DNA of 64,000 nucleotides from Thiobacillus sp. SCUT-2. Lineage in GTDB: Bacteria > Pseudomonadota > Gammaproteobacteria > Burkholderiales > Thiobacillaceae. The notes beneath the pieces were generated by a model. The model saw only the letters and a list, made by a program, of their open reading frames with translations, did not search any database and had not been told where the DNA came from. The translations under genes were made by a program, and so were the position numbers. Location of the stretch: contig NZ_CP141769.1 of NCBI RefSeq assembly GCF_035621355.1, positions 744,001 through 808,000 of the forward strand, given 5' to 3'. This document shows positions 1 to 64,000 of this stretch, piece after piece; the stretch's first letter is position 1, and every line of letters begins with the position of its first letter.

Positions 1-1353
1 GGGGATCGCGGTGAAGTGCGCCACGCCCAGCATGCCCATGTTGGAGATCGTGAAGGTCGGGTTGGCGTACTCGGCCGGCGCGAGCTTGCGCACGCGTGCA
101 CGCTCGACGAGGCCGGTCCAGTCGCCCTGCAGCGCTTCCAGCGAGCGCTTTTCGATGCCATGCAGGATAGGCACCACCAGCCCGCCATCGTTCGACATCA
201 CGGCGACGCCGAAGTCGTGGTTCGTGCGCTCGACCAGCTTGTCGACCGGCTGGTAGGCCCAGTTCATGCGCGGGAATTTCGCCATCGCGACCGAACAGGC
301 CTTGGCGATCGCCACCGTCACCGAGACCTTCTTGGCCTTGGCGGCGGCAGTGAGCTTGGCGGTGTCGATGTTCACCGTGACGTTGAAGGTCGGCAGCGTG
401 AGCGAGGCGGTCATCGCGTGGCTGACGGCCTTTTCCATCGAGGTCATGGCGCGGCCCTGACCGGGCACGTCGACCTGCGGCAGCGAGTGCGCGACTTCGG
501 CCATCGACGGGCGCGCGCGCGCCACGTCGGCGGCGACGATCACACCCGACGGCCCGCTGCCGGCGAGACCGGCGAGGTTGACGCCAAGCTGCGCGGCGAC
601 CTTGCGGGCGTAGGGCGAAGCCGGGCGGCCCGGCACGCGCGCCACCGGCGGCTGGCTGCCGCCGATGGCGACCGGCGCCGGCGCGGCCTTGGGCACGGGA
701 ATGGTGGGCTGTTTGTCGGCGGGGTGCGGCGCGACCTTGTGGGTGTCCTTGACCTTGTGCTCGGCGGAGATCGTCACGCCGGTGTCGTTCGCTTTCGACG
801 CGTCGTCGACGATGAAGGCCATCGGGTGGCCGACCTCGACCACGCTGCCGACGTCGGCGATCGGGCCGGAGAGGAAGCCTTCCTGGAACACCTCGACGTC
901 CATGATGGCCTTGTCGGTCTCGACCGTGGCGACGATGTCGCCGCGGCGGATGCTGTCGCCGGGCTGCTTCTCCCAGGTCACGACGACGCCTTCGGTCATG
1001 GTGTCCGACAGTTGCGGCATCACGATCGGCGTGCCGGCGTGATGCGGGATCATCTCGGTCTGCGCCTTCTCGGCGACCACCTCGCCGGCTGCGATCGCGA
1101 CGTCGCCCGGGGTATCGGAGATGTAGCCGAGCGCACCGCCGACCGGGATCGTCGCGCCGACGTCGGCGATCGGGCCCGCCAGATAGCCGGCCTTGAACAC
1201 CTCGACGTCCATGATGGCCTTGTCGGTCTCGACCGTGGCGACGATGTCGCCGCGCTCGACCTTGTCGCCCGGCTGCTTCTCCCAGGTGACGACGACGCCC
1301 TCGGTCATGGTGTCCGAGAGCTGGGGCATCGTGATGGCGTAATGTTGGGACAT
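1..1353 (-). CDS. pdhC: Pyruvate dehydrogenase E2 (dihydrolipoamide acetyltransferase), C-terminus cut by window edge
   Basis: The protein transfers the acetyl group from E1-bound TPP to CoA by way of swinging lipoyl arms. Reading from the ATG at 1353, two lipoyl domains are seen in tandem, each with the ETDKAIMDVEVF lipoylation motif (lysines near residues 45 and 148). A peripheral subunit-binding segment (SPYARKVAAQLGVNL) and the start of the catalytic acetyltransferase domain follow; the catalytic HxxxD end lies outside the window. The two lipoyl domains are almost identical even at DNA level (about 891-1040 versus 1201-1350), which suggests a recent internal duplication or gene conversion. 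It is the last of three genes read pdhA-pdhB-pdhC. It could be called AceF or a branched-chain E2; the E1 neighbours favour pyruvate. Confidence 0.93.
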   Translation of the reverse strand, partial: MSQHYAITMPQLSDTMTEGVVVTWEKQPGDKVERGDIVATVETDKAIMDVEVFKAGYLAGPIADVGATIPVGGALGYISDTPGDVAIAAGEVVAEKAQTEMIPHHAGTPIVMPQLSDTMTEGVVVTWEKQPGDSIRRGDIVATVETDKAIMDVEVFQEGFLSGPIADVGSVVEVGHPMAFIVDDASKANDTGVTISAEHKVKDTHKVAPHPADKQPTIPVPKAAPAPVAIGGSQPPVARVPGRPASPYARKVAAQLGVNLAGLAGSGPSGVIVAADVARARPSMAEVAHSLPQVDVPGQGRAMTSMEKAVSHAMTASLTLPTFNVTVNIDTAKLTAAAKAKKVSVTVAIAKACSVAMAKFPRMNWAYQPVDKLVERTNHDFGVAVMSNDGGLVVPILHGIEKRSLEALQGDWTGLVERARVRKLAPAEYANPTFTISNMGMLGVAHFTAIP

Positions 1354-1378
1354 GCTTGGATCCTAAATTCTTTGCTTA

Positions 1379-1452
1379 TCCGCGAAGGACGCGAAGGAAC
1401 GCGAAGTCATTCTCTTCGGGTTTCCTTCGCGCCTCTTCGCGTCCTTCGCGGA
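1379..1452. repeat. Palindromic dispersed repeat (TCCGCGAAGGACGCGAAG family)
   Basis: Two 28-nt arms (1379-1406 and 1425-1452) match as an inverted repeat at 25 of 28 positions around an 18-nt loop. The arms are built from iterated GCGAAGGAC-like units. The element fills the gap between pdhB and pdhC and would fold into a strong hairpin in the pdh mRNA. Such REP-like hairpins often set transcript stability or partial termination; that role is inferred here. Confidence 0.75.
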
Positions 1453-1465
1453 CCAAAAAAGGTTT

Positions 1466-2449
1466 TTACGCCTTGCCGAACATCTTCAGCACGGCCTTCA
1501 CCACGTCCTCGTGATCGGGGATCGTCGCCTTTTCCAGCGTGTGGTTGTAGGGCTGCGGCACCAGGGCGGAGTGCACGCGCACCGGCGCGGCATCGAGCTC
1601 GAAGAAGCATTCCTCGTTGATGATCGCGATCACCTCGGAGCCGACGCCGACCGGGGCTTCGTCTTCCTCGGCGATGACGGCGCGGTGGGTCTTGCTGACC
1701 GACGCCTTGATGCCGGCGCGGTCGAGCGGGGCCAGCGAGTAGAGGTCGACGACCTCGGCCGAGATGCCGTACTGCTTGTCGAGGATCTCGGCGGCCTTGA
1801 GACACCAGTGCACCGAGATGTTGTAGCCGAACAGCGTGACGTCGGTGCCGGCGCGCGCGACTTCCGAGCCTTCCAGCGGATGGAAGTATTCGCCGTCCGG
1901 GACCTCGCCCTTCATGTTGTACATCAGCTCGTGCTCGTTGATGAACACGGGGTCGTCGCAGCGGATCGCCGACTTCAAGAGGCCGTAGGCCTGCTTCGGG
2001 TTCGACGGGGTGACCACGCGCAGGCCGGCGATGCCCATGAACACCTTCTCCATGCGCGCCGAGTGCTGGGCGCCGAGCTGGTGAGCGGCGCCGCCGGCGG
2101 AGCGGAACACGCACGGCGCGGCGAGCTGGCCACCCGACATGTAGCGCACCTTGGCGGCCGAGTTGAACATCTGGTCCATCGCCAGCCAGGCGAAGTTGAC
2201 CGACATGATCTCGACGATCGGGCGCACGCCGAGGAAGGAGGCGCCGACCGCCAAGCCGGTGAAGCCGTTCTCGGAGATCGGGGTGTCCATCACGCGCAGC
2301 GGGCCGTATTTCTCGTACAGGCCCTTGGTCGCCTTGTAGGTGCCACCGGCGACGCCGATGTCCTCGCCCATGCAGATGACGAGCGGATCGCGTGCCATTT
2401 CTTCGTCGTGGGCGCGCTGGATCGCTTCCCAGTACATGATGTTTGCCAT
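1466..2449 (-). CDS. pdhB: Pyruvate dehydrogenase E1 component, beta subunit
   Basis: A 327-residue transketolase-like beta subunit that forms the alpha2-beta2 E1 decarboxylase with PdhA. The start MANIMYWEAIQRAHDEEM, the GEDIG block near residue 29, the DTPISENGFTGLAVGA block and the FRSAGGAAHQLGAQHS block are hallmarks of the E1-beta family. The C-terminal transketolase domain contains the PLD block (SLAPLDRAGI). The length is normal for the family. It lies between pdhA and the E2 gene in one transcription unit, with a dispersed repeat on each side. A branched-chain oxoacid E1-beta is the alternative; sequence alone does not fully separate them. Confidence 0.93.
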   Translation of the reverse strand: MANIMYWEAIQRAHDEEMARDPLVICMGEDIGVAGGTYKATKGLYEKYGPLRVMDTPISENGFTGLAVGASFLGVRPIVEIMSVNFAWLAMDQMFNSAAKVRYMSGGQLAAPCVFRSAGGAAHQLGAQHSARMEKVFMGIAGLRVVTPSNPKQAYGLLKSAIRCDDPVFINEHELMYNMKGEVPDGEYFHPLEGSEVARAGTDVTLFGYNISVHWCLKAAEILDKQYGISAEVVDLYSLAPLDRAGIKASVSKTHRAVIAEEDEAPVGVGSEVIAIINEECFFELDAAPVRVHSALVPQPYNHTLEKATIPDHEDVVKAVLKMFGKA

Positions 2450-2492
2450 GCTGTATTCCTTAGATTGCAGCGTCGCGGAGCGACGGCGTCGT

Positions 2493-2533
2493 CCCCCTCG
2501 CCCGCGGGCGGGAGAGGGATGGGGAGAGGGTGA
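2493..2533. repeat. Dispersed GC-rich repeat (CCCTCTCCC...GGGAGAGGG family)
   Basis: A short palindromic block, CCCTCGCCCGCGGGCGGGAG, followed by GGGATGGGGAGAGGG, sits between pdhB and pdhA. A related block occurs inside the 5' end of truB at 42721-42752. This kind of repeat is scattered through many proteobacterial genomes. No gene is encoded here. Confidence 0.65.
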
Positions 2534-2551
2534 TGGTCATGGCGATGACCA

Positions 2552-3553
2552 TCAGGCAGCCTTGCCCGTGAGCCACGGGAGCTGGGATTCGCGGTCGGCG
2601 AAAACGTACTTTTCGAGATCCTCGACGCGGGGTTCGGGCGATTCCTCGGCGAACTTGATCACTTCGTTCTCGATGTAGGCGTCGGTTTCCTTTTCCAGCG
2701 CTTCGAAGTCCGCCATCGTCATCGCGCCCTCCTTGATCAGGCGGTCGCGCACGATGAAAATGGGGTCGCGCTGCTTCCACAGTTCCTCTTCCTCGCGGGT
2801 GCGGTAGCCGCGCGAGTCGGACATCGAATGGCCCCGATAGCGATAGGTCATCAGCTCGAGGAAGAAGGGGCCGTTGCCGGCGCGCACGTGGTCGACCGCC
2901 TTGCGGGCGTGCTCGTAGACCACCTCGATGTCCTGGCCGTCGCATTCGTCGGCCGGGATGTTGTAGGCGGCGACGCGCTTGTGCTGGTGGATCACGGCGG
3001 TCGAACGCTCGATCGAGGTGCCGATGCCGTAGAGGTTGTTTTCGCAGACGAACAGCACCGGCAGCTTCCACAGCGCGGCCATGTTCATGGTCTCGTGGAA
3101 GGTGCCCTGGTTGTTGGCGGCGTCGCCGAGGAAGCAGATCGCGATCTCGTCGCCGCCCTTCATCTGGATCGCCTTGGCGATGCCGGCGGCGAGCGGGAAG
3201 GGGCCGCCGACCAGCGCGTAGCCGCCCATGAAGCGCTTGGCCGCGTCGAAGATGTGCATCGAGCCGCCGCGGCCCTTGGAGGAACCGGTCTCCTTGCCGT
3301 AGAGCTCGGCCATCACTTCCTTCGGGTCCGCGCCGCACTTGATCGCGTGCACGTGGTCGCGGTAGCCGGTGATCACGTAGTCGTGGCCGGGACGCGCGGC
3401 TTCCATCACGCCGTTGCAGCAGGCTTCCTGGCCGGGATAGAGGTGGAGGAAGCCGCCGATCTTGCGCTCGATGTAGGCCTGGTAGCAGCGCTCCTCAAAA
3501 CGGCGGTGCAGCACCATTTCGCGCAGCACACGTTTCTTGTCTTCAATCTTCAT
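2552..3553 (-). CDS. pdhA: Pyruvate dehydrogenase E1 component, alpha subunit
   Basis: A 333-residue TPP-dependent alpha subunit. The TPP/Mg2+ fold is marked by GDGA-like GDAANNQGTFHETMNMA and by the downstream ENN (FVCENNLYGIGT). The phosphorylation-loop-like segment YRYRGHSMSDSRGYRTREE is typical of E1-alpha, and H-rich GGSMHIF fits the family. The ATG at 3553 has AAGGGTAA upstream as ribosome-binding sequence. It is the first gene of pdhA-pdhB-pdhC, with a good promoter at 3610-3638. This two-subunit E1 contrasts with the homodimeric AceE more usual in betaproteobacteria. Confidence 0.93.
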   Translation of the reverse strand: MKIEDKKRVLREMVLHRRFEERCYQAYIERKIGGFLHLYPGQEACCNGVMEAARPGHDYVITGYRDHVHAIKCGADPKEVMAELYGKETGSSKGRGGSMHIFDAAKRFMGGYALVGGPFPLAAGIAKAIQMKGGDEIAICFLGDAANNQGTFHETMNMAALWKLPVLFVCENNLYGIGTSIERSTAVIHQHKRVAAYNIPADECDGQDIEVVYEHARKAVDHVRAGNGPFFLELMTYRYRGHSMSDSRGYRTREEEELWKQRDPIFIVRDRLIKEGAMTMADFEALEKETDAYIENEVIKFAEESPEPRVEDLEKYVFADRESQLPWLTGKAA

Positions 3554-3609
3554 TCGGTTACCCTTGTTGGATGGGGCGGAAAACGCGCTGGAAAAAAATC
3601 AAACGCGCG

Positions 3610-3638
3610 ATTATCCGGCAAACCCTGCCGCCCATCAA
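3610..3638 (-). promoter_or_regulatory. Sigma-70-type promoter of the pdh operon
   Basis: Read on the minus strand, TTGATG at 3638-3633 and GATAAT at 3615-3610 are separated by exactly 17 nt. The start site would fall around 3603, giving a leader of about 50 nt before pdhA. Both hexamers are near consensus, so this is a well-supported prediction. Confidence 0.7.
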
Positions 3639-3664
3639 GAAAACGCCTCGTTGAAAGACTCGAC

Positions 3665-5122
3665 ATGTTGCCAAAACTGACTGAAAACAAACAGGAAATC
3701 ACTGCAAGAACGCTGGAAGCCGCAGGCCATGCGCTGGTCCTGCTGCCGCATTCGAAAACCCTGCCCGACGTGCCGGGCGGCGAGATGCTGAAGGCCGTCA
3801 TGAAGCGGCGCGAACTCAAGGTCGACGCGCTCGCCAAGGCGCCCGTCGCGGTGCAGCTTGCCGGCGGCACGCTGGCGGTGTTCGCGATGCTGAAGGCCGG
3901 CGCCCCCACGTTCGAGATACACGAGCAGGTGCGCAAGGCCATCGCACTGCTGATGGCCGAGCATCCGAAATCTCTGGTGCTGGCGGTGCTCGGCGAGTCG
4001 GACTTCCGAGCACGCGCCGCCGAAGCGGCGGTGTATGTCGCGCTGGTCAACGCGGTGCCGCTGCCCTCGCGCAAGTCCAAGCCCGATCCGGTACTGAAAG
4101 GCATCCAGCTTCATGGCCACAAATCGGCCGACGGCTTCGCGCGCATGCAGGCGCTCGCCGAAGGCAACCTGCTGACGCGCAGCCTCACCGTGCAGGGCCC
4201 GGACGAACTCACGCCCGGCGTCTACCGCAAGCGCATCAAGGCGCTCGCCAGGCAATACGGCTGGAGCGTCGAGGAGTATCCCTTCGACAAGCTGAAGAAG
4301 ATGGGAGCGGGCGCCTTCTGCGCGGTGGCGCAGGGCTCGCCGGCGAAGGATGCGGCGGTCGTGCGCGTCAGCTACAAGGGCCCCAAGGCCAAGTCGAAGC
4401 CGGTGGCCTTCGTCGGCAAGGGCATCTGCTTCGACACGGGCGGCCACAACCTCAAGCCCGCCAAGTACATGCAGGGCATGCACGAGGACATGAACGGCTC
4501 GGCGGTGGTGCTCGGCATCCTCGCCGCGGCGTCGCGGATGAAGCTGCCGGTCGCGCTCGACGGCTGGGTCGCGCTCGCCGAGAACCACATCAGCCCCGCG
4601 GCCTACCGGCAGAACGAGGTGGTGACGGCGCTCAACGGGACGACGATCGAGATCGTCCACACCGATGCCGAGGGCCGCATGGTGCTGGCCGACACGCTGA
4701 CGCTGGCCGCGAAGGCCAAGCCCGGCCTCATCGCCGACTTCGCCACGCTGACCGGCTCGATGCACTACGCGCTCGGCAGCCGGATGTCCGGGCTGTTCGC
4801 CTCCTCCAGCGCGCTGGCGCACCAGGCCTCGCGCGCCGCCACCGCGAGCGGCGAGCGCATCGTCGTCTTCCCCTATCCCGACGACTACGACGCGAGCCTC
4901 GATTCGACCGTGGCCGACGTCAAGCAGTGCAGCATGGAAGGCGAGGCCGACCACATCCTCGCGACGCGCTTCCTCTCGCGCTTCGTCGGCGACACGCCCT
5001 GGCTGCACATGGACCTGTCGGGCCACAGCTGCAAGGGCGGGCTCGGCGCGGTGATGAGCGATGCGAACGGCTTCGGCGTGGCGTGGGGGATCGCGCTGCT
5101 GGATCAACTGAAGCCGGCCTGA
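3665..5122 (+). CDS. Leucyl aminopeptidase family (M17) metallopeptidase
   Basis: A 485-residue cytosolic exopeptidase of family M17 that removes N-terminal residues using two metal ions. The C-terminal catalytic domain has FDTGGHNLKP (metal/catalytic lysine region), the DMNGSAVVLG block and the family signature HTDAEGRMVLAD, where classical enzymes have NTDAEGR. The N-terminal domain is less conserved. I chose the ATG at 3665; the open frame extends far upstream over pdhA but that part is antisense. It is divergent from the pdh operon. A pepA label is avoided because the Asn-to-His change and the divergent N-terminus suggest a side branch of the family. Confidence 0.88.
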   Translation: MLPKLTENKQEITARTLEAAGHALVLLPHSKTLPDVPGGEMLKAVMKRRELKVDALAKAPVAVQLAGGTLAVFAMLKAGAPTFEIHEQVRKAIALLMAEHPKSLVLAVLGESDFRARAAEAAVYVALVNAVPLPSRKSKPDPVLKGIQLHGHKSADGFARMQALAEGNLLTRSLTVQGPDELTPGVYRKRIKALARQYGWSVEEYPFDKLKKMGAGAFCAVAQGSPAKDAAVVRVSYKGPKAKSKPVAFVGKGICFDTGGHNLKPAKYMQGMHEDMNGSAVVLGILAAASRMKLPVALDGWVALAENHISPAAYRQNEVVTALNGTTIEIVHTDAEGRMVLADTLTLAAKAKPGLIADFATLTGSMHYALGSRMSGLFASSSALAHQASRAATASGERIVVFPYPDDYDASLDSTVADVKQCSMEGEADHILATRFLSRFVGDTPWLHMDLSGHSCKGGLGAVMSDANGFGVAWGIALLDQLKPA

Positions 5123-5260
5123 TGCGTCGCGCCGTCGGGATCGCCCGCAGTCTGGAAAGACGCCGGAGGTGAGAGGAGGACCCGGCGCCCCCTGAGGATG
5201 CCGGGCCCGACCGGCAGCCGTCGCGCGGCCGGGCCGCGCAGGCGCCTGGAAGCGGGCGTA

Positions 5261-5584
5261 TCAGTCGTCGTCGCGACCGTGGCGCCCCTTGTGATGGCCG
5301 CGGTGCAGACCGTTGTCGTGATGGCCGCGACCCTCCTCGTAGACGACTTCCCGTTCGACGACGGAGCGCTTGGAATCCTTGGATCCAACCGCGGCTCCCG
5401 TGGCGCCGCCGATCGCGCCGCCGATGATCGCACCGTCGCGGCCGCCGATCGCCGAACCGACCGCCGCGCCGGCACCACCGCCGATCGCGCCGCCCAGAAC
5501 GGCTCCCCCGTCGATGCCGCCCGCGAAAGCGGGGGTCGCGCAGGTTGCCAGGGCCAGAATGACGAGAGTGTGCTTGCGTACCAT
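5261..5584 (-). CDS. Small exported glycine-zipper protein
   Basis: A 107-residue protein with an N-terminal signal peptide (MVRKHTLVILALATCATPAFA). It then has repeated GxxxG zippers (GGAVLGGAIGGGAGAAVG and GGAIGGATGAAVG) and a charged, His/Arg-rich tail ending GRHGRDDD. Glycine-zipper segments of this kind insert into or span the outer membrane, often in SlyB-like or OmpA-associated small proteins. The ATG at 5584 has AAAGGA upstream. No lipobox is seen. Its exact function is not known. Confidence 0.75.
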   Translation of the reverse strand: MVRKHTLVILALATCATPAFAGGIDGGAVLGGAIGGGAGAAVGSAIGGRDGAIIGGAIGGATGAAVGSKDSKRSVVEREVVYEEGRGHHDNGLHRGHHKGRHGRDDD

Positions 5585-5838
5585 GTTGATCCTTTCCCGT
5601 GAAAAAAAGCGAGCGACCCATGCGGGGCAGGCAGCGTGCCGGCGGGGCAAGCGCTTGAGCTGCGACATAAGCGTGCGGGGCGCCCGGAACAAATGTGCTG
5701 TATCCCGGCGGAAACCGACGAGAGACGACATATTACCGCGACGCAATGCACGTGCGGGGCGCTACGCCGGTGTGCGCGCATGAAGGCGGAACGTCTGTCG
5801 TCGGGCACGCTTTGGCGGAACCCTGGTTGCGAAGGAAA

Positions 5839-6519
5839 ATGGCGGCCATGACGGCCGCCCCCACCGATACCCTCGCGCCTCACGCGATCGACGTTCGCTA
5901 CCTCGACGAGGCGCTGCTCGTGCTCGACAAGCCCGCCGGCCTGCTCTCCGTGCCGGGACGCGGGGCCGACAAGCAGGACTGTCTTGCCGCGCGCGTCCAG
6001 GCACGCTACCCCGACGCGCTCGTCGTGCATCGGCTCGACATGGATACCTCCGGCCTGATGCTGATGGCGCGCGGCACGGCGGCGCAGCGCGCGCTGTCGA
6101 AGGCCTTTGCCGCGCGGGCGGTGAGCAAGCGCTACATCGCCGTCGTGGCGGGCACGCTCTCCCCGCCGCAGGATGAATGGGGCACGATCGACCTGCCGCT
6201 CATCTGCGACTGGTCCAACCGGCCGCGCCAGGTCGTCGATTTCGCCAACGGGAAGCCCAGCCTCACCCGCTGGCGCGTGCTGGCGCATGACGAAGCCGGC
6301 GTTTCCACGCGCGTCGAACTGGAGCCGGTGACCGGGCGTTCGCATCAACTGCGCGTGCATCTCGCGGCCCTTGGCCATCCGATACTCGGTGATCCCCTCT
6401 ACGCGCCGCCTCAGGCATGCGCCCAGGCGGGCCGTCTGCTGCTGCATGCGTGGCATCTGCGCATCCCCCATCCGCTCGGCGGGCGTGAGCTCGCATTCGA
6501 GCGGCCCGCACCGTTCTGA
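5839..6519 (+). CDS. rluA: RluA-family pseudouridine synthase
   Basis: The enzyme isomerises uridine to pseudouridine in rRNA or tRNA. The catalytic motif [12 protein letters not shown], with its active-site Asp, is present, as are [14 protein letters not shown] near the N-terminus and the later [20 protein letters not shown] block. At 226 residues it has no S4 domain, matching the short RluA subfamily (23S rRNA U746 / tRNA U32 in E. coli) better than RluC or RluD. The ATG at 5839 has GAAGGA just upstream. The target site in this organism is inferred. Confidence 0.85.
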
Positions 6520-6776
6520 TTCGTAGCGGCCGCCTCGCCCGGCCGGCCCATCCGGTGCCGCGTGCCACACCAGCGGCGCCGGCCATCGCGCGGTCACGCG
6601 CATGTCATATTGCGCTGCGACACTGCCGTCGTTGGAAGGTCGGAGCGTCGGACGCGCGCCGCTGCGCGAGGCGTCCGCTTCGGCCCGCCGTCGTGGCACG
6701 GCGTCCGCTCCTCGCTGCACCGGGGTCTCGGGCCGGCGCAGCCATCCGAATGATCAGGCCGAAGAGGGAGACGAAC

Positions 6777-8438
6777 GTGGCAATCGCAGAAATGAAAATT
6801 GGCACCCGGATGGGACTGGCGGGTGGCCTGATCCTGGGTTTGATGCTGCTGGTGGCGATCATGGGGCTCACGCGCATGGCGCAGACCCATGGCTACCTGG
6901 AAACGTTCGCGCACGAGCGCATGGTCAAGCTGCGGCTGATCGGCGACATGCGCAACGCCCTTCAGACCGAGGCCGTCGCGATGCGCAACCTGGTGCTTCT
7001 GACCGACGACGCGGCGATGGAGGCCGAGGTGAAGCGGATCCGCCAGCAGCGGCAGGCTTACGTCGAGACGAGCCGGAAGCTTGCCGGCATGCTGAGGAAT
7101 CCGTCTGAAAAGGCGCTCCTTGCCAGGCTGACCGAGGCGCGTGCGCGGACGGAACCGCTGCTCGACAAGGCGATGCAATTCGCGCTCGGCAATCCGATCG
7201 AGGCGACCAGGGTTCTGGTGCAGGAAGTACAGCCGGCGCAGCAGCAGGGGCTGCAGGCGCTCGAAGGCCTGACGGCCTTCCAGGAAAGCGAAACCGCAAA
7301 GGCTGTCGAGGCGGCGGGCGCGGCCTATGCCGACGCACGCATGCTGATGCTTGCGATGACGGCGATCGCCCTGCTTCTCGGGGCCCTCGTCGCCTGGCGC
7401 ATCGCCCATTCCGTCACGAACGGGATCAGGCGGGCCGTGAGCGTTGCGCAAGCCGTCGCGGCCGGCGACCTGACGGGAGACATCGAAATCGCTTCCCGCG
7501 ACGAATTCGGCCAGCTGATGACGGCCTTGCGCGAGATGAACACCGCCCTCGTCGGCATCGTCGGCCAGGTGCGGACCGGCACCGACACCATTGCCGTGGC
7601 CTCGCGCGAGATCGCCTCCGGCAACGCCGACCTGTCGAGCCGCACCGAATCGCAGGCCTCCAGCCTCGAGGAGACCGCCTCCTCGATGGAGGAGCTGACC
7701 AGCACCGTCAAGCAGAACGCCGAGAACGCGCGGCAGGCGAACCAGCTGGTGGTCTCCACCGCCGACGTCGCGGCCAAGGGCGGCGCCGTCGTCGGCCAGG
7801 TCGTCGACACCATGGCCTCGATCAAGGACAGCTCGCGCAAGATCGCCGACATCATCGGCGTCATCGACGGCATCGCCTTCCAGACCAACATCCTCGCGCT
7901 CAACGCCGCGGTCGAGGCCGCGCGCGCCGGCGAGCAGGGGCGCGGCTTCGCCGTCGTCGCCAGCGAGGTGCGCAGCCTCGCGCAGCGCAGCGCGAGTGCG
8001 GCCAAGGAGATCAAGACCCTGATCGAGGACTCCGTCGGCAAGGTCGACGCCGGCAGCGAACTCGTCGACGAAGCCGGCAAGACCATGGACGAGATCGTCA
8101 CCTCGGTGAAGCGGGTGACCGACATCATGAGCGAGATTGCGGCGGCGAGCCAGGAGCAGAGCGCCGGGATCGAGCAGGTCAACCAGGCGGTGGGCCAGAT
8201 GGACGAGATGACGCAGCAGAACGCTGCGCTGGTCGAGGAGGCGGCGGCTGCGGCCGAGAGCCTGCAGGACCAGGCGGCCAAGCTGGCCGAGGCGGTCAGC
8301 GTGTTCAGGCTCGGGCCGCCAGCCATCCCGGTTCCGGCCGCTGGGCCAGTGGCGACGCCGGCACCGCCGGCGGGGGCACGCCGGCGGCCGGCGCTGATCG
8401 TCATGCCGGCGCCGAAACCGATTGCTGCCGCGAGCTAG
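6777..8438 (+). CDS. Methyl-accepting chemotaxis protein
   Basis: A 553-residue transmembrane chemoreceptor. The order is a TM helix near residues 15-35, a four-helix-type periplasmic ligand domain, a second TM helix near 190-210, a HAMP domain and a long coiled-coil signalling domain. The highly conserved tip is visible as [20 protein letters not shown] followed by [17 protein letters not shown]. It should control a CheA/CheW kinase, but no che genes are in the window. I chose the GTG at 6777 because GAGGGAG lies just upstream; an ATG 15 nt later is also possible. The C-terminal tail is Ala/Pro-rich and lacks a CheR-docking pentapeptide. Confidence 0.92.
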
Positions 8439-8461
8439 GGGGCTGGCACCTTGAAAGCCCT

Positions 8462-10117
8462 CTAACGCGCCGACAGGTAGCGCGGGAAGGCCTGCTTGTC
8501 GAGCAGGATCTCGATCAGGTTGATCGCGCCGGTGAGGTCCGCGTTCGCGAACAGCGCATCGAGGTCCTCCTCGGTTTCGACGCGGTAGTGCGTGACGCCG
8601 AACGACTGCGCGAGCAGGCCGAAGTCGGGGTTGACGAAATCGCAGTCGATGTAGCGGCCGTCGTAGAGCTGGAACTGGTTCTTGCGGATCAGCGACAGCG
8701 TGCCGTTGTTGATCACCACGACGTTGAGCGGGATGCGGTGGTTCACCGCGGTCATCATCTCGAAGCCGCACATCTGGAAGCCGCCGTCGCCGAGGATGGC
8801 GAAGGTCGGGCTGTCCTTGGCGAAGCAGCGTGCGCCGATCGCCGCGGGAATCGCGTAGCCGAGCGAGGAGATGCCGGTGTTCGGGAAGTAGTGGTTGCGC
8901 TCGGAGACGTCGAAGTAGCTCTGCGCGAACACGATGTTGTCGTCGAACACCAGCGCGTCCTGCGGGAAGCGCGCGGCGAGGCGCTCGAAGAAGCCGCGTG
9001 CCAGCTGGAACGCCGATTCGTCGGCGGGCTCGGGTTCCGGCGCGCGCATCGCGCGATGCCGCGCCAGCGCGGCGGTGTCCTTGGGCGGCATGCCGGCGGC
9101 GTCGAGCGCGGCGAGCAGGTCCTCGGTCACGGCGCGGAGGTCGCCGCACAGCGCGAGGTCGGGGTTGAACACGCGGCCGAGCTGGGTGGCGTCGCGATCG
9201 ACCTGGGCGAGCTTCTTGCCGTGCGTGAGCTTGGAATCCCACAGGTAGCTGGTGCGCTCGTTGAATCCGGCACCGAGAAAAATCAGCAGGTCGGCGTGGT
9301 CGACGAGGTAGCGGCGGGCGTTGCCGTTCGAGGTGACCCCGAGGCAGCCGAGCGAAAGCGGCGTGCCCTCGGCGATCACGCCCTTCGCCTTGAGGCTGGT
9401 GGTGACCGGAATGTTGTAGCGGGCGGCCAGCGCAGCGACGGCGTCGCGCGCGCCGGCGCGGATGCAGCCATAGCCGGCGACGATCACCGGCGCGCGGGCG
9501 TCGCGGATCAGCGCGGCGAGCGCGTCCACCGGCGTGGTGTGGCGGACCACCGTCGGGCGCGGAATGTGCACCTGGTCGAGCACGGCGTCGTCCACCCTCT
9601 CCTTCTGCACGTTGTACGGAATCGACAGCAGCACCGGTCCCCGCTCCCGCCCGAGCAGCGCCTGGGTGGCCTGGTTCAGCACCTGCCCGAGGTAGTCGGT
9701 GCGCTCGATCAGGCGGTGGTAGCGCGTGATGCTGGCGAACAGCGCGCCCTGATTGATGGCGCCGCCTTCGCCCGCGCTTTCCTGCAGGCCGCCGCGGCCG
9801 AAGATGTAGGTCGACGTCTCGCCGGTGATCGCCAGCACCGGCAGGCGTTCGGCCCAGGCGTTGGCGATGCCGGTGATGAGGTTCGTCGCGCCGGGGCCGG
9901 CGGTGGCGATGCAGGCCGACGGCCGGTTCGACGCGCGCGCGTAGCCGCCAGCCATGAAGGCCGCGCCCTGCTCGTGCTTGACGAGGATGCTCTTCACCTG
10001 CGAATCGTTCAGGCGGTCGTAGATCGGCAGCACGTGCGCGCCGGGCATGCCGAACAGGGTGTCGATCCCGAGGCGCTCCAGATACCGGACGATCAGTTCG
10101 CTGACGGAGATGTTCAT
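8462..10117 (-). CDS. IlvB-like thiamine-diphosphate enzyme
   Basis: A 551-residue member of the acetolactate synthase/pyruvate oxidase superfamily. The N-terminal TPP-binding domain has FGMPGAHVLPIYD and the cofactor-activating glutamate in VKHEQGAAFMAGGYAR. A central nucleotide-type domain follows. The C-terminal domain has the GDG...N cofactor motif (ILGDGGFQM, then INNGTLSLIRKNQ). No small regulatory subunit gene (ilvN) is adjacent. Upstream in the same direction is a CBS-domain protein, which suggests a regulated non-biosynthetic role. Acetolactate synthase, oxalyl-CoA decarboxylase and sulfoacetaldehyde-type activities cannot be separated by inspection. Confidence 0.85.
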   Translation of the reverse strand: MNISVSELIVRYLERLGIDTLFGMPGAHVLPIYDRLNDSQVKSILVKHEQGAAFMAGGYARASNRPSACIATAGPGATNLITGIANAWAERLPVLAITGETSTYIFGRGGLQESAGEGGAINQGALFASITRYHRLIERTDYLGQVLNQATQALLGRERGPVLLSIPYNVQKERVDDAVLDQVHIPRPTVVRHTTPVDALAALIRDARAPVIVAGYGCIRAGARDAVAALAARYNIPVTTSLKAKGVIAEGTPLSLGCLGVTSNGNARRYLVDHADLLIFLGAGFNERTSYLWDSKLTHGKKLAQVDRDATQLGRVFNPDLALCGDLRAVTEDLLAALDAAGMPPKDTAALARHRAMRAPEPEPADESAFQLARGFFERLAARFPQDALVFDDNIVFAQSYFDVSERNHYFPNTGISSLGYAIPAAIGARCFAKDSPTFAILGDGGFQMCGFEMMTAVNHRIPLNVVVINNGTLSLIRKNQFQLYDGRYIDCDFVNPDFGLLAQSFGVTHYRVETEEDLDALFANADLTGAINLIEILLDKQAFPRYLSAR

Positions 10118-10260
10118 GCGCTTGTTATGGTGTTCTGCAGTCTCGCTCCCGTCCGGCGCGTTCCAGCGGCGCGCGGGGCAGGGGAGATTTGAGCACAAGA
10201 CGCCGTGGCGGAAAACCGCGCCGATGGCGTGGGATCGCGGCGAGGGAGGAGGGGAGGGCG

Positions 10261-10292
10261 GCAGCGGGCACGCCACAGCGCGTGCCCGCTGC
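10261..10292. terminator. Perfect 13-bp stem-loop between the CBS and TPP genes
   Basis: GCAGCGGGCACGC (10261-10273) pairs perfectly with 10280-10292 around a 6-nt loop. It sits about 20 nt after the stop of the CBS gene on the minus strand. There is no U-run, so it is more likely an mRNA-stabilising or rho-linked hairpin than a simple intrinsic terminator. Confidence 0.5.
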
Positions 10293-10309
10293 CCCGGTGA
10301 GGGCGAGGC

Positions 10310-10903
10310 TCAGGCGTGCGCCAGCTGCTGCTCGATTTCGATGAAGGTGTTGGCCAGTTCGGTGGTCTCGACCGTGACACCGAGCTGCTTGCACAGCTGC
10401 GACAGCGAGAGCAGGCCGCGCACCATCTGCCGGCCTTCGGTGTGCTCGACCACCAGCGCGTGCTGGCGGCCGCGTGCCTTCAGCGTTTCGAGCACATGCC
10501 CGACGCGCGCGTGGGCGATGTCGTCGTAGTCGACCGCCTCGAGCCGCTCGACCGGCGTCATGATGTCGGCGACGACGACCTCTTCACGCCGGATGCCGCG
10601 GCTCTGCACGATCTGCATGGGCTTTTCGCCATGGATGTCGGTGCTGGTGATCAGGCCGGCGACGCGGTCGAGGCTGTCCATCACGAACAGCAGGCGCACC
10701 TTGCGGCGGAACATGCGCTCCTCGGCCTGCTTGATGGTGTCGCCGGGGGTGGCGATGAAGGCGGTCAGACGGCGGAAGTCCGTCATGACGTCGAGGGCCG
10801 GGTTATCGAGGGCGACGCGCTCGGGCAGGATGCAGGCAGGGCGCAGCAGGCCGGCATCTTTCTCCACGTTGCGGGCAGGCAGGCGGGTGTAGGTCATTGT
10901 CAT
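10310..10903 (-). CDS. CBS-domain regulatory protein
   Basis: A 197-residue protein with two CBS motifs. The first covers roughly residues 45-95 (RLLFVMDSLDRVAGLITSTD) and the second roughly 110-175 (QHALVVEHTEGRQMVRGLLS). CBS pairs bind adenosine nucleotides and act as energy or ligand sensors. The ATG at 10903 has GAAGGAG upstream. It lies 192 nt upstream of the IlvB-like gene in the same direction, so the two may form a loose operon in which it senses nucleotide state. That link is inferred. Confidence 0.8.
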   Translation of the reverse strand: MTMTYTRLPARNVEKDAGLLRPACILPERVALDNPALDVMTDFRRLTAFIATPGDTIKQAEERMFRRKVRLLFVMDSLDRVAGLITSTDIHGEKPMQIVQSRGIRREEVVVADIMTPVERLEAVDYDDIAHARVGHVLETLKARGRQHALVVEHTEGRQMVRGLLSLSQLCKQLGVTVETTELANTFIEIEQQLAHA

Positions 10904-11050
10904 GGCGTGTCTCCTTCATCGGTTGCTGGATCCCGTCCGCCATGTGGCACGGGCGGTGCGGGAAGCGGTCATCCTGTTCCTCGGCGTCCGGCCTGTCCAT
11001 TCAAGATTTTTTACCCCTACATAAAGAGATGTTTTTCGGACCGGGCAGGC

Positions 11051-12127
11051 TTATCCCGCCTGCAGCAGCTTCTGGTAGGCCTCCTCGAACAGCCTGACGC
11101 CGTCCGCCTGCAGGCGCTGGCCGACCTGATCCATGTCGATGCCGAGGCGCGCCAGTGTGTCGAGCTGCGTGGCCGCCTCCGCCGCGCCTTCCTCCAGCCG
11201 CGCCGCCGGCTGGCCGTGGTCGCGCAAGGCGGCGAGCGTCTTGTCGGGCAGGGTGTTGATCGTTTCGGCGCCGATGAGCGGCTCGACGTAGAGGAGGTCG
11301 GGGTAGGCGGGGTTCTTCACGCCCGTGCTCGCCCACAGGAGGAACTGCGGCGAGGCCCCCTGCCGGGCCAGCTCGGCGAAGGGGGCGCCGTGGAACGTGT
11401 CGCGATAGCGCCGGTAGGCGATCCTGGCCATGGCAACCGCCGCCTTGCCGCGCAGCGCCAGCGCCTCCTCGGTGCCGATCGCGGTGAGGTGCGTATCGAC
11501 CAGCGTGTCGACGCGGGAGAGGAACAGGCTCGCCACCGCCTTGCTGCGGCGCACGTCGGCGCCCGCGCGCGTGCGCGCCGCGAGGCCGCGGAGATAGGCG
11601 TCGAAAACGGCCTGCGTCTGCGCGACCGAGAACAGCAGGGTCACGTTGACGTTGACGCCGAGCGTGGTCAGGGCCTCGAAGGCGCTCAGCCCCTCCGGCG
11701 TGCCCGGCACCTTGATCAGCAGGTTGCGCCGGTCGACCGCCGCCGCCAGTCGCTGGGCCTCCGCCACCGTGCGCGGTGCGTCGTAGGCCCAGCGCGGCGC
11801 GACCTCGAGGCTGACGTAGCCGTCGCGTCCGCCGCTCGCTTCATGAACGGGATGCAGCAGATCGCACGCCGCCTGCACGTCGGCGACGATCAGCGCCTCG
11901 TAGCGCCGCTCGGCGTCCGGCTCGGCGGCCTTGAGCCGCGCCAGGTCGTCGGCGTAGTAGGGGCTGGTCTGCAGGGCCTGGTGGAAGATGGTCGGGTTCG
12001 ACGTCACGCCCGATACGCCGTCCTCGGCGATGTAGCGGGCCAGCGTGCCGTCGCGGATCAGGCTGCGCGACAGGTTGTCCAGCCAGAGGCTCTGGCCGAG
12101 GGTGGTAACGTGCTGCGTGGCAAGCAT
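11051..12127 (-). CDS. tal: Transaldolase
   Basis: A 358-residue transaldolase of the pentose phosphate pathway. The family blocks are present: GVTSNPTIFHQAL near residue 42, the Schiff-base lysine in NLLIKVPGTPEGLSAFE, and the substrate-site block GVNVNVTLLFS. The length and motif order match the bacterial TalB/Tal type-3 group found in proteobacteria and cyanobacteria rather than the short TalC type. It is divergent from aroC. The downstream gap to the CBS gene (10904-11050) is AT-rich near 11010 but shows no clear terminator. Confidence 0.92.
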   Translation of the reverse strand: MLATQHVTTLGQSLWLDNLSRSLIRDGTLARYIAEDGVSGVTSNPTIFHQALQTSPYYADDLARLKAAEPDAERRYEALIVADVQAACDLLHPVHEASGGRDGYVSLEVAPRWAYDAPRTVAEAQRLAAAVDRRNLLIKVPGTPEGLSAFEALTTLGVNVNVTLLFSVAQTQAVFDAYLRGLAARTRAGADVRRSKAVASLFLSRVDTLVDTHLTAIGTEEALALRGKAAVAMARIAYRRYRDTFHGAPFAELARQGASPQFLLWASTGVKNPAYPDLLYVEPLIGAETINTLPDKTLAALRDHGQPAARLEEGAAEAATQLDTLARLGIDMDQVGQRLQADGVRLFEEAYQKLLQAG

Positions 12128-12264
12128 GGGCGCTCCTCTCTCGCGTTGTCTTCAGGATAGGACAAGCTGCCGGCGGCAAGTTCAGCGGACGCCGCGTTCC
12201 CGGGGCAAAGCCGCGCCTGTGCTAGACTTCGGCGCAATTTCCGCGTTCCGTTTCCGGTATTCCC

Positions 12265-13365
12265 ATGTCAGGCAGCACCCTCGGCAAACTGTTCTGTGTC
12301 ACCGTGTTCGGCGAATCGCACGGCCCGGCGATCGGCTGCGTGGTCGACGGCTGCCCGCCCGGCATGGCGCTTGCCGAGTCCGACATCCAGCACGACCTCG
12401 ACCGCCGCAAGCCGGGCACCTCGCGCCACGTCACGCAGCGGCGCGAGTCCGACACCGTCGAGATTCTCTCCGGCCTGTATGAAGGGAAGACGACCGGCAC
12501 GCCGATCGCGCTGCTGATCCGCAACGAGGACCAGCGCAGCAAGGACTACGGCAACATCGCCGAGACCTTCCGCCCCGGCCACGCCGACTACACTTACACG
12601 CAGAAATACGGCTTCCGCGATCCGCGCGGCGGCGGCCGCTCGTCGGCCCGGCTGACCGCGCCCATCGTCGGCGCCGGCGCCATCGCGAAGAAGTGGCTCA
12701 AGGAAAAGTACGGCATCACGGTGCGCGGCTGCATGAGCGCGCTGGGGCCGATCGACATTCCCTTCGAGTCGTGGGACGAAGTGGAGGCCAACGCCTTCTT
12801 CGCGCCGAGCGCCGCGATCGTGCCGCAGCTCGAGGCCTACATGGACGCGCTGCGGAAATCGGGCGACTCGGTCGGGGCCAAGGTCACGGTGGTGGCCGAG
12901 AACGTGCCGCCCGGCTGGGGCGAGCCGCTCTACGACAAGCTCGACGCCGACCTCGCGCACGCGCTGATGGGATTGAATGCGGTCAAGGGCGTCGAGATCG
13001 GCGACGGCATGCAGGCGGCGCGGCAGAAGGGCACCGAGCATCGCGACGAGATCACGCCCGAAGGTTTCCTCTCCAATCACGCCGGCGGCGTGCTGGGCGG
13101 CATTTCGTCGGGACAGGCCATCGTGGCCCATGTCGCCATCAAGCCGACCTCGTCGATGCGCCTGCCCGGGCGCTCGGTCGACCTGCACGGGCAGCCGATC
13201 GAAGTGGTGACCCACGGCCGCCACGACCCCTGCGTCGGCATCCGCGCCACCCCGATCGTCGAGGCGCTCACCGCGATCGTGCTGATGGACCACGCGCTGC
13301 GCCACCGCGCGCAGTGCGGCGACGTCGCGAGCGGCACGCCGGTGGTCCCGGGCAACGCGGCGTAA
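12265..13365 (+). CDS. aroC: Chorismate synthase
   Basis: A 366-residue FMN-dependent lyase that converts 5-enolpyruvylshikimate 3-phosphate to chorismate, the last step of the shikimate pathway. The family signatures [18 protein letters not shown] near residue 16, the [10 protein letters not shown] block, the [11 protein letters not shown] block, GGISSGQ and the C-terminal [15 protein letters not shown] block are all present. The length is normal. It stands alone, between divergent tal and the convergent outer-membrane gene. Confidence 0.97.
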
Positions 13366-13378
13366 CGCCTGGCCAGCG

Positions 13379-14323
13379 TCAGTTCAACGCCAGACTGAAG
13401 CCTACGGACATGGCGTAGGCGTGCGTCAGCTGCAGGCCGTTCACGCGCTGATACAGCGGCAGCTCGACCTGTCCGTAGACGCTCAGATTGCGCGACCAGG
13501 CGTAGGCCAGTCCCGGCACGAACGCCACCTCGGTGTGCCCGCTGTCGGCGGGCTCGGCGTTGACGCCGCGATCGTGGTTCACGTACAGCGCATTCCCCTG
13601 CAGGATCAGGTCGAGCCTGCCGTGCACCGGCAGCAGCCAGCCCGCCTGCACGCTGGTGCGCCAGCCCGGCTGGTAGCCGTCGCGGGCATCGAGCGGCGCC
13701 TGCAGCGACAGGTTGGCGAACAGGCTGCCCGGCATCGTCAGCGGCGAGTAGGCGAGGCCGCCGCCCAGCAGCAGGTCGGTCGTGCCGCTGCCCGGCTGCA
13801 CGCTGCGTTCCGCGACCTCGCCCGCCGCATTGCGCACGTCGGTGCGGCCGGTGGGCAGCTTCAGCCCGCCCTGCAGGCTGCCGGTGAGGCCGCCCGCCGT
13901 GCGGACCGGCGGCTGGTAGCGCAGCGTCATGCGCATGTCGCCGATGTTGTCGAACTGCCAGGCCTCCAGGTCCGGCGCCCCGGCGGCCTGGTGAACGTGC
14001 TCGCGGTTGGAGTAGGGCAGCATCAGCCCGGCGCTCCAGCCGGGCGCGAAGCCGTAGTCGAGCCCGAGCAGCGCGTTGCGGTTGAGCGTCTTGATTTCCT
14101 CGTGGTCGGCGGCGACGGTGCCGGGGGAGACCTTGTCCGAGCCGTGCCGCAGCTGGTCCATCTTCAGGTACTCCAGCTGGCCCCAGACGCGCCAGCCCTG
14201 CGCCGCGCCCTGGGTGATCGACAGCCAGTCGTTGGAGGTGGAACAGAAGGCGGCGCCGCAGCTTGCGTGGGCGTTGACCGCTAGCAGGCAGCCGGCGAAC
14301 GCCAGCCCGAGTCGTGCTTTCAT
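13379..14323 (-). CDS. Predicted outer-membrane beta-barrel protein
   Basis: A 314-residue exported protein with a clear signal peptide (MKARLGLAFAGCLLAVNAHA). A disulfide-prone CGAAFC segment follows. The rest alternates short amphipathic strands rich in Gly, Tyr, Trp and Leu with turns, as in barrel proteins of the phenol-degradation/MetA-pathway or DUF3187-like groups. The ATG at 14323 has GGGAGA upstream. It is convergent with aroC with only 13 nt between them. A specific substrate cannot be named. Confidence 0.65.
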   Translation of the reverse strand: MKARLGLAFAGCLLAVNAHASCGAAFCSTSNDWLSITQGAAQGWRVWGQLEYLKMDQLRHGSDKVSPGTVAADHEEIKTLNRNALLGLDYGFAPGWSAGLMLPYSNREHVHQAAGAPDLEAWQFDNIGDMRMTLRYQPPVRTAGGLTGSLQGGLKLPTGRTDVRNAAGEVAERSVQPGSGTTDLLLGGGLAYSPLTMPGSLFANLSLQAPLDARDGYQPGWRTSVQAGWLLPVHGRLDLILQGNALYVNHDRGVNAEPADSGHTEVAFVPGLAYAWSRNLSVYGQVELPLYQRVNGLQLTHAYAMSVGFSLALN

Positions 14324-14467
14324 GCCAAGGTCTCCCTTTGTGAGTGCGGCAGATTGTAGAGAATGGCGCGGCACTGGCGCTGCGACAAATTGACGCAGGC
14401 GCCGGGGGGTTTGACGAATCGTCGGCGTGCGCTAGGGTTCAGAGTCCTGTGCGGGGGGAAACCACCG

Positions 14468-16192
14468 ATGCGACTACCCATCAGCCTGAAAATCTTCAGC
14501 ATCACCATGGCGCTGCTGGCGCTGATGGTGATCGTCACCTGGCTGTCGGTCCTCAATTTCCGGCATCTCAACAACCAGGTTCGCGCCTTGTCCGATTACT
14601 ACCTGCCGCTGCAGCAGCAGGTGGCCAGCGTGGAAATCCTGATCCGCGACCAGATGGTCCACATGGAGCGGGTGATGGCCGGCATGGAGGTCGCGAAGCC
14701 CGATCCGGCATACCTGGCGAAGGAGTCGAACGCGTTCGACATGCGCGGGATCAACGCCGACCAGATCGTCGATTCGTCGCTGCGCATGCTGGGCGAAGCC
14801 GAAGCGGAGAAGGGGATCGCGCTCGACCGCGTGACGCTCGCCGTCCTGGCGCGGGAGCTGCCGGCGATCCAGACGACGCGCCAGCAGTTCCATGCGACGT
14901 TCCGCCAGTTCCAGATCGAGGCGCAGGAGGGCACGCCGCGCTCGGAGAAGATCGTGCGCGAAGCCCTGCTGCAAGCGAAGGATGCCGTCGACGTCGAGAT
15001 CGGCAAGACCACCGACATCCTCAACAAGCTGACCCAGGACACGGCCAGCCAGGCCAAGGCCGAGGAGGCGCGCGCGACCACGCTCAACTGGAGCGTGACC
15101 GGCATCGCCACCGCGCTCGGGCTGATCTTCGCCACCTTTGTCACGCGCGCGCTGGTCGACCCGGTCAAGCGCCTGCTGGGCGGTACGCGCGCGGTCGAGG
15201 CGGGCGACCTGGACGTCGAAATCCTGGTGCGCACCCACGACGAACTGGCCACGCTCGCCACGTCGTTCAACCACATGGTCGTCGGCCTGCGCGAGAAGGA
15301 GCGCATCCGCGAGACCTTCGGCCAGTACGTCGACCCGCGCATCGTCAAGAGCCTGCTGGACAACCGCATCGCCGCCGACCGCGGCGAGCGCCAGGTGATG
15401 AGCGTGTTCTTCTCCGACCTCGAAGGCTTCACCCGCATGTGCGAGGGCCTCACGCCGGACGCGGCGGTGCGCTTCCTCAACCGCTATTTCGCCATGATGG
15501 CCGAGGTCATCCGCGGGCGGCAGGGCATCGTCGACAAGTATATCGGCGACTCGGTCATGGCCTTCTGGGGGCCGCCCTTCACCGACCCGGCCGACCACGC
15601 GCGGCTCGGCTGCCTCGCCGCGCTCGAGCAGACGAAGAAGATGGACGACTTCCGCGCCGGCCTGCCCGAGCTGTTCGGCATGAAGCACGGCCTGCCCGAG
15701 GTCAACGTGCGCATGGGGATCGCCAGCGGCGAAGTCACCGTCGGCAACATCGGCTCCGAAACCTCGCGCGGCTACACCGTCATCGGCGACACCGTGAACC
15801 TCGCGTCACGGCTGGAGCAGGCCAACAAGTTCTACGGCACGCGCATCCTCGTCAGCGAGGGCACGCGCGACCTCGCGGGCGACACCCTGGCGTTCCGCGA
15901 AATCGACAGCCTGCGCGTCGTCGGCAAGCTGGAGCCGGTCAAGGTGTACGAGCTGATCGGGCTTGCCGCCGAGGCGGGGGACGCCGCGCGCAAGGCGGTA
16001 CAGGCGTACGAAGAGGGACTCGCGCGCTACCGCGCGCAGGACTGGGAGGCCGCTGATGCCGCGTTCCGTGAATGTCTGGCAGGCGCGCCGGGAGACAGGC
16101 CCAGCCAGGTCATGCTCGAGCGGATTGCGGCGTTCCGGCAGACGCCGCCGGAGGCGGGATGGGACGGGGTTTGGGTGGCGGCGAGCAAGTGA
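14468..16192 (+). CDS. Membrane adenylate/guanylate cyclase with HAMP domain
   Basis: A 574-residue class III nucleotide cyclase. A TM helix near residues 10-30, a periplasmic helical sensor region, a second TM helix near 205-225 and a HAMP domain precede the catalytic domain. The catalytic domain has the metal-binding Asp residues in VFFSDLEGFTRMC and in YIGDSVMAFWGPP, and the transition-state region NIGSETSRGYTVIGDTVNLA. The HAMP domain suggests signal transfer across the membrane as in chemoreceptors. A short TPR-like tail (YEEGLARYRAQDWEAADAAF) follows. cAMP is the probable product. Confidence 0.9.
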   Translation: MRLPISLKIFSITMALLALMVIVTWLSVLNFRHLNNQVRALSDYYLPLQQQVASVEILIRDQMVHMERVMAGMEVAKPDPAYLAKESNAFDMRGINADQIVDSSLRMLGEAEAEKGIALDRVTLAVLARELPAIQTTRQQFHATFRQFQIEAQEGTPRSEKIVREALLQAKDAVDVEIGKTTDILNKLTQDTASQAKAEEARATTLNWSVTGIATALGLIFATFVTRALVDPVKRLLGGTRAVEAGDLDVEILVRTHDELATLATSFNHMVVGLREKERIRETFGQYVDPRIVKSLLDNRIAADRGERQVMSVFFSDLEGFTRMCEGLTPDAAVRFLNRYFAMMAEVIRGRQGIVDKYIGDSVMAFWGPPFTDPADHARLGCLAALEQTKKMDDFRAGLPELFGMKHGLPEVNVRMGIASGEVTVGNIGSETSRGYTVIGDTVNLASRLEQANKFYGTRILVSEGTRDLAGDTLAFREIDSLRVVGKLEPVKVYELIGLAAEAGDAARKAVQAYEEGLARYRAQDWEAADAAFRECLAGAPGDRPSQVMLERIAAFRQTPPEAGWDGVWVAASK

Positions 16193-16240
16193 GTCGCGTG
16201 GCTCCCTGACAGGGGCGTGGCGCATCGTGCCGGTGGACCG

Positions 16241-16687
16241 CTATCCCGGAATATCGGCCTCGACAAGCTGGGCGAGCAGCGCGAGCGATTCCTGCCAGCC
16301 CAGATAACAAGCCTCGGGCGGAATGGTACCCGGTATGCCTTCCTGCGCCACGTTGAGCTCGGTCCCGCAGTCCACCGGGGCCAGGGATACCGTCGTATGC
16401 ATTTCACCCGCCAGATTCGGGTCATCGAATGTGTCCGAGTGAACAATACGTTCGTGTGGGATCAGTTCGAGGTAGGTGCCGCCAAACGAATGGCTCTGAC
16501 CGGTGCCGAAATTCTTGAACGACATCTTGTAACTGCCGCCGACACGCGCGTCAAGATGATGCACCTTGCCGGTAAATCCGGCCGGTGGCAGCCACTTGAC
16601 CATGGCGTCGGCGTCGAGAAAGGCCCGATAGACTCTCTCGGGCGGGGCGCGCAAGACGCGGTGAAGGCGCACGGTGTTTGTGGGCAT
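16241..16687 (-). CDS. SRPBCC/AHSA1-family protein
   Basis: A 148-residue START-like fold protein. The N-terminal HRVLRAPPERVYRAFLDADAM block, followed by KWLPPAGFTGKVHHLDARVG and the aromatic GGTYLELIPHERI block, is typical of the activator-of-Hsp90 homologue family. Such proteins bind small hydrophobic ligands, but the ligand here is unknown. The ATG at 16687 has GGAGGATC upstream. It is tandem with the next Cys-rich gene. Confidence 0.8.
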   Translation of the reverse strand: MPTNTVRLHRVLRAPPERVYRAFLDADAMVKWLPPAGFTGKVHHLDARVGGSYKMSFKNFGTGQSHSFGGTYLELIPHERIVHSDTFDDPNLAGEMHTTVSLAPVDCGTELNVAQEGIPGTIPPEACYLGWQESLALLAQLVEADIPG

Positions 16688-16754
16688 GAGGGATCCTCCG
16701 TTCGACGTGTTTGCAGTGCAGGATGCAATGTCTGCCGTGAAGCTGGCCGCGTGT

Positions 16755-17045
16755 CTATTCGGTGATGGCCTCATCCCCGTGACATGTGCACCCCGGCTCG
16801 GTGCTCGCGCTGCCGTCGCAGCAGATGATCTTGCCGGCACGGCAGCCGCATACACCCTTGTGACCGGAGCAGCAGTTGATCTGGGCGAGCTGGTCGCCTT
16901 TGGCGCGGGCGAGGCAGGCCTGGGTCGCGGCCGCGTCGTGCCGGGCGGCGGCGAGCAGGGCGGCCGCGCTCGAATCGGCTGCAGCAGGGAATGAGACCCT
17001 GGCGCTCGAAAGCGCGAACAGGACAAGCAGAGTGCGAAGGCGCAT
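16755..17045 (-). CDS. Small exported cysteine-rich protein
   Basis: A 96-residue protein with a signal-like N-terminus (MRLRTLLVLFALSSARVSF). The C-terminal half has about ten cysteines arranged as NCCSGHKGVCGCRAGKIICC and then GCTCHG, plus one Cys in the middle. The pattern suggests a small disulfide or metal-binding domain in the periplasm. The ATG at 17045 has GAGGAGACC upstream. I do not recognise a named family. Confidence 0.65.
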   Translation of the reverse strand: MRLRTLLVLFALSSARVSFPAAADSSAAALLAAARHDAAATQACLARAKGDQLAQINCCSGHKGVCGCRAGKIICCDGSASTEPGCTCHGDEAITE

Positions 17046-17099
17046 GGCGGTCTCCTCGGGCAAGGCGGGCTGACTCACTATAGCCGATCGCCCGCGGGC

Positions 17100-18260
17100 T
17101 TACGCGTCGCGCGGCAGCAGCGCCAGCAAGGCCGTGGCGGCGACCAGGACCGCCGCCAGCAGCGTGAAGGCGCTGGCGTAGCCTGCGGTGCCGACCATCC
17201 AGCCGGTCAGCACCGGGCCGATCGACTGACCGACGTCCATCACCGTGCGCAGCACGCCCATCGAGGCGCCGTAGCGGCCGTTGCGGGTGAGATCGGCGAC
17301 CAGCGCGGAGGTGGACGAGGTGACGGTGGCGAAGCCGAGGCCGAAAGTCAGGCTCAGCGCCGCCAGCGTGAGGAAGCCGGGCGCGATGGGCACGAGCGCG
17401 ACGCTCGCCGCGCCGAGCAGCAGGCCCGGCAGGATGACGCGCCGGCGGCCGATGCGGTCCGACACGCGCCCCATCAGCGGCTTGGATAAGACGATGCTGA
17501 CGAGCTGCACGCCGAGGATGATGCCGATCTCCCAGGCGGGAATGCCGAGCGATGCGGCGTACAGGGCGAGGAAGGCCTCGACCGCGCCGAAGACCAGGTA
17601 CTGGGCCGCCTCGATGAGGCTCACCAGCATGATGCCGCGGTCGCGCAGCACGGTCGCCAGGCTCGCCCAGAAGTGCGGCAGCGCAAGTTCCGCCTTCGGC
17701 CTCGGCGCGTGGTCGCGCAGGAGGAGGCCTGCCGCCAGCGCCAGAACGCCGCTGACGGCGCAGGCGACGTAGACGGCGTGGAAGCTCGCGAGCGAGATCA
17801 GCGTGCCGCCGAGGAAGGGTGCGATCGAGCGCCCGACGATGGTGGCCGACGAATAGGTGGAGAGCCGCGCCGCGCGATCGGCGGTGTAGCGCTCGGCGAT
17901 CGCCGCGGTGGCGACGGTGCCGAAGATCGCGGTCGCGAAGCCGTGGTAGAAGCGCACGGCCATCAGCTGCCAGGGTGTGCTGACGCCCAGGTACAGAAGC
18001 GGCGCGGTGGCGAAGACGACGAGCGAGGCGAGCAGCACGCGCCGATGCCCGAGATGGTCGGAGAGGGCGCCCGCTGGGAAGCTGATGAGGATGCCGGGAA
18101 TCGTCGACGCCATGACGATCCAGCCGATCTCGGCCGGTGTCGCGTGGAGCGCGTGGGCGAAGAGCGGCAGCACGGGCGTCTTCGACAGCGTCGAGCTGAA
18201 GATGGCGAGTCCGCCGATGACGGCGACGAGGACGAAGAAGGAGGGACGGGCGGACGGCAT
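17100..18260 (-). CDS. Major facilitator superfamily transporter
   Basis: A 386-residue inner-membrane secondary transporter with about 12 hydrophobic helices in two halves. The MFS loop 2-3 motif is seen as GALSDHLGHRRVLL and its second-half counterpart as GRVSDRIGRRRVILPG. The length fits a 12-TM drug or small-molecule efflux carrier. I chose the ATG at 18260. It is divergent from the pyruvyl-transferase-like gene with 93 nt between them. The substrate is not predictable. Confidence 0.88.
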   Translation of the reverse strand: MPSARPSFFVLVAVIGGLAIFSSTLSKTPVLPLFAHALHATPAEIGWIVMASTIPGILISFPAGALSDHLGHRRVLLASLVVFATAPLLYLGVSTPWQLMAVRFYHGFATAIFGTVATAAIAERYTADRAARLSTYSSATIVGRSIAPFLGGTLISLASFHAVYVACAVSGVLALAAGLLLRDHAPRPKAELALPHFWASLATVLRDRGIMLVSLIEAAQYLVFGAVEAFLALYAASLGIPAWEIGIILGVQLVSIVLSKPLMGRVSDRIGRRRVILPGLLLGAASVALVPIAPGFLTLAALSLTFGLGFATVTSSTSALVADLTRNGRYGASMGVLRTVMDVGQSIGPVLTGWMVGTAGYASAFTLLAAVLVAATALLALLPRDA

Positions 18261-18353
18261 CGGGTGCGGCGGGTCGTGATATCCGGAATGTAGTGCGAAA
18301 TTCTGCCGCATGCGAAACAATCGCTGGCAGAAATCGCCCTCGAGCCCCAGACG

Positions 18354-19556
18354 ATGTCTTCCCAGCCTGCCACGGTCCTGTTCGGCGCCTTCGACCGCCA
18401 CAACTTCGGCGACCTGCTGTTCCCGCATCTGCTCGAGGCGCTGCTGCCCGGGCGGCGCTTCGATCTTCGCGGGCTGGCCGCCCGCGACCTCCGGCCCTTC
18501 GGCGGCCACCGCGTAGCGCCGCTGGCGGGCGCGGCGACGCATCTGGTCCACGCCGGCGGCGAACTGCTGACCTGCACCGCGTGGCAGGCGGCGGTGATGC
18601 TGCGCGATCCCGCCGAAGTGCCGGCACTCGTCGCGCGCTACGACGCCGACCCCGACGCGGCGGCGGCATGGGCGGCCGCCGCGCTCGGCACCGCCCGCCG
18701 CCTGCCCTACGTGGTCGGCCGCGAAGCGCTGATGGCGGGCGGGCGGCTGATCTTCCACGCCGTCGGCGGCGTCGAATGGCGCCTGCTGACGCCGGTGCAG
18801 CGTGCCGAGGCGACGAGGGCACTACGCGCCGCCGACTGGGTCAGCGTGCGCGACCGTGTCACCCAGGCGGCGCTGGGGGGCGACGGCATCGACGCGGCAC
18901 TCTGCCCGGACCCGGCGGTGATGGTGGCGGAATGCTTCGGCGAGACGATCCGGCGCCACCAGCAAATGGGCGCGGTGCAGGTGATGCGCGAGACGTTCCC
19001 GCGCGGGTGGATCGCATGCCAGTTCAGCGCCGATTTCGCGGATGACGCCAGCCTCGACGCGCTTGCCCGTGGGCTCGCGGCGACGAGTCGGGAGACCCGC
19101 TGGGGCATCGCGCTGTTCCGCGCCGGCGCGGCGCCGTGGCACGACGACCCTGTGCTCTACGAACGCCTTCGGCTGCGCCTGCCGGCCGGCATGGCGGGCG
19201 TCTTCCCGTCGCTGCATCTGTGGGACATCTGCGCGCTCATCGCGGCCAGCCGCGCCGTGGTGTCGAGCGGCCTGCACGGGCGGCTCGTCGCGCTCGCGCA
19301 CGGCCTGCCGCGCGTCAGCCTGGCGCCGCCGCAGGACAGCGGGCGTCCCGGCAAGGTGGCGGCGTTCGCCGAGACCTGGGAGCCGGAAGACCTTCCGCGC
19401 AGCGTGCCGGTCGAAGCGGTCGAACCCGCGCTGCGGCAGGCGCTCGCTGTGCCTGCCGACGTGCTGCAGGACACGGCGGCGCACCTGCGCGCGCGCTACC
19501 GTGCCGGCCTGGCGCAGTGGGCCGGCCTGTTGCCGCGCGAGCGACATGCGCAATAA
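18354..19556 (+). CDS. Polysaccharide pyruvyl transferase family protein
   Basis: A 400-residue protein with the family start FGAFDRHNFGDLLFPHLLE, equivalent to the NxGD motif of polysaccharide pyruvyl transferases. A later SSGLHGRLVALAHGLPRV block, which is the conserved SxRLHG-type active site, supports this. Such enzymes transfer pyruvate from PEP onto sugar residues of exopolysaccharide. No glycosyltransferase genes are nearby, so the acceptor is unknown. The lonB-like gene follows 30 nt downstream and may share its transcript. Confidence 0.72.
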   Translation: MSSQPATVLFGAFDRHNFGDLLFPHLLEALLPGRRFDLRGLAARDLRPFGGHRVAPLAGAATHLVHAGGELLTCTAWQAAVMLRDPAEVPALVARYDADPDAAAAWAAAALGTARRLPYVVGREALMAGGRLIFHAVGGVEWRLLTPVQRAEATRALRAADWVSVRDRVTQAALGGDGIDAALCPDPAVMVAECFGETIRRHQQMGAVQVMRETFPRGWIACQFSADFADDASLDALARGLAATSRETRWGIALFRAGAAPWHDDPVLYERLRLRLPAGMAGVFPSLHLWDICALIAASRAVVSSGLHGRLVALAHGLPRVSLAPPQDSGRPGKVAAFAETWEPEDLPRSVPVEAVEPALRQALAVPADVLQDTAAHLRARYRAGLAQWAGLLPRERHAQ

Positions 19557-19586
19557 TCCAAGCAGTCCTTTCCCTGAACCCCGACC

Positions 19587-22028
19587 ATGCCGACCACGCC
19601 CCTGTCGCCCGCCGAACTGCGCCTGACCATCGATCCCGCCGCGCTCGGGTTTTCCGACACGTCGGAACTCGAGGACGAGCCGCTGCCCTGGATCGGCCAG
19701 GCGCGTGCCGAGGCGGCCGCGCGCTTCGGCCTGGCGATGGACCAGCCGAACTACAACCTGTTCGTGCTCGGCGAGGTCGGCAGCGGCCGCTCCTCGCTGC
19801 TGAAGCAGGCGATGGTCGAGGAAGCGGCGAAGCGGCGGGTACCGCCCGATCTTTGCTACCTCCACAATTTCGACGCGCCCGAGCGGCCGGCCGCGCTGCG
19901 CCTGCCGGCCGGCGAGGGCCGGCTGCTGCGGCAGCGGCTGGCGCAGGCGGTCAAGACGCTGCAGAGCGGGATCCCGAAGCGGCTCGAAGGCCAGGACTAC
20001 AAGGCCGAGAGCGAGCATATCGAGCAGGCGTGGAAGGACCAGGTGGCGCGGCACTACGCGGAGCTGACCGCATTCGCCGAGGCGCGCAGCTTCTCGCTGC
20101 ACCGCGAGGCCGGCCGCATGGTCTTCACGCTCACCGGCAAGAAGGGGCAGGCGCTCACCGAGGACGAGGTGCTGGCCCTGCCGAAGGCGCGTCGCGCCGA
20201 AGTCGAGCAGGCCGAACTGGAGCTGCGCGCCGAGATCACCCGCTACATCGACAAGACCCAGCCACTCGAGCGCGCGATGAACGATGCGCTGGCCGCGCTG
20301 CGGCGGCAGGTCGTGAAGCCGCTCGTCGAGCGTGAGCTGCAGGCGATCCGCGACGGCATGAAGAAGCAGATCAAGGACGCGACGAAGCTCAACGCCTGGC
20401 TCGACGCAATCGAGCAGGACGTGTTCGACAATCTGGAGCTGTTCAGCGGCGGCGAGGACGACGAGGACCGCCAGGCGGAACTGGCGGCGGTGCTGGCGCG
20501 CTACCGCGTCAACCTCGTCGTCGACAACGGCGGCCTCGCCGGGGCACCGGTGATCGTCGAGGAGAATCCGCTGTTCCGCGCGCTGTTCGGCAGCATCGAA
20601 TACCAGTCCGAGAACGACGTGCTGGTCACCGACTTCACGCGCATCCGTGCCGGCAGCGTGCTGCAGGCGCACGGCGGCTTCCTGATGCTGCATCTGCGCG
20701 ACGTGCTGGCCGATCCGCTGGTGTGGGAAAAACTCAGGCGTTTCCTGCGCAGCGGACGCCTGCAGATCGAGGAACCCGGCGTCTCGTTCTCGCCGATCGC
20801 GGCGGTTTCGCTGGTGCCGGAGGCGGTCGACGTCGAGGTCAAGCTGGTGCTGATCGGCTCGCGCGAGCAGTACTACGAGCTGCAGGAGGCCGCGCCCGAG
20901 ATCGCGCGGCATTTCCGCGTCAAGGTCGATTTTGCCGACAGCTTTGTCGCCGGCCCGGCGACGCGCCGCGCCTCGGCGATTTTCGTGGCGCATGCCTGCC
21001 GCCAGTGCGGCCTGCCGCATTTTTCGGCGGCGGCGGTGGCGCGCCTGCTCGAGGAGTCGCACCGCGAGGCCGACGACCAGGCGCGCGAGAGCGCGATCTT
21101 CGCGCGCACCGAGGCGCTGGTGATGGAGAGCGCAGCGATCCGCCGCGCGCGCGGGCCCGGCCTGGTCGAGGCGGAAGACGTGGAGGCGGCGCTCACGGCC
21201 CACGCCGCGCGCCACGACTATCCCGAGCAGCGCCTGCGCGAGGCGATCGTCGACGGCGACGTGCTGATCGACGTGGCCGGCGCGCGGACGGGCCAGGTCA
21301 ACGGCCTCACGCAGATCGACCTGGGCGACGCACGCTTCGGCCTGCCGGTGCGGTTGACGGCCCGCACCTATGCCGGTGAGGACGGGTTGCTCAACATCGA
21401 GCGCGAGGTCGAGCTCTCGGGGCCGATCCACGACAAGGGTGTCTTCATCCTGCAGAACTACCTCGCCGCGCTGTTCGCGCATCTGGCGCCGCTGACACTC
21501 AACGCATCGATCGCGTTCGAGCAGCAGTATCACGGCGTCGAGGGCGACTCCGCCTCGTGCGCCGAGCTTTTCGCCCTGCTGTCGGCGCTGTCCGGATTGC
21601 CGCTGCGGCAGGGGATCGCGGTCACCGGCGCGCTCAACCAGCACGGCGAGGTGCTGCCGGTCGGCGGCATCAACGAGAAGATCGAGGGCTGGTTCCGTGT
21701 CTGCGAGGCGGCCGGGCTGGACGGCAGCCAGGGCGTGCTGATCCCGGCGCGCAACCGCCGCCACCTGATGCTGGCGCCGCGTGTCGTCGACGCCGTTGCG
21801 GCAGGGCGCTTCCATGTTTACGCGGTGAGCCACGCGACCGAGGGCCTCGCCCTCGTGACGGGCATGGCGGCCGGCGAGCCGAATTCGGTGGGGCACTACC
21901 CGCACGGCAGCGTGCTGGGACAGGCGCAGGAAACCCTGCTCGCATACCGTCGCGCCGTGCAGCACCAGGAGCACGCGCGGGCACCGCGGCGGCCGTTCCG
22001 CGCCGGCGAGCGCCCGCAGCGCCGCTAG
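19587..22028 (+). CDS. LonB-like (LonH/YcbZ type) ATP-dependent protease family protein
   Basis: An 813-residue protein with an N-terminal AAA-related region (GEVGSGRSSLLKQAM as a P-loop near residue 55) followed by a long helical insert. A second AAA-like section (NPLFRALFGSIEY, then HGGFLMLHLRDVL) comes next, and the C-terminal S16 Lon protease domain closes the protein. The catalytic Ser is in VEGDSASCAELFALLSALSG and the catalytic Lys in GGINEKIEGWF. It lacks the Lon N-terminal substrate domain. The P-loop is atypical in Walker A spacing. It probably degrades or unfolds selected cytosolic proteins. Confidence 0.87.
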   Translation: MPTTPLSPAELRLTIDPAALGFSDTSELEDEPLPWIGQARAEAAARFGLAMDQPNYNLFVLGEVGSGRSSLLKQAMVEEAAKRRVPPDLCYLHNFDAPERPAALRLPAGEGRLLRQRLAQAVKTLQSGIPKRLEGQDYKAESEHIEQAWKDQVARHYAELTAFAEARSFSLHREAGRMVFTLTGKKGQALTEDEVLALPKARRAEVEQAELELRAEITRYIDKTQPLERAMNDALAALRRQVVKPLVERELQAIRDGMKKQIKDATKLNAWLDAIEQDVFDNLELFSGGEDDEDRQAELAAVLARYRVNLVVDNGGLAGAPVIVEENPLFRALFGSIEYQSENDVLVTDFTRIRAGSVLQAHGGFLMLHLRDVLADPLVWEKLRRFLRSGRLQIEEPGVSFSPIAAVSLVPEAVDVEVKLVLIGSREQYYELQEAAPEIARHFRVKVDFADSFVAGPATRRASAIFVAHACRQCGLPHFSAAAVARLLEESHREADDQARESAIFARTEALVMESAAIRRARGPGLVEAEDVEAALTAHAARHDYPEQRLREAIVDGDVLIDVAGARTGQVNGLTQIDLGDARFGLPVRLTARTYAGEDGLLNIEREVELSGPIHDKGVFILQNYLAALFAHLAPLTLNASIAFEQQYHGVEGDSASCAELFALLSALSGLPLRQGIAVTGALNQHGEVLPVGGINEKIEGWFRVCEAAGLDGSQGVLIPARNRRHLMLAPRVVDAVAAGRFHVYAVSHATEGLALVTGMAAGEPNSVGHYPHGSVLGQAQETLLAYRRAVQHQEHARAPRRPFRAGERPQRR

Positions 22029-22094
22029 CCGGCCTGCGACCGGGCGGGCGGTGAACTATAGTGAAACAGGTCAATCGCACTGGAGGACCTGATC

Positions 22095-22580
22095 ATGAAC
22101 GCACTGCATCGCATGGAGCGTTTTCTCGACCGGCACATGATTCCCTTCGACATCGTCGCCCACCCGCATACGCACACCAGCGCCGAAACTGCGCGCGCGG
22201 CCGGACTCGATCCGGGCCGGGTGGCCAAGGGCGTGCTGCTCGACGGCGTCGGCTGCCAGATGGTGGCAATGATTCCCGCTGACAAGGAAATTCACCTGGG
22301 CAGGCTGGGCCAGGATCACGGCGTCGATTTCCGGCTCGCCGACGAGACCAGCGTGAGCCGCCTGTTCGGAGAATGCGAGCCGGGCGTCGTGCCGGGGCTG
22401 CCGAATGCCTGGGGGGTGGAGATCGTCTGGGACGACGACCTCCTGGCGAAGCCCGACGTCTACCTGGAGGCCGGCGACCACGAGCGCCTGCTGCACATCG
22501 AGACGCGCTACCTGCGCGAGGCCTTTGGCGACGCGCCGCACTGCCACTTCAGCCAGCCGCGCATGCAGCACCTGTCGTGA
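22095..22580 (+). CDS. YbaK/ProX-type aminoacyl-tRNA deacylase-like protein
   Basis: A 161-residue single-domain editing protein. HPHTHTSAETARAAGLDPGR and VAKGVLLDGVG contain the substrate-contact His and the conserved Lys of the YbaK/EbsC fold. Family members hydrolyse misacylated tRNAs such as Cys-tRNA(Pro) or Ala-tRNA(Pro). The ATG at 22095 has GGAGGACC upstream. Some relatives of this branch (YbaK associated with CBS domains) have other roles, so the tRNA specificity is inferred. Confidence 0.78.
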   Translation: MNALHRMERFLDRHMIPFDIVAHPHTHTSAETARAAGLDPGRVAKGVLLDGVGCQMVAMIPADKEIHLGRLGQDHGVDFRLADETSVSRLFGECEPGVVPGLPNAWGVEIVWDDDLLAKPDVYLEAGDHERLLHIETRYLREAFGDAPHCHFSQPRMQHLS

Positions 22581-22702
22581 TGCCCGCGCGACGCGGATAT
22601 CCGGATCGGCGAGGGGTGCCGGCCGCAGGGGCGTTTTGGCCGTGCCGGCAGGCGCGCGCAGCCACGACCGTTTCGGCCCGGATGGTGTGACGGAAAAAGC
22701 GC

Positions 22703-22731
22703 TTGGCGATCCCGTGCTTCTGTGTTATCAA
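22703..22731 (+). promoter_or_regulatory. Cold-shock gene promoter with long 5' leader
   Basis: TTGGCG at 22703-22708 and TATCAA at 22726-22731 are 17 nt apart. The transcript would start near 22738 and carry a leader of about 110 nt before csp. The leader ends in a U-rich tract and AGGAAAC. Long leaders are typical of cspA-type thermosensing mRNAs. The gap 22581-22702 shows no other gene. Confidence 0.6.
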
Positions 22732-22846
22732 TACGCCGTCTGTTGGTTTCAAGCTTTGAATTGCGGTACCTCTGGTAAGGCTTTTTCCTTGAAATTCGAT
22801 TGATGGGGCATGTTGCCCAATTTTTTTTAGATGGATAGGAAACAAG

Positions 22847-23053
22847 ATGGAAACGGGTACCGTTAAGTGGTTCAACGATGCAAAAGGCTTTGGCTTCATC
22901 ACCCCGGATAACGGCGGCGAAGACCTTTTCGCGCATTTCTCCGCAATCAACGCCAGCGGCTTCAAGTCCCTGCAGGAAAACCAGCGCGTCAGCTTCGAAG
23001 TGACGACCGGCCCCAAGGGCAAGCAGGCCGCCAACATCCAGGTCATCGCGTAA
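22847..23053 (+). CDS. CspA-family cold-shock protein
   Basis: A 68-residue OB-fold nucleic-acid chaperone. The start [20 protein letters not shown] carries RNP1 (KGFGFI) and is followed by RNP2 (DLFAHFSAI). The protein melts RNA secondary structure and acts as a transcription antiterminator. The ATG at 22847 has AGGAAAC upstream. It is flanked by its own promoter and an intrinsic terminator, so it is monocistronic. Confidence 0.95.
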
Positions 23054-23071
23054 GCGCCCCGACCCGATGTG

Positions 23072-23099
23072 AAAAACCCCGGTTCGCCGGGGTTTTTTT
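23072..23099 (+). terminator. Intrinsic terminator after csp
   Basis: AACCCCGG pairs with CCGGGGTT around a TTCG tetraloop, followed by seven T residues, ending 46 nt after the csp stop. It is a textbook intrinsic terminator. Confidence 0.9.
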
Positions 23100-23124
23100 A
23101 TGTTCCAACCATCCGAGCATCGTC

Positions 23125-23667
23125 ATGGCCCTGCGCGCGACCATCTACAAAGCCGACCTGCAGATCGCCGACATGGACCGCCATGTCTACGCGGATCATG
23201 CGCTGACCATCGCCCTGCATCCCTCGGAAACCGTCGAACGCATGATGGTGCGCGTGCTGGCGTACGCGCTCCATGCCGAGGACGGCATCGCCTTCACCCG
23301 GGGGCTGTCCGAGGTCGACGAGCCGGACGTGTGGGCGAAGAACCTCGCCGGCGAGATCACGCTGTGGATCGACCTCGGGCAGCCGGACGAGGCGCGCATC
23401 CGCCGTGCCTGCAGCCGCGCCGACCGGGTCGTGGTGATCTGCTACGCAAGCAGCTGCGACGTCTGGTGGAAGCAGATCGCGAGCAAACTGACGCGCTTCG
23501 CCAATCTGACCGTCCTGCAGCTGCCGGCCGCGACGGCGCAGGCGCTTGCCACGTTGGCCGAGCGCAGCATGCGCCTGCAATGCCTGGTCCAGGATGGCGA
23601 AATCTGGGTCAACAGCGAAAGTGCCAGCGTGCCGGTGAAACTGGCCACGCTGCAGCCGGCTGCCTGA
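23125..23667 (+). CDS. yaeQ: YaeQ family protein
   Basis: A 180-residue protein with the YaeQ pattern: MALRATIYKADLQIADMDRH at the start, HPSETVERMMVRVLAYAL, then GEITLWIDLGQPDEARIRRA. The fold is a PD-(D/E)xK-nuclease relative. The E. coli homologue was linked to suppression of an RfaH defect and the molecular function is unknown. The gene begins only 25 nt after the csp terminator, so its own promoter probably overlaps this region. Confidence 0.9.
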   Translation: MALRATIYKADLQIADMDRHVYADHALTIALHPSETVERMMVRVLAYALHAEDGIAFTRGLSEVDEPDVWAKNLAGEITLWIDLGQPDEARIRRACSRADRVVVICYASSCDVWWKQIASKLTRFANLTVLQLPAATAQALATLAERSMRLQCLVQDGEIWVNSESASVPVKLATLQPAA

Positions 23668-23697
23668 AGCCCGCGGCGTTGCCGTCTCCGCGGCCGT

Positions 23698-24258
23698 TCA
23701 CTTGCCCGGCGGACAGTTCCGGACGCACACCGTCTCGCTGACACGCTGCCCGCCGCAGCCGACGAAGCAGGTGTCCCAGGCCGGCAGGCAACCGCAATCG
23801 GCCTGGCATTGGGTCTTTTCCAGCTTTGCCCGCACGCCCTCCCGCGTCGGCATCACGGGTTCGGGATAGGGAAACGGGTAGGTCGGCATCGGCCACGGAT
23901 CCCACCAGTAGGGATAGCCGAATGGGTAGGTGTTCATCCACTGGAAGCGCAATTCCATCTCGTAGCGGCGCAACTCGGCGGCGTAGCGCTTGAGGTCGAG
24001 CTCGTATTGCCTGAGTGCCTCGGCGTAGCGCGCTTCCACCTGCGGCTCGAGTGCCTTCGTGCACGCCTGGTAGCGCGCCTGGCAGTCGCCTTGGCACGCC
24101 GCGCGGGCCGTGTCGCAACGCTGAACGCAGGCACGCCCCTGGGCGTCCGCCGGCGGAATCAGGCGGATGGTCGTCTGGTATTGCGGCGTGGCGCAGCCGG
24201 CCACGAGCGCGAAAATGACTGCGGCGGCAAGCGACGGAGCGAGAGAAGGCAGGCGCAT
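23698..24258 (-). CDS. Cysteine-rich lipoprotein with charged coiled segment
   Basis: A 186-residue protein with a lipobox (FALVAGC) at the end of a signal peptide. After the lipidated Cys comes a Cys repeat of spacing C-x3-C-x6-C-x3-C-x6-C (residues about 44-70), then a highly charged helix (RYAEALRQYELDLKRYAAEL) and a Pro/Tyr/Trp-rich stretch. A second Cys cluster near the C-terminus (CQADCGCLPAWDTCFVGCGG) closes the protein. It is probably attached to the outer membrane. I do not recognise a named family. Confidence 0.7.
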   Translation of the reverse strand: MRLPSLAPSLAAAVIFALVAGCATPQYQTTIRLIPPADAQGRACVQRCDTARAACQGDCQARYQACTKALEPQVEARYAEALRQYELDLKRYAAELRRYEMELRFQWMNTYPFGYPYWWDPWPMPTYPFPYPEPVMPTREGVRAKLEKTQCQADCGCLPAWDTCFVGCGGQRVSETVCVRNCPPGK

Positions 24259-24310
24259 CGTGCAACCCGGAGAAAACGCACGCTCATCCCAGCATAGGCG
24301 CTTTTCGCGA

Positions 24311-25180
24311 TTAGTCAGCGCCGAGAAAGCGTCCTTCGAGCTCCTGGAGATTGAGCGCCTGCAGGATCTGCTGCAGGCGCTCGCGCGCATTGCGGCGCGG
24401 CTTGCCGGTCTGGGTGGCGACGATGAGCTCGTTCTTCAGCGAATGTTCCCAGCCGACCAGCTCGGTGACCGTGACCGCGTAGCCGTGCGACTCCAGCTGC
24501 AGGCAGCGCAGCACGTTGGTCACCTGGCTGCCGAATTCGCGCGTGTGGATGGGGTGGCGCCAGAGCTCGGACAAGGGCGTCAGCCCGAAGGATTCGTTCT
24601 TGTGTTTCCGGAGAATGGCGGCCACCTCCGCCTGGCAGCAGGGCACCAGCACGATGTGGCGCGCCTTCTTCGCCAGCGCGAAGCGGATCGCGTCGTCGGT
24701 CGCCGTGTTGCAGGCGTGCAGTGCGGTGACGATGTCGATCGTCGGCGGCATTTCGTCCGACGCGATCGATTCGGCCACCGTCGCGTCGAGGAAGGACATG
24801 CGCGGGAAGCCCAGCCGTGCCGCCAGCGCACGCGATTTCTCCACCAGCTCGGCGCGCGTCTCGATGCCGAAGATGTGTGCCGGGCGCTCCTTCAGGTAAA
24901 GGTCGTAGAGGATGAAGCCCAAGTAGGACTTGCCCGCACCGTGGTCGGCGAGCGTCAGCGTGTCCTGCCGGCCCAGCACCTCGTCGATCAGCGGCTCGAT
25001 GAAATGGCACAGGTGATAGACCTGCTTGAGCTTGCGGCGGCTGTCCTGGTTGAGTTTGCCGTCGCGCGTGAGGATGTGCAGCTCCTTCAGGAGCTCGACC
25101 GACTGGCCGGGACGCAGCACGTCGGCGAGCGGATCGGCGAAGCGGCTCTTGGCGGCCGAATGGGGGGCGGATTTTTTCAT
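24311..25180 (-). CDS. SAM-dependent methyltransferase-like protein (Methyltransf_32 type)
   Basis: A 289-residue class I methyltransferase fold. The SAM-binding motif I is LADHGAGKSYLGFIL and the acidic post-I residue is in GIETRAELVEK. The following HACNTATDDAI and LVPCCQAEV blocks are typical of the GSTCD-like / Methyltransf_32 group. The substrate is not known. The ATG at 25180 overlaps the mscS stop by four bases (ATGA), so the two genes are translationally coupled. Confidence 0.78.
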   Translation of the reverse strand: MKKSAPHSAAKSRFADPLADVLRPGQSVELLKELHILTRDGKLNQDSRRKLKQVYHLCHFIEPLIDEVLGRQDTLTLADHGAGKSYLGFILYDLYLKERPAHIFGIETRAELVEKSRALAARLGFPRMSFLDATVAESIASDEMPPTIDIVTALHACNTATDDAIRFALAKKARHIVLVPCCQAEVAAILRKHKNESFGLTPLSELWRHPIHTREFGSQVTNVLRCLQLESHGYAVTVTELVGWEHSLKNELIVATQTGKPRRNARERLQQILQALNLQELEGRFLGAD

Positions 25181-26001
25181 GTCGGGCCGAGCAGGCGCAC
25201 CTCGCGCTGCGGGAGGGGAATCTGGATGCCGCGCGCGCGGAAGGTTTCGAGAACCGCCTGCGTGACCTCGCCGCGGGTTGCATGGAAGTCCGCCACGGCG
25301 GTCCACGGGCGGATCGCGAGTTGCACGCTCGAGTCGGCCAGCGTCTGCACGTGGATCATCGGCGCCGGCTCCGCCAGGATCTTGGGGTGGGCGGCAAGCA
25401 GCTCGCGCACCGTGGCCAGCGCCTGCTTGAGGTCGGTGTCGTAGGCGACGCCGACGGCGATGTCGAGCTGGCGCAGCGTGCCGAAGTTGTGCAGGATCTC
25501 GCCGACGATCTTGCGGTTGGGAATGACGATGCGCGAACGATCGGGGTGGCTCAGCACCGTATTGAAGAGCTTGATTTCCTCGACCTCGCCTTCGACATCG
25601 ATGATCGCGACGTATTCGCCGACCTTGAACGGGCGGGTGAAGATGATCGTCAGCCCGGCGGCCAGGTTGCCGAGCACGCCCTGCATCGCCAGCGCGACGC
25701 CGGCGCCGGCCACGCCAAGGCCGGCGATCAGCGGCAGCAGCTGCACGCCGAGGTTCTGCAGGGCCATGATGAGGAACAGCACGAGCACGAGGATGCGTGC
25801 GATGCGGACCAGCAGCAGGCGCAGCGTCGCGTCGAGGCCGAGCCGCTCCAGCGTCGTGTCGGCCAGGCGACCGACCCAGCGCCCGACGAAATAGCCGGCC
25901 GCCAGGATCAGCAGGGCGACCAGCAGGCGGGGGCCGAACTGGATGGCGAGGTCGATCGCGGTCTGCTGGGCGTGCTGCAGTGTCTGCAACTGGTCGTTCA
26001 T
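25177..26001 (-). CDS. mscS: Small-conductance mechanosensitive channel, MscS family
   Basis: A 274-residue inner-membrane channel that releases solutes on hypo-osmotic shock. Three N-terminal hydrophobic helices lead to the pore helix, whose Gly/Ala pattern ([20 protein letters not shown]) is diagnostic. A cytosolic beta and alpha/beta vestibule domain follows. The length is close to E. coli MscS (286 residues). It is the first gene of an apparent two-gene unit with the methyltransferase. Confidence 0.92.
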
Positions 26002-26120
26002 GGTCGGGGCCGGGCATGGGAAGGCTGAAGGGTAGCAAAATCCCCGGCCGGATAGGTCCCCCGGGGCGATGCTTGGTGCCGGTTTCCGGGATAATGCCGG
26101 ATTGCCGAAAGGGTCTTGCC

Positions 26121-26867
26121 GTGTCTGTCGTCAACATCTCCTGCTACAAATTCATCACCCTCACCGACCGCGAGGCGCTCAAGGCCGATCTTGCCGCGCG
26201 CTGCCAGGCACTCGGCCTCAAGGGCACGATCCTGCTCGCCCCCGAGGGGATCAACGTGTTTCTCGCCGGCTCGCGCGCGGCGATCGACGCCATCGTCGCC
26301 CATCTGCGCAGCGACCCGCGCTTCGCCGATCTCGCGCCGAAGGAAAGCCTGTCGGCCGAGCCGCCGTTCGGAAAGATGCGCGTCCGGCTGAAGAAGGAGA
26401 TCATCACCATGAAGATGCCGCTGATCCGCCCCGAGGCGGGCCGTGCGCCGTCGGTTGCCGCGGCGACGCTCAAGCGCTGGCTCGACCGCGGCTGCGACGA
26501 CGAAGGGCGCCCGGTCGTGATGCTCGACACGCGCAACGACTACGAGGTCGCCGCCGGCACCTTCGAAGACGCCGTCGATTATGGGATCGGCATCTTCAGC
26601 GAATTTCCGCCGCGGCTGGCCGAGCGCCTCGGTGACTACGCCGGCAAGACGGTGGTGTCGTTCTGCACCGGCGGCATCCGCTGCGAGAAGGCCGCGATCC
26701 ACATGCAGGGGATCGGCGTCGAGCGCGTCTACCAGCTCGAGGGCGGCATCCTGAAGTACTTCGAGGAGGTGGGCGGCGCCCACTACCGTGGCGACTGCTT
26801 CGTCTTCGACGCGCGCGAGGCGGTCGGCGCGGACCTGCAGCCGGCGGCTGGCCGCGTGCATCGCTGA
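26121..26867 (+). CDS. trhO: tRNA uridine(34) hydroxylase, rhodanese-like
   Basis: A 248-residue YceA/TrhO protein that hydroxylates U34 of some tRNAs. The N-terminal ferredoxin-like domain ([20 protein letters not shown]) includes [11 protein letters not shown]. The C-terminal rhodanese domain carries the catalytic cysteine near residue 182 in [14 protein letters not shown] chose the GTG at 26121, which leads directly into the family start. It is shorter at the C-terminus than E. coli TrhO. It is divergent from mscS. Confidence 0.9.
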
Positions 26868-26897
26868 ACGGCGTGACGCGAACAGCCGCCTGGCTGG

Positions 26898-28799
26898 TCA
26901 GCCGGCTTCGACGCGCCCCGCCAGGGTCAGGTAGCCGACGGCTGCGCTGAACTTGCCGTTGTAGTTGGCCGCTTCGAGCGGTTCCAGCGTGCCCCTCACC
27001 TTGTCGTGCAGCGGCGACTCCCAGTCGCCGGGATGCTGGAAGTTGCTCATGATGTAGCTGAAGCCGTTGACGTCGTCGACGGCGTGCAGGCCCGTCGACT
27101 CGGCGCCCGCCGGGCACGACAGGATGCGGCTCAGTTCCCCGCTGTCCACGTTGTAGGCCCACAGGAAATTGTTGACGTGGCGGCTGCTGTCCTCGCCGAT
27201 GAAGAGCGTGCGCATCGCCTCCGAGAACTTCAGGTTGTCCGGGTTGGCGATCCGGTCCGGATTCGACAGGTTGCCGAGCGTGTCCGGCACGGCGAGATCC
27301 TCGCCGAGCAGCAGCGGCCTGCCGCTGACCGGGACCCATTCGCTGCGGATGGGCGCGCCGGCATCGTCCGACTGGCCGCTGTCGAGCTTCCACGCGTAGA
27401 CCATGCCGGCCGCCGGGCCCTCGATGGCGATGCCGCCCGAGCCGTTCTTCATCGCCGATTGCACGTAGCTGATCGCGGAATAGGCGATCTTGTCGCGCGC
27501 GTTGACCGTCGTGCCTTCCATCTTGGTGAAGCCGAGGCTGCCGCCCTTGTACGCGGCGTAGCGGTGCGTCTCGAGAAAGGCTGCCGCCTTTTCCTGGCCA
27601 GCGACGAACTTCACCCATTGCGTCTTGCCGCTGAACGGAATCTTCGTGTAGGCAGGGTCGGACGGATCGGAGGCCTTGACGTCGACGATGTCGGCCGCCG
27701 TCAGGCGGTCGGCGAGCGCCTCGACTTCGTCGCTGGTGGCGTGGCCCAGGCGGATCCAGCGGAGGTCCGCCGACCCGCCGTCGGCGGCGCTTTTCTGCAG
27801 CCATTTCGCCACGTAGAGCGTGCCGGCCGAGAGATCGCGCGGACGGTCGGCGACGAACAGGAACAGCCCGCCGTTGGTCGCGTCGTCGCCCATCAGCACC
27901 GTGCGTTCGTCGGGCATGACCTGCACCAGCTCGTGCGAGATGCGGCCGAGGCAGTAGTGCTTCCGGATGCTGCCGGTGCCGTCCGCATGCACGCTCACCT
28001 CGGGCAGGTGGCCGTAGTGATAGGGGTTCGCGGTGTCCGGGTTGCCGTAGAAATGCTGGCTGAACGCCTTGAAGCGCGCATTGCGTGCAATCGTCACGGC
28101 GTCGGGCTCGTATTCCTCGCTCGACAGGTGGGTGTTCCACGGCGAGCGGCTCGCGCCGCAGGTCGTCCACAGGCCGTGCACGGCGCGCGTGTCGACGTTC
28201 GAATAGCTCGCCAGCGTGAGCCTGCCGCTGCGCTCGTCCTGGTCGAGCGCCAGCACCGCGATCGGCGAGGGCAGCTTGCCGTAGACCGGTGCGCCGGCGG
28301 CGTTCCGGCTCGTGTATTCGAACTGCACCACGGCAAAGATGCGCCGGAAACCGGGCCGCTGCGAGCGCGCGTGCGGCAGGGCGATCAGCGACATGCCGTC
28401 GGGGCAGTCGGAGAAGAACTGGCGCTGGTCGGGCGCCGTCGGGTCGATGATGGGGGCATTGTCGATGTCGAAGCACCCGCCGGCGATGACGGTGCGTCCG
28501 TCCACGCCCGGCACGGCGTCCCCGGTCAGGAACAAGGTTTCATAAGCCAGCGCGTAGGTTTCGGCATGGTCGCCGACGCGCTTCGTCAGCGTCGACGAAA
28601 CGCAGGTTTCCGCCATCCGGGCCGGGTCGGCGAGCGAGGGCGCCGCCATCGATCCGAAGCGGTAGCGGACGGCGCCCGTCATCGGGCGGGCGGTGGCGTC
28701 GGGTGCAATGCCTGCCAGCGACGCCGCCAGCGGCAGCATCGGCAGGCCGGAAAGCAGCTGCAGCGCGCGGCGGCGGCGAAGCGAAACGGATTCGGTCAC
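26898..28799 (-). CDS. PhoX-family secreted phosphatase (DUF839)
   Basis: A 633-residue protein with a twin-arginine-like leader (SLRRRRALQLLSGLPMLPLA). The body carries PhoX-family blocks such as YDGRTVIAGG-like GVDGRTVIAGGCFD, a GLWTTCGASRSPWNTHLSSE segment and GRISHELVQVMPDERTVLMG. PhoX enzymes are calcium/iron-dependent alkaline phosphatases exported by Tat. I chose the GTG at 28799 because GAGGAG lies 7 nt upstream; an earlier in-frame start at 28859 lacks a good site. A non-phosphatase member of the same fold is possible. Confidence 0.85.
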   Translation of the reverse strand: MTESVSLRRRRALQLLSGLPMLPLAASLAGIAPDATARPMTGAVRYRFGSMAAPSLADPARMAETCVSSTLTKRVGDHAETYALAYETLFLTGDAVPGVDGRTVIAGGCFDIDNAPIIDPTAPDQRQFFSDCPDGMSLIALPHARSQRPGFRRIFAVVQFEYTSRNAAGAPVYGKLPSPIAVLALDQDERSGRLTLASYSNVDTRAVHGLWTTCGASRSPWNTHLSSEEYEPDAVTIARNARFKAFSQHFYGNPDTANPYHYGHLPEVSVHADGTGSIRKHYCLGRISHELVQVMPDERTVLMGDDATNGGLFLFVADRPRDLSAGTLYVAKWLQKSAADGGSADLRWIRLGHATSDEVEALADRLTAADIVDVKASDPSDPAYTKIPFSGKTQWVKFVAGQEKAAAFLETHRYAAYKGGSLGFTKMEGTTVNARDKIAYSAISYVQSAMKNGSGGIAIEGPAAGMVYAWKLDSGQSDDAGAPIRSEWVPVSGRPLLLGEDLAVPDTLGNLSNPDRIANPDNLKFSEAMRTLFIGEDSSRHVNNFLWAYNVDSGELSRILSCPAGAESTGLHAVDDVNGFSYIMSNFQHPGDWESPLHDKVRGTLEPLEAANYNGKFSAAVGYLTLAGRVEAG

Positions 28800-28960
28800 G
28801 ACGGGACTCCTCGAGGGATGACGGATGCCGGAAGCCATGCCGGTTCCGGGAACGCGCACACGCTAGCAGGTCGAGATGGCATTTCTTTTAACGCGCCGCG
28901 GCGTGTTCCTCATCAGGGCGCATTTTGGCGCGGGTCTGCACGTCCTGTGATCGGGCATGT

Positions 28961-31462
28961 TCAGTCCAGCGAGCGAAGCAGCTGCATCGGCGGCACGCGG
29001 GTGATGTGGCGCGCGGTCAGCCATCCGCTCGCGCCGACCAGCAGCGCACCGGCCGCCGGCAGGGCGAGCCATAGCCAGGGGTGAAGGCTGGGCGGCAGGT
29101 CGAACAGGCGGGCACCGATCAGGGCCATGGCGATTTCGGCGCAGGCGCTCGCGAGCAGGCCGGCGAGCGCGCCCAGGGCGAGAAACTCGCTCCACAGTGC
29201 CTGCGCCAGGTAGGCGCGCTGCGCCCCCAGCGTGCGCAGCAGCACGGCTTCCTGCTGCCGCGCGTCGAGGCTCGCCAGCAGGGTGGCGACGACGACAGCC
29301 ATGCCGGCGGCGAGCAGGAAGCCGAGCAGCAGCTGGATCGCGCCGACGATCTGCGCGAGCACCGCCTGGACGCCGGCGATCAGCTTGTCGAGCGCGAGCA
29401 GCGTGATGCCGGGGAAGGCCTTGACGAAGCCCGGCATGGCGTCGGTCGACGTGGGCGGAACGTAGACGCTGGCGATGAAGCTGGCAGGCAGGCCGTCGAG
29501 CTGCCCGGGCGCGAAGATGACGAAGAAGTTCGGCTGCATCGACGCCCATTTCACGGTGCGGAGGCTGGTGACGCGCGCGCTGAGCGTCTGGTCGCCGACG
29601 CGGAAGCCGAGGCGGTCGCCGAGGGCAAGATGCAGGCGTTCGGCCATGCCCGACTCGACCGAGATTTCGGCGTCGCGCCGCGCGCCATGCCAGTGCCCCG
29701 CCACGACGGCGTTGTTGGCCGGCAGCGTCGCGGTCCAGGTGAGGTTGAGTTCGCGCCGCAGGGCGTTGTCGTCGCGCGCCTCCGCGGGCAGGGTGTCGGC
29801 GATCGGGAGGCCGTTCCGGCTCACCAGGCGCCCGCGCACCATCGGATACAGGGCGGACGACTTGAGGTGGTGCTGTGCGAGGTAGGCGGCGACGGCGGCC
29901 TGCTGCTGCGGCGCGATGTTGACGAGGAAGGTATTGGGCGCCTGCGCCGGCAGCTGCTGGCGCCAGCCCGCGACCAGGTCGGCGCGGACCAGGGCCAGCA
30001 GGGCGACGAGGAACAAGGCCAGCGTGAACGCACCGAGCTGGAGCGTGCTGTCGAGGCGGTGGCGCAGCAGCTGCGCCAGGCCGAAGCGCAGCGGGCCGTG
30101 CGCCATGCGCTGCACGCCGCGGCTGGCCGCCAGCGCCAGGCGCGCGAGCAGCAGCAGCACCGCGGCCAGCGCGGCGAGGGCGCCGACGAAAAGCGCGACC
30201 AGCCTGGCGTCACCCGCATACCAGGCGATCAAGCCCAGCAGCGCCGAGCCGCTGAGCGCCGCGCCGACCCAGGCACCGACGGGCAGCGGCGGCAGCTCGC
30301 GCCGCAGCACGCGCAGCGGCGGCACCCGCACGAGCCGCATCAGCGCGGGCAGGCTGGCGCCCGCCATGCCGACGAGACCGCTGGCGATCGCCGCGCCGAC
30401 CGGCGCGAGGCCGAGCGAGGGCAGGCGCGCCGCGACGCCGGGCAGGACCAACGCCGCGAGCGCATGCTGCACGAGGGCGCCGATCGCCACGCCGAGCGTG
30501 CTGCCGATGAGGCCCAGCGCCAGCAGCTGGGTGGCATAAAGCCCCCTCAGCTGCGCAGTGGTCGCGCCGAAGCAGCGCAGCAGCGCCGCCTGGTCGTAGT
30601 GCCTGAGGGCATGGCGATGCGCGGCGATCGCGATGGCGGCGACCGACAGCAGCAGGCTCACGAGCGCGGTGAGCTGGATGTAGCGGTCGGCGTTGGCGAA
30701 CGCGCCGTGCAGGGTCTCGACGCCCTCGCGCGCGCCGATCAGCCTTTGCGTGCCGTCGAGAAGCGGCTTCAGCGCGGCGCCGAACGCCGCGACCTGGTCC
30801 GGTGCGCCGGCAAACTGATACAGATACGTCACGCGGCTGCCGGGCTGGAGGATGCCGGTTCGCGCGACCTCGCCGGCGCGCAGGAAGACCCGCGGCGCCA
30901 GGCCGAAGACGCCGCCGAGCTGGCCCGGTTCCTCGACGATGACGCCGGCGATGCGGAAGCGCGCCTCGCCGATCTGCACCGATTCGCCGACCTGCGCGCC
31001 CAGCAGCGGAAGCAGCGCCGGATCGACGTAGATGCTGCCGGGCGGCGGCTCGGCCGCGCGCGGCGTGCCGGCCTCGAACGGGCGCGGCGCGATGCGCACC
31101 GTGCCGCGCAGCGGGTAGGCGGCGTCGACCGCCCGCAGGCTGGCGAGCTGGAACGCATCGCCCTTGCTCACCATGCTGGAGAATTCGAGCGCCTGGCTGA
31201 TTGCGAGCGGAGGGCGGGTTTCACGTCCCTTCGCCCGCGGCAGGGCGGGCCAGCCGGCGATCGGGCGCGGGCTGGTCACGAGCAGGTCGGCACCGAGGAA
31301 GCGGGCGCCCTGTTCGCTCATCGCGCGCTTGAGCCGGTCGCCGAGAAAGCCGGTCGTGCTGACGCTGCCGACGCCGATCAGCAGCGCCAGCAGCAGCACG
31401 CGCCATTCGCCGCTCCGGCGCTCGCGCCGCAGCAGCCACAGGCCGAGCCGCAGGACGTTCAC
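28961..31462 (-). CDS. ybbP: ABC transporter permease, FtsX-like (YbbP type)
   Basis: An 833-residue inner-membrane permease with two FtsX-like domains. The N-terminal TM helix (LLLALLIGVGSVSTTGF) is followed by a large periplasmic MacB-like domain. Two clusters of TM helices sit near residues 260-480 and 710-815. The start codon is GTG at 31462, overlapping the ybbA stop by four bases. Together with the ATPase next door and the divergent tesA gene it reproduces the conserved tesA/ybbA/ybbP neighbourhood. A role in moving lipids or hydrophobic molecules across the envelope is inferred from that context. Confidence 0.9.
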   Translation of the reverse strand: MNVLRLGLWLLRRERRSGEWRVLLLALLIGVGSVSTTGFLGDRLKRAMSEQGARFLGADLLVTSPRPIAGWPALPRAKGRETRPPLAISQALEFSSMVSKGDAFQLASLRAVDAAYPLRGTVRIAPRPFEAGTPRAAEPPPGSIYVDPALLPLLGAQVGESVQIGEARFRIAGVIVEEPGQLGGVFGLAPRVFLRAGEVARTGILQPGSRVTYLYQFAGAPDQVAAFGAALKPLLDGTQRLIGAREGVETLHGAFANADRYIQLTALVSLLLSVAAIAIAAHRHALRHYDQAALLRCFGATTAQLRGLYATQLLALGLIGSTLGVAIGALVQHALAALVLPGVAARLPSLGLAPVGAAIASGLVGMAGASLPALMRLVRVPPLRVLRRELPPLPVGAWVGAALSGSALLGLIAWYAGDARLVALFVGALAALAAVLLLLARLALAASRGVQRMAHGPLRFGLAQLLRHRLDSTLQLGAFTLALFLVALLALVRADLVAGWRQQLPAQAPNTFLVNIAPQQQAAVAAYLAQHHLKSSALYPMVRGRLVSRNGLPIADTLPAEARDDNALRRELNLTWTATLPANNAVVAGHWHGARRDAEISVESGMAERLHLALGDRLGFRVGDQTLSARVTSLRTVKWASMQPNFFVIFAPGQLDGLPASFIASVYVPPTSTDAMPGFVKAFPGITLLALDKLIAGVQAVLAQIVGAIQLLLGFLLAAGMAVVVATLLASLDARQQEAVLLRTLGAQRAYLAQALWSEFLALGALAGLLASACAEIAMALIGARLFDLPPSLHPWLWLALPAAGALLVGASGWLTARHITRVPPMQLLRSLD

Positions 31463-32178
31463 GCGAGGCTGGCCTCATGGATGCGGCCGGCGACGAGATG
31501 CAGCCGGCGCCGGCAGCGCGCCGCCAGCGCATCGTCGTGGGTGACGAGGATCAGCGTGGTGCGGGCGGAGGCGTTGAGGTCGAACAGGAGGTCGATGATG
31601 CGCGCGCCGGTGTCGGCGTCGAGATTGCCGGTGGGCTCGTCGGCGAACACGATCTCAGGCTCGGTGGCGAAGGCGCGCGCGATGGCGACGCGCTGCTGCT
31701 CGCCGCCGGAGAGCTGGCGCGGCGTGTGCCCGGCGCGGCTGGCGAGGCCGACGCGTTCGAGCCAGTCGGCCGCGCGCGCGCGCGGGCTCGCGTCGGTTGC
31801 GGCCGGCGGCGCGAGCTCCAGCGGCAGCAGGATGTTCTCCAGCGCAGTCAGCGCGGGCAACAGCTGGAAGGACTGGAACACGAAGCCGACGCGTCCGGCG
31901 CGCAGGCGCGCGCGGGCGTCCTCGTCGAGATCGTTGAGGCGCTGGCCGAGCAGCAAGACCTCGCCCGCGGACGGCCGGTCGAGGCCGGCCAGCAGGCCGA
32001 GCAGGGTGGATTTTCCGGAGCCCGAGGCGCCCGTGATCGCGAGCGTTTCGCCGGCTTTGACGGCGAGCTCCACTTCGCTGAGGATGTCGAGCATGCCGTC
32101 CGCCGTGGCGACGCGTTGTGACAGGCCGTGCGCCTCGACGATCGGGGGCGGGGACGGGGCGCGGTCGGATGGCGTCAT
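31459..32178 (-). CDS. ybbA: ABC transporter ATP-binding protein (YbbA, LolD-like)
   Basis: A 239-residue ATPase. Walker A is GASGSGKSTLLGLLAG, the Q-loop is in FQSFQLLPALTALENI, the signature is QLSGGEQQRVAIARA and Walker B is PEIVFADEPTGNLD. This is the LolD/MacB/YbbA branch, which energises FtsX-like permeases. The ATG at 32178 is divergent from tesA by only 27 nt, so the two promoters must overlap. Confidence 0.93.
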   Translation of the reverse strand: MTPSDRAPSPPPIVEAHGLSQRVATADGMLDILSEVELAVKAGETLAITGASGSGKSTLLGLLAGLDRPSAGEVLLLGQRLNDLDEDARARLRAGRVGFVFQSFQLLPALTALENILLPLELAPPAATDASPRARAADWLERVGLASRAGHTPRQLSGGEQQRVAIARAFATEPEIVFADEPTGNLDADTGARIIDLLFDLNASARTTLILVTHDDALAARCRRRLHLVAGRIHEASLA

Positions 32179-32205
32179 CGAAGTGGACTCGGACGAAGGA
32201 ATTGC

Positions 32206-32832
32206 ATGAATTATCGCGCGTGCCTGCTGTTACTGCTGTGGCTGCCGGGTTGGGCGCTCGCCAGCTCGTGTTCCCTGTTGATTCTGGGCGACAGCCTGAG
32301 TTCCGGCTACGGGCTCGCGCCGGGGCAAAGCTGGGTCGACCGGCTCGGCGCACGGCTGCAGCAGCGCGCACCGGACTGGCAGGTCGTCAACGCCAGCATC
32401 AGCGGCGACACCACCCAGAACGGCCTGCAGCGCCTGCCGCCCGCGCTCGGACGCGAGCGGCCGCAGGGGGTGCTGATCGAGCTCGGCGGCAACGACGCGC
32501 TGCGCGGCACGCCACCCGAGGCGATCCGGCAGAACCTGCTTGCGCTGATCCGCCAGGCCAGGGCCGCGGGCGCGTGGGTCGTCCTGCTGGAGGCGCCGGT
32601 GCTGCCGAACTACGGCAAGGCGTATGCCGACGCCGTCGCGCGCACCTACGTCGAGGTTGCGCGGGCGGAGCGGATCGTCCGCGTGCCGTGCTTCGTCTGC
32701 GAGGTGGCGCTGATGCCGGGCATGATGCAGGCGGACGGCATCCATCCGAACGAAAAGGCGCAGGGCAGGATGCTCGACGCGGTGTGGCCGCATATCCGGC
32801 CGAAATTGCGCTGCAAGGCGAAGCGGCCATGA
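32206..32832 (+). CDS. tesA: SGNH-family lysophospholipase/arylesterase (TesA type)
   Basis: A 208-residue periplasmic hydrolase with a signal peptide (RACLLLLLWLPGWALA). The SGNH blocks are LLILGDSLSSGYGL (nucleophilic Ser), GDTTQNG (Gly), LGGNDALRG (Asn) and ADGIHPNEKAQ (Asp, His). TesA acts as thioesterase I/protease I/lysophospholipase L1. The ATG at 32206 has GAAGGA upstream. Its stop overlaps the start of the following YchJ-like gene. Confidence 0.92.
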   Translation: MNYRACLLLLLWLPGWALASSCSLLILGDSLSSGYGLAPGQSWVDRLGARLQQRAPDWQVVNASISGDTTQNGLQRLPPALGRERPQGVLIELGGNDALRGTPPEAIRQNLLALIRQARAAGAWVVLLEAPVLPNYGKAYADAVARTYVEVARAERIVRVPCFVCEVALMPGMMQADGIHPNEKAQGRMLDAVWPHIRPKLRCKAKRP

Positions 32833-33212
32833 CGGCGACGAACTGCCCGTGCGGCTCGGGCCGGCCGCTGGCGCAGTGCTGCGGGCGCTTTCACGCCGGC
32901 GAGCCGGCGCCGGATGCCGAAAGCCTGATGCGCTCGCGCTATAGCGCGTACGTGCTGGGGCTGGAAGACTATCTGCTCACGACCTGGCATCCGGCCACCC
33001 GCCCGCCTGCGCTCGAACTCGATGCCCCGCCGCGCCCGCAGTGGCTGGGGCTTGCGGTGAAGAGCCACGTGCCGCTCGACGCGGACCATGCGACGGTCGA
33101 ATTCGTCGCGCGCTACAAGCTCAACGGGCGCGCGTTCAGGTTGCACGAGACCAGCCGCTTCGAGCGGGTGGCCGGCCGCTGGCTGTATGTCGGCGGCGAC
33201 ATCCGCGAATGA
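32829..33212 (+). CDS. YchJ-like SEC-C motif protein
   Basis: A 127-residue protein of the UPF0225/YchJ family. The N-terminal SEC-C-like zinc motif is NCPCGSGRPLAQCCGRFHAG, followed by LMRSRYSAYVLGLEDYLLTTW. The C-terminal part is an NTF2-like domain (HATVEFVARYKLNGRAFRLH). Function is unknown. ATG at 32829 overlaps the tesA stop (ATGA), so it is co-translated with tesA. Confidence 0.88.
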   Translation: MTATNCPCGSGRPLAQCCGRFHAGEPAPDAESLMRSRYSAYVLGLEDYLLTTWHPATRPPALELDAPPRPQWLGLAVKSHVPLDADHATVEFVARYKLNGRAFRLHETSRFERVAGRWLYVGGDIRE

Positions 33213-33238
33213 AGGGCGGCGACCCGGGGGCGCAATGA

Positions 33239-33264
33239 ACAAAGCCCGCTTGCGCGGGCTTTGT
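33239..33264. terminator. Bidirectional hairpin between tesA-ychJ unit and tRNA operon
   Basis: ACAAAGCCCGC (33239-33249) pairs perfectly with 33254-33264 across a TTGC loop. On the minus strand the hairpin ends GGGCTTTGTTC, a short U-rich tail placed 7 nt after tRNA-His. It probably ends the tRNA operon and, less strongly, the plus-strand unit. Confidence 0.65.
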
Positions 33265-33270
33265 GATGTT

Positions 33271-33347
33271 TGGGGTGGATGATGGGACTCGAACCCACGA
33301 CGACAGGAATCACAATCCTGGACTCTACCAACTGAGCTACATCCACC
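33271..33347 (-). tRNA. tRNA-His(GTG)
   Basis: A full cloverleaf is seen: acceptor GTGGATG, TAGCTCAGTTGGTAGAG D-arm, anticodon loop TTGTGAT with anticodon GTG, and T-arm GTGGGTTCGAGTCCCAT, ending in encoded CCA. The extra G at the 5' end (33347) pairs with C73, the identity feature of tRNA-His. It is last in the Pro-Arg-His operon. Confidence 0.96.
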
Positions 33348-33381
33348 ATTGTCGTCGTCAGCGGCGCTGGCGACGGAACCT

Positions 33382-33458
33382 TGGCCTGCCCGACAGGAAT
33401 CGAACCTGTAACCCCCAGCTTAGAAGGCTGGTGCTCTATCCAGTTGAGCTACGGGCAG
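33382..33458 (-). tRNA. tRNA-Arg(TCT)
   Basis: A 77-nt cloverleaf with acceptor CTGCCCG/CGGGCAG, discriminator G, encoded CCA and anticodon loop CTTCTAA (anticodon TCT). It lies between tRNA-Pro and tRNA-His in the same operon and decodes AGA/AGG, rare codons in this GC-rich genome. Confidence 0.96.
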
Positions 33459-33505
33459 AGACTCTATCCTTGCTCGGGCGTGCACTCTTACTTGCCGGAT
33501 TGGGG

Positions 33506-33582
<77 letters not shown>

Positions 33583-33626
33583 AAATCCTCGCGTCTGGAA
33601 ACCAGGGCGCATTTCGGAGAGGCGAG

Positions 33627-33655
33627 ACTATACCGTGGCGCTTGCGCGGGGTCAA
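33627..33655 (-). promoter_or_regulatory. Promoter of the tRNA Pro-Arg-His operon
   Basis: On the minus strand, TTGACC (33655-33650) and TATAGT (33632-33627) are 17 nt apart. Both hexamers match five of six consensus bases. The -10 is followed by GC-rich sequence of the kind expected in a stringently controlled stable-RNA promoter (discriminator CTCGCC). Confidence 0.82.
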
Positions 33656-33717
33656 TTTTCGCTTGAGTCGGAAGGGGGGTTTCCGGGAAAATCGCCCTTT
33701 TGCTTCAGGGTTACTCG

Positions 33718-34572
33718 ATGAGCGCACGCATTCTCGACGGCAAGGCGATGGCCGACACCATTCTCGCCGTGATCCACGACAAGGTCGCCGAGCGCGAGGC
33801 GCAGGGCAAGCGTCGCCCGGGGCTCGCGGTGATCCTGGTCGGCAACGACGCCGCTTCCGCCGTCTACGTGCGCAACAAGAAGCGCGCCTGCGAACGCGGC
33901 GGCGTCACCAGCGTGTCGCACGACCTGCCTGCAACCACGACGCAGGACGAACTGCTGGCGCTGATCGACACGCTGAACGCCGATCCCGCGATCGACGGCA
34001 TCCTGGTGCAGCTGCCGCTGCCGCCGCACATCGACGCCGAGACGGTGATCGAGCGCATCCGGCCGGACAAGGACGTCGACGGCTTCCATCCCTACAACAT
34101 CGGCCGCCTCGCGGTGAAGATGCCGACGCTGCGGCCCTCGACCCCGCGCGGCATCATGACGCTGCTGCGCGCGACCGGCGAGGAACTGCGCGGCAAGAAC
34201 GCGGTGATGGTCGGCGCGTCGAACATCGTCGGCCGGCCGATGAGCCTGGAGCTGCTGCTGGCCGGCTGCACCATCACCGTGTGCCACAGCGCCACCCGCG
34301 ACCTCGAGAGCTTCGTGCGTTCGGCCGAAATCCTGGTGGTGGGGGTGGGGCGCCCGCGCATGATTCCGGGCGAGTGGATCCGCGAAGGCGCGATCGTGAT
34401 CGACGTCGGCATCAACCGTCTGGCGGACGGCAAGCTCTGCGGTGACGTCGAATACGAGGGTGCCGTGCAGCGTGCCAGCTGGATCACCCCGGTGCCGGGC
34501 GGCGTGGGGCCGATGACCGTGGCGACACTGCTCGAGAACACGCTCGAAGCCGCGCTGATGCACAATCCCTGA
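33718..34572 (+). CDS. folD: Bifunctional methylene-THF dehydrogenase/cyclohydrolase
   Basis: A 284-residue FolD that interconverts 5,10-methylene-, methenyl- and 10-formyl-tetrahydrofolate. Family blocks are present: [13 protein letters not shown] (catalytic Lys and Tyr region), [26 protein letters not shown] and the NADP-binding [15 protein letters not shown] followed by [10 protein letters not shown]. The [17 protein letters not shown]-terminal signature is intact. The ATG at 33718 starts [12 protein letters not shown]. It is divergent from the tRNA operon. Confidence 0.97.
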
Positions 34573-34627
34573 GGGGGCAGGGGCAATTGGCGCGGCCTCC
34601 GGCCGCCCATTCCCTAGATCCTAATCG

Positions 34628-35386
34628 CTAGCCCCGATGCAGCGTGCGGAGATATCCGACATCCACGAACGGCTGCCCGAAGTCCGGACCGGCGATGACG
34701 CGGTTGGGCGCACCCGGCTCGCCGAGGTCGGACAGGACCACGGCGGCGCCGCTGAAGTCATGGTCGAGCGTGTAGTCGTTGACCGTCACCAGCGTCTTCA
34801 GTCCGGCGCCGAGAGATGCGCGCAGGCCGTTCTCGGAATCCTCGAACGCGAGGCAGTCGGCGGGATCGAGGCCCATTTTCTCCAGTGCGTAATGATAGAT
34901 ATCGGGCGCGGGCTTCTTGGCCGGCACGATGTCGCCCGCCGCGATGACCTCGAACCAGGCCTCGGTGCCGGGGCCGAGGCTGTGTTCGAGCAGCACGGTC
35001 ACGTTTTCCGGGGTGGTCGTGGTGGCGATCGCCAGGCGCAGGCCGGCGGCGCGGGCTTCGATCAGCAGCCGCTTGACGCCGGGGCGCATCGGGATGCCGC
35101 CGCGCGCCGCGAGCGCGCTGTAGTGGCGGGTCTTCGCCTTGTGCAGGTCGGCAACCAGTTCGTCGAAGTGCTCGGGCTTCCTATAGTCCGGACGGAACTG
35201 GTCGATATAGTGTTTCATCCGCTCCTTGCCGCCGGTGACGGCGAGCAGCTTGCCGTACAGGGCGACGTCCCAGTGCCAGTCGAGGCCGGCGTCCTGGAAG
35301 GCCTGGTTGAAGGCGGGACGGTGACCGTCGCGCTCGGTGTCGGCAAGGGTGCCGTCGACGTCGAAAAGAAGGGCTTGGAGTGTCAT
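34628..35386 (-). CDS. cbbY: HAD-superfamily phosphatase, CbbY-like
   Basis: A 252-residue HAD hydrolase. Motif I is LLFDVDGTLADTERDGHRPA, where the DxDGT aspartates are nucleophile and acid/base. Motif II is in AIATTTTPENV and the Lys/Asp motifs are in VPAKKPAPDIYHYAL and AFEDSENGLRA. The ERDGHR segment and overall pattern match CbbY, which removes the Rubisco inhibitor xylulose-1,5-bisphosphate in autotrophs. If correct, this hints at a Calvin cycle. Beta-phosphoglucomutase or other HAD phosphatases are alternatives. Confidence 0.8.
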   Translation of the reverse strand: MTLQALLFDVDGTLADTERDGHRPAFNQAFQDAGLDWHWDVALYGKLLAVTGGKERMKHYIDQFRPDYRKPEHFDELVADLHKAKTRHYSALAARGGIPMRPGVKRLLIEARAAGLRLAIATTTTPENVTVLLEHSLGPGTEAWFEVIAAGDIVPAKKPAPDIYHYALEKMGLDPADCLAFEDSENGLRASLGAGLKTLVTVNDYTLDHDFSGAAVVLSDLGEPGAPNRVIAGPDFGQPFVDVGYLRTLHRG

Positions 35387-35391
35387 GCGGG

Positions 35392-35420
35392 TTGCGGTAA
35401 GTGAAGGATTCTGTTAAAAA
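35392..35420 (+). promoter_or_regulatory. Probable dksA promoter
   Basis: TTGCGG (35392-35397) and TAAAAA (35415-35420) are 17 nt apart, 51 nt upstream of the dksA start. Only moderate hexamer matches, but position and spacing are right. A run of As precedes the GC-rich segment. Confidence 0.45.
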
Positions 35421-35471
35421 ATCGCGTTTGGGCCGAGCCCTGAGAACGACTGACTTTCGAAGAGAAAAAAG

Positions 35472-35891
35472 ATGGCTGAAACTTTGATGCGCTTCGAGCC
35501 CTACAAGGCCAAGAAGGGCGAAGAATACATGAACGCGAAGCAGCTCGCGCATTTTCGCAAGATGCTCGAGGCCTGGAAAGCCGAGCTGTCGCAGGACATC
35601 GATACCACGCTGCATTCGATGCAGGACGAGCAGACCGTGTTTGCCGATCCCAACGACCGCGCCACGCAGGAATCCGACATGGCGCTGGAACTCAGGAACC
35701 GCGACCGCGAGCGCAAGCTGATCAAGAAGATCAACGAGACCATCGCGAAGATCGACAGCGGCGACTACGGCTACTGCGAATCCTGCGGCGTCGAGATCGG
35801 CCTGGAGCGCCTGCAGGCGCGCCCGACGGCGACGCTGTGCATCGACTGCAAGACGCTCGAGGAAATCCGCGAACGTCAGGTCGCCAAGTAA
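35472..35891 (+). CDS. dksA: RNA polymerase-binding transcription factor DksA
   Basis: A 139-residue protein that inserts into the RNA polymerase secondary channel and works with ppGpp to reprogramme transcription. The coiled-coil with the acidic tip is in [20 protein letters not shown] (tip DPNDRA), and the zinc finger is CESCG...CIDC near residues 104-130. The ATG at 35472 has AGAGAAAAAAG upstream. It is followed by an unknown small gene 20 nt later. Confidence 0.96.
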
Positions 35892-35911
35892 ACCCACCGG
35901 GCCCGCACGCC

Positions 35912-36355
35912 ATGACCGACACCAGCGAATTCGACCGCTACTACAACGGGCTGCTCTACAGCGTGATGCGCTGGGACCAGCTGACGGCGTTCTGGGAGAA
36001 GGTCGATGCCGGCGCCGGCTGGTATCTGTACGCGGTCGGGCAGGATGTGCCGCAGGCGCCGTCTGCGGCCGACAAGGTGCAGCAGTTCATGCGTGAACTG
36101 GACGAACTGCTGCGGCGCGAGCATCACGAGGACTACTGCGCGATCGTCTACGCGGACGACCTCGACGCGCCCAACTTCGTCAAGATCTACGACCCCAACC
36201 ATCTCGGCAGTTCGTGCGGCTCCAGCTCCATGAAATCCTCGGTGCTGCCGGGCTGGACGATGAGCAAGACGCCGCCGCGCGAGCTCGAAATGAAAGGTGT
36301 GGTGACCGGCCAGCGCAAGCGCTGGTGGCAATCCTTCCTCGCCGGAACGGCATAA
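35912..36355 (+). CDS. Conserved hypothetical protein downstream of dksA
   Basis: A 147-residue soluble protein without signal peptide or TM helix. The N-terminal half is acidic and aromatic (FDRYYNGLLYSVMRWDQLTA), and a central VYADDLDAPNFVKIYDPNHL block precedes LGSSCGSSSMKSSVLPGW. Its gene starts 20 nt after dksA and ends at a terminator, so it is part of the dksA transcript. No named family is recognised. Confidence 0.72.
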   Translation: MTDTSEFDRYYNGLLYSVMRWDQLTAFWEKVDAGAGWYLYAVGQDVPQAPSAADKVQQFMRELDELLRREHHEDYCAIVYADDLDAPNFVKIYDPNHLGSSCGSSSMKSSVLPGWTMSKTPPRELEMKGVVTGQRKRWWQSFLAGTA

Positions 36356-36386
36356 AAAAACCGCGCCCGAGGGCGCGGTTTTTTGT
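36353..36386. terminator. Bidirectional intrinsic terminator after dksA unit
   Basis: CCGCGCC pairs with GGCGCGG around CGAG, with an A-run before and a T-run after. It ends the dksA transcript (plus) and the small exported protein gene (minus) which converge here. Confidence 0.88.
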
Positions 36387-36397
36387 GCCGGGAAGAA

Positions 36398-36628
36398 TTA
36401 CTTCTTGGCGGGTTCGGCAGCGGCGTCGCCTGCCTTCTCTTCGGCCTTCTTGGCAGCGGCCTTCTTGTGCTTCTTGACGCGCTTGTGGGCCTTTTTCGGG
36501 GCAGCGGCGGGCTTCTCGACCGCGGCACCGCCGTTGGCCGGCGCGGCGGGCGCATCGGCGGCCATCGCGGCCAGGCTGAAGGTACCGGCAATGGTGGCGG
36601 CAATCAGGGAGGACATCAGTTTGCTCAT
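36398..36628 (-). CDS. Small exported Ala/Lys-rich protein, paralogue 1
   Basis: A 76-residue protein with a signal peptide (MSKLMSSLIAATIAGTFSLA, cleaved after AMA). The mature part is low-complexity and strongly basic (KKAHKRVKKHKKAAAKK) and ends in an acidic-basic tail. It resembles acid-shock or histone-like small secreted proteins in composition only. A close paralogue lies 137 nt upstream at 36765-36947 with the same promoter layout. The two share the signal peptide almost residue for residue, so this is a tandem duplication. Confidence 0.72.
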   Translation of the reverse strand: MSKLMSSLIAATIAGTFSLAAMAADAPAAPANGGAAVEKPAAAPKKAHKRVKKHKKAAAKKAEEKAGDAAAEPAKK

Positions 36629-36694
36629 TTATATCTCCAATATCATCAAGTAGGGAAGAAACATGCGGTCGCGGAGTGCAACTGCATGCGAGGT

Positions 36695-36727
36695 ACTATG
36701 CGGGGCGAGGCTTACACGAACCTTACG
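36695..36727 (-). promoter_or_regulatory. Response-regulator box and -10 for small gene 1
   Basis: The minus strand reads CGTAAGGTTCGTGTAAG (36727-36711), which contains GTAAG twice at an 11-bp period. Ten nt later comes the -10-like CATAGT (36700-36695). The same 17-mer, same 10-nt gap and same hexamer recur at 37008-37040. Direct repeats with 11-bp period are typical of OmpR/PhoB-family binding sites that replace a -35 element. Confidence 0.68.
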
Positions 36728-36764
36728 ACTTCCGCCCCGCAGCAATTTTTCTTGCCGCGGACGA

Positions 36765-36947
36765 TTACTTCTTGGCCGCCTCGTCCTTCTTCGCTTCCGC
36801 CTTCTTGGCCATGTGCTTCGCGGCGTGCGCCTTGGCGGCAGGCTTCGCGGCGGCGGCGGGGGCCGCAGGCGCGTCGGCGGCCATCGCGGCCAGGCTGAAG
36901 GTGCCGGCAAGGGTGGCGGCGATCAGGGAAGTCGTCAGTTTGCTCAT
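36765..36947 (-). CDS. Small exported Ala/Lys-rich protein, paralogue 2
   Basis: A 60-residue protein with the signal peptide MSKLTTSLIAATLAGTFSLA and a mature Ala/Lys/His-rich basic tail (KAHAAKHMAKKAEAKKDEAA). It is shorter than paralogue 1. The ATG at 36947 has GGAGAG upstream. The leader holds a 9-bp palindrome (GCAGTCGAC, 36981-36989, with 36991-36999). It is divergent from the two-component system. Confidence 0.72.
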   Translation of the reverse strand: MSKLTTSLIAATLAGTFSLAAMAADAPAAPAAAAKPAAKAHAAKHMAKKAEAKKDEAAKK

Positions 36948-37007
36948 CAATCTCTCCTGTGGGTTCGAGGGGGTTGGCATGCAGTCGACCGTCGACTGCA
37001 CGCCGCC

Positions 37008-37040
37008 ACTATGCGAGCGCATCCTTACACGAACCTTACG
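37008..37040 (-). promoter_or_regulatory. Response-regulator box and -10 for small gene 2
   Basis: An identical CGTAAGGTTCGTGTAAG box lies at 37040-37024, followed after 10 nt by CATAGT at 37013-37008. It is 65 nt from the start of the divergent response regulator gene, so it could also autoregulate that operon. Confidence 0.68.
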
Positions 37041-37105
37041 CAGCCGGCCGCGGCGGATGGTGGTGCGTTGAAGTCGGCCGGCGGAGTTTGTGTCAGACTT
37101 CGCGC

Positions 37106-37774
37106 ATGAAGATTCTGCTCGTGGAAGACGACCCGACGCTGGGCGAGGCCGTCGTGCTCGCGGTCCAGCAGGCGGGCTTTGCCGTCGACTGGACGCGCGA
37201 TGGCGTGCAGGCGGAAAGTGCGCTCAAAGGCTACGCCTACGATGCCATGCTTCTGGATCTGGGGCTGCCTCGCCGCGAAGGCCTCGAGGTGCTGCGCAAC
37301 CTGCGCAAGCGCGGCGGCGTGCTCCCCGTCATGGTCCTGACAGCCCGGGACACGGTCGAGGATCGTGTGCGCGGACTCGATGCGGGGGCGGACGACTATC
37401 TGCTGAAGCCGTTCGCCCTGGACGAGCTTCTGGCGCGCCTGCGTGCGCTGCTGCGGCGGGCGCACGGCGTCGCCGACACCCGCATTCGCATCGGGCGCCT
37501 GGTGTTCGACAGCGTGAAGCGGCAGGCGAGCGTCGCCGACCGCGCGCTGGTGTTGTCGGCGCGCGAGGTCGAGGTGCTGGAGATCCTGCTCAACCACGCC
37601 GGCCGCGTGACGGCGAAGGAAGCGATCGCCGACCGCCTCACAGGCTGGGACGAAGGGGTAGGGGACAACGCGGTGGAGGTCTACGTCCATCGCCTGCGGC
37701 GCAAGCTGGAGGGGTCCGGCGTGGCGATCCGCACCCTGCGTGGCCTCGGCTACCTGCTGGAAGCGGAACGTTGA
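37106..37774 (+). CDS. OmpR-family response regulator
   Basis: A 222-residue two-component regulator. The receiver domain starts MKILLVEDDPTLGEAVV, with phosphoacceptor Asp in YDAMLLDLGLPRREG, Thr in VLTARD and Lys in YLLKPFALDELLAR. The C-terminal winged-helix DNA-binding domain covers about residues 125-220 and ends VYVHRLRRKLEGSG...RGLGYLL. It belongs to the QseB/TctD group. The kinase gene follows with a 4-base overlap. The 17-mer boxes upstream are its probable targets. Confidence 0.94.
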   Translation: MKILLVEDDPTLGEAVVLAVQQAGFAVDWTRDGVQAESALKGYAYDAMLLDLGLPRREGLEVLRNLRKRGGVLPVMVLTARDTVEDRVRGLDAGADDYLLKPFALDELLARLRALLRRAHGVADTRIRIGRLVFDSVKRQASVADRALVLSAREVEVLEILLNHAGRVTAKEAIADRLTGWDEGVGDNAVEVYVHRLRRKLEGSGVAIRTLRGLGYLLEAER

Positions 37775-39159
37775 GCGCGGGCAAGCAGGCGAGCCTGCGG
37801 CGTCAGCTGATCGTCCGCATGCTGGCGATGATGCTGCCGCTCTTCATTCTGCTGTGGGTGATCGCCTATTTCTCGAGCCAGTATTTCATCAATGCCGCCT
37901 TCGATCGCTCGCTGATCCGGCGCACCTATGCGCTGGCCGACCGTGTCGAGGTCCTGCAGGGTCAGGTACAGGTGGACCTGCCGGTCGCCGCCCGCGAACT
38001 GCTGGTGTTCGACCAGGAGGACCTGCTCTTTCACAGCGTCGTCAATCCGGCCGGGCAGGTGATTGACGGCGAGCAGGACATGCCGCCCTTGCCTGCGTAC
38101 CAGCGTATCCGGCCGGGGCAGCTCATCCTCTACGATGGCGTGAAGGACGGCGAAAGGGTGCGGGTTGCCGTATTCGCGCTTTCGCTCAAGGGGACGAGCG
38201 CGCGCGGGACCGCCCTGGTCGAGGTGGGAGAAACGCTTTCGCACCGTTCCGCCATGGCCGACCGCGCCACGCTGGCGATCGTGGCTCCCATGCTGCTGAT
38301 GACCCTGACCGCCGCCCTTGCCATCGCCTATGGCGTGGGACGGGGCCTCGAGCCGCTGAGCCGGTTGCGTGACCGGCTGTCCGCGCGCAAGGCCTTCGAT
38401 CTCAGCCCCGTGCCGCTGGAGGAGACGCCCGCCGAGCTGCGGCCCTTTCTCGACGAAATCAACTCGCTGCTGCAGCGCCTGTCGGAGGCGGTCGAGTCGC
38501 AGTCGCGCTTCGTCGCCGACGCCGCGCACCAGCTGCGCACGCCCATCGCCGGCATACGCGCGCAGGCCGAGGCGGCCCTGGCGAGCGCGCGCCAGGAGGA
38601 TGCCCGGCATGCGCTGGAGCGCATCGCCCAGTCGAGCGAGACCATGGGCACGCTGGTGCAGAAGCTGCTCATCCTTGCGCGGGTCGACGCGGCCGAGAAC
38701 ACCCTGCGCCTCGTTCGCCTCGACGGTGTGGAGGTGGTGCGGGAGGTCGCGCGCGAATGGGTGCCACAGGCGCTGGCGAAAGGCGTGGAGATCGGCTTCG
38801 AGACGCGGGATAGCGAAGCCTGGGTGATGGGTGACGCGCAATTGCTGCACGAGATGCTGTCCAACCTGATCGACAACGCCCTGCGTTATGGCGGCACGCG
38901 CATCGGCCTGATGGTGCATCGTTCGGGGCATGAGGTCGCGTGGCGGGTCGTCGACAATGGACCGGGCATTCCGGAGGCGCAGCGCACGGCGGTGTTCGCG
39001 CCCTTTCATCGCCTGTCGGGCAGCGTCGATGGCGCGGGCCTGGGGCTCACCATCGTTCAGCGCATCGCCCAACTCCACGGTGCGCAGGTGCGCCTTCAGG
39101 CCGGCGAAGGGGGCGTGGGACTGGCGGTGGACGTGATCTTTCCCGCAGCGCCGGCATAA
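37771..39159 (+). CDS. TctE-like sensor histidine kinase
   Basis: A 462-residue membrane kinase. A TM helix near residues 15-35, a periplasmic 2CSK-type N-terminal domain (AARELLVFDQEDLLFHSVV) and a second TM helix near 170-190 precede a HAMP-like linker. The dimerisation domain has FVADAAHQLRTPIAGIRAQA with the phosphorylated His. The ATPase has N-box LIDNALRYGG, G1 VVDNGPGIPE, and G2 GAGLGLTIV. The start is TTG at 37771, overlapping the regulator stop by four bases; no better ATG lies nearby. TctE relatives sense carboxylates, but the signal here is unknown. Confidence 0.92.
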   Translation: MSAGKQASLRRQLIVRMLAMMLPLFILLWVIAYFSSQYFINAAFDRSLIRRTYALADRVEVLQGQVQVDLPVAARELLVFDQEDLLFHSVVNPAGQVIDGEQDMPPLPAYQRIRPGQLILYDGVKDGERVRVAVFALSLKGTSARGTALVEVGETLSHRSAMADRATLAIVAPMLLMTLTAALAIAYGVGRGLEPLSRLRDRLSARKAFDLSPVPLEETPAELRPFLDEINSLLQRLSEAVESQSRFVADAAHQLRTPIAGIRAQAEAALASARQEDARHALERIAQSSETMGTLVQKLLILARVDAAENTLRLVRLDGVEVVREVAREWVPQALAKGVEIGFETRDSEAWVMGDAQLLHEMLSNLIDNALRYGGTRIGLMVHRSGHEVAWRVVDNGPGIPEAQRTAVFAPFHRLSGSVDGAGLGLTIVQRIAQLHGAQVRLQAGEGGVGLAVDVIFPAAPA

Positions 39160-39186
39160 AAAAAACCGCGCCCGGAGGCGCGGTTT
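39155..39186. terminator. Terminator between the two-component system and pnp
   Basis: AAACCGCGCC pairs with GGCGCGGTTT around CGGA, with an A-run before. It serves two converging genes: on the minus strand the A-run becomes a U-run that ends pnp transcripts; on the plus strand only a short TTT follows. Confidence 0.82.
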
Positions 39187-39207
39187 CCTGTCGCGGTCGC
39201 GACGCGG

Positions 39208-41331
<2,124 letters not shown>

Positions 41332-41348
41332 ACGAGTTCCTTTCGAAG

Positions 41349-41375
41349 CAAAAACGCCCCGCAAGTGCGGGGCGT
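41349..41375 (-). terminator. rpsO-pnp intergenic hairpin/terminator
   Basis: CGCCCCGC pairs with GCGGGGCG around AAGT/ACTT, and on the minus strand it is followed by TTTTTGCTTC. In E. coli the equivalent region attenuates read-through into pnp and is the RNase III/PNPase autoregulation site; the same role is inferred. Confidence 0.8.
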
Positions 41376-41455
41376 GCGAAATTCAGGGGGCGACCTGCCC
41401 CATCCACTGTGCCGGCGCCGCAGGGTGTCGGGTCATCACAGTGGCCCTGTCGCGA

Positions 41456-41725
41456 TTACTTGCGCAGACCGAGGCGATCGATCAGGGTCTTGTAGCCGTC
41501 GAGGTTGGTGCGCTTCAGGTAGTCGAGCAGCTTGCGGCGGCGGCTCACCATCTTCAGCAGACCACGACGAGAGTGGTGATCCTTCATGTTGGCCTTGAAA
41601 TGGCCGGTGAGGTCGTTGATGCGGGCCGTCAGCAGGGCAACCTGCACTTCGGGGGAGCCGGTGTCGGCGGCGGCGCGTTGGTAATCCTGGACGATTTGCG
41701 CTTTCTGCGCGGTGGTGACAGCCAT
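41456..41725 (-). CDS. rpsO: 30S ribosomal protein S15
   Basis: An 89-residue S15 that binds 16S rRNA helices 20-22. The blocks [40 protein letters not shown] and [12 protein letters not shown] match the family closely. The length is standard. It sits between truB and pnp. Confidence 0.98.
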
Positions 41726-41814
41726 GGTGCACTCCTTGTGAAATCGCGTGGCCTGCGGCTGAGCGGGACACGTTCTGGGAAACGTCGAATTTTACCTGCA
41801 AACGGGCCCCCGGC

Positions 41815-42789
41815 TCAAGCCTGCGGGGTGGCGGTCAGGCGGCGCGGGCTCAGGCGGCCCGCGGCGGCGTCGGCGAGCCCGATGAAGGCCCGGGTTCTCG
41901 TGTAGACGCGCACGAGTCCCGCTGGCGAGGACGCATCGGGCACCTCGCGGCCCTGCCGCAGCGCCGCCGCGGCGGCATCGTCGAGTTCGCGCGCCGGCAG
42001 ATGCGCGACCAGCGCGTCCGGCGGCAGAAGCAGGGCGCGACGCCGGGCGGCATCCAGTGCTTCGAGCTCGGCGAGGGTGTGGGCCAGGGCGAGCCGGAAG
42101 CCGCCGGCGGCGGTGCGCGTCAGGGCGGTCAGGTGGGCGCCGCAGCCCAGCGCCGCGCCGATGTCCTGCGCCAGGGTGCGGATGTAGGTGCCGGCGCTGC
42201 ATTGCACGTCGATCACGACGCGGGGCAGGTCGCATTCGATCAGCTCGAGGGCGCGAATGTGAACGCTGCGCGGCGGGCGCTCGATATCGATTCCGGCGCG
42301 CGCGTACTCGTAAAGCGGGCGCCCTTGGTGCTTGAGCGCCGAATGCATGGGCGGAATCTGCTCGATCGTCCCGCTGAAGCGCGGCAGGACGGCCTCGATC
42401 GCGGCGCGGTCGACCTGCACGTCGCGCGTTGCGGTGACCTCGCCCTCGGGATCGCCGGTGGTCGTGGTGACGCCCAGCTGCAGCACGGCACGATAGCGCT
42501 TGTCGGCGTCCAGCAGGTAGGCGGAGAACTTGGTCGCCTCGCCGAAGCAGAGCGGCAGCAGGCCGTCGGCGAACGGGTCGAGGGTGCCGGTGTGGCCGGC
42601 CTTCCTGGCGTTCAGCAGCCACTTGGCTTTCTGCAGGGCAGCGTTGGAACTGATGCCGGCCGGCTTGTTCAGCAGCAGCACGCCGTTGATCGGTTCGCGC
42701 GGGGGGCGCCCGGCTTTGGCACCCTCACCCGTTTGCGGGAGAGGATTGGGGGGAGCGGGCGAAGCCACGAACTGGAGGGCAGCTTTCAC
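41815..42789 (-). CDS. truB: tRNA pseudouridine(55) synthase
   Basis: A 324-residue TruB that makes psi-55 in the T-loop of tRNAs. The catalytic Asp is near residue 71 in AGHTGTLDPFADGLLPLCFG. NGVLLLNKPAGISSNAALQ and the later KHQGRPLYEYARAG block fit the family. The start GTG at 42789 overlaps the rbfA stop by four bases. Residues about 10-24 (SPAPPNPLPQTGEGA) come from the dispersed repeat at 42721-42752, so the N-terminus carries a repeat-derived extension before the conserved domain. The C-terminal PUA-like region is present. Confidence 0.93.
   Translation of the reverse strand: MKAALQFVASPAPPNPLPQTGEGAKAGRPPREPINGVLLLNKPAGISSNAALQKAKWLLNARKAGHTGTLDPFADGLLPLCFGEATKFSAYLLDADKRYRAVLQLGVTTTTGDPEGEVTATRDVQVDRAAIEAVLPRFSGTIEQIPPMHSALKHQGRPLYEYARAGIDIERPPRSVHIRALELIECDLPRVVIDVQCSAGTYIRTLAQDIGAALGCGAHLTALTRTAAGGFRLALAHTLAELEALDAARRRALLLPPDALVAHLPARELDDAAAAALRQGREVPDASSPAGLVRVYTRTRAFIGLADAAAGRLSPRRLTATPQA
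42721..42752. repeat. Dispersed repeat inside truB
   Basis: ACCCTCACCCGTTTGCGGGA followed by GAGGATTGGGG is a variant of the repeat between pdhB and pdhA. In the truB frame it reads PNPLPQTGEG. The GC-rich arms (CTCACCCG with CGGGAGAG) can form a hairpin in the truB mRNA just after its start. Confidence 0.65.
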
Positions 42790-43160
42790 TCGTCCTTCGG
42801 ATGCCTGGCGTCCTCGGCGACCGCGGTCTCGATCAGCTGGGTGAGTTCGATGCCGCGCTCGACCGAGCGATCGTAGACGAAGGTGAGCTTGGGCACCGTG
42901 CGCAGTTGCATGCGGTGCGACAGCTGCGAGCGCAGGAAGCCGCTGGCGCGCTGCAGGCCCTGCAGGCAGGCCGCGTGCTCGGCGTCGCCGCCCAGCGTGG
43001 TGAAGTAGACCTTGGCGAACTCCATGTCGCGGTTTACTTCGACCTCGGTGATGGTCAGCATGCCGACGCGCGGATCCTTGACCTCCTGCCGGATCAGTTC
43101 CGGGAGTTCGCGCTGGATCTGGTCGGCGACGCGGCGGGCGCGGGGGAAGTCTTTGGGCAT
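42786..43160 (-). CDS. rbfA: 30S ribosome-binding factor RbfA
   Basis: A 124-residue KH-type factor needed for late 30S maturation and cold growth. RARRVADQIQRELPELIRQE, DPRVGMLTITEVEVNRDMEF and the RVPKLTFVYDRS-like TVPKLTFVYDRSVERGIEL block are typical. It lies between infB and truB, as usual in the nusA-infB operon. A palindromic repeat separates it from infB. Confidence 0.95.
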   Translation of the reverse strand: MPKDFPRARRVADQIQRELPELIRQEVKDPRVGMLTITEVEVNRDMEFAKVYFTTLGGDAEHAACLQGLQRASGFLRSQLSHRMQLRTVPKLTFVYDRSVERGIELTQLIETAVAEDARHPKDE

Positions 43161-43164
43161 GGTT

Positions 43165-43253
43165 GTTAGGGGTTAGGAATCAGGGGCTAGGGAAGGGTGC
43201 GCGGCTCACCGCGCACAGTCCCTAAATCCTAGTCCCTAGATCCTGGTTCCTCG
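43165..43253. repeat. Imperfect inverted repeat with CTAGGG units
   Basis: A roughly 90-nt block between infB and rbfA. A left arm carrying GGGGTTAGGAATCAGGGGCT faces a right arm whose complement carries GGAACCAGGATCTAGGGACT, and GTGCGCGG/CCGCGCAC forms the hairpin core. Related CCTAGATCCTAATC sequence appears near 34613-34625 after folD. No coding potential is seen. Confidence 0.6.
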
Positions 43254-43257
43254 GGCC

Positions 43258-45993
<2,736 letters not shown>

Positions 45994-46010
45994 GCAGTCC
46001 TCGTGGCGTA

Positions 46011-47489
46011 TCAGCCTTGGGCGAACCAGGGCGCGCGTGCGGCCATGATCAGTTGTTTGGCGCGGTCGGCGTCCATCGCGGCGATCTCGGTCAGTTCGTC
46101 GACCGCCAGCTCGGCCAGGTCCTCGGTCGTGTGGACGCCCTTGCTTGCCAGCAGGCGGGCAGTCTCGGCGTCCATGCCCTCGAGCGACAGCAGGTCGCCG
46201 GCGGAGGCCTCGACCTGCTCCTCGCCGACGATGGCGGCGGTCAGGAGGGCATTGCGCGCGCGGTTGCGCAGCTCGTTGACGAGTTCCTCGTCGAAGGCCT
46301 CGATCTCGAGCATTTCATTGAGCGGGACGTAGGCGACTTCCTCCAGCGTGGAGAAGCCCTCGTCGACCAGGATCTGGGCGACTTCCTCGTCGACGTCGAG
46401 CTTGGAAATGAACAGGTCGAGCGTCTTGCGGCTTTCGGTCTGCTGCTTTTCCTCGGCGGTCTCGCGCGACATGATGTTCAGTTCCCAGCCGGTCAGCTCG
46501 GACGCCAGGCGCACGTTCTGGCCGCCGCGGCCGATCGCCATCGCGAGCTGTTCCTCGTCGACCACCACGTCCATGCTGTGCTTGTCCTCGTCGACGACGA
46601 TGGAGCTGACCTCGGCCGGCGCCAGCGCGTTGATGACGTACTGCGCGGGGTCGGCCGACCAGTGGATGATGTCGACGCGCTCGCCGGCGAGCTCGTTGGT
46701 CACCGAGGTGACGCGCGAACCGCGCAGGCCGATGCAGGTGCCGATCGGGTCGATGCGCGGATCGTGCGAGACGACGGCGATCTTGGCGCGCAGGCCGGGA
46801 TCGCGCGCGGCCGCCTTGATCTCGAGCAGGCCTTCCTCGATTTCCGGCACTTCCAGCTCGAACAGCTTCATGATGAATTCGGGCGCGGTGCGCGACAGGA
46901 TCACCTGCGGGCCGCGCGCGCCGCGGTCGATGCGCAGCAGATAGGCGCGCACGCGGTCGCCGACGCGCAGGTTCTCGCGCGGAATCATCTGGTCGCGGTG
47001 GAGGAAGCCCTCGACGCGGCCCGATTCGATGATCGCGTTGCCGCGGTCGATGCGCTTCACGACGCCGTTGACGAGGTGCTCCTTGCGGGCGAGGAAGTCC
47101 TGGATGATCTGTTCGCGCTCGGCGTCGCGGATCTTCTGCAGGATGACCTGCTTGGCGGCCTGGGCGCCGATGCGGCCGAACTCGACGTTTTCCAGCGGCT
47201 CCTCGATGTAATCGCCGATCTCGATGTCGGGATGCGTGTCCTGCGCGTCGATCAGCAGGATCTGGTAGCCCTCGTTCTCGAGGTCGGCTTCCGACACCAC
47301 CTGCCAGCGACGGAAGGACTCGTAGTCGCCGGTGTTGCGGTCGATCGACACGCGCACGTCGGATTCTTCCTTGAAGCGCTTCTTGGTCGCGGAGGCGAGC
47401 GCCTGCTCGAGTGCCTCGAACACCACTTCCTTGTCCACGTTCTTTTCGCGTGCCAGCGCGTCGGCCAGCATCAACATTTCACGGCTCAT
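46011..47489 (-). CDS. nusA: Transcription termination/antitermination protein NusA
   Basis: A 492-residue RNA polymerase-bound factor. The N-terminal polymerase-binding domain ([20 protein letters not shown]) is followed by an S1 domain, two KH domains ([40 protein letters not shown]) and two C-terminal acidic AR repeats ([20 protein letters not shown] and similar). Full length for proteobacteria with AR repeats. It modulates pausing, termination and antitermination. Confidence 0.98.
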
Positions 47490-47510
47490 ATTCCCTCCAG
47501 CGCCTGCCGC

Positions 47511-47939
47511 TCAAACCATCGGTTTCAGCCGGGCCACGTCCACATTTCTCAGGTCGACCGACACTTCGGTGCCGTCGACGATCACCTTCACCACATCCGC
47601 TTCCAGACCGATGAGCTGGCCGCTCAGGCGGCGCCGGTTGTCCATCGGCACCCGCAGCTTCAGCGTCACCGGCTGGCCGGCGAAGCGCGCGTAATCCTGC
47701 GGCTTGACCAGCGGCCGGTCGAGTCCGGGCGAGGACACCTCGAGCCTGTCGTAGTCGATGTTCTCGACCGTGAACAGATGCGTCAGGTGGTTGCTCACCG
47801 CGACGCAATCGTCGATCGTGATGCCGCCCGGCTTGTCGATGAAGATCCGGATCAGGCCGCGCCCGGCACGCTCCAGCATCACCAGCTCGTAGCCAAGGCC
47901 GGCTAGCACGGGTTCCAGGCGGGCGGACAGATCCATCAT
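47511..47939 (-). CDS. rimP: Ribosome maturation factor RimP
   Basis: A 142-residue factor for 30S maturation. [40 protein letters not shown] and [20 protein letters not shown] match the family. It is the first gene of rimP-nusA-infB. The ATG at 47939 follows a leader that holds an extended -10 promoter and an intrinsic terminator-like hairpin. Confidence 0.96.
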
Positions 47940-47974
47940 CGCAAATCCATTGGCGTGCCGTGGTTTGGCACAAA

Positions 47975-47997
47975 TAAAAAATGGGCGAACCGCCCAT
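47975..47997 (-). terminator. Intrinsic terminator-like hairpin in rimP leader
   Basis: On the minus strand ATGGGCG pairs with CGCCCAT around GTT and is followed directly by TTTTTTATTTG. It lies about 15 nt downstream of the predicted start site and 35 nt upstream of rimP. It may terminate transcripts arriving from the tRNA side and attenuate the operon itself. Confidence 0.7.
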
Positions 47998-48018
47998 CGT
48001 CATTAAAAAACCGCAAAA

Positions 48019-48027
48019 ATTATACCA
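48019..48027 (-). promoter_or_regulatory. Extended -10 promoter of rimP-nusA-infB
   Basis: On the minus strand, TGGTATAAT (48027-48019) is a perfect extended -10 element. No good -35 is seen at 17 nt, as is usual for such promoters. It lies on the chromosomal side of the integration junction, so the operon keeps its promoter despite the insertion. Confidence 0.65.
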
Positions 48028-48049
48028 CTCGGGCCGGCGAACTGGAAGG

Positions 48050-48107
48050 TGGTGCCCGGAACCGGAATCGAACCGGTACGCCATCGCTGGCGAGGGATTT
48101 TAAGTCC
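48050..48107 (-). pseudogene. Displaced 3' half of native tRNA-Leu(TAA); left attachment site
   Basis: These 58 nt equal the 3' portion of tRNA-Leu from the anticodon loop to CCA. The acceptor TCCGGGC, discriminator A and CCA are intact and the T-arm reads ACCGG TTCGATT CCGGT. The matching part of the intact tRNA at 55887-55944 has the same acceptor but T-stem GCGGG/CCCGC, so two base pairs differ with compensation. Bases 48078-48107 are identical to 55915-55944 (30 nt). The fragment has no 5' half and is non-functional. Confidence 0.9.
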
Positions 48108-48153
48108 TAAAGCGGACTCGCAACCCATTGAAGAAAAACGAAAATTCAACACA

Positions 48154-48205
48154 ACTGGACACGATATTGGGCATCCTATTGTTTAAATTGGACATTTTTT
48201 GGACA
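48154..48205 (+). other. Candidate integrase arm-type sites, left end
   Basis: ACTGGACACGA at 48154-48164 recurs exactly at the other end of the element (55807-55817). ATTGGACA at 48187-48194 and a further TTGGACA at 48199-48205 repeat the TGGACA core in the same orientation. They lie 47-98 nt inside the left repeat, partly inside the 3' end of the replication gene. Arm-site function is inferred. Confidence 0.45.
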
Positions 48206-50027
48206 TGGGGAAGACTGCTTTTCCTTTGTCGACCCTCTTGACAACCTTCTGGCGCCGATTTACCGCCTTTTTCGGCACGCGCCCTTCAGGGCGGGGCCGA
48301 TTATGCTCCCCCTCGACCGGGTTTTTCGGTTTACTTGGATAAATTTGTTTAACTGTAACCGTGGGCGCGGGGGGTGGCCGGTGGGTCATAAGCTTCCATT
48401 CATGTGGCCGCGTGATGGCAGGTTCGCCTCCCAGCAAATAGCCCACGAGCCTGGCGCCATCCTCGCCATAAGCCGTCCTGGTGTGCGCCATGAGTGGTTG
48501 GGATGGCGCTGTTTTCCCACCACCGGCGGCTAGGCCGCCGAGCAGGCGCAAGAAGGCGGCGGCGTCCTTAGTGGTGGCAGCCTGCCAAAGACTAGACGCC
48601 AGTTCACCCGGGGGAGCCGTCGAGAGTCGGCGAAGCTCCCGCCACTTGGTGAGCGCGCTGCGTATGCCAAACCATTGGATTCCGCGAATTCCCCACGTCG
48701 AGCGCCAAGCGCCGGCTCGGTCATCCTCGCTCTGTTTGATGACGTATTTCGTTACGTATGCGGCTATGGAGGCGTGAGCCGTATTAATCACAGCGAGTTC
48801 GGCCTGAGTTCCCTCATTCCCGAGCGCCGGTCGCCAGGTACCGGTAAGCGCATCTTCGGGATCGCCGAAGATGCAGCGGTGGTCCTCGCCTTGATGGTCG
48901 CGGATGCGAAGAGCGATTTTGCCCGGGAATACCTTAAGGGTCTCCGCCAGAACGGTGGCCCGTATGTCTGGCCGATATATCAGAAATAAATGCCAGTGTG
49001 GACATCCGTCCCCGTGCGGTTCGGCGGCCCGGAATCCACTGAGCGTAATATCTTGCTTAGCCAGGGAGGCCCGTATTTGCGCCCATCTACGGCCTATTTC
49101 TCTGTTGGCCAGGTCTGGCGTCGTGCCATCCCAGGAGGTTTTCCCAATCGCCGGGGCCGGGTGAAAACTTGGCTCTAGGGTCAGGGTGAGCATTGCCATT
49201 TCTAGGCCGTCAGCCTGCGCCAAGGCCTGCACCCCCGCGCACCACGCCCAAAATTCCGCGAGCTTGGCCTTGGTGGCTGCCTCCCGGGTAGGAAGGGGCT
49301 TGCAAATGACTTCTCCCGTGGCGGCATCCACTCGCTCGGCGGTCGTGTTTTTGAGCCACTCGTCTTGTCTCGCCAAGTTTTGCTGGCGCACCCTTACCGC
49401 GTGGTTACTCGCATACTTCATTCGCCCTCTGCCAACCATCCCAGCCAAGAGGTGCGCGTTTTCAACTGCCCGCATAATGATGCGGCGGATGGTTCTGCGC
49501 CACCACCTAGGCGTTTGAAGCCTGGCGCGCTTGGCTTTCGCGGTTTTGCCCGGGACCTCAAACGGGACGCCGAGCCAATGTTGAGAAACCCGGAGGATTT
49601 GCTCGTCGCCCCAAGCCGGCGTGTTGCATCGCTCGGCCAATACCTCGGCCGCGTCGCGGATGTCGGTCTCATTCCAGCGGAGGTGCCGTTTCCCAGCCAC
49701 CTGGACCGCTTCGGCAATGCGGGCAACGGCCGCGTGCTCATCCCGTTCCTGCTGCTCGTGCAGCGTCCGAAGGACGTGCTGGCCGACCCTTTCTTGCAGG
49801 CTGCCATATCGGCCCTGGAGCAACCTTGCTGCTGGTGCAAAGGGCGCCGCCTCCGACGGGGAAAGCCGCCCGAATATTGGTAAGGCATCCCGACGCTGCT
49901 TATAGGCGCTGGCGATATCCGCCAGGAGCGCGCTTGCGTGTACGCGCAACTCATCAGGAAGGCCTTCTAGCAGGACTTCCGTGGGCGCGGGGGCGTATGG
50001 GGTAGGGAACAGGCCATGCGAACTCAT
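48183..50027 (-). CDS. Rolling-circle replication initiator, phage P2 gpA-like HUH endonuclease
   Basis: A 614-residue replication endonuclease. The metal-binding HUH motif is CPHWHLFLIYR near residue 344. The catalytic two-tyrosine motif is YVTKYVIK near residue 424, with tyrosines four residues apart as in P2 gpA. The N-terminal half is helical (about 60-240), including SNHAVRVRQQNLARQDEWL. The protein would nick one strand at an origin and stay covalently attached to start rolling-circle replication. I chose the ATG at 50027; a GTG at 50042 is also in frame. It ends with a basic tail overlapping the TGGACA motifs. Confidence 0.85.
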   Translation of the reverse strand: MSSHGLFPTPYAPAPTEVLLEGLPDELRVHASALLADIASAYKQRRDALPIFGRLSPSEAAPFAPAARLLQGRYGSLQERVGQHVLRTLHEQQERDEHAAVARIAEAVQVAGKRHLRWNETDIRDAAEVLAERCNTPAWGDEQILRVSQHWLGVPFEVPGKTAKAKRARLQTPRWWRRTIRRIIMRAVENAHLLAGMVGRGRMKYASNHAVRVRQQNLARQDEWLKNTTAERVDAATGEVICKPLPTREAATKAKLAEFWAWCAGVQALAQADGLEMAMLTLTLEPSFHPAPAIGKTSWDGTTPDLANREIGRRWAQIRASLAKQDITLSGFRAAEPHGDGCPHWHLFLIYRPDIRATVLAETLKVFPGKIALRIRDHQGEDHRCIFGDPEDALTGTWRPALGNEGTQAELAVINTAHASIAAYVTKYVIKQSEDDRAGAWRSTWGIRGIQWFGIRSALTKWRELRRLSTAPPGELASSLWQAATTKDAAAFLRLLGGLAAGGGKTAPSQPLMAHTRTAYGEDGARLVGYLLGGEPAITRPHEWKLMTHRPPPAPTVTVKQIYPSKPKNPVEGEHNRPRPEGRVPKKAVNRRQKVVKRVDKGKAVFPMSKKCPI

Positions 50028-50071
50028 GACCTGTATAGCCACCGCTGTTCAAACGAGAACGGCAGGGCAAT

Positions 50072-50100
50072 AAAAAAGCCCGGGGAACCGGCCCCGGGCT
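50072..50100 (-). terminator. Intrinsic terminator after the replication-relaxation-like gene
   Basis: AGCCCGGGG pairs with CCCCGGGCT around a 6-nt loop. On the minus strand a U-run of six follows. It lies between the stop of 50174-50974 and the start of the initiator gene, so the two are probably transcribed separately or with read-through control. Confidence 0.85.
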
Positions 50101-50173
50101 GCCACGGCGTTGATTTATGCCGCGGTCTGAATAAGCAAAATTGTCGAGCGGTCCGGCCTGCCCCGCTCCTAAC

Positions 50174-50974
50174 TCAAAAAAATGAAATTGCCTTGAAACT
50201 GTATAGCAACGACTCAAACGAAACGCGGTGGTCAATTAACTCGTCGGACCATCCAAGGTGCTTTAGGTCCTCCTTTAGGCGACTGGCAAAGGTTGGGGTG
50301 CAGATGAACACCACTCGCGCAAGCTCTACCCCGTCAGTTAACGGGGCGGGCTGCCAGATGTTGCCGTTACCAGTCCATATCCGTTTCAGCCAATCCAGGA
50401 GCTTTTGGTAGTCAGCCTGATTGCGTCGGCTGCGCTCGACCTCAATCCAGAATGCCCTACGACCATCCCGGACCAGGGCGTCGGGGCGCTTGCCGAATAC
50501 ACCAGATGACCCACCAAGCCAAAGGCCTTGCGCAATCTCGCGTTCAGTTGCAACTCGGAAGCCGTCGACGATGGCGCTGATCGCCAACTCGTTGGCGATG
50601 CAGCGGTGCAGATAGTGCTGGCTGCTATAGCGTCTCATCATGTCCTTGCCGGATTTTGCCGGGACCCCCAGTCGCTGGAGCAGCCTGGCACCGCTTTCCG
50701 CAAGCCCATATATCACCCCCCCGTCTGGAGCTTGCGCGCATAGCACGATGCGCTTGTCACGCAGCCGGCGGATGGTTCGCTGTGCCATACGCAGGCTGGA
50801 AGCGGTCGGCTCCAATGGCGTAAGGCTGGGGCCAGCTTTTGGCGGCTGGCTGCGCCATGACCGCCAGACGAGGACCGCGAGGTCCCGACTCCGCAGCCAA
50901 CCAAATCGATGAAGGGCGCGCAGGATATTGGACTCGTTCTTTCTGGCGAGAGCACGACCGTCTTTAGCTTTCAT
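50174..50974 (-). CDS. Replication-relaxation-like protein with winged-helix N-terminus
   Basis: A 266-residue soluble protein. The N-terminal part (about 15-110) looks like a winged helix (NILRALHRFGWLRSRDLAVL, then RTIRRLRDKRIVLCAQAPDG). The C-terminal part has KRPDALVRDGRRAFWIEVER, an (RPDA...EVE) pattern found in the replication-relaxation family and reminiscent of PD-(D/E)xK nucleases. Its ATG at 50974 has GGAG upstream. Its place beside the initiator suggests a role in origin recognition or in control of element copy number. Function remains inferred. Confidence 0.62.
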   Translation of the reverse strand: MKAKDGRALARKNESNILRALHRFGWLRSRDLAVLVWRSWRSQPPKAGPSLTPLEPTASSLRMAQRTIRRLRDKRIVLCAQAPDGGVIYGLAESGARLLQRLGVPAKSGKDMMRRYSSQHYLHRCIANELAISAIVDGFRVATEREIAQGLWLGGSSGVFGKRPDALVRDGRRAFWIEVERSRRNQADYQKLLDWLKRIWTGNGNIWQPAPLTDGVELARVVFICTPTFASRLKEDLKHLGWSDELIDHRVSFESLLYSFKAISFF

Positions 50975-51914
50975 GAGGTAACTCCGTAGTGGACATACCT
51001 CATATAGCTACGGCCTTGCCGTTCTGCTCCCCGTGCGCCACGGGGCGAACAGCGAGGGCGAATAGGAACAAAACCGACCAAGGCCACCACCACCTACCCG
51101 CATGCTGGACGCATGCTCGGCGGCTCGTGCGTCTGAACACCGCACGTGTCCCAAGACCAGGGGCGCCCCATGCCTTTCCTGACTCGCCGAGCGTGTCCCT
51201 CAACGCGTGGGAAACCCACTCCCCCCGGGCCCTTGGCGCGGGCTCCGGCTGCCGCCTCCGGCGCGTCGTCTTCGACTTGCGCTGAACTGGGTTTCCCACG
51301 CCTTTCGGCATGGGGCGCGGGCAAGCCCCCGCGCGTCATCGGCACCGTGGGCGGTTCCTGCCTCGGGCTGGGACGCCCGATTCTGACGGCGGCTCCCCCA
51401 ACCCCAGGGCGTCCCCGCTTGGGCGGGGAGGCACCCTGGCGGGCTGCGGGCTGAACGCCCTGGCCCCACGCTCACCACGCGGCGATGGTTTCACCCTCGG
51501 CTTGGGTGGCGCGGCTCCCCACCCCGTCCAGCTTCGCTCGACGGCGTTCGCTGACTCGCCTGATGGCACGGACTGTGGCCAGACCGTGCCGAGCCTCGGC
51601 TTCGCAGCTAGGTCGTCCCCGTCGCGGTTACGACTATGGCCATCGCTTTTCCCTCGTTCTGCGCTGATGCCGGCAACTTGGTCCAACCCCGCCATGCCGC
51701 AAGGGTCTGGCACTCCGTGCACCCCGTCACCCGGTCCCTGCTGGGCTGCGGCTTCGGTGGTGCCCCTGGCGGTTTGGCTTAGTGGCTTGGTCCTGTCGCG
51801 TTCCGGGCGAAGAACTCAGGAAAGACGGCAGCACATAAACAGCCACCCCCTAACGCCGAGGCCGGAAGGCAGGGGGCTCGGAATCTTGGAATCCGGTCGA
51901 AATGGAGAGCGTTT
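50975..51914. other. 940-bp non-coding stretch with many perfect stem-loops
   Basis: No convincing gene is seen on either strand; open frames here have low-complexity, Pro/Arg-rich translations and no ribosome-binding site. Perfect hairpins include CCCCGTG (51029-51035) with 51039-51045, a 14-bp long-range stem 51205-51218 with 51288-51301, a nested CCAGGG/CCCCGC pair (51404-51439), GGCACGG (51565-51571) with 51584-51590, and GCCGA with TCGGC at 51588-51600. This density suggests a large structured RNA, or an origin region (double- or single-strand origin) of the rolling-circle element. Which strand would be transcribed is not clear. Confidence 0.55.
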
Positions 51915-52169
51915 ATGAACTTTTGGGGTGACGTATGGCAGTGGTTGGGGTTTGGAAACCGTGCCGAGGATCGGCACGGCGGTATTCAGCACGAAAGCTG
52001 CATTAACCCCGCCAACGGGCTGCCGATGGCTGGCGGTTGCGGGGGCGTGGATATCGAGGGCAATCCCTATGGAGCGGATAAGCACACCTGGGGTGGCAGT
52101 TCTGTGGACACCGGCTGGCATAACGACAGCTGGGGTGGTGATAGTGGGTTTGGCGGTTGGGACGATTGA
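51915..52169 (+). CDS. Small Trp/Gly-rich protein of the element
   Basis: An 84-residue protein beginning MNFWGDVWQWLGFGNRAEDR. It has two Cys residues (ESCINPANG; GGCGGVD), a central NPYGADKHTWGGSS and an acidic Gly/Trp-rich end (SWGGDSGFGGWDD). The ATG at 51915 has GGAGAG upstream. It is the only plus-strand gene in the element and begins immediately after the structured region, so the two may share a transcript. No named family is recognised. Confidence 0.6.
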   Translation: MNFWGDVWQWLGFGNRAEDRHGGIQHESCINPANGLPMAGGCGGVDIEGNPYGADKHTWGGSSVDTGWHNDSWGGDSGFGGWDD

Positions 52170-52177
52170 CGTGTCGG

Positions 52178-52828
52178 TTACGTATCTGTCCCGATGAACC
52201 TGTCCGAGGCCGGGAACACCATGGTGCGTAGGTGGTTTTCCACGTCCCGTGCAACGTCCTCGGCGGTCTCCGGGCGTTCCTTGCATTTCACTGCCCACGG
52301 CCTGCCAGGATGCAGAGTGTCCCAGCGCGGTTTCATTCCCTCAAAACGGCCTTTGCCTGGTGTATGGCTTCCGAAGCCTTCACCGATGGAGTTCCAGACG
52401 GGTGCATAGCGGGCAATGAGAAGAGATTCACCCAGCGGTATCCAGATATCCTCGACAACCAGGAAGCGACAGTAGAAGTCGGCAATGTCCAGATTCTCGG
52501 CCTGATTGATGCTCTTGGCATGCTCTTTAAGGCGCTTCATCAGGTGCTTCCCGTTGTTGCCCGCGCCTACGCCACCCCCTTTTCGGGCGCCTTCGGGGAT
52601 AGCCTTGCCGACGTATATTGGAGCCGCAAACTTATTGTCCTTGTTGCGCTTTGCAAGCTCGGCGTAAGGCTGGAGGTTGCCAGTGTAGTAGAGGGCGTAA
52701 ATGCCCGCTCCATTAAAGTCGGGCAGCGCGCCAAGTGGATGGACCGCTTGGGATAGCAGGGCTTCAGCGACGGAGGCTCCGAGGTTTTTCCTGTCGAGCG
52801 GGTTGAACGGAATGATGTCGGCGGTCAT
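52178..52828 (-). CDS. Eco29kI-like GIY-YIG type II restriction endonuclease
   Basis: A 216-residue endonuclease. The GIY-YIG core is GAGIYALYYTG near residue 42 and PIYVGKA near 70. Further catalytic candidates follow with the expected spacing: Arg99 and His103 in MKRLKEHAKSI, Glu134 in PLGESLL and Asn146 in PVWN. The block DIWIPLGESLLIARYAPVWN and the LHPGRPWAVKC end are distinctive of the Eco29kI family, whose founder cuts CCGCGG. The gene overlaps the methyltransferase by four bases, so methylation and cutting are co-expressed. Recognition of CCGCGG is inferred from the family. Confidence 0.88.
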   Translation of the reverse strand: MTADIIPFNPLDRKNLGASVAEALLSQAVHPLGALPDFNGAGIYALYYTGNLQPYAELAKRNKDNKFAAPIYVGKAIPEGARKGGGVGAGNNGKHLMKRLKEHAKSINQAENLDIADFYCRFLVVEDIWIPLGESLLIARYAPVWNSIGEGFGSHTPGKGRFEGMKPRWDTLHPGRPWAVKCKERPETAEDVARDVENHLRTMVFPASDRFIGTDT

Positions 52829-54039
52829 GCGACGTTCCTGGCCCGTTGGATTTCGCGGGCGAGGTCGCGGGCTTGCGCGAGAATCAGCCGCTCGGCGACG
52901 CTAGAGGCCACCGTGCGCGCCAACATCACGGGCACCGCGTTTCCGAGTTGCCTCATGGTCTCGGTCCAGGAGCCGTGGAAGCGGTATCCGTCTGGAAAGG
53001 TCTGCAAGCGGGCCGACTCGCGGATGGTGAAATAGCGAACGCTGCCGTCGTCCTTCACCAGCATGTTCTCCCCGCCGGGGACGCCATGGTCTCCGGCTTT
53101 TAGGGTCTTGGCCGGCATGTCGAAAGGGCTGCCCGTGTGGCCGGGGTATGTCCGCGCTCCAGGCTGGAAGCGATGGTCGGGGATGTGCCTGTTGGACCGC
53201 TTCTCGGGGTTTGGCAAACCAATCAATGCATCCCTTACCGTGCGCCATGGAAGCGTATCCGGCGCAGCCGGATCGCTCGCGAGCCGGCGGACCCGTGCGG
53301 CGTATTTCTCGGGCATGGCAGGAGCGCGCATGCCATGGCGCCGCCAATACTCTCCCGTGACCCATTGGTCATACAAAAGTGCGTCAAGGCTATGGGTCGC
53401 GCGGGGGAAGGACCACTCGACACCAAGGTCGGAACGGAAACCAACGATAAAGACGCGCTCCCGCCGCTGGGGGACGCCATAGTCAGCGGCATTCACGAGG
53501 GTTGGCAGGACGTTGTAGGTAAGTCCCTTTCCTACCGCCTTGCCCGATGCCTTCTCCCGCTGGAGGCGCCGAAAATGGTCCAGCCAGTCCTCGCGCTTGC
53601 GGCGGACGATTTCGGGGAATGTCAGTTGCAGGAGGATGTATTGGTAATAGTTGGCGAAGGTCGAGCGAGTCAGCCCTTTGACGTTCTCAACGATGAAGGC
53701 GCGGGGTCTCAACCGACGAACGACATCGACTGTCGAGGGGAACATATCCCGGTTATCGTCATGCGCCTTATGTTTTCCGCCCATCGAGAAGGGCTGGCAC
53801 GGGGGGCCGCCCGCCACGAGGTCGATGTCCGCGCCGGCGCTTTCCCAATCGAACTCGCGCACGTCTCCCTCATACACGTTCCAGTCGGCGACAAGGGGGT
53901 AAGCGCGTTTGCTGTTCTCGCGGATGGTGTCGCAGGCCCAGCGGTCCCACTCGGCCACTACCGCGGGCTTGAAGCCGGCAAGGCCCACGCCCATTGCTAG
54001 GCCCCCGGCCCCGGCGAACAACTCGACGCATTTCATCAT
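52825..54039 (-). CDS. DNA (cytosine-5) methyltransferase of the R-M system
   Basis: A 404-residue C5 methyltransferase. Motif I is ELFAGAGGLAMGVGLAG, motif IV is GGPPCQPFS with catalytic Cys81, motif VI is IVENVKG, motif VIII is the QRRERVFIVG block, and motifs IX and X are RESARLQTFPDGYRF and QLGNAVPVMLA. The target-recognition region lies between about 210 and 320. It should protect host sites for the endonuclease encoded downstream, and it overlaps both its neighbours by four bases. Confidence 0.93.
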   Translation of the reverse strand: MMKCVELFAGAGGLAMGVGLAGFKPAVVAEWDRWACDTIRENSKRAYPLVADWNVYEGDVREFDWESAGADIDLVAGGPPCQPFSMGGKHKAHDDNRDMFPSTVDVVRRLRPRAFIVENVKGLTRSTFANYYQYILLQLTFPEIVRRKREDWLDHFRRLQREKASGKAVGKGLTYNVLPTLVNAADYGVPQRRERVFIVGFRSDLGVEWSFPRATHSLDALLYDQWVTGEYWRRHGMRAPAMPEKYAARVRRLASDPAAPDTLPWRTVRDALIGLPNPEKRSNRHIPDHRFQPGARTYPGHTGSPFDMPAKTLKAGDHGVPGGENMLVKDDGSVRYFTIRESARLQTFPDGYRFHGSWTETMRQLGNAVPVMLARTVASSVAERLILAQARDLAREIQRARNVA

Positions 54040-54458
54040 TGGTTTTCTTCCCCCTCAAGGAAACGCCGGAGTCTAACCGCCAGCGCGTCCAGGTTCTTTG
54101 TTTCGCATTCCCACACAACAAACACTCGCCACCCGGCGTCCTGCAATGCCGCCACCTTGCGCGCGTCCCGGGCTTTATTGCCTTCCAGCTTGGGCACCCA
54201 GAACTCCTTGCGCGACTTTGGTAAGCGCGCAAGCGCGCAACCCTCGTGCCGGTGCCAGAAGCAGCCGTGTACCAATACGACAGCCCGCCGCCCGGGGAAC
54301 ACCAAATCGGGCGTACCTGGCAAGTCACGGCGATGCAGCCTGTACCGATAGCCCATGCCGTGAAGCAGGCGGCGGACTCGCATCTCAGGCCCCGTGTCGG
54401 TCGAGCGCACCAAGGCCATCCGGCGGCTGCGTTCCTCGGTCGACAGAGTGTCCGCCAT
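54036..54458 (-). CDS. vsr: Very short patch repair endonuclease Vsr
   Basis: A 140-residue T:G mismatch endonuclease that nicks at sites of deaminated 5-methylcytosine. The catalytic Asp is Asp51 in GTPDLVF, with His64 and His69 in VHGCFWHRH and a zinc-site Cys set (Cys66, Cys74, Cys118), the same positions as in E. coli Vsr to within a residue. It is upstream of and overlaps the methyltransferase by four bases. Its role is to counter mutation at methylated cytosines of this R-M system. Confidence 0.93.
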   Translation of the reverse strand: MADTLSTEERSRRMALVRSTDTGPEMRVRRLLHGMGYRYRLHRRDLPGTPDLVFPGRRAVVLVHGCFWHRHEGCALARLPKSRKEFWVPKLEGNKARDARKVAALQDAGWRVFVVWECETKNLDALAVRLRRFLEGEENQ

Positions 54459-54475
54459 TTTACGTAGCCAGCCCG

Positions 54476-55801
54476 CTATTTGGATAGGGGCTTGGTTCCC
54501 AGCTTGGTGACGCTGGGGGTCTCATGCCTTGTTCCCTTTGCGTTCTTGGTTAATTGCTTCGCTTTCACCGGGTCTGACGGTAGCCCTGGCAATTTCCGTA
54601 GCTTGTTCGCCGTCCGTTTCCCGAGAACCCGCTGAATCCACTCCCAGTCCGGGCTCTCGGCAGTAAGCGCGTCCGTCATGGCCTTGTGAATTTCGTCCTC
54701 GACCTCCTGCATGACGTCCCGCTGCACCAGCTCCAATGCGTGTGACTCGATTACCGGGCGCATTTGCTCGCTGCGCAGGTGCTTGTAGCGCCACAATGCC
54801 TGCGGGGATTTATGGCCGCTAAGGGCGGCGATTTGGCCGTCGGATAGCTGGGTTTTCTCGAATAGCCGGCTCACGAACTCGTGGCGCAGGTCGTGAAACC
54901 TCAGATTCTCGATGCCGGCCGCCTTCAGGGTTTCTCGCCAAGCACTGGAATACGAGAAGGGGACGTAGGCGCCGCCCGCTCGCGAGCGGGAGGTGAAGAT
55001 GTAAGGCGAGTCCGCCGGGGAGTCGGCCAGTGCGTGCCGCAAGACGGAGCACATTTCATCCGACAGCGGAATCAATCTCGATTCGCTGTTCTTCGTCGAC
55101 TCAAGAACAATCTGTTTCTTGTCGAGCTTCAGCGACCGCTTTTCCAGCTTGGCGATTTCACCCGCTCGCATGCCCGTGTAGAAAGCGGTGAGAACGAATC
55201 TAGTAAGGCGCTTCTGATCGCTCCGGGCATACAGGGCCACACGGAGGCGCCTTTCCTCTTCTTCACTCAAGCGACGCTTGCGCTCGACCCCGGATGGCTT
55301 GCTGACACCCCGGCAAGGATTGCTCGGTATCAGCGACCATTCCCCTGCGGCGAGGCTCATCACTGTGCACAGCAAGGCCATTTCAAGTCTTACCTGGTCC
55401 CCAGATAGAGGCTTGCCCCGGTGTCCAATGGAACTCATCCGGGTATCGCGGTAGGCCGCAATCAGCGCGGAGTTGATATGGACGATGGAATAGTCGCCAA
55501 GATGGAGGATTACAGGCTTGCTCTTGGTCAGTTCACCTTTCCTAGTCGTCTCCGCCTTCTTGGAGTGGTTCCAGGAGCTGAAATATCGAGTGAACAGGTC
55601 TCGAAGGGTCAAGTTCTTGGCTTCGCGGTACTCGCGTATGGCCAGCGGCAGGGCCACCGCTCCGCCTAGAGCCGCCTCCTGCTCATCCGACCAGCGTTCC
55701 GCCGCCTTCTTCGTTGGGAAGGTCCGCGTTATCAGGGGCACGCCGACACGTCGGATGCGTACTCTATAGGCGCCGGACGGGAGTTTGGTGATGGTGGCCA
55801 T
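54476..55801 (-). CDS. int: Tyrosine recombinase/integrase
   Basis: A 441-residue site-specific recombinase. An N-terminal arm-binding/SAM-like region (about 65-160) precedes the catalytic domain. The catalytic set is Arg212 in TGMRAGEIAKL, Lys237 in TKNSESR, His303 and Arg306 in FHDLRHEF, His330 in LSGHKS and nucleophile Tyr339 in LWRYKHL. I chose the ATG at 55801; the frame extends to 55921 into the tRNA but that part is not plausible protein. It is adjacent to the intact tRNA-Leu, and TGGACA repeats lie just upstream of its start. Confidence 0.94.
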   Translation of the reverse strand: MATITKLPSGAYRVRIRRVGVPLITRTFPTKKAAERWSDEQEAALGGAVALPLAIREYREAKNLTLRDLFTRYFSSWNHSKKAETTRKGELTKSKPVILHLGDYSIVHINSALIAAYRDTRMSSIGHRGKPLSGDQVRLEMALLCTVMSLAAGEWSLIPSNPCRGVSKPSGVERKRRLSEEEERRLRVALYARSDQKRLTRFVLTAFYTGMRAGEIAKLEKRSLKLDKKQIVLESTKNSESRLIPLSDEMCSVLRHALADSPADSPYIFTSRSRAGGAYVPFSYSSAWRETLKAAGIENLRFHDLRHEFVSRLFEKTQLSDGQIAALSGHKSPQALWRYKHLRSEQMRPVIESHALELVQRDVMQEVEDEIHKAMTDALTAESPDWEWIQRVLGKRTANKLRKLPGLPSDPVKAKQLTKNAKGTRHETPSVTKLGTKPLSK

Positions 55802-55806
55802 TGTCG

Positions 55807-55825
55807 ACTGGACACGAATTGGACA
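55807..55825 (+). other. Candidate integrase arm-type or autoregulatory sites, right end
   Basis: ACTGGACACGA (55807-55817) is followed at once by ATTGGACA (55818-55825). The first is identical to 48154-48164 and the second to 48187-48194. Located 6 nt upstream of the integrase start, it could bind the integrase, either for recombination or to repress its own gene. Confidence 0.45.
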
Positions 55826-55886
55826 CGGCCATGATATCCCTTGGCGTTCCGCATGCAAGGGATTTCTGTAAGTGCTTGATTTTGGA

Positions 55887-55973
55887 TGGTGCCCGGAGCG
55901 GGAATCGAACCCGCACGCCATCGCTGGCGAGGGATTTTAAGTCCCTTGTGTCTACCAATTTCACCATCCGGGC
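55887..55973 (-). tRNA. tRNA-Leu(TAA), hybrid gene at the element junction
   Basis: An 87-nt class II tRNA with acceptor GCCCGGA/TCCGGGC, discriminator A, encoded CCA, a long variable arm and anticodon TAA in loop CTTAAAA. The 5' part to the anticodon is native; the 3' part (55887-55944) was supplied by the mobile element. It is last in the Gly-Cys-Leu operon. Confidence 0.96.
55915..55944. repeat. Right copy of the 30-bp attachment repeat
   Basis: Identical over 30 nt to 48078-48107. It spans the anticodon loop, anticodon stem and variable arm of tRNA-Leu, with core GCTGGCGAGGGATTTTAAG. The two copies define the element ends; recombination between them would restore the original tRNA. Confidence 0.92.
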
Positions 55974-55998
55974 GAAGCGGACGGCCGCCCGAGGAATC

Positions 55999-56072
55999 TG
56001 GAGGCGCGGGCCGGAGTCGAACCGACCTACACGGATTTGCAATCCGGTGCATAACCGCTTTGCTACCGCGCC
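55999..56072 (-). tRNA. tRNA-Cys(GCA)
   Basis: A 74-nt cloverleaf with acceptor GGCGCGG, discriminator T, encoded CCA and anticodon GCA within TTGCAAA. Second in the Gly-Cys-Leu operon. Confidence 0.96.
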
Positions 56073-56104
56073 ATGAAAAGGCAAAGCCACAGCTTAAGCG
56101 AAAA

Positions 56105-56130
56105 GGGGAAAACGTTTGACCGTTTTCCCC
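56105..56130. other. 10-bp perfect hairpin between tRNA-Gly and tRNA-Cys
   Basis: GGGGAAAACG (56105-56114) pairs with 56121-56130 around TTTGAC. It lies in the spacer of the tRNA precursor and could be a processing or partial-termination hairpin; no U-run follows on the minus strand. Confidence 0.55.
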
Positions 56131-56137
56131 GGAATGC

Positions 56138-56213
56138 TGGAGCGGGAAACGAGGTTCGAACTCGCGACCTCAACCTTGGCAAGGTTGCGCTCTACCAGCT
56201 GAGCTATTCCCGC
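56138..56213 (-). tRNA. tRNA-Gly(GCC)
   Basis: A 76-nt cloverleaf with acceptor GCGGGAA, discriminator T, encoded CCA and anticodon GCC in TTGCCAA. First in the Gly-Cys-Leu operon and 15 nt from the -10 element. Confidence 0.96.
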
Positions 56214-56227
56214 GTTGAAGGCTGCGC

Positions 56228-56256
56228 ATTATGGGGATTCCGCTTTTTTCTGTCAA
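56228..56256 (-). promoter_or_regulatory. Promoter of the tRNA Gly-Cys-Leu operon
   Basis: On the minus strand TTGACA (56256-56251), a perfect -35, and CATAAT (56233-56228) are 17 nt apart. It lies between the pgsA stop and tRNA-Gly. Confidence 0.85.
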
Positions 56257-56275
56257 CAGCCCGAGGCAATTTTTC

Positions 56276-56842
56276 TCAGGATTTTTGCAGCGCGCGTGCC
56301 GCCATCACGAGGTAGTACACCATCGACACCAGCGTGAGCACGGCGGCGATCCAGATCAGCACGCTGCCGATGGTCGAGACCGGCACGCCGGCGACGGGTT
56401 CGAAGTACAGCAGCAGCACGATGGCGATCATCTGCGCGGTCGTCTTCAGCTTGCCGACGAAGGAGACCGCGACGCTGGCCGACTTGCCCGCCTTGGCCAT
56501 CCACTCGCGCAGCGCGGAGATGGTGATCTCGCGGCCGATGATGATGAGCGCGATCAGCGGCGCGACGCGATCGAGGTCGATCAGCACAATCAGTGCGGCG
56601 GCCACCATCAGCTTGTCGGCGACCGGGTCGAGGAAGGCGCCGAAGGCCGAGGTCTGGCCGAGTGCGCGGGCCAGATAGCCGTCCAGCCAGTCGGTGACCG
56701 CGGCGACGCCGAAGAAGGCTGCAGCGAGCAGGTTGGCCTCGGACGGTGCGAGCCAGCCGTCGGGCAGATAGAACACGCCCGCCATCAGCGGAATGAGGAC
56801 GATGCGCAGCCAGGTGAGCAGGTTGGGGACGTTGAGCGGCAT
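56276..56842 (-). CDS. pgsA: CDP-diacylglycerol-glycerol-3-phosphate 3-phosphatidyltransferase
   Basis: A 188-residue inner-membrane enzyme that makes phosphatidylglycerol phosphate. The CDP-alcohol phosphotransferase signature is DWLDGYLARALGQTSAFGAF followed by LDPVADKLM, matching D-G-x2-A-R-x8-G-x3-D-x3-D. Four to five TM helices follow. The start MPLNVPNLLTWLRIVLIPLM is typical. It lies 9 nt after the uvrC stop. Confidence 0.95.
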   Translation of the reverse strand: MPLNVPNLLTWLRIVLIPLMAGVFYLPDGWLAPSEANLLAAAFFGVAAVTDWLDGYLARALGQTSAFGAFLDPVADKLMVAAALIVLIDLDRVAPLIALIIIGREITISALREWMAKAGKSASVAVSFVGKLKTTAQMIAIVLLLYFEPVAGVPVSTIGSVLIWIAAVLTLVSMVYYLVMAARALQKS

Positions 56843-56851
56843 CGGTTCGGT

Positions 56852-58648
56852 TCAGTGGAGGGCGTTGTAGATGGTTTCCGCCAATTCTCGGCTGATACCG
56901 TTCACCGTGGCAAGCGCGTCGACGCCGGCATTGCGCACGCCCTGCAGGCCGCCGAAGTGTTCCAGCAGCTGCTTGCGCCGCTTGGGGCCGATGCCGGGAA
57001 TGTCCTCCAGCGTCGACTGCACGCGTGCCTTGCCGCGCTTGGCGCGGTGGCCGGTGATGGCGAAACGGTGGGCCTCGTCGCGGATCTGCTGGATCAGGTG
57101 GAAGCCCGGGTGGTCCTTGGCGAGCCTGAGTTCGCGGCCGTCGGCGAAGATCAGGGTCTCCAGGCCGGGCTTGCGTGCCTCGCCCTTGGCGACGCCGAGC
57201 AGCAGCACCTCGCCCAGCCCCAGCTCGGCCATGGCGTCGACGGCCATCGCGACCTGGCCCTTGCCGCCGTCGATCAGCAGCAGGTCCGGCAGCACGCCGT
57301 TCTCCTCGACGCTTCGGTGGAAGCGCTTGATCAGCGCGGCGTGCATCGCGGCATAGTCGTCGCCCGGCGTGATGCCGCCGATGTTGTAGCGGCGGTAGTC
57401 GGACTTCTTCATGTCGTCGCCCTCGTAGACGACGCACGACGCCACCGTCGCCTCGCCCATGGTGTGCGAGATGTCGAAGCACTCGATGCGATTCAGCGCC
57501 GGCAGTTCGAGCGTGTCGCGCAGGGCGGCGAGGCGCTGCGACTGGTGCGTGCGGTCGGCGCTGCGGCGCTCGGCCGACAGGCGGGCGTTGGCCTGGGCCA
57601 TCGTGACCCACACGCGGCGCTCGCCGGTCGCGCGGTGCTGCACGCTGACCTTCCGGCCGGCCTGCTCGCTGAGCAGCGCCTCCAGCGCATCGGTCTCGAT
57701 CGCCTCGCTGACGAAGATGCGTGCCGGAACCGGGTGCTCGAGGTAGTGCTGCAGCAGGAAGGCCTCGAGCGCTTCCGCGGGGCTCGCCCCTTCGCCGTGC
57801 TGGGGGAAGAAGCTGCGGTCGCCCAGGTGGCGTCCGCCGCGGATCATCGTGAGGTTGACCGCGATCACGCCGCCGGCTTCGGCCACCGCGACCACGTCGG
57901 CATCGGCGTCGCTTCCCGTGGTGTCGACGAACTGCTTCTCGCGCACGGTCGCCAGCATGCGCAGGCGGTCGCGCAGGAAGGCCGCGGTCTCGAAGTCCAG
58001 TGACGCGGCGGCGGCATTCATCTGCGCCGTGAGCTGTTCGGTCAGCGCGTTGGCCTCGCCTTTCAAGAGCTGGGCGGCCTCGGCGACGTCGCGCGCGTAG
58101 GCGTCCTCCGTGACGAGCTCGACGCAAGGCGCGGTGCAGCGCTTGATCTGGTGCAGCAGGCAGGGGCGCGAGCGGTTGGCGAACACCGTGTCCTCGCAGG
58201 TGCGCAGCAGGAACACCTTCTGCAGCAGCTGGATGCTTTCGCGCACCGCGTAGCTGTTGGGGTAGGGGCCGAACGCCTGGTCGGTCTTTTTCGGCGTGCC
58301 GCGGAAATAGGCCAGCCGCGGAAAGCGATGGCCGGTCAGCAGCAGGTAGGGGTAGGACTTGTCGTCGCGGAACAGGATGTTGAAGCGCGGCTTCAGCCCC
58401 TTGATCAGGTTGTTCTCCAGCAGCAGCGCCTCGGCCTCGGTGCGCGTGACCGTGGTGTCGATGCGGTCGACGCTCCGCAGCATGAGCTGGATGCGCGGGC
58501 TCTGGTCGGTCTTCTGGAAGTAGCTGGAGACGCGCTTCCTGAGGTCCTTCGCCTTGCCGACGTAGAGCACCGCGCCCTCCGCGTCGATCATGCGATAGAC
58601 GCCGGGCAGGGTGGGCAGCGAGGCGAGGAAATCCTTGTCGACGGCCAA
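56852..58648 (-). CDS. uvrC: Excinuclease ABC subunit C
   Basis: A 598-residue nuclease that makes both incisions in nucleotide excision repair. The N-terminal GIY-YIG domain is [20 protein letters not shown] with [14 protein letters not shown], the UvrB-interacting UVR motif is near [16 protein letters not shown], and the C-terminal RNase H-like and HhH domains end [20 protein letters not shown]. The start is TTG at 58648, only 3 nt after the tautomerase stop, so translation is coupled. Confidence 0.96.
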
Positions 58649-58651
58649 GAC

Positions 58652-58837
58652 TCAGTCTTCGTCCAGCAGCTTGCCGGCGATCGCCCAGTTCTCGTCGGGT
58701 AGTTCCTCGAACGCGATGTAGGTGTACGAGGCCGGCTTGTTCGCGTGGCGCTCCGGCGTCGCGGTGATTTCCTCGGCGACCTTCTTCTTCTGCTCGCGGG
58801 TGAGCGTGCCGGCGAGCTTGATAGTGACGACGGGCAT
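58652..58837 (-). CDS. 4-oxalocrotonate tautomerase-family protein
   Basis: A 61-residue tautomerase. Pro2 (MPVVTIKLAGTLTREQKKKV), which becomes the catalytic N-terminal proline, is conserved, and the hexamer-forming length is right. PASYTYIAFEELPDENWAIA matches the family's second half. The substrate is unknown. It sits between a uracil-DNA glycosylase gene and uvrC with 2-3 nt gaps, an unusual place for a catabolic tautomerase. Confidence 0.88.
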   Translation of the reverse strand: MPVVTIKLAGTLTREQKKKVAEEITATPERHANKPASYTYIAFEELPDENWAIAGKLLDED

Positions 58838-58839
58838 GG

Positions 58840-59463
58840 TCAGTCCTTGCGTTGGATTTGCCGGAACACCGCCTCGAACATCTCGGGGGTGAGGCGGCGC
58901 GTCTGGGTATTGTAGCGGGAGCAGTGGTAGCTGCTGACGAGCCGCAAGCCGCCGGGTAGGCGGTGGTCGCTGGCGTGCGCGAAGGGATAATCCCTGAGCT
59001 TGAGCCCGAGCGCGCGCAGCACCGCCTGGTGGGCGATCTGGCCGAGCGCGAGCAGGGTCGCGCCGGCGGGCAGGCCGGCGAGCTCGGCGGCGAGGAAGCC
59101 GTTGCACGCGCGGATCTCGCCGGGCTCGGGCTTGTTGGCCGGCGGCAGGCATTTGACCGCGTTGGTGATGCGGCAGCCGGTGAGCACGAGGCCGTCGTCG
59201 ACCGCGACAGAAGCGGGCGCGCTGGCGTAGCCGAACTTGTGCAGGGTCTCGTACAGCAGGATGCCGGCGTAGTCGCCGGTGAAGGGGCGGCCGCTGCGGT
59301 TGGCGCCGTGCATGCCGGGCGCGAGCCCGACGATCAGCAACCGGGCCGCGGGGTCGCCGAATGGCGGCACCGGACGGGCGTGATAGTCGGGGTGCTTGAC
59401 GCGCACGGCGTCGAGAAAGGTGGCCAGGCGCGGGCAGGCGCGGCAGTCGGGATCGAAATGCAT
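58840..59463 (-). CDS. Uracil-DNA glycosylase, family 5-like
   Basis: A 207-residue DNA repair glycosylase. The signature LIVGLAPGMHGANRSGRPFT is that of type 5 UdgB enzymes, followed by GDYAGILLYETLHKFGY. N-terminal Cys residues (DPDCRACPRL) and Cys in NAVKCLPPANKP fit an iron-sulfur cluster, and LLALGQIAHQAVL and SSYHCSRYNTQT complete the domain. It probably removes uracil and other deaminated bases. It heads a udg-tautomerase-uvrC-pgsA run. Confidence 0.87.
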   Translation of the reverse strand: MHFDPDCRACPRLATFLDAVRVKHPDYHARPVPPFGDPAARLLIVGLAPGMHGANRSGRPFTGDYAGILLYETLHKFGYASAPASVAVDDGLVLTGCRITNAVKCLPPANKPEPGEIRACNGFLAAELAGLPAGATLLALGQIAHQAVLRALGLKLRDYPFAHASDHRLPGGLRLVSSYHCSRYNTQTRRLTPEMFEAVFRQIQRKD

Positions 59464-59528
59464 CGGCGGAAACGAAAACGCCCCACGGCGGGGGCGTTCA
59501 TTGTACGCGCGCGGGGGCGCCGCGTCGG

Positions 59529-61415
59529 TCATCCCCAGCCGAGCGCCAGGGCGGCGTGGTAGGTGACGAACGAGGCCAGGTAGGCGAGGCCGAACAGGTA
59601 GGTGACCATGATCAGCGGCATGCGCCAGCCGCCGGTCTCGCGCTTGACGGTGGCAAGCGTCGCGAGGCACTGCGGGGCGAACACGAACCAGGCCAGCAGG
59701 GACAGGGCGGTGGCCAGGCTCCAGCTGTGCGAGATCAGCGGGGCCAGCGCCCTTGCGGTGTCGTCGCCGGTCGCCGACAGCGCGTAGACCGTGCCGAGCG
59801 CGCCGACCACGACTTCGCGCGCGGCCATGCCGGGCACCAGCGAGACGCTGATCTGCCAGTTGAAGCCGATCGGCTCGAACACGACCGCGAGGGCGCGCCC
59901 GAGCATGCCGGCGAGGCTGTATTCGATCGGTGCGCCCGTCGCGCCCGCCGGCGGGGTGGGGAAGCTGGCGAGGAACCACAGCAGGACGGTCAGGCCGAGG
60001 ATGATGCCGCCGACGCGGCGCAGGAAGATCTTGACCCGTTGCCACAGGCCGAGCGCGATGTTGCGCAGCCGCGGCCAGTGGTAGGTCGGCAGTTCCATCA
60101 TCAGCGGATGCATCAGGGTCCGCGCGGTGAAGCGCTTGAGCAGCCAGGCGACGACCAGCGCCCCGACGATGCCCGCGACATAGAGGCAGAACAGGACCAG
60201 GCCCTGCAACTGGAGCCCGCCCCATAGCGTGCGCTGCGGGACGAAGGCACCGATCAGCAGCGCATACACCGGCAGCCGCGCCGAGCAGGTCATCATCGGG
60301 GCGATCATGATGGTGACCAGGCGGTCGCGCGTGTTGGTGATCGTGCGCGCCGCCATGATGCCCGGGATCGCGCAGGCGAAGCTCGACAAGAGCGGGATGA
60401 ACGAGCGCCCCGAGAGCCCGACGCCGCCCATCAGGCGGTCGAGCAGGAAGGCGGCGCGCGGCAGGTAGCCGGATTCCTCCAGCATCAGGATGAAGAAGAA
60501 CAGGATGATGATCTGCGGCAGGAACACGACCACGCCGCCCGCACCCGCGATCACGCCGTCGACGATCAGGCTTTGCAGCCAGCCCGCCGGCAGCAGGCCG
60601 CCGACCGCATGGCCCAGCCATTCGGTGGCGGCCTCGATCCAGTTCATCGGCGTCTCGGCCCACGCGAACACCGCCTGGAAGATCAGGAACAGGATCACCG
60701 CCAGCAGCGGCGGGCCGGCGAGCGGATGCAGCACGACGCGGTCGATGCGGTCGCTGGCGAGGTGCGGAATCGCCTTGTCCAGGCCCAGGCCCTGCAGGAT
60801 ACGGCGCACCGTCTCGTGGTCGGCCTCGATGTTGTCGGCGCCGGACACGCGCTCGCCGATGGGCGTCGTCCGTTGCCAGGTGTCCGGCCGGTCGAGCTGG
60901 GTGAGGAGCGCGGCGGCGCCGTCCGCATCCACCGCGACGGTGTTGACGACGGGCAGGCCGAGCGCGGCCGACAAGGCGGCGCCGTCGACGCGGATGCCGC
61001 TCTGCGCGGCGAGATCGGTCATGTTGAGCGCCACCACGCAGGGCAGGCCCAGCCGTTTCACGGCCAGCACCAGGCGCAGGTTGCGCCGCAGGTTGGTGGC
61101 GTCGACCACGCACACCACCAGGTCGGGGCGCTTCTCGCCTTCGGCATGGCCGGTGAGGACGTCGCAGGTCACCTTCTCGTCGGGCGAACGCGGATTCAGG
61201 CTGTAGGTGCCCGGCAGGTCGAGCACGCGCAAGTGCTTGCCGGCCGGGGTGACGAGTTTGCCTTCCTTGCGCTCGACGGTGACGCCGGCGTAGTTGGCGA
61301 CCTTCTGGTGACTGCCGGTGAGCCGGTTGAACAGCGCGGTCTTGCCGCAGTTGGGGTTGCCGACCAGCGCGAGCAGCGGGCCGCCGCGGTGGACGTGGAC
61401 GACGGCCTGCTTCAT
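59529..61415 (-). CDS. feoB: Ferrous iron transporter FeoB
   Basis: A 628-residue inner-membrane Fe2+ transporter. The N-terminal G-protein domain has G1 LVGNPNCGKTALFNRL, G2/G3 VTVERKEGKLV and LDLPGTYSL, and G4 ALNMTDLA. The membrane part holds about ten TM helices in two Gate repeats, for example PQIIILFFFILMLEESGYLP and GRSFIPLLSSFACAIPGIMA. It is shorter than E. coli FeoB (773), with a short C-terminus. It overlaps feoA by four bases. Confidence 0.95.
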   Translation of the reverse strand: MKQAVVHVHRGGPLLALVGNPNCGKTALFNRLTGSHQKVANYAGVTVERKEGKLVTPAGKHLRVLDLPGTYSLNPRSPDEKVTCDVLTGHAEGEKRPDLVVCVVDATNLRRNLRLVLAVKRLGLPCVVALNMTDLAAQSGIRVDGAALSAALGLPVVNTVAVDADGAAALLTQLDRPDTWQRTTPIGERVSGADNIEADHETVRRILQGLGLDKAIPHLASDRIDRVVLHPLAGPPLLAVILFLIFQAVFAWAETPMNWIEAATEWLGHAVGGLLPAGWLQSLIVDGVIAGAGGVVVFLPQIIILFFFILMLEESGYLPRAAFLLDRLMGGVGLSGRSFIPLLSSFACAIPGIMAARTITNTRDRLVTIMIAPMMTCSARLPVYALLIGAFVPQRTLWGGLQLQGLVLFCLYVAGIVGALVVAWLLKRFTARTLMHPLMMELPTYHWPRLRNIALGLWQRVKIFLRRVGGIILGLTVLLWFLASFPTPPAGATGAPIEYSLAGMLGRALAVVFEPIGFNWQISVSLVPGMAAREVVVGALGTVYALSATGDDTARALAPLISHSWSLATALSLLAWFVFAPQCLATLATVKRETGGWRMPLIMVTYLFGLAYLASFVTYHAALALGWG

Positions 61416-61678
61416 GCGCCCGTCCCGCCCGGCGCGGGCTCGACCGTCACCTGCACGCAGGCGGCTTCGACGCGCCGCAGGGCGAAGGTCGAGGAGCCGA
61501 CCCGCACCATCAGCGGGTCGCCGCCGGGGAGCGCGCGGGTCATCACCATCAGGCGCTCGCCGGGGAGGAAGCCGATCTCCTCGAGCCAGTCGTGCCATTC
61601 GGGCGCATTGGCGGGCGGGACGATGCGCAGCACCGTGCAGGGCTGAAGGTCGGGGAGTTGGTCGAGGGGCAGGCTCAT
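61412..61678 (-). CDS. feoA: Ferrous iron transport protein A
   Basis: An 88-residue SH3-like FeoA protein. EEIGFLPGERLMVMTRALPG and VRVGSSTFALRRVEAACVQV match the family. It likely modulates the FeoB gate. It overlaps feoB and is first after the Fur-box-bearing promoter at 61742-61771. Confidence 0.9.
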   Translation of the reverse strand: MSLPLDQLPDLQPCTVLRIVPPANAPEWHDWLEEIGFLPGERLMVMTRALPGGDPLMVRVGSSTFALRRVEAACVQVTVEPAPGGTGA

Positions 61679-61741
61679 GGGGGTCCTTGGATGCCGGTCC
61701 GGGCGCCCATGGCGGACGACTCAGTGAAACGATGTTATTTT

Positions 61742-61771
61742 AATAATAACGATTCGCATTTGTATAATCAA
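61742..61771 (-). promoter_or_regulatory. feoAB promoter overlapped by a Fur-box-like site
   Basis: On the minus strand TTGATT (61771-61766) and TATTAT (61748-61743) are 17 nt apart. The spacer and -10 contain TGCGAATCGTTATTA (61758-61744), a 7-1-7 match to Fur boxes (TGATAAT-n-ATTATCA) at about two thirds of positions. Iron-replete Fur would block this promoter. This fits the feoAB genes that follow. Confidence 0.7.
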
Positions 61772-61803
61772 GTGCCTGCATCGTGCGATCCGCGTGCTGA
61801 TCC

Positions 61804-62739
61804 TCAGCGGGACGTTCGCGAATACGTGCTGCGCACCATTGGCGCTACCGCCAAAGGTTCCGGCTGCAGGGTCACATGGCGGATTCCGTGGCGCGCGGCC
61901 AGCAGTTCGCGCGCGTCGGCGAGCACGTGCGGCCAGTCGGCAAGGTCGCGCACGTCGAGGTGTGCCGACAGCGCAATGCTGCCGGAAGACAGCGTCCACA
62001 CGTGCAGGTCGTGCACGCGCAGCACGCCGTCCAGCGCGGCCAGATCGCGGCCGACGGCGTCGAGCCGGACGTGGCCGGGCACGCCTTCCATCAGCACGTG
62101 CACGACCTCGCGCGTCAGGCGCAGCGCGGAGACGAGGATGAGCGCGGAGACCACCAGCGACAGCAGCGGGTCGATCGGCGCCCAGCCCGTCGTGACGATG
62201 ACGACGCCGGCGCTGATCGCCGCCACCGAGCCGAGGGCGTCGCCGAGCACGTGCAGCAGCGCCGCGCGGCTGTTCAGCGAATGCTCGCCGCGGCTGAGGA
62301 TCCACGCGACGAGCAGGTTGACGGCGAGCCCCAGCGCGGCGACGCCGATGACCGCGCCGCCGGCGATTTCGCGTGGTGCATAGAAACGGTCGATCGCTTC
62401 GTGCACGATGAAGCCGATCAGCACCAGCATCATCAGGCTGTTGAACAGCGCAGCCAGCACCTCGGCGCGGGCGAGGCCGTAGGAATGCCGCAGCGACGGC
62501 GGGCGCCGCGCCAGCCAGGCCGCGGCCGCCGCAAGCCCCAGCGCCGACGCGTCGGTGAGCATGTGGGCCGCGTCGGAGAGCAGTGCCAGCGAGCCGGCCC
62601 ACCACCCCGCCAGCGCTTCCACGCCGGCGAAGGCCAGCGTGAGGAGCAGCGCGGCGATCAGCTTGCCGTTGTCGCCGGCATGGTGGTGATGGGCGTGATG
62701 ATGTCCTGCGCCCTCATTAGGGTGGCTATGCGCGCCCAC
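61804..62739 (-). CDS. Cation diffusion facilitator exporter (ZitB/CzcD-like)
   Basis: A 311-residue inner-membrane metal exporter. The His-rich N-terminus (GHHHAHHHHAGDNG) is followed by six TM helices. The metal site is HxxxD in LLSDAAHMLTDA (TM2) and HVLGDALGS (TM5). The C-terminal cytosolic domain (HDLHVWTLSSGSIALSAHLD) is present. It should export zinc, cadmium or iron. It starts with GTG at 62739, overlapping the nagZ stop by 14 nt, and is followed by the feoAB promoter. Confidence 0.92.
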   Translation of the reverse strand: MGAHSHPNEGAGHHHAHHHHAGDNGKLIAALLLTLAFAGVEALAGWWAGSLALLSDAAHMLTDASALGLAAAAAWLARRPPSLRHSYGLARAEVLAALFNSLMMLVLIGFIVHEAIDRFYAPREIAGGAVIGVAALGLAVNLLVAWILSRGEHSLNSRAALLHVLGDALGSVAAISAGVVIVTTGWAPIDPLLSLVVSALILVSALRLTREVVHVLMEGVPGHVRLDAVGRDLAALDGVLRVHDLHVWTLSSGSIALSAHLDVRDLADWPHVLADARELLAARHGIRHVTLQPEPLAVAPMVRSTYSRTSR

Positions 62740-63805
62740 AGTAGTCCGTCGGATCGACCTGCAGGTTCAGGTCGGCGCTGTCCTGGCCCAGCCCGGCGAT
62801 GTGATGCAGCGCGTTGACATAGCGCGCCGACTCGCGCAGCCGGGTCATCGCGGGCGGGTGGGGGTGGCCGTGCATGCGTGCCAGCCGCGCGCGCGCGGGC
62901 GCCGGCCAGTCGACGTCGAGCCGCGCCAGGACCTCGTCCGCGAGATCGGGACGGTTGCACACGAGCGCCATGTCGCAGCCCGCCTCGAGCGCCGCCGCGA
63001 CCCGTTCGACCACGCCGCCGGCGACGGCGGCGCCGGCCATGCAGAGGTCGTCGCTGAACACCGCGCCGTCGAATCCGAGCTGCTGGCGCAGCACCTTCTG
63101 CAGCCAGACGCGCGAGAAGCCCGCGGGCCGGGCGTCGACCTGCGGGTAGATCACGTGGGCCGGCATCACGGCGGCGAGCCCTGCCTCGATCATCAGGCGG
63201 AACGGCACCAGGTCGGCGATGGCGATGTCGGCCAGCGTGCGTGCATCGACCGGGATGTCCACGTGCGAATCGGCGACGACGTAGCCGTGGCCGGGGAAGT
63301 GCTTGCCGCAGGCGGCCATGCCGGCATCCTTCATTCCCAGCATCACCGCCTGTCCGAGCTGGAACACGGCGTGCGGGTCGGCGTGGAAGGCGCGGTCGCC
63401 GATCACCGAGGAGGCGCCGTAATCGAGGTCGAGCACCGGCGCGAAGCTGAAATCGATGCCGTGCGCGCGCAGTTCGCTCGCCAGCACGTAGCCGGTTTCG
63501 CGCGCCAGCTCGCGGGCGCGCTGCGGGTGGGCATTCCAGATCTGGCCGAAGGCGCGCATCGGCGGCAGGCGCGTGAATCCCTCGCGAAAGCGCTGGACGC
63601 GGCCGCCTTCGTGGTCGACGCCGATCAGCAGCGGGGCCGGCTTGAGCGCGTGGATCTCGGCGGTCAGCGCGGCGAGCTGCGCGGGATCGCGGTAGTTGCG
63701 GGAAAACAGGATGACGCCGCCGACCAGCGGATGGGCGAGGCGGCGGCGGTCGTCGTCGGTCAGTTCCGTGCCCGCGACATCGAGCATCAGGGGGCCCAGC
63801 GTCAT
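62726..63805 (-). CDS. nagZ: Beta-N-acetylhexosaminidase NagZ
   Basis: A 359-residue cytosolic glycosidase of family GH3 that removes GlcNAc from anhydromuropeptides in peptidoglycan recycling. HPLVGGVILFSRNYRDPAQL at the start, the KHFPGHGYVVADSHVDIP active-site block with catalytic His, and GAVFSDDLCMAGA with the nucleophilic Asp are all diagnostic. The ATG at 63805 has GAAAGGAG upstream. It follows acpS, a common arrangement in betaproteobacteria. Confidence 0.96.
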   Translation of the reverse strand: MTLGPLMLDVAGTELTDDDRRRLAHPLVGGVILFSRNYRDPAQLAALTAEIHALKPAPLLIGVDHEGGRVQRFREGFTRLPPMRAFGQIWNAHPQRARELARETGYVLASELRAHGIDFSFAPVLDLDYGASSVIGDRAFHADPHAVFQLGQAVMLGMKDAGMAACGKHFPGHGYVVADSHVDIPVDARTLADIAIADLVPFRLMIEAGLAAVMPAHVIYPQVDARPAGFSRVWLQKVLRQQLGFDGAVFSDDLCMAGAAVAGGVVERVAAALEAGCDMALVCNRPDLADEVLARLDVDWPAPARARLARMHGHPHPPAMTRLRESARYVNALHHIAGLGQDSADLNLQVDPTDYCGRA

Positions 63806-63830
63806 GATGGCTCCTTTCTGAAATGAGGCG

Positions 63831-64000
63831 TCACGCGGTGCCCTCCGGAAGCGGGGCGCGCTCCAGCACGACGTAGGCGAGCACCAGGTCGCCTTCGTCC
63901 GACAGCGAGACATGGTGCGCCGTGATGCCGCGCACCGCCAGCCATTCGGCGAGTTCGGGCGCGCACTCGATCACGGGCTTGCCGTGGGGGTCGCGCAACA
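63831..64000 (-). CDS. acpS: Holo-[acyl-carrier-protein] synthase, N-terminus cut by window edge
   Basis: Only the last 55 residues are inside the window. LRDPHGKPVIECAPELAEWL followed by ITAHHVSLSDEGDLVLAYVV corresponds to the C-terminal half of AcpS, which attaches phosphopantetheine to acyl carrier protein. The GKP...HVSLSDE pattern is diagnostic. The stop at 63831 is 25 nt before nagZ, so the two are probably co-transcribed. Confidence 0.88.
   Translation of the reverse strand, partial: LRDPHGKPVIECAPELAEWLAVRGITAHHVSLSDEGDLVLAYVVLERAPLPEGTA

What the first reader, a model, noticed from the sequence alone, without database searches (positions are those of the whole stretch)
48078..55944. 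Compact integrative element that couples a tyrosine integrase to a P2 gpA-like rolling-circle initiator
The element has just two mobility-related functions that can be seen, integration (int) and rolling-circle initiation (HUH protein with HWH and YxxxY), together with an R-M cassette and a large non-coding region. No capsid, relaxase or conjugation genes are present. This could be a phage satellite, an integrative rolling-circle plasmid or a lineage not yet described.
Basis: partly seen in the sequence, partly recalled or inferred. Interest (0 to 1): 0.82.

Follow-up and report, generated by a model that had tools for sequence, protein, structure and literature searches.

The report
Small tRNA-inserted mobile element family
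A 7.8-kb mobile DNA element sits cleanly inside a leucine tRNA gene of a Thiobacillus-type bacterium; it carries integration and replication genes plus an uncharted, heavily folded stretch of DNA or RNA that is kept in related elements and may be the site from which they move between cells.

Summary
A 7.84-kb element (48108-55944) is inserted in tRNA-Leu(TAA): a 58-nt direct repeat bounds it, and 29 of 29 congener loci examined show the empty site. It encodes a tyrosine integrase and an intact-looking HUH initiator of the P2 gpA/PM2 P12 class (HxH and YxxxY kept in 28 of 28 rows). It is not a P2 remnant. 'No relaxase' is doubtful: gene 50174-50974 (RR) matches, marginally, Replic_Relax (PF13814), the domain of MOBC-type relaxases. 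The 'non-coding' region beside it (about 50990-51480) is a large, strongly covarying nucleic-acid structure, absent from Rfam, found upstream of RR in 22 of 24 related loci. RR modules also lie in four tRNA-bounded elements of 10-17 kb; in three, an AAA_25 or DUF5906 gene holds the slot that HUH has here, with R-M cargo. Best reading: one member of an unnamed family of small mobilizable-type integrative elements, with HUH in the replication slot and the folded region as RR's candidate transfer origin. RNA versus single-stranded DNA, nicking and transfer are untested.

The parts
48050..48107 (.). displaced 3' half of the chromosomal tRNA-Leu(TAA): outer attachment site (last 30 nt, 48078-48107, identical to the other copy)
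   Evidence: direct repeat D1; identical to the tRNA 3' half of 23 of 29 congeners
48183..50042 (-). HUH replication initiator, P2 gpA / PM2 P12 class
   Evidence: PF05840 8.4e-31, phrog_91 2.3e-50; HxH and YxxxY kept in 28 of 28 rows
50174..50974 (-). RR: Replic_Relax (MOBC-type relaxase candidate), winged helix + PD-(D/E)XK-like domain
   Evidence: PF13814 26.4 bits, cut-off 25.3; models and fold searches; relatives in 24 named loci
50990..51480 (-). conserved folded region (RNA or single-stranded DNA undecided; minus strand favoured); candidate transfer origin. Modelled core 51096-51319
   Evidence: covariation, model R1, strand test, no Rfam match, non-coding
51915..52169 (+). sp: 84-aa conserved small protein, divergent from RR
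   Evidence: tblastn matches (E<=1e-3) in 12 of 24 RR loci and in L166, not L169
52178..52828 (-). Eco29kI-type restriction endonuclease
   Evidence: PF09517 1.4e-68
52825..54039 (-). C5-cytosine DNA methyltransferase
   Evidence: PF00145 7.4e-57; TIGR00675
54036..54458 (-). Vsr mismatch endonuclease
   Evidence: PF03852 1.7e-28; TIGR00632
54476..55801 (-). tyrosine integrase (frame open from 55921 inside the tRNA; likely start 55801)
   Evidence: PF00589 1.9e-25; catalytic residues and start
55887..55944 (.). element-borne 3' half of tRNA-Leu that restores the gene; inner attachment site
   Evidence: D1; four differences from the chromosomal copy, forming two compensated T-stem pairs
55887..55973 (-). 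tRNA-Leu(TAA), the insertion target
   Evidence: ARAGORN, RF00005

Best explanation
It is a small integrative element of a so far unnamed family that shares a backbone: RR (a MOBC-type relaxase candidate), a large folded region directly upstream of RR, often a small divergent gene, a replication gene, a tyrosine integrase and restriction-modification cargo, inserted at tRNA genes. Steps shown by sequence: site-specific insertion at tRNA-Leu with replacement of the tRNA's 3' half by a foreign one; conserved catalytic motifs in integrase and HUH initiator; conservation and covariation of the folded region; the same circular gene order (RR, replication gene, int, R-M cargo, sp, folded region) in sister elements L114 and L118, though not every orientation. 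Steps inferred: the integrase excises a circle; the HUH protein nicks an origin, probably inside its own gene as in P2 and PM2, and replicates the circle by rolling circle, filling the slot that AAA_25 or DUF5906 genes fill in relatives; RR binds and nicks the folded region as a transfer origin, so that a helper conjugation system can move the element; the R-M/Vsr cassette is cargo that protects host and element.
For: Boundaries and empty sites. Gene identities. HUH motifs 28/28. RR: PF13814 above cut-off (3 of 6 close relatives at E<=0.01); N-terminal winged helix, Z 11.2 to a MarR protein; C-terminal model (pLDDT 83.6) brings up many restriction-endonuclease-like proteins; D165, E178 invariant and E180 nearly so in 20 rows. 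Literature: PF13814 relaxases recognised as MOBC in streptococcal IMEs (PMC5357655, passages); MOBC relaxases related to the PD-(D/E)XK superfamily, TraX of pAD1 with an N-terminal winged HTH (PMC12857230, passages). Folded region: covariation score 0.487 against 0.131 shuffled and at most 0.105 slid; found upstream of 24 of 24 close RR genes searched (22, 20 of them training rows; L166; L167). Family: integrase in 15 of 24 RR loci, in 7 within 150 bp of a tRNA; RR between two copies of a 45-nt tRNA end in 4 of 13 RR loci tested; AAA_25 or DUF5906 in 7 of 26 loci, in all 6 of these with an integrase lying between RR and int (4 of the 7 supplied the query proteins); R-M neighbours. Nick or cleavage sites inside the initiator genes in the P2 and PM2 records.
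Against: No coupling protein, T4SS gene or known transfer origin was recognised in the element, and no search proves nicking. The PF13814 match is marginal; only 3 of 6 close relatives reach E<=0.01, and a PF13814 search of the own genome did not even return RR (0 matches at E<=1; its loose first look passed 2 candidates). PD-(D/E)XK matches are weak row by row (best Foldseek E 6.7e-3; the best Z, 6.5, is a protein of unknown function and the next an RNA-polymerase subunit). HUH is in 0 of 26 other RR loci, so its partnership with RR rests on this one element. Nine of 24 RR loci show no integrase by my own profile; four of these (L111, L115, L116, L124) are full 20.8-kb stretches. The folded region could be an RNA with another role. 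Of 13 distant RR loci searched, 7 gave no match of the fold in place. No excision, circle or transfer was tested.
Confidence: 0.55

Rival explanations
1. The folded region is a large structured non-coding RNA made from the minus strand, a partner or regulator of RR (for example an RNA-controlled nuclease for element maintenance or defence), not a transfer origin.
For: In pairs chosen without allowing wobble, minus-strand G-U exceeds A-C by 27 to 11 (p 0.014) and the plus-strand count is 9 to 26 (p 0.006); multibranch layout, drawn on either strand; in the window the minus strand folds better against shuffles as RNA (z -3.64) than the plus strand (z -2.82); the loop TGGAC/TGAAC recurs in up to three perfect hairpins per copy. 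RR modules lie beside R-M genes.
Against: A true RNA control from the same order, RNase P, shows G-U 57 to A-C 2 by the same procedure; the excess here is much weaker. The plus strand folded as DNA also beats shuffles (z -3.37). No transcript evidence. Cells are not independent, so the p values overstate.
Confidence: 0.35
2. The element is a phage satellite that is packaged by a helper phage; HUH or primase-type replication, integrase and R-M cargo are satellite features.
For: Small size, tRNA insertion, replication plus integrase plus defence cargo; sister elements carry AAA_25 and DUF5906/D5_N genes, which are common in satellites (recalled); one RR locus was filed as viral in IMG/VR (L166). 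gpA-type genes occur in phages of three unrelated kinds.
Against: No PHROGs head, tail or packaging match among the eight frames scanned (seven genes and one alternative frame, E<=0.1); no P2/PM2 structural or Zot match; no RR relative in 50,697 phage records (E<=1e-3) and 1 in the IMG/VR scan, a contig whose RR part is HsdM, RR, AAA_25 and int.
Confidence: 0.2
3. Worn fragment of a P2-like prophage.
For: The HUH gene belongs to the gpA family.
Against: Precise empty sites; intact att repeats; no P2 structural gene; the three of 25 HUH loci that score closer to this HUH than to P2 A or PM2 P12 (L026, L029, L136) show no P2 structural match in the stretches held, and only 1 of 25 (L037) shows P2 tail genes.
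Confidence: 0.02
4. RR with its folded region is an independent defence or selfish module that merely shares islands with integrases and R-M genes.
For: RR can stand without a recognised integrase in the stretch held (9 of 24 loci); type III methylases are frequent neighbours (7 of 95 proteins); in L084/L126 the RR frame is cut and runs on into a frame with a marginal sacsin-domain match.
Against: Same circular order with replication gene and int in the bounded elements L114 and L118, and RR-replication gene-int order in 6 of 6 loci that hold all three.
Confidence: 0.2

Closest known systems
Integrative and mobilizable elements with a PF13814/MOBC relaxase (streptococcal IME class 8; PMC5357655, passages seen)
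   Same: integrase + Replic_Relax gene, no T4SS of its own
   Different: there serine integrase and a VirD4 coupling protein; here tyrosine integrase, no coupling protein recognised, a large conserved folded region and an HUH initiator
P2 gpA / PM2 P12 rolling-circle initiators
   Same: PF05840 domain, HxH, two tyrosines
   Different: 24-27% identity; here no virion genes, sits in a small integrative element
G260 element (L029): tyrosine integrase 180 bp from tRNA-Ala with gpA-type HUH, MobA/VirD2-type relaxase + LPD7
   Same: int + HUH at a tRNA; its HUH scores closer to this one than to P2 A or PM2 P12
   Different: canonical relaxase, no RR match and no folded region found
Phage satellites (P4, PICI; recalled)
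   Same: compact, tRNA site, replication + int + defence cargo
   Different: no head, tail or packaging gene recognised
Large structured RNAs in Rfam 15
   Same: several hundred nt, multi-hairpin, intergenic
   Different: no match to any of 4227 families, even at E<=1

Membership tests
HUH initiators of the gpA class | PF05840 domain | tested here: met
   107.6 bits, cut-off 31.4
HUH initiators of the gpA class | HxH motif and two catalytic tyrosines | tested here: met
   28 of 28 aligned rows
HUH initiators of the gpA class | nicks an origin and replicates by rolling circle | not testable with these tools
   inferred from family
MOBC relaxase | Replic_Relax domain PF13814 | tested here: met
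   26.4 bits against cut-off 25.3; marginal, 3 of 6 close relatives at E<=0.01; the genome-wide family search did not return it
MOBC relaxase | N-terminal winged helix (as in TraX of pAD1) | tested here: met
   Z 11.2, rmsd 2.4, 74 aligned to 3e6m_G
MOBC relaxase | PD-(D/E)XK nuclease fold | tested here: inconclusive
   many rows are such nucleases (R2 endonuclease, BspD6I2, Hjc, BsaWI, EcoO109I) but best Foldseek E 6.7e-3 and best Z 6.5
MOBC relaxase | specific nicking at a transfer origin | not testable with these tools
   -
Integrative and mobilizable element | site-specific integrase with att sites | tested here: met
Integrative and mobilizable element | own relaxase and/or transfer origin, no T4SS | tested here: inconclusive
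   RR is a candidate relaxase, the folded region a candidate origin; no T4SS gene recognised among the element's proteins
Integrative and mobilizable element | excision and transfer with a helper | not testable with these tools
   -
P2-like prophage or remnant | P2 structural or packaging genes | tested here: not met
   19 P2 proteins tried at E<=0.01, only A matches
Phage satellite | packaging, capsid-interference or phage-derived structural genes | tested here: inconclusive
   eight frames against PHROGs gave no head, tail or packaging family; satellites without such recognisable genes and cos/pac sites were not tested
Rfam RNA families | covariance-model match | tested here: not met
   0 matches at E<=1 in 50900-52200

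The most novel reading that the evidence does not exclude
The region 50990-51480 is an example of an unrecognised class of large structured nucleic acid (about 0.45-0.5 kb, repeated TGGAC/TGAAC-loop hairpins, a three-way junction and a long closing helix) that is the constant partner of a MOBC-type nuclease and forms the core of a Burkholderiales-centred family of tRNA-targeted elements: either the first relaxase whose origin is read as an elaborate single-stranded fold, or an RNA-partnered relaxase.
Probability: 0.3. Interest if true: 0.85.

Novelty: new variant of a known kind. Interest (0 to 1): 0.6.

Why it matters
If right, a backbone shared by many unnamed genomic islands in Burkholderiales becomes recognisable by one covariance model and one protein family, which would turn 'orphan' R-M islands into predicted mobilizable elements. 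It would also give MOBC-type relaxases a structured origin that can be tested directly, and show that replication modules (HUH, AAA_25, DUF5906) are exchanged at a fixed place in such elements.

Tried and rejected
P2 remnant: rejected. Corticovirus or inovirus remnant: PM2 P1, P2, P9 and a Zot protein do not match the element, though PM2 P9 or P2 matches in L043, L044, L045 and L140, and Zot in L040.

Folded region as a protein gene: rejected; 10 of 21 sequences have no stop-free frame, 97 of 469 gap runs are multiples of three, mismatches show no period of three (1252, 1193, 1251).

First idea 'hardly any wobble, so DNA': weakened. By a fold that forbids wobble, minus-strand wobble exceeds anti-wobble 27 to 11, so RNA versus ssDNA stays open. 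In one search the pairs were chosen with wobble allowed, which biases towards the strand folded.

HUH-RR pairing in another genome: G223 has both the best-scoring HUH (contig C25) and a distant RR (C46), on contigs that begin with the same 58 bp in the same orientation; adjacency cannot be concluded. HUH beside int at tRNA-Leu elsewhere: none in 25 loci.

Solved structures by sequence: nothing useful for RR or HUH. CloDF13 MobC could not be identified in the record fetched, so RR was not compared directly with a proven MOBC relaxase. Viral-contig scans with the single HUH and RR proteins: none confirmed. NCBIfam: no hit for RR, HUH or sp. PF13814 over the own genome: no match. Literature searches (listings); passages seen of PMC5357655, PMC11104534, PMC12857230, PMC6414798. 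Nothing describing this folded region was seen, but no search could name it and most subscription papers are not held. No MOBC relaxase was among the 50 rows shown of each fold list; that shows nothing.

Rows left out: A2 holds 22 sequences (no L123, L128, L129); A3 21 (also without L127, a near copy of L119); near-copies L111/L121 both kept. RNase P control used 22 of 25 loci (L154, L156, L158 left out). Neighbour scan A6 used 95 of 184 called frames from 19 of 24 loci. Repeat test used the 13 RR loci with a tRNA chosen for it, plus the window. R1 also gave six weaker hits on the opposite strand of places already matched and one out of place (L090, 16.0 bits).


Full report
Setting. The window is 744001-808000 of a single 3.01-Mb contig.

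The element is real and precisely bounded. A 58-nt direct repeat (48050-48107, 55887-55944; 93%) matches the 3' half of tRNA-Leu(TAA), which is intact at 55887-55973. The inner 30 nt are identical (which also puts the chance number of such pairs in 64 kb at about 2e-9 for even base use). I tested the empty site in 29 other genomes of the genus, the best of 91 with any flank match: in 29 of 29 the base equivalent to 48107 is followed directly by the base equivalent to 55945. In 23 of 29 the outer 58-nt copy is identical to the congener's own tRNA end (the other six are 96.6-98.3%), so the outer copy is the old chromosomal one and the element brought its own 3' half. The two halves differ at 48061, 48063, 48075 and 48077, which form two compensated T-stem pairs: the tRNA stays foldable, and the donor probably lay outside these congeners. 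Element GC is 0.611 against 0.683 for the rest of the window. The 52-54-kb segment and the HUH gene each match once in the genome. In the 55 other genomes of the genus the best HUH matches are 30-32% identical.

Gene content. From the tRNA inwards: tyrosine integrase (54476-55801), Vsr, C5 methyltransferase and Eco29kI endonuclease, a small gene sp (51915-52169, opposite strand), a gap of 0.94 kb, RR (50174-50974) and HUH (48183-50042). Of 19 P2 proteins, 4 PM2 proteins and one Zot protein only P2 A and PM2 P12 match, both on HUH.

HUH. It belongs to the gpA/P12 class. 28 of 28 aligned rows (window, P2 A, PM2 P12, 25 loci) keep HxH and both tyrosines. Such genes are common: 38 of 300 genomes of the order at E<=0.001, own included, 294 phage records and 49 plasmid records at E<=1e-5. 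In the 25 loci fetched they occur with P2 tail genes (L037), PM2-like P9 or P2 proteins (L043, L044, L045, L140), Zot (L040), or a relaxase (L029). An integrase accompanies 14 of 25, by my own profile, and three of these integrases lie within 300 bp of a tRNA (Ala, Arg, Thr), none at Leu. So coupling of int and a gpA-type initiator is neither unique nor enough to define a lineage. L026 (G223), L136 (G416) and L029 (G260) are the three of 25 that score closer to this HUH than to P2 A or PM2 P12; no tree was made. L029 is a tRNA-Ala element with a MobA/VirD2-type relaxase.

RR. PF13814 Replic_Relax at 26.4 bits (cut-off 25.3); 3 of 6 close relatives match at E<=0.01; a PF13814 search over the own genome did not return it. 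The model has an N-terminal winged helix (Z 11.2 to 3e6m_G). The C-terminal part modelled alone on 20 sequences (pLDDT 83.6) brings up many restriction-endonuclease-like proteins, each weakly, together with unrelated rows. D165 and E178 are invariant and E180 nearly so in 20 rows. PF13814 relaxases are recognised as MOBC in streptococcal IMEs (PMC5357655, passages). A review states that MOBC relaxases are related to the PD-(D/E)XK superfamily and that TraX of pAD1 has an N-terminal winged HTH (PMC12857230, passages). A distant RR relative on a Variovorax plasmid (27.5% identity) lies 5.6-7.7 kb from TraU, TrbC and TraN genes. I therefore call RR a MOBC-type relaxase candidate; activity is not shown. 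RR is found in 8 of 300 genomes of the order, 5 of 100 of the family (E<=0.001) and 4 of 369 of the class (E<=1e-6), own included each time.

The folded region. A genome-contig scan with an RR alignment gave 24 loci: 20 with titles naming betaproteobacterial taxa, three unspecified Proteobacteria, one Halothiobacillaceae (grouping from knowledge). About 0.5 kb upstream of RR is conserved in 22 aligned sequences. Many stems change on both sides while pairing is kept, around constant loops TGGAC or TGAAC (for example GCATGC-TGGAC-GCATGC here, GCAAAAC-TGGAC-GTTTTGC in L114, GCTGAGC-TGAAC-GCTCAGC in L117; L109, L113 and L122 have no perfect stem of four or more at such a loop). For a 33-pair structure on 21 sequences (A3), 135 cells change on both sides against 44.0 +/- 5.1 in shuffles, and the covariation score is 0.487 against 0.131 +/- 0.015 shuffled and 0.048-0.105 slid. 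The structure was drawn from the same sequences, which favours it over slid versions; I rely on the size of the margin. A covariance model (R1) scores 22 of the 24 loci at 90 bits or more (20 of them its own training rows), L128 at 51.6 and L129 not at all. The four close-RR loci outside the training set match: L127 (150.5, near copy of a training row), L123 (91.8, cut by the contig end), L166 (137.7), L167 (165.1). Of 13 distant RR loci, six give weaker matches upstream of RR in the same orientation: L128 51.6 and L099 39.0, L096 32.9, L168 32.4, L091/L101 25.5, L094 17.3; seven do not (L129/L090, L092, L093, L095, L086, L024, L046). In 300 genomes of the order R1 (E<=0.001, strict filters) matches only the three genomes with a close RR, plus a 95-nt partial copy in the host genome (L134). 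It is not in Rfam and not coding. 51480-51914 shows no excess folding (z +1.10).

RNA or DNA? In pairs chosen by a fold that forbids wobble, RNase P from the same order gives G-U 57 and A-C 2 on its sense strand. The folded region gives 27 and 11 on the minus strand, and 9 and 26 on the plus strand. The minus strand, the one that reads towards RR, is favoured, but far less sharply than for a known RNA. Single-stranded DNA, where G-T is the mildest mismatch (recalled), could also give a weak bias. I leave this open.

The family. By my own integrase profile an integrase is present in 15 of 24 RR loci, and in 7 it lies within 150 bp of a tRNA gene (Ser three times, Lys twice, His, Pro). L169, an RR locus from the class search, has one about 130 bp from tRNA-Ala. 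Of 13 RR loci tested, two copies of the tRNA's last 45 nt bracket RR in four: L114 (about 10.3 kb, tRNA-Lys), L118 (11.8 kb, tRNA-Lys), L127 (10.3 kb, tRNA-Pro) and L125 (17.0 kb, tRNA-Lys); L126 has a 17-nt repeat 13.7 kb away. AAA_25 or DUF5906 genes occur in 7 of 26 loci (L108, L109, L112, L114, L118, L125, L166; the query proteins came from L114, L118, L125 and L097 = L109), and in all 6 of these with an integrase they lie between RR and int. R-M genes are frequent neighbours: N6_N4_Mtase in 8 and ResIII in 6 of 95 neighbouring proteins; PADLOC type III methylase in 7; Eco57I-type in L114, type III in L118, an N6/N4 methylase in L125, HsdM in L166. Drawn as circles, the window, L114 and L118 have the same order: RR, replication gene, int, R-M cargo, sp, folded region; the insertion cut falls between int and cargo in L114 and L118, and between HUH and int in the window; in L118 the replication gene and int are turned round. 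L125 has the same order without a recognised sp. L127 has an IS66 transposase and no recognised R-M or replication gene. sp is found in 12 of 24 loci and in L166. HUH is in none of the 26.

A trace of an earlier element. In the host genome a 95-nt piece of the fold (L134) lies between an MvaI/BcnI-type restriction endonuclease gene (PF15515 5e-36) and tRNA-Asn; no RR-like gene was noted among the frames of the 3.1 kb held, and RR itself matches only once in the genome. This fits the remains of another RR element with R-M cargo at another tRNA.

Reading. The element is best seen as one member of this family in which an HUH initiator takes the replication slot. Excision by int, rolling-circle replication by HUH (the P2 and PM2 records place a nick or cleavage site inside the initiator gene), nicking of the folded region by RR and transfer by a helper are inferences. 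My confidence is highest for the boundaries and the conservation of the folded region, moderate for RR as relaxase, and low for any particular route of transfer.

Noticed in passing
L134 (G000:C1:1105432-1105526), outside the window: A 95-nt partial copy of the folded region lies between an MvaI/BcnI-type restriction endonuclease gene and tRNA-Asn: probably the remnant of an earlier RR element.
   Followed up: partly
window 50975-51001: Inverted repeat (GAGGTA...TACCTC) just before the RR start, kept with changed sequence in relatives and without strand bias in wobble (14 G-U, 12 A-C): looks like an operator, possibly for RR's winged helix. A conserved GTATAG block follows.
   Followed up: partly
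L026 and L099 (G223 contigs C25 and C46): The best-scoring HUH relative and a distant RR with a weak match of the fold lie on two contigs that start with the same 58 bp.
   Followed up: partly
L084:8220-12689 / L126: The RR match ends after about 204 residues and the frame runs on into a frame with a marginal sacsin-domain match.
   Followed up: no
L166:8730-12547: Beside the RR element in this IMG/VR contig lie a second integrase, a DUF4224 protein, an HNH protein and a reverse transcriptase.
   Followed up: no
window 51915-52169: Several sp homologues share a motif like INPASGLPMxGGxGGVDVxGNPYG after a tryptophan-rich start; only a below-cut-off Pfam match (TraS, 16.5 bits of 27.4), none in PHROGs or NCBIfam.
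   Followed up: partly
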